From: Candidatus Fermentibacterota bacterium | GTDB lineage: Bacteria > JAFGKV01 | Length of the DNA: 8,981 nt | Assembly (NCBI GenBank): GCA_030620115.1 | Contig: JAUXFG010000156.1 | Coordinates: 1 to 8,981 of the forward strand | Direction of reading: 5' to 3' | In this document: piece by piece, positions 1-8,981 of the stretch | Numbering within the stretch: the stretch's first letter is position 1 | Layout of the letters: every line of letters begins with the position of its first letter | Program-made: the position numbers and the translations under genes | Notes under the pieces: generated by a model | Seen by the model: the letters and a program-made list of their open reading frames with translations, nothing else | What the model was told of the DNA's origin: nothing | The model's database searches: none

Positions 1-179
1 CGGCACAGCGTATCCAGTAGCTCTCGATCATGGCTTACCAGGAGGCCAATGCCATGGAATGATTGGAGCGCCGTGGCAAGGAGATGCCGAGCCTCCGCGT
101 CCAGGTGATTCGTGGGTTCGTCAACCGCGAAGATCAATGGTCTCGTCCAGAGGATAACCGCGATCTGTGCTCGCTTCCC
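1..179 (-). pseudogene. ABC-F ATPase fragment (second nucleotide-binding domain, middle part) fused to DUF5916
   Basis: Residues 609-667 of the chimeric frame read GKRAQIAVILW, then FAVDEPTNHLD (Walker B and D-loop, the ABC-F hallmark, with the catalytic E next to D628), then LLVSHDRELLD (H-loop, H658). ABC-F proteins are soluble paired ATPases that act on ribosomes in translation or antibiotic protection. Here the Walker A motif and the LSGGE signature, which should precede this stretch, are absent and replaced by DUF5916 sequence, so the fragment cannot form a working ATPase. The rest lies beyond the left edge. The join is seamless in frame. It could be a real rearrangement or an assembly chimera; the sequence alone cannot tell. 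Confidence 0.85.
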
Positions 180-2003
180 CCGAAATTTATCATATAAATC
201 CTCTCGTGAGAAATCAATGTTGCAGACAATTCTCCTCGTCGGTTTGATAGCAGCTCCGTATGCCACGCGATACTTCCACCCAGTGAAGCCTTCTTCGTAA
301 TGAGGAGCGCTGCCGCAAATGACGGAGAAATACTGATCCAAGTATCGACTCGGCGTGCACCATAATTCGTGCTCAAGACCTTGATATCTAAAGTCATGGC
401 CATTCACCTGCTCATGATTCTTGAAGAACTCAAGCTTTGTCCAAAGGCCGTCTACGGACATCTCACTTGAAGCTGAGAAGTACTCCTCTTTGAGATTATT
501 ATTCTGATCATACCGCCCACTACCCTCAGCATGGAACTCGATCTCATTGATGCTCTCAAAGGGTTTTCTGAGGAAGAATCCGTGATGAGTGCCAATGGTC
601 TTGTACCCCAGGACCTCCCACATGCTGCCGCTCTGTGCCTCGAACTCTTCAGGGAAATCGTCATACCAGAGGCTGTTGTAAGAATTGGCGCCGAAGCGTT
701 CGAGGTTCAGGTTGTATCCAGTGGCTTCATAGGTAGTTGAGTCATTCCTCGTATAGCTTCTGCTGATTTGCGATTTCAAGGAGTAGAGACGGCGTAGCCT
801 GAGCATGCCATCAAGACTGAGAACACGGTTGTATGTTCCATCATCAGGATCATCCTTGTTGGTCATCAAGAAACCGAAACTCGACTCATCCATGACCGCG
901 GTCTTGACTCTGAGATGATTGAAGTAGCTCTCTTTTCCGGAATCATCTTTTTGGTCAATGGCCGAGAGCACTCCGATTCGCGTTCTTCCCATTCTCCCGG
1001 TCAGTTTCATGCCCGCCGCGGGATTCGTGATGGCCCGGGAGTAGAAGAGCGCTTGATTCGAGGTGAATATGTCGGTTCCCTCTGTAAAGAATGGTCTCTT
1101 CTCAGGGAGCCAGCGCGTGTATCGTTCGGATAGTTCGATTCTGTCGGGATCCGCCTCGATCTGTGAGTAGTCAGGATTCACCGTCACATCGAGCATAAAA
1201 TTCGATGTGATGCCATATCTAAAATCGAATCCCGCTTCGGCGGTAATGCTATCTTTCTCTACATGCCTTGTGTGGGACGAGAATACGTAGGGAAGCACGG
1301 CAAAGTGTCTCCCTGTCTTGACTCCGCTGATTCCTCTCAGTACCGACGCCTGTGCGAGGTTGTTGGATATCTTGTGTGTCCTCGGCGGCCAGATATCCAT
1401 CTCGCTCCTGCGCATGATAGATCGCAGCGCATAGAAACCCCATTCTTGCTCTTCCTTGGCCGGCATTCTCAATGAATGGAACGGAACAGCCACCTCAATG
1501 CAGTAATGGTCATCATGGATCTTGCCTTTCGATATCAGATCCGCATCCCATCCATTGTCGCAATAGCCTCCGACATTCCAGATGAAATCGCTCGGGATTC
1601 CATATGGATTGAGATTGAATAGGAATGCTTCTCTTTCGCTATTGTAGGTGTCAAAGCCGAAACCCACACAATCATCGTCATCCCAGTTTTCTCTCTGAGT
1701 CATCGTTGCACGAATCTTCTCTATCTCCGAATCAAAGCACTTGAATGCAAGATAGATATTATCATTATCATAAACGATATAGAGCTCCGTGCGCTCAGAA
1801 GGCGGTGCTCCCTCGTCCGGGTTGTACTGCATGAATCCCCTGATGGGCTCCACATTCCACCAGACCTCATCATTCAAGATGCCATCAAGCGCTGGTGGAT
1901 TCTCCGTTCTACTTATCGTGATTTCGATGTCCTTGGCTTCCACCGCGGCAGCAACACTTATCAGGAAGCCAAGAACCCATAGCATGATTGATCTTCGCGT
2001 CAT
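1..2003 (-). CDS. CBM9/DUF5916 outer-membrane-type protein, fused in frame to an ABC-F fragment; partial at left edge
   Basis: The frame is open for 667 codons with no stop and continues beyond the left edge. It starts at ATG 2003; an AGGAAGG lies about 12 nt upstream. Residues 1-23 form a Sec signal peptide (basic MTRR, then LWVLGFLISVAAAVEA). Residues about 28-215 resemble the CBM9-like domain that opens this family (PALDGILNDEVW, ELYIVYDNDNIYLAF, WGFYALRSIMRR). Residues about 220-608 match the DUF5916 beta-barrel-like region, with the hallmark KRPFFTEG at 302-309 followed by LFYSRAI and AGMKLTGRMG. The family is usually 700-850 residues, so the barrel's C-terminal strands are missing: after DLYDKFR at 608 the frame runs into ABC-F ATPase sequence. 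The family is thought to act at the outer membrane; its substrate is unknown. I am confident of the DUF5916 assignment. Whether the chimeric gene is functional is doubtful. Confidence 0.85.
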   Translation of the reverse strand, partial: MTRRSIMLWVLGFLISVAAAVEAKDIEITISRTENPPALDGILNDEVWWNVEPIRGFMQYNPDEGAPPSERTELYIVYDNDNIYLAFKCFDSEIEKIRATMTQRENWDDDDCVGFGFDTYNSEREAFLFNLNPYGIPSDFIWNVGGYCDNGWDADLISKGKIHDDHYCIEVAVPFHSLRMPAKEEQEWGFYALRSIMRRSEMDIWPPRTHKISNNLAQASVLRGISGVKTGRHFAVLPYVFSSHTRHVEKDSITAEAGFDFRYGITSNFMLDVTVNPDYSQIEADPDRIELSERYTRWLPEKRPFFTEGTDIFTSNQALFYSRAITNPAAGMKLTGRMGRTRIGVLSAIDQKDDSGKESYFNHLRVKTAVMDESSFGFLMTNKDDPDDGTYNRVLSLDGMLRLRRLYSLKSQISRSYTRNDSTTYEATGYNLNLERFGANSYNSLWYDDFPEEFEAQSGSMWEVLGYKTIGTHHGFFLRKPFESINEIEFHAEGSGRYDQNNNLKEEYFSASSEMSVDGLWTKLEFFKNHEQVNGHDFRYQGLEHELWCTPSRYLDQYFSVICGSAPHYEEGFTGWKYRVAYGAAIKPTRRIVCNIDFSREDLYDKFRGKRAQIAVILWTRPLIFAVDEPTNHLDAEARHLLATALQSFHGIGLLVSHDRELLDTLC

Positions 2004-2296
2004 TCTTGTCTCAGTCCTTCCTGTCTTGGGATGCGCCCCAGTTATCCTGCACCCCGGCGGCATATCGTACTCCGGAACCTCTCTTCGGATAGGGCTGCAG
2101 AGACGAGCCTCCTCCGCAAAAGGCATGAGGTGTTCCTCGGAGTCATAAAATCGGGTTGTCTTGGTTTTCGAAGTGTGATTTCAATCGGTCCCCGAGATCC
2201 AGCAGAGGGATCCTTAAGGATCGAGAGGGAATCGGTAGATAGGAGCTGCTAGTCGGTGGGAATGCAACCAGGGAAAAGAGGAAGGAATTTGGATCC

Positions 2297-2412
2297 CTTC
2301 GACTTGGCTCAGGACAGGCGGCGAAGCTCGGGATCACGTGACCATGTTGGCACGTGGAACGTGACTCACGTGGCGGGGTTTTTGGGACAAGAAATGGGAA
2401 GTTCGGGTTAAG
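2297..2412. repeat. Degenerate MITE-like element, one terminal repeat only
   Basis: Positions 2297-2319 carry a 23-nt module (CTTCGAC...GGCTCAGGACAGGC) that recurs, diverged, at 4017-4039 and inverted at 3937-3959. Positions 2396-2412 (GGGAAGTTCGGGTTAAG) match the right-end terminal repeat of the elements at 3885-4066 and 8685-8757. No matching left end was found upstream, so this is best read as a left-truncated copy of the same family. The order, module then right end, is the same as in the 3885-4066 copy, but the spacing is longer (76 against 12 nt). Confidence 0.5.
2335..2372. repeat. Three CACGTG palindromes at exact 16-bp spacing
   Basis: CACGTG occurs at 2335-2340, 2351-2356 and 2367-2372, each start 16 bp after the previous one. 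The bases between differ, so this is not a simple tandem duplication. It could be an operator array for a dimeric regulator or leftover repeat structure. It lies about 330 bp upstream of the DUF5916 start and downstream of the oxidase stop, so no target gene is obvious. Confidence 0.5.
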
Positions 2413-2426
2413 AGGCTCATATTGGC

Positions 2427-2446
2427 GGACGCGACGGAGCGCGTCC
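2427..2446. repeat. Palindromic repeat hairpin (GGACGCG/CGCGTCC)
   Basis: GGACGCG at 2427-2433 and CGCGTCC at 2440-2446 form a perfect 7-bp stem with a 6-nt loop, inside TTGGCGGACGCG and CGCGTCCCTCC flanks. From memory, near-identical palindromes are dispersed in many environmental bacterial genomes; I treat it as a REP-like repeat rather than a terminator. Confidence 0.55.
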
Positions 2447-2482
2447 CTCCACAGGATAAGACGCACAGATTCCTCGCTGGAG

Positions 2483-2502
2483 GGCCACGGTCTCTCGTGG
2501 CC
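2483..2502. repeat. Palindromic repeat hairpin (GGCCACG/CGTGGCC)
   Basis: GGCCACG at 2483-2489 and CGTGGCC at 2496-2502 form a perfect 7-bp stem with loop GTCTCT. It sits between two other GC-rich palindromes, giving three tandem hairpins within about 130 bp downstream of the alternative oxidase gene. Confidence 0.55.
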
Positions 2503-2540
2503 GCGTTTGGCGCCGATAGGTCCGGACGCTGGTTGGCGGT

Positions 2541-2557
2541 TGCGGCCGGAGGCCGCC
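2541..2557. repeat. REP-like palindrome abutting the oxidase stop codon
   Basis: GCGGCC at 2542-2547 and GGCCGC at 2551-2556 pair around a GGA loop. The 17-nt unit is found again, perfectly and inverted, at 4393-4409. It begins directly after the TGA stop of the minus-strand oxidase gene (stop at 2558-2560). It may stop transcription or protect the mRNA end, though no T-run follows. Confidence 0.6.
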
Positions 2558-3232
2558 TCAGGCAGGCCTTTCGTATTCAACCACACATTCCGGTTTGCCA
2601 CAGAACACGAAGCTTTTGTTCATATGATCCCGTTCATCGAGTCCGATGCGCCTAAACACTTCCGCCCAGGTGTTGAAGCTTCCATATTGTTTCACTAATT
2701 CATTGTTGACTGGCTGTTCCTCCCATTCCGGGTGTTCTTCAACGAATTGCGCGTACACGTGCTCCGCATGATCCTCGAACTCCGCGTTGAACAGGAACGC
2801 CCTACGGATGTTGATCAAAGCCATTGTGCGCGTCAGAAGAGCATAGAACGCGACCATCAGAAATGGGATAGGCGGGAACAGATACCATCGATTCTTGAGG
2901 CCATCTTCTTTCATCTTCTCATTGATGATGAGCAGGTGCCAATACTCATTATCTTGAGCCTCGCGACTCCACGCCATAATCCTGCGCGCCTGTCTCACCA
3001 GTTCTTGGTTGCGATAGCGACGTGTCATCCTCGAGTATTGACGGATTTCCCAAGCCCTATAAGGAATGCCGGCCAACATTTCGATGAGTTTTGCCTTGGC
3101 AAGTGTCACTTTCTTGCCCGCAACCAAGTCCATCGAGAGGAAAAAGAATCGTGCCGCTATTGAATACTTGTACCGAGGCCGAGTCCTTGACGCTTGCTGT
3201 TCCCGTTTGAGGTCGATGTTGGTCTGTTCCAT
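2558..3232 (-). CDS. Divergent alternative oxidase (ubiquinol oxidase, non-electrogenic)
   Basis: The 224-residue protein fits the AOX family, di-iron monotopic membrane enzymes that oxidise ubiquinol and reduce oxygen to water without pumping protons. All six iron ligands are visible in order: E51 in LIEMLAGIP (compare LETVAGVPG), E96 and H99 in NEYWHLL (compare NERMHL), E153 in FEDHAEHVY (compare LEEEAVHTY, with the active-site Tyr as Y160), and E200 and H203 in LDERDHMNK (compare ADEAHHRDVN). The hydrophobic stretch WYLFPPIPFLMVAFYALL (116-133) fits the membrane-binding helix. No targeting peptide is present, and the length is right for bacterial AOX. The ATG at 3232 has only a weak purine-rich region upstream; an inverted repeat lies 20 nt upstream. 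The protein ends directly at a REP-like palindrome. Motif wording is clearly diverged from mitochondrial and proteobacterial AOX, so the oxidase activity is inferred, while family membership is strong. Confidence 0.88.
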   Translation of the reverse strand: MEQTNIDLKREQQASRTRPRYKYSIAARFFFLSMDLVAGKKVTLAKAKLIEMLAGIPYRAWEIRQYSRMTRRYRNQELVRQARRIMAWSREAQDNEYWHLLIINEKMKEDGLKNRWYLFPPIPFLMVAFYALLTRTMALINIRRAFLFNAEFEDHAEHVYAQFVEEHPEWEEQPVNNELVKQYGSFNTWAEVFRRIGLDERDHMNKSFVFCGKPECVVEYERPA

Positions 3233-3251
3233 TGATGTGTCCAGTCAGGTC

Positions 3252-3274
3252 AGTGTTGCCGGCTAATCAACACT
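3252..3274. promoter_or_regulatory. Inverted repeat just upstream of the alternative oxidase start
   Basis: AGTGTTG at 3252-3258 and CAACACT at 3268-3274 are perfect inverted repeats with a 9-nt spacer, ending 20 nt from the oxidase start codon. The symmetry and position fit an operator or a 5' leader hairpin. I recognise no specific regulator site. The assignment as regulatory is inference from position only. Confidence 0.35.
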
Positions 3275-3297
3275 ATTCCGACTCTTCAGGTTGTGCG

Positions 3298-3354
3298 AGT
3301 GTTCAGGGGTTCAGGAAAATGCCTGGCCCATGGCCGCTGATCCCCCTGAACACT
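3298..3354. repeat. 12-bp perfect inverted repeat between the small unknown gene and the oxidase
   Basis: AGTGTTCAGGGG at 3298-3309 pairs perfectly with CCCCTGAACACT at 3343-3354, and the loop contains a second dyad, GGCCCATGGCC. It lies 51 nt beyond the stop of the minus-strand gene at 3405-3725 and upstream of the oxidase. There is no T-tract, so it is more likely a dispersed palindromic repeat than an intrinsic terminator, though it may still stabilise the mRNA end. Confidence 0.5.
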
Positions 3355-3404
3355 GAACTGCCCAGTGAGCTCGACATCACAGGCCGGGAGACACCTCTGA
3401 GATC

Positions 3405-3725
3405 CTACATCTGTAGCGTTTCCGCCCCTGCTGCCTCAAGCTTCTCGGCCAGTCTGCCAGCGATGGAGTTGAGGTCGCCTGTGTCGAAGAGCACGAACGT
3501 TCCATAGCGTAATTGAAAGAAGAGACCTGATCCTGTGGTTGCTATGGCAAGTTCGAGCGGGATCTTCTCCGCGCCTGCGGCGATTTGGTACCCTTTCCGC
3601 TTGAATATCATGTGTGTTGGGTTCTCTACATGAACCTCGAATCCCTCCTCAAGAATGAGCTTCTTAGCATCCTCCAGCGGGATCTTCACTTCGAGCTCTC
3701 TCTCAATCGGTTTCCAGCCCCACAT
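3405..3725 (-). CDS. Conserved-looking small protein of unknown function
   Basis: This is a 106-residue protein starting MWGWKPIERELEVKIP and ending AAGAETLQM. The start at ATG 3725 is well supported: AAAGGAG lies 6 nt upstream. There is no signal peptide or membrane segment, so it is probably cytoplasmic. The sequence alternates strands and helices: LEVKIPLEDAKKLILEEGF, then VHVENPTHMIFKRKGYQ, then a strand-rich middle (GLFFQLRYGTFVLFDTG), then a C-terminal amphipathic helix (LNSIAGRLAEKLEAAG). That suggests a compact alpha/beta domain. I recognise no family. It is separated from the oxidase gene by 172 bp with a long inverted repeat, so the two are probably not co-transcribed. The good ribosome binding site and plausible composition make it a real gene. 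Confidence 0.7.
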   Translation of the reverse strand: MWGWKPIERELEVKIPLEDAKKLILEEGFEVHVENPTHMIFKRKGYQIAAGAEKIPLELAIATTGSGLFFQLRYGTFVLFDTGDLNSIAGRLAEKLEAAGAETLQM

Positions 3726-3884
3726 TGAGTGCTCCTTTCCGGCTAAGGACGGTCATAGCGGTCGGCTCGTACATCCGGGAAGACTTGTCAGTCAGGACGG
3801 CCAGGCCGTGTGACAGGATTCACATCCACGCGTATGAAAGTATCTCAATTGATGCCAACGAGCAAGCATAAACAGTATTGGGAT

Positions 3885-4066
3885 TAACCCGGACTTCTCG
3901 ATCCTGCGACCGCCACAGGACAGAGGAACGCCTTCAGCCTGTCCTGAGCGTAGTCGAAGGGAGCCCGGGGCAGGGGTCGCAAGCCTTGTCCCGTATCAGC
4001 GCAGGACCGTTTCGTACTTCGGCAAGGCTCAGTGCAGGCGAGAGTGTCGGTGAGAAGTCCGGGTTA
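3885..4066. mobile_element. MITE-like element with terminal inverted repeats TAACCCGGACTTCTC
   Basis: The left end TAACCCGGACTTCTC (3885-3899) is repeated perfectly inverted at 4052-4066, giving a 182-bp element with no coding capacity. Inside is a second, imperfect 23-nt inverted pair at 3937-3959 and 4017-4039, so a single strand could fold into a long nested hairpin. The same terminal repeat occurs at 2396-2412 and at both ends of 8685-8757. The ends sit in TTAA on the left and TTAG on the right, hinting at a TTAA-like target. Its right end abuts the C-terminal codons of the WecG pseudogene, so insertion here may have removed that gene's last residues. No transposase is in the window. Confidence 0.65.
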
Positions 4067-4067
4067 G

Positions 4068-4374
4068 CAGATGCCACACGAAGACAGGATTGCCGATCAG
4101 GTAGCGGCGCCATAACCGAGCCGGCTCAAGCACCAAGAAAGAACAGGCCAGAGCCTTGCACATCCATGGATGCCAGAAGCCGGTCAAACCAATCCGGAAG
4201 CGCCAGGCGTTCAGGCAAGCTCTCGCCGAGTAGACGCGCCCCCCATTTGACGCCAAATCCGTCACAGAAAACAATATCACAGCTATTCATGAAGTCGCGA
4301 AGCCACTCTTGCTTCAACGAGAGGTTGGTCAAGCCAGCATGAATGCCCGCCATGGTGATGTAGTCTATGGGCAT
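4068..4374 (-). pseudogene. WecG/TagA/CpsF glycosyltransferase remnant, copy A (internal deletion and frameshift)
   Basis: From ATG 4374 the frame reads MPIDYITMAGIHA, then LSLKQEWLRDFMNSC and DIVFCDGFGVKWGARLLGE, then LALPDWFDRLLAS and LFFLGA before a TGA at 4126-4128. This is the N-terminal half of the GT26 fold, which transfers N-acetylmannosamine-type sugars onto lipid-linked intermediates. Overlapping in another frame is LEPARLWRRYLIGNPVFVWHLL (about 4133-4068), which is the family's C-terminal helix. The roughly 100 residues between Rossmann strand and tail are gone, with a frame change. The usual stretch between the PID..T segment and NL(A/S) (family pattern NVHxxNLA) is also missing after GIHA. 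The tail runs into the terminal repeat of the MITE-like element. The gene is dead. Confidence 0.8.
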
Positions 4375-4390
4375 CTCATGCAACTTCCCT
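4247..4390. repeat. Duplicated block 1, copy A (WecG N-terminus)
   Basis: Positions 4247-4390 match 7536-7670 with five mismatches and one 9-bp gap in the second copy (the codons for VFC). Together with block 2, in the same order and orientation 3.1-3.3 kb away, this shows a segmental duplication. Confidence 0.9.
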
Positions 4391-4392
4391 AA

Positions 4393-4530
4393 GGCGGCCT
4401 CCGGCCGCAATCCCGCGCAGTATGCGGGATTGATCCTCGGTCCTGTAGCTCCCCATGAGGACACCCGCACTCTGAAAGCTAGTGCCACTATCTACGCAAG
4501 AAACGTAGATGTCTCGGACAAAGGCTCTAA
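4393..4530. mobile_element. 138-bp insertion with hairpins, flanked by CTAA
   Basis: Relative to the other copy of the duplication (7669-7673), copy A has exactly 138 extra bases. CTAA at 4389-4392 is repeated at 4527-4530, while the unoccupied copy has CTAT, so this looks like a 134-bp element with a 4-bp target duplication. It starts with two tandem hairpins: GCGGCC/GGCCGC (4394-4408) and a 9-bp stem CAATCCCGC/GCGGGATTG (4408-4432). Near its far end is a third, ATCTACG/CGTAGAT (4490-4510). There is no coding capacity and no clear terminal inverted repeat. The alternative, a deletion in the other copy between short direct repeats, is possible. Confidence 0.55.
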
Positions 4531-4554
4531 CTGTCTCCTTTGTCGCCACACGTA

Positions 4555-4626
4555 CTATGACTGCCCCATCTCCTCAACCAAATCCTGAAGCTGACCGTGC
4601 ATCTCCCGGAATACCGCCTGTATCCT
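4555..4626 (-). pseudogene. C-terminal fragment of a duplicate of the membrane-anchored protein at 7697-8293
   Basis: The minus strand encodes RIQAVFREMHGQLQDLVEE followed by MGQS and a TAG stop at 4555-4557. The intact protein ends RIQAIFQEMHGQLQDLVEE, MGQS and stop, so only two of these residues differ. The homology ends abruptly at about 4627, so only the last two dozen codons survive. At the DNA level 4531-4626 and 7673-7768 differ at nine positions, several of them C/T transitions. Confidence 0.85.
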
Positions 4627-4732
4627 GGGATGTTTCATTCTCTCGTCTTACAGTCTCGGCCTATCGCTACGGCTCAAGATTAGGAATATGGAATCCCCTA
4701 GAGAGATTCCGGAACCGTGGCGCCACCACCAG

Positions 4733-4850
4733 TCATTGCGAGGAGGATAGCGACGAAGCAATCTCATCCGCCCATCGAGATCGCCGCGCTGTTGCTCGCG
4801 ATGACCTCCGGGGTCTTAGCCATTGCAAGGAGGGTTCCGAAAGTGCAAAT
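4733..4850. repeat. Dispersed inverted repeat of the CATTGCGAGGAG...GAAGCAATCTC type, with a partial second unit
   Basis: CATTGCGAGGAG at 4735-4746 and GACGAAGCAATCTC form the left half. Positions 4777-4805 (GAGATCGCC ... CTCGCGATGAC) are a decayed inverted right half. A partial direct copy, CATTGCAAGGAGG followed by GTGCAAATC, follows at 4818-4850. From memory, this palindrome family is widespread between genes in many environmental genomes. It is non-coding and can fold into a long hairpin. Confidence 0.65.
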
Positions 4851-4933
4851 CACTCTCCGGCCTGTCCTAAAGCATCACGAAAGCGCTGCCAAAGGCGGCA
4901 TCAAGCTCAAGATGCTGTCGATTTTGGTGCACC

Positions 4934-4959
4934 GGGACGTGGTGAAAAGGCCACGTCCC
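4934..4959. repeat. Hairpin GGGACGTGG/CCACGTCCC
   Basis: A perfect 9-bp stem (4934-4942 with 4951-4959) has the loop TGAAAAGG. It lies about 100 bp downstream of the lipoprotein stop, beyond the stronger terminator-like hairpin, so it could be a second-line terminator or another dispersed palindrome. Confidence 0.45.
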
Positions 4960-4998
4960 AGGCATTGGTCGGCGCCGGGCCCGGAGGTTTGGCACGAC

Positions 4999-5025
4999 GA
5001 AGCCCCCGCAAGAGCGGGGGGCTTC
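4999..5025 (-). terminator. Terminator-like hairpin downstream of the lipoprotein gene
   Basis: GAAGCCCCCGC (4999-5009) pairs with GCGGGGGGCTTC (5014-5025), with one bulged base and a 4-nt AAGA loop. It begins about 30 nt after the TAG stop of the minus-strand lipoprotein gene. The stem is very GC-rich; the following T-stretch is poor (TTCGTCGT), so it is terminator-like rather than canonical. Confidence 0.6.
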
Positions 5026-5055
5026 TCTCGGTGAATGCTCAGCGAACCAGGTGAC

Positions 5056-7191
5056 CTAGTCCTCCAGATAGACCGCGATGTAGTGCTCGGAACAGGTCTT
5101 CCAGAAGCTGTTCGAATCGTAGCCGACCTCGTCGATGTCGCCGGTTCTGATGCACGACAACTCCAACCCGATGATACTGACGGATACGCTCGCAAGGTCG
5201 TCCGCGGTGATCGAGTAGAGTCCGTCGTTCTCCGTCTCGACCGTGAAAGCCACCAGGTCGTCTTCGCCGTAGATGGTGAGATGTATCAGGCCGCCGTCGT
5301 TGCCGCCCCACTCCACATCGAAGCCCGAGGTCGAGACGACATCCATCGTGGCGAGGTTTGTGATGTAGGGCTCGTGGGAGATGTGCGTGACGACCTGGGT
5401 CAGGTCGGGTATATCGTCGTTGCCGTCGATGGTGAAGGTGTAATCGGCGCCCAGGGTTAGCATCTCTCCGGGGATCATGGTTAGGTAGGAGTAATTCTCG
5501 TCACCGGGGTCCCAGACGAGGTCCCGGATGTCGAAGGTGACGCCGTCGACCTGGAGAGGCGTGACGGGATCGGCACTGACGACCTCATCAAAGCGCGCGT
5601 TGTAAAGCTCGGCGCGGCCTACGTAGTCGGGGGCGACGAAGGCCATCGTCCGCCTGATTAGCAATTCGCAGTAGACGCCCTCCGCGGCAATGTCCACTTC
5701 CACCATGGCCACGAAGTCCGACAGATGGTCGATATCCGCCTCGACATAGTCCATGGACTCATAGACCTCACACGCAATCTGGACCCAGCCGCTGCCGGTG
5801 TCGGTGAAAATCGCGATCGAGCTCTCGTCGTTGCCGTTCAGGTCGGACTCGTCGTAATCGAAGTGCAGCTCCGCATCGACGGCGAAGGTTGTACCCGTAG
5901 GCTCGATGGTATAGACGGGCGTCATGAAGGCCCAACCCTCGGGCGCCGGCGTGGGCGAGCTGTTCACCGTGGCGGTAAAGTCCACTTCCGTGCTCAGGGC
6001 GCCGGATGGGATATCCAGGTAGCCGTCGTCACCCAGTGGCAGTATGCCGCCGTCGGGGCCGATACCGCCGCCGGCCGACAGGTTGATCATGGTGATGTTG
6101 GTCGTGCCCGCGCCTATGGTGCTGTTGGGGTCGTAGCCGTCGGCGGTAATGAACTCCACAGTGTAATGCCGCAGGTCCAGCGCATGCGGGCCCGCCGTCA
6201 GATCGGCCAGGTCGTCGGCCGAGAAGGTGTGGCTGCCGTCGTTGGCCGTCTCGATGCTGACGACCGTGAGTTGATCACCGCCGCTGATGATGGTGATCCA
6301 CACATCGCCTGCGTCGGTGTCGTCCCATTCCACCGTGAAACCGTCCAGGGAGAGAACCTGGTCGTTGATGATGTTGGTCACGGCGGGCTCGACGGTGGGG
6401 AAGTTGATGGCCTGCACCAGATCCGGCACGTCCTCGTTGCCGAAAACCTCGAATTCGTAATTCTCGCCGAGGACCAGGAATTCCGGCTCGGCATTCTGGT
6501 CGAGGTAGGTTGACATCATGCTATCCCAGGCCAGCTTGTATTCGTTGCAGTAGACAGAGTCCGGATGCAGCGAGAAATGCACATTGCAGGGGTCGACGAT
6601 GGTGTCGAAGCGGGCGGAGATAATGTCAACATCGACAAAGCCTACGTAGTTGACCGCCCGAACGAGTTCCAGCATGACGAAGACGCCCTCTGCGGCTTCA
6701 CCGTAGGGAATGGTCGCAACGTAATCGGAGAGGTGGTTGATCTCCGCTCCCGCCGTATTGGCGGACTCGTTCACGGTCGTGGCTACCGGGAGCCAGCCGG
6801 CGCCGTCGTCGGTGTAGATGATTACGGTGCTTTCGTCGGCGCCGTCGAGGTCCGCCTCGTCATAGTGGATGGTGATCGTGGCGGGGGAGCCGAATTGGGT
6901 GCCGTCGGGGCCGATGGTGAAGGCCGGCGACGCGAATTGGCGGCCCGCGCCCATGGCGGCCGGGGAGGTGTTCTCGTCCATGGTGAAGTCCACGTCGGCG
7001 CTGAGCGCGCCGGGCGGAATCTCCAGGGACGCCTCGCCGGGTCGGTTCAGCGTGCCGCCGGCCGCGCCGATCGTGGCCTCGGTGGTGTCGCTTGCTGGCG
7101 GGGCGGTCGCGTCGTCGCCGCAGCCGGCGGCAAGGGCCAGTGCGAGAGTCAGCGCTGTGATAGACCAGAGGTTGCATTTTCTGTCATTCAT
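5056..7191 (-). CDS. Large surface lipoprotein with two homologous ZU5-like modules
   Basis: I chose ATG 7191 over an upstream in-frame start at 7326 because AGGAGG sits 6 nt before it and a lipoprotein signal follows (MNDRKC..., hydrophobic core, ALAAGC with lipid-accepting C24). The mature protein of about 688 residues begins with a short linker (GDDATAPPASDTTE). It is an internal duplication. Half 1 (about 40-370) and half 2 (about 371-711) each start with a ZU5-like beta domain: IGAAGGTL..LEIPPGALS and IGPDGGIL..LDIPSGALS, ending INHLSDYVA and IDHLSDFVA. Each continues with a domain holding DVPDL/DIPDL, F(T/D)VEW, VETENDG or IETANDG, and FSADDLADL or ITADDLASV. It is probably anchored in the outer membrane facing outward or in the periplasm. 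Its role is unknown; ZU5-type domains serve adhesion or assembly elsewhere. Third codon positions are visibly richer in G/C than in neighbouring genes. Confidence 0.9.
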   Translation of the reverse strand: MNDRKCNLWSITALTLALALAAGCGDDATAPPASDTTEATIGAAGGTLNRPGEASLEIPPGALSADVDFTMDENTSPAAMGAGRQFASPAFTIGPDGTQFGSPATITIHYDEADLDGADESTVIIYTDDGAGWLPVATTVNESANTAGAEINHLSDYVATIPYGEAAEGVFVMLELVRAVNYVGFVDVDIISARFDTIVDPCNVHFSLHPDSVYCNEYKLAWDSMMSTYLDQNAEPEFLVLGENYEFEVFGNEDVPDLVQAINFPTVEPAVTNIINDQVLSLDGFTVEWDDTDAGDVWITIISGGDQLTVVSIETANDGSHTFSADDLADLTAGPHALDLRHYTVEFITADGYDPNSTIGAGTTNITMINLSAGGGIGPDGGILPLGDDGYLDIPSGALSTEVDFTATVNSSPTPAPEGWAFMTPVYTIEPTGTTFAVDAELHFDYDESDLNGNDESSIAIFTDTGSGWVQIACEVYESMDYVEADIDHLSDFVAMVEVDIAAEGVYCELLIRRTMAFVAPDYVGRAELYNARFDEVVSADPVTPLQVDGVTFDIRDLVWDPGDENYSYLTMIPGEMLTLGADYTFTIDGNDDIPDLTQVVTHISHEPYITNLATMDVVSTSGFDVEWGGNDGGLIHLTIYGEDDLVAFTVETENDGLYSITADDLASVSVSIIGLELSCIRTGDIDEVGYDSNSFWKTCSEHYIAVYLED

Positions 7192-7320
7192 TTGATCCCT
7201 CCTGTTGATTCCCAGGTCAATGGACACCGGTCCGGTATAGGCGAATAGGTTAAAAACAGCGCAATTATTTTCAAAATATCGAGTCAAATACGACCCCCGA
7301 ATTCCCACCAGACTCCTGGA
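7192..7320 (-). promoter_or_regulatory. AT-rich leader and likely promoter region of the lipoprotein gene
   Basis: An AT-rich stretch (about 7230-7290, containing TTATTTTCAAAATATCG on the plus strand) stands out in GC-rich surroundings, directly upstream of the lipoprotein's strong AGGAGG ribosome binding site. The minus strand has a TTGACT that could serve as a -35 box, but no convincing -10 box at standard spacing. I call only the region, not exact boxes. Confidence 0.35.
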
Positions 7321-7350
7321 CGACATGTGTCTGTCGGTGGGGCACTACGA

Positions 7351-7515
7351 TCAGCACGCCAGCACCAGCTTCGTCGTGCCGTGATGCTCTCTGGTGCCGA
7401 CATTCGCGAAGTACACGCCGCTAAACAGTGGGAAGCCGTTGTCGGAGAGAAGGGAAAAATAATCGCATAGTTTCATCGTTTCGCCCGGCTGAAGGCCATA
7501 TTCTAACATGAGCGG
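7351..7515 (-). pseudogene. C-terminal tail of a secreted protein (FlgD/T9SS-like sorting domain fragment)
   Basis: The frame ends DNGFPLFSGVYFANVGT, then EHHGTTKLVLAC and a TGA at 7351-7353. The pattern xxSGVYFxxx...xTxKLVL is the closing beta-hairpin of FlgD-Ig-like and type-A-sorting-like C-terminal domains found on secreted proteins of Bacteroidota and other FCB bacteria. The normal preceding WDG-type segment and the body of the protein are absent; upstream of about 7515 the sequence is unrelated and meets the WecG fragment. I read it as the surviving tail of a lost secreted protein, with no start codon of its own. Confidence 0.6.
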
Positions 7516-7525
7516 GGGTTCACAG

Positions 7526-7654
7526 TCAAGAGTTCTTGACGCCGAATCCGTCGATATCACAGCTATTCATGAAGTCGCGAAGCCACTCTTGCTTCAACGA
7601 GAGGTTGGTCAAGTCAGCATGAATGCCCGCCATGGTGATGTAGTCTATGGGCAT
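7526..7654 (-). pseudogene. WecG/TagA/CpsF glycosyltransferase remnant, copy B
   Basis: From ATG 7654 the frame encodes only 42 residues: MPIDYITMAGIHA, DLTNLSLKQEWLRDFMNSC, then DIDGFGVKNS and a stop. It matches copy A (4374 downward) almost exactly but lacks the VFC codons (9 bp) and breaks off at GVK. Both copies lack the same segment between GIHA and LSLKQ that family members normally have. The fragment cannot be active. It lies 42 nt downstream of the membrane-anchored protein gene, the arrangement that copy A also preserves in damaged form. Confidence 0.8.
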
Positions 7655-7670
7655 CTCAAACAACTTCCCT
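7536..7670. repeat. Duplicated block 1, copy B
   Basis: This is the partner of 4247-4390, in the same orientation. Its left boundary falls inside a quasi-palindrome, GTCAAGAGTTCTTGAC (7525-7540), where homology to copy A stops. Confidence 0.9.
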
Positions 7671-7672
7671 AT

Positions 7673-7768
7673 CTGCCTCGTTTGTCACCACACGTTCTAT
7701 GACTGCCCCATCTCCTCAACCAAATCTTGAAGCTGACCGTGCATCTCTTGGAATATCGCCTGTATTCT
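7673..7768. repeat. Duplicated block 2, copy B (partner of 4531-4626)
   Basis: The 96 nt match 4531-4626 with nine mismatches and no gap. The block covers the last codons and downstream sequence of the membrane-anchored protein gene. Blocks 1 and 2 are adjacent here, but separated by 138 bp in copy A. Confidence 0.9.
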
Positions 7769-8293
7769 CTGCAAGTAATCAGGGTACCAATCATACCGCT
7801 TTCTGAGCCGTCTCGTCTGGAGATCATAGAACTCATCCTTGCCTTTATCCAAGTTCGGCACAAGGATTTCGGCAGAAAGCCGATCGAACCTTTCTAGGAG
7901 TGCCGATGCAGCGGTTTGGGTCCCGTACAGTTGAACGATCCTGAACATGAGATTCACATCCATCACTTCCAGGCCCCCAACTTGCAGCGCGGCATCCCAC
8001 ATGTCCTGGGTTTTGCCCACAACCAAGACGAAGGTCCGGGGCATCGGCATCTCTCCTTGCTCATATGCATCAAGGAATCTCGCAAAAATACTATTGATCA
8101 TTGGGATGGATCCGTCGAACCCTTGGGAGAGCTCGCTGAACTGTTTGAACAAGGCGTTATGTACAACTCGCCGCTTCTCATCCTCCACTCTGTTCGCTCG
8201 ATACTCGTCCAGCAGAAAGGCCAGCGAGACACCGATGAACACCACGATCAGCTCGGCCACAAGCCAGCCGACTCGCTGCCTGCTGTTACTCAT
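7697..8293 (-). CDS. Membrane-anchored protein of unknown function, DUF6090-like N-terminus
   Basis: This is a 198-residue protein. I choose ATG 8293 (MSNSRQRVGWLVAE) rather than the GTG two codons earlier because AAGGAGG overlaps that GTG and ends 5 nt before this ATG. One transmembrane segment lies near the N-terminus (about 9-27, WLVAELIVVFIGVSLAFLL), followed by DEYRANRVEDEKRR. This layout, a hydrophobic helix then an acidic/basic turn then a helical body, resembles DUF6090-type proteins, an uncharacterised family common in environmental bacteria. The remainder looks largely helical (LLERFDRLSAEILVP, RRLRKRYDWYPDYLQRIQAIF) and probably lies in the periplasm or cytoplasm. No catalytic motif is evident. 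The gene is intact, and its 3' end is duplicated at 4531-4626. Confidence 0.8.
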   Translation of the reverse strand: MSNSRQRVGWLVAELIVVFIGVSLAFLLDEYRANRVEDEKRRVVHNALFKQFSELSQGFDGSIPMINSIFARFLDAYEQGEMPMPRTFVLVVGKTQDMWDAALQVGGLEVMDVNLMFRIVQLYGTQTAASALLERFDRLSAEILVPNLDKGKDEFYDLQTRRLRKRYDWYPDYLQRIQAIFQEMHGQLQDLVEEMGQS

Positions 8294-8377
8294 GATCACC
8301 TCCTTCGTGCATTCAACATGCTCATTCCGCGCGGAGGATCCTCGTGCCCTGCCACAAATCCCGCTGAAATAGTCGAC

Positions 8378-8620
8378 CTAACCTATACGAATACTCGAGC
8401 CCGCGAGAATAGCAAGTGAGAATGGGGGATGATCCACATAGCCCCACGCCGACTGCTTTGCGCACTCAATGCAATAGAACTCATCGCGGAACATGCCATA
8501 GCGCCCATTGGTGATCAGATGGAGCAAGAAATGCACGAATACGATGATAAACACAGCCAACATGCCGCTGACTCGTGATCTTTCTTCATCGTTTCTACCC
8601 CTGCAGCAAAAGACACCCAT
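8378..8620 (-). pseudogene. N-terminal stub of a GT-C glycosyltransferase (PMT/ArnT-like, GT39/GT83 type)
   Basis: The frame contains a transmembrane helix (MLAVFIIVFVHFLLHLI), then NGRYGMFRDEFYC, then AWGYVDHPPFSLAIL. In this superfamily the first transmembrane helix is followed by GRYGYFRDE(L/F)Y and WGYVDxPP; the DE pair is the catalytic acidic motif in the first extracytoplasmic loop. These enzymes use polyprenyl-phosphate sugars to modify proteins or lipid A. Full-length members exceed 450 residues. Here the sequence stops after LAGSSIRIG, at most 80 residues, with no continuation in other frames. The start is uncertain (ATG 8620 or the in-frame ATG 8563); neither has a clear ribosome binding site. 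It is a truncated remnant. Confidence 0.75.
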
Positions 8621-8684
8621 CTAAAGGCTGGCGTGGAGGCCCAATCTCACTCCCTGCTGGATTTCCTCTTCTCTCGTACCCATC

Positions 8685-8757
8685 CTTAACCCGAACTTCT
8701 CATCCCGCGTCCGACGCGGGACTTCGCTTCGAAAGACGATGAGAAATCCAGGTTAAG
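8685..8757. mobile_element. Short 73-bp MITE-like element with 20-nt imperfect terminal inverted repeats
   Basis: The left end CTTAACCCGAACTTCTCATC (8685-8704) pairs with GATGAGAAATCCAGGTTAAG (8738-8757), 17 of 20 positions matching. Inside is a perfect 7-bp hairpin CCCGCGT-CCG-ACGCGGG (8704-8720). The outer bases are the same terminal repeat as in the 3885-4066 element, so this is a shorter relative with different internal sequence. It cannot encode a protein. Confidence 0.65.
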
Positions 8758-8981
8758 TTCTCAATAGCTCGGTGCAGCATGGGAGAAATCCCCCTCAATC
8801 CCTCTTTGCCAAAGCTGTCACTCGGACACACTTAACACCGGGGGCAATTTGAAGCGAAACCCAACGCTTTGATGTTCTGAAAATGAGCTGCCATTGTGCC
8901 CCGAAGGGGCGTGACATACCAGCCCAGGGCAAGCCCGATAGGGCGTAACCCTGGGGCAGGGTAACAAAATGCCCTCAGCCC
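8758..8981. repeat. Gene-free right end with a nested palindromic repeat
   Basis: No gene is visible. Positions 8898-8910 form GCCCC-GAA-GGGGC. Next, CCCAGGG (8923-8929) pairs with CCCTGGG (8949-8955), enclosing a second stem, GCCC-GATA-GGGC (8933-8944). From memory, similar stretches (CCCCGAAGGGGCG... CAGCCCAGGGC) are dispersed in many Planctomycetes-like and other environmental genomes. Positions 8758-8890 contain nothing I recognise. Confidence 0.6.

Follow-up and report, generated by a model that had tools for sequence, protein, structure and literature searches.

The window, i.e. the whole stretch of 8,981 nucleotides analysed here, is one contig of a 4.10-Mb draft genome in 296 contigs. 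The end sequence TTAACCCGGACTTCTC exhibited five matches in the window with at most 3 mismatches, at 2396-2411 (-), 3884-3899 (+), 4052-4067 (-), 8686-8701 (+) and 8741-8756 (-), compared to 0.03 expected from shuffled sequences. Four of the five form two convergent pairs, i.e. two elements, and the fifth is unpaired. The two elements with a common end sequence proposed in the initial annotation are thus confirmed, and their coordinates were correct within a few bases. The features are as follows.

2291-2319, minus strand: second copy of a dispersed module, upstream of the lone end (inverted repeat pair)
2396-2411, minus strand: lone family end TTAACCCGAACTTCCC (end search; genome-wide statistics)
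3884-3887, no strand: left 4-bp flank of copy 1, TTAA, YTAR target / target-site duplication (sequence; YTAR statistics)
3888-4063, plus strand: MITE copy 1, 176 bp, ends CCCGGACTTCTC / GAGAAGTCCGGG, mosaic interior
3937-3965, plus strand: dispersed 24-29-nt module GCCTGTCCTGAGCGTAGTCGAAGG within copy 1 (inverted repeat pair in the window)
4064-4067, no strand: right 4-bp flank of copy 1, TTAG (sequence)
8686-8689, no strand: left 4-bp flank of copy 2, TTAA (sequence)
8690-8752, plus strand: MITE copy 2, 63 bp, ends CCCGAACTTCTC / GAGAAATCCAGG, intergenic
8703-8721, plus strand: palindrome P1, TCCCGCGTCCGACGCGGGA, within copy 2 (P1 listing for this contig)
8753-8756, no strand: right 4-bp flank of copy 2, TTAA, identical to the left one (sequence)

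Copy 1 lies between the open reading frames 3405-3725 (-) and 4126-4488 (-), and its single strand is predicted to fold into one long branched hairpin of -91.8 kcal/mol. Its flanks, TTAA and TTAG, differ at the last base, like those of many older copies. The interior of copy 2 is mostly swapped for the palindrome P1.

The end at 2396-2411, previously noted as a single end at 2396-2412, is genuine by genome-wide statistics (392 matches versus 1 in the control). No partner was found for it within reach, and it represents a lone or truncated end that does not demonstrate a third element. The 23-nt module described as an inner part of the elements, in both orientations, is indeed repeated (2296-2319 and 3937-3960), but it is a separate dispersed repeat, present in 15 copies in 1.8 Mb of which just 3 are within paired elements; it is unrelated to the family and no hallmark of it.

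Family size and insertion at YTAR sites

The genome contains about 390 YTAR-CCCGRACTTCTC ends. A search of the whole genome with YTARCCCGRACTTCTC, allowing one mismatch, gave 190 forward and 202 reverse matches, and the reversed-pattern control 0 and 1. The two same-family relatives presented 0 and 1 end matches; since about 390 ends are found here, these counts would point to an amplification in this lineage after its split from the two relatives, or to a loss from the relatives.

Pair statistics were obtained from 1.8 Mb, i.e. 44% of the genome, in which contigs with matches were partly preferred. Under a looser end rule this sequence contained 439 ends, compared to 31 in the reversed sequence, and 126 convergent pairs spaced by less than 420 bp, so that the inverted pairing anticipated in the initial annotation does recur elsewhere in the genome. 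The draft state of the assembly could suggest a chance similarity or a repeat-assembly artefact. This explanation, whose probability is negligible, is refuted by the counts, in the window (5 versus 0.03) as in the 1.8 Mb, and by the presence of copies at unique flanks over many contigs.

The elements are 38-370 bp long, most commonly about 177 bp (170-216 bp in 56/126), and those of the 177-bp core type can be aligned end to end. Both ends follow the consensus YTAR-CCCGGACTTCTCACC, with most positions conserved at 90-100%. The paired elements are gene-less, without a transposase, short and multicopy, and bear the terminal inverted repeats CCCGGAYTTCTCACC. Size, copy number, terminal inverted repeats and insertion with target-site duplication are those of MITEs.

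The tetranucleotide YTAR was found beside 79 of the 126 elements on the left and beside 79 of the 126 on the right, for a genome background of 0.19%. The target preference for TTAA/TTAG suggested earlier therefore exists, but the rule is YTAR, which is broader than TTAA. Exact 4-bp direct repeats occur at the flanks of 24 pairs compared to 12.8 after shuffling (p=0.001). Inverted extensions of 4 bp show no such enrichment among the 126 pairs (16 versus 13.1, p=0.22). The exact repeat is retained by a minority of pairs, and the 17 copies with a length of exactly 177 bp show no excess of it (1 versus 1.1). ERIC and Correia-type MITEs present a 2-bp TA duplication; here the outer Y and R positions match across the flanks above chance (p=0.03 and 0.01, respectively), which would favour a duplication of 4 bp.

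Insertion can be seen directly at four loci where one copy is nested in another, always at the same point of the outer copy. The site is GAATG-CGAG-GCTTGCG in uninterrupted outer copies and GAATG-YTAG-(177-197 bp)-CTCG-GCTTGCG in the filled ones, i.e. a net gain of the element plus 4 bp, and the joined flanks of the outer copy match the uninterrupted copies across the junction. This copy within a copy is one insertion with a 4-bp duplication. The outer flanks of the four nested composites are unrelated and, because they differ at the four loci, the whole composite has later been moved or copied.

IS1380-type ends and the putative mobilising enzyme

The first 12 bases of the family, CCCGGAYTTCTC, are the terminal bases of the IS1380-family insertion sequences ISPa33 and ISMaq4 (12/12, or 13 including the following A). 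The 17-mer CTAGCCCGGATTTCTCA forms the terminus of plasmid-borne IS1380-family elements, namely ISPa33 (Citrobacter, Pseudomonas), ISMaq4 (Methylophaga) and unnamed ones (Hydrocarboniclastica, Halomonas). ISPa33, ISMaq4 and the other plasmid elements start with CTAG followed by CCCGGATTTCTCA, and have CTAG, TTAG or CTAA on either side, CTAG being the commonest among the copies read. The transposases sampled at three loci all match the NF033539 profile (E <= 1e-119, 3/3). One of these loci is a viral contig, with a gene of 453 aa (E=5.6e-124) located 0.1 kb inside the end; this element starts with CTAG followed by CCCGGATTTCTCACC and its end reads CTAGCCCGGATTTCTCACC, with 15/15 bases identical to the family consensus when Y is allowed at position 7.

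The family shares with the autonomous copies the terminal repeat, the YTAR rule on both sides and the duplication length. It differs from the IS1380 insertion sequences (ISPa33, ISMaq4; NF033539) by the lack of a transposase gene, by a length of 38-370 bp versus about 1.56 kb and by an unrelated interior, in which no similarity to IS1380 was found beyond the ends.

The genome itself was searched for the enzyme. No IS1380 transposase was found above cut-off in this assembly, where the best scores were 18.3 bits for PF13701 and 37.2 bits for NF033539 (cut-off of 180), and the autonomous copy with the same ends looked for on the basis of the initial annotation was not found; such partners were found only in other replicons. 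Many MITE families are without a resident partner, and this result is compatible with the membership of the family in the MITEs.

Other candidates were rejected. The DDE_Tnp_1 insertion sequences of the genome are not bounded by family ends, and the single family end near an IS1182/IS5-like gene falls outside that insertion sequence. The surroundings of the Y1_Tnp/RAYT genes present family-like ends and palindrome variants, without tagged palindromes. Lone ends, considered as borders of a longer element, gave just small two-copy groups without a transposase.

A further candidate is an IS701-family transposase, of which one complete element is resident in a CTAG duplication. The 448-aa transposase is intact (NF033540, E=2.2e-99), and the element reads CTAG-CCCTACAACGACAGTTAG...CTAACCGTCGTTGTGGGG-CTAG, with the flank and the first three bases as in the family. 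However, its terminal repeat diverges after CCC (CCCTACAACGAC versus CCCGGACTTCTC), while the IS1380 ends agree over 12-15 bases. As the flank fits and the repeat does not (CCCTACAACGACAGTTAG versus CCCGGACTTCTCACC in the family), mobilisation by the IS701 enzyme is very improbable.

Since the ends match IS1380, no IS1380 enzyme passes the cut-off in the assembly and the IS701 ends differ, we assign the family to MITEs with IS1380-type ends. The most probable explanation, to which we give a probability of about 0.87, is that these MITEs were mobilised in trans by an IS1380 transposase that has since been lost or is unassembled. An IS1380-family DDE transposase would act in trans on the 12-15-bp ends, and the elements would be cut or copied into new YTAR sites with duplication of those 4 bp. 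Amplification would have led to the approximately 390 ends of the 4.1-Mb genome, the enzyme being afterwards lost from the genome or absent from its assembly. That the elements are non-autonomous and moved through their ends, as proposed initially, is supported by the paired inverted ends, the YTAR sites, the filled and empty nested site and the IS1380 ends. From the ends and the flank, we infer that the mover was probably the IS1380 transposase and not another enzyme reading the same ends; either the loss of this enzyme or a gap in the assembly would account for its absence.

Similar ends occur in other phyla. With at most 2 mismatches, YTARCCCGGAYTTCTCAYC gave 154 matches in a Verrucomicrobia MAG, 126 and 86 in two Gammaproteobacteria MAGs, 33 in a Deltaproteobacteria MAG and 6-22 in three Alphaproteobacteria MAGs, with 0-1 in the controls. 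When 144 relatives of one such MAG were searched more strictly, 18 had matches. The copies read in the Alpha- and Gammaproteobacteria MAGs are flanked by TTAA tetranucleotides and form nearly perfect hairpins, whose interiors are unrelated. Among the GTDB representatives, 65 single exact 16-mer matches were obtained, mostly chance-like, with at least 5 real elements. Because the same ends are present at 75-154 copies in unrelated phyla (Gammaproteobacteria, Verrucomicrobia), these data suggest that IS1380 MITEs may be a common, unannotated class, often left after transposase loss; 12 bases are few, however, and the ends in other phyla could be partly convergent.

Bacterial MITEs have been tied to IS1182, in the case of MITEPye1 with 1-3 copies per chromosome (PMC11578231), and to Tn3 in the case of TIMEs (PMC4133298). 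The present family resembles them in being short, gene-less and hairpin-forming, with terminal repeats of an IS family and target duplications, and in the intergenic location of the two window copies. It differs by its IS1380-type ends and by interior segments swapped for palindromes, and its copy number is far higher than that of MITEPye1. A full-text literature search returned no account of MITEs with IS1380 ends at high copy number. As autonomous IS1380 copies with these ends are found on conjugative plasmids, next to resistance genes, the arrival of a plasmid could in principle set resident MITEs in motion again.

Hairpin structure and exchanged palindromes

Each element strand is predicted to form one long branched hairpin, with a median of -0.50 kcal/mol per base compared to -0.30 in neighbouring DNA, and none of the 115 controls reached the element median. 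In an alignment of 23 copies, 95% of the cells remain paired in this structure, and 64 double-change cells were counted versus 23.6 after shuffling (0/500) and 20 or fewer in slid versions. The hairpin arms thus change together, which is compatible with selection as well as with conversion between arms.

These features raise the possibility of structured ncRNA genes, or of REP/ERIC-like palindromes spread by recombination or RAYT, with YTAR being part of the element. The compensatory changes over the whole hairpin agree with it, as do two RAYT-like genes in the genome, each within about 1 kb of a family-like end. Nevertheless, compensatory changes are expected regardless if inverted arms convert each other, the nested insertion contributes the element plus 4 bp and the ends are those of IS1380. 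No Rfam match was obtained in the window elements (E<=1), nor at gathering threshold in four loci with full copies. We consider this origin highly unlikely.

In some copies, palindromes of 16-28 nt substitute for stretches of the 177-bp consensus. They are named P1 (TCCCGCGTCNGACGCGGGA and similar forms), P2 (TCCGCCAGCTGGCGGA) and P3 (TCCCGCACCCAA...TTGGGTGCGGGA). The junctions are recurrent: 91/148 was found at least 4 times, 153/162 four times and 121/148 twice, while 91/99 occurs once with each of P1 and P2. Common junctions can also arise when the copies descend from a few founders that later transposed, and recurrences need not equal independent exchanges.

Small palindromes inside larger bacterial palindromic repeats are known from the GTAG/CGTC REPs (PMC3733652). 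The edges of P1, P2 and P3 differ from these in having no GTAG or CGTC tag, and here the palindromes take the place of segments of a transposon-like element, at junctions that recur. In Volvox carteri, palindromic repeats within palindromic repeats, with composites at several sites, have been reported (PMC2670323); those belong to organelle DNA and are without known transposon-family terminal repeats.

We tentatively propose, as a possibility that remains doubtful, that P1-P3 are mobile modules which enter hairpin DNA by replacing part of it, different modules using the same junctions. The MITEs, together with two or more further repeat families, would thereby be remodelled arm by arm, and the activity could be that of a nuclease cleaving hairpins or of a RAYT-type enzyme, with extruded or single-stranded hairpins as substrate. 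The palindrome exchanges are a natural record of hairpin DNA rearrangement in bacteria, and are the part deserving separate study.

In this genome P1 gave 119 matches in forward and 108 in reverse orientation, about half of them being the same places on both strands, and it was not found in 59 other genomes, including two same-family ones. A general location of P1 and P2 at hairpin centres outside the elements was unsupported under a 6-bp arm rule; this position is clear just in the MITE and in two further repeat families (F1 and F2). In these, a short centre is swapped for P2, as in GGACGCGA-CGGAGCG-CGTCCCTCC, where the centre is CGGAGCG, and in GGGGCAC-GGCATGCC-GTGCCC, where it is GGCATGCC. 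The MITEs make up 1.1% of the sequence read, yet they hold 62 of the 127 P1-type and 25 of the 87 P2 palindromes.

A segment with and without an insert

One segment is present twice in the window, at 4274-4626 and at 7554-7768, the pieces being 97% and 86% identical. The first copy carries a 134-bp insert (4393-4526) with CTAA on either side, whereas the second copy has CTAT at the corresponding place. The two copies thus constitute a filled/empty pair within the window, at a YTAR-like site. The insert itself is without the terminal inverted repeats of the MITE family.

Repeats and weak matches in the window

The hairpin repeat F1 is found in the form lacking P2, a short palindrome:

Window 2425-2450: hairpin repeat F1, GCGGACGCGACGGAGCGCGTCCCTCC

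Elsewhere in the genome, P2 is substituted for the centre in other copies of F1. Another dispersed repeat, TTCTCAATAAGTCCGTGCAGCATGGGAGAAATCCCCC, starts immediately next to MITE copy 2 and occupies 8758-8794 (24 copies in 1.8 Mb of the genome). Positions 4733-4763 correspond to one copy of the TCATTGCGAGGAGGATAGCGACGAAGCAATC repeat, with 41 copies in the same 1.8 Mb, 0 of which are within MITEs.

The Acido-Lenti-1 RNA (RF01687) match at 8897-8955 (minus strand) is sub-threshold, with 29.9 bits (E = 0.001) for a gathering cut-off of 37 bits. The ORF at 2558-3232 (minus strand) exhibits a weak alternative-oxidase (AOX) match, slightly under the Pfam cut-off.

Other transposase genes of the genome

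Three other loci contain:

L254, 907-1872, minus strand: RAYT-like transposase gene
L255, 1471-2445, plus strand: RAYT-like transposase gene
L224, 1141-2487, minus strand: complete IS701 element, ends CCCTACAACGACAGTTAG / CTAACCGTCGTTGTGGGG, CTAG at either side

In both RAYT-like transposases the C-terminal part is similar to the DnaA C-terminal domain, and an end resembling those of the MITE family lies within about 1 kb of each gene.
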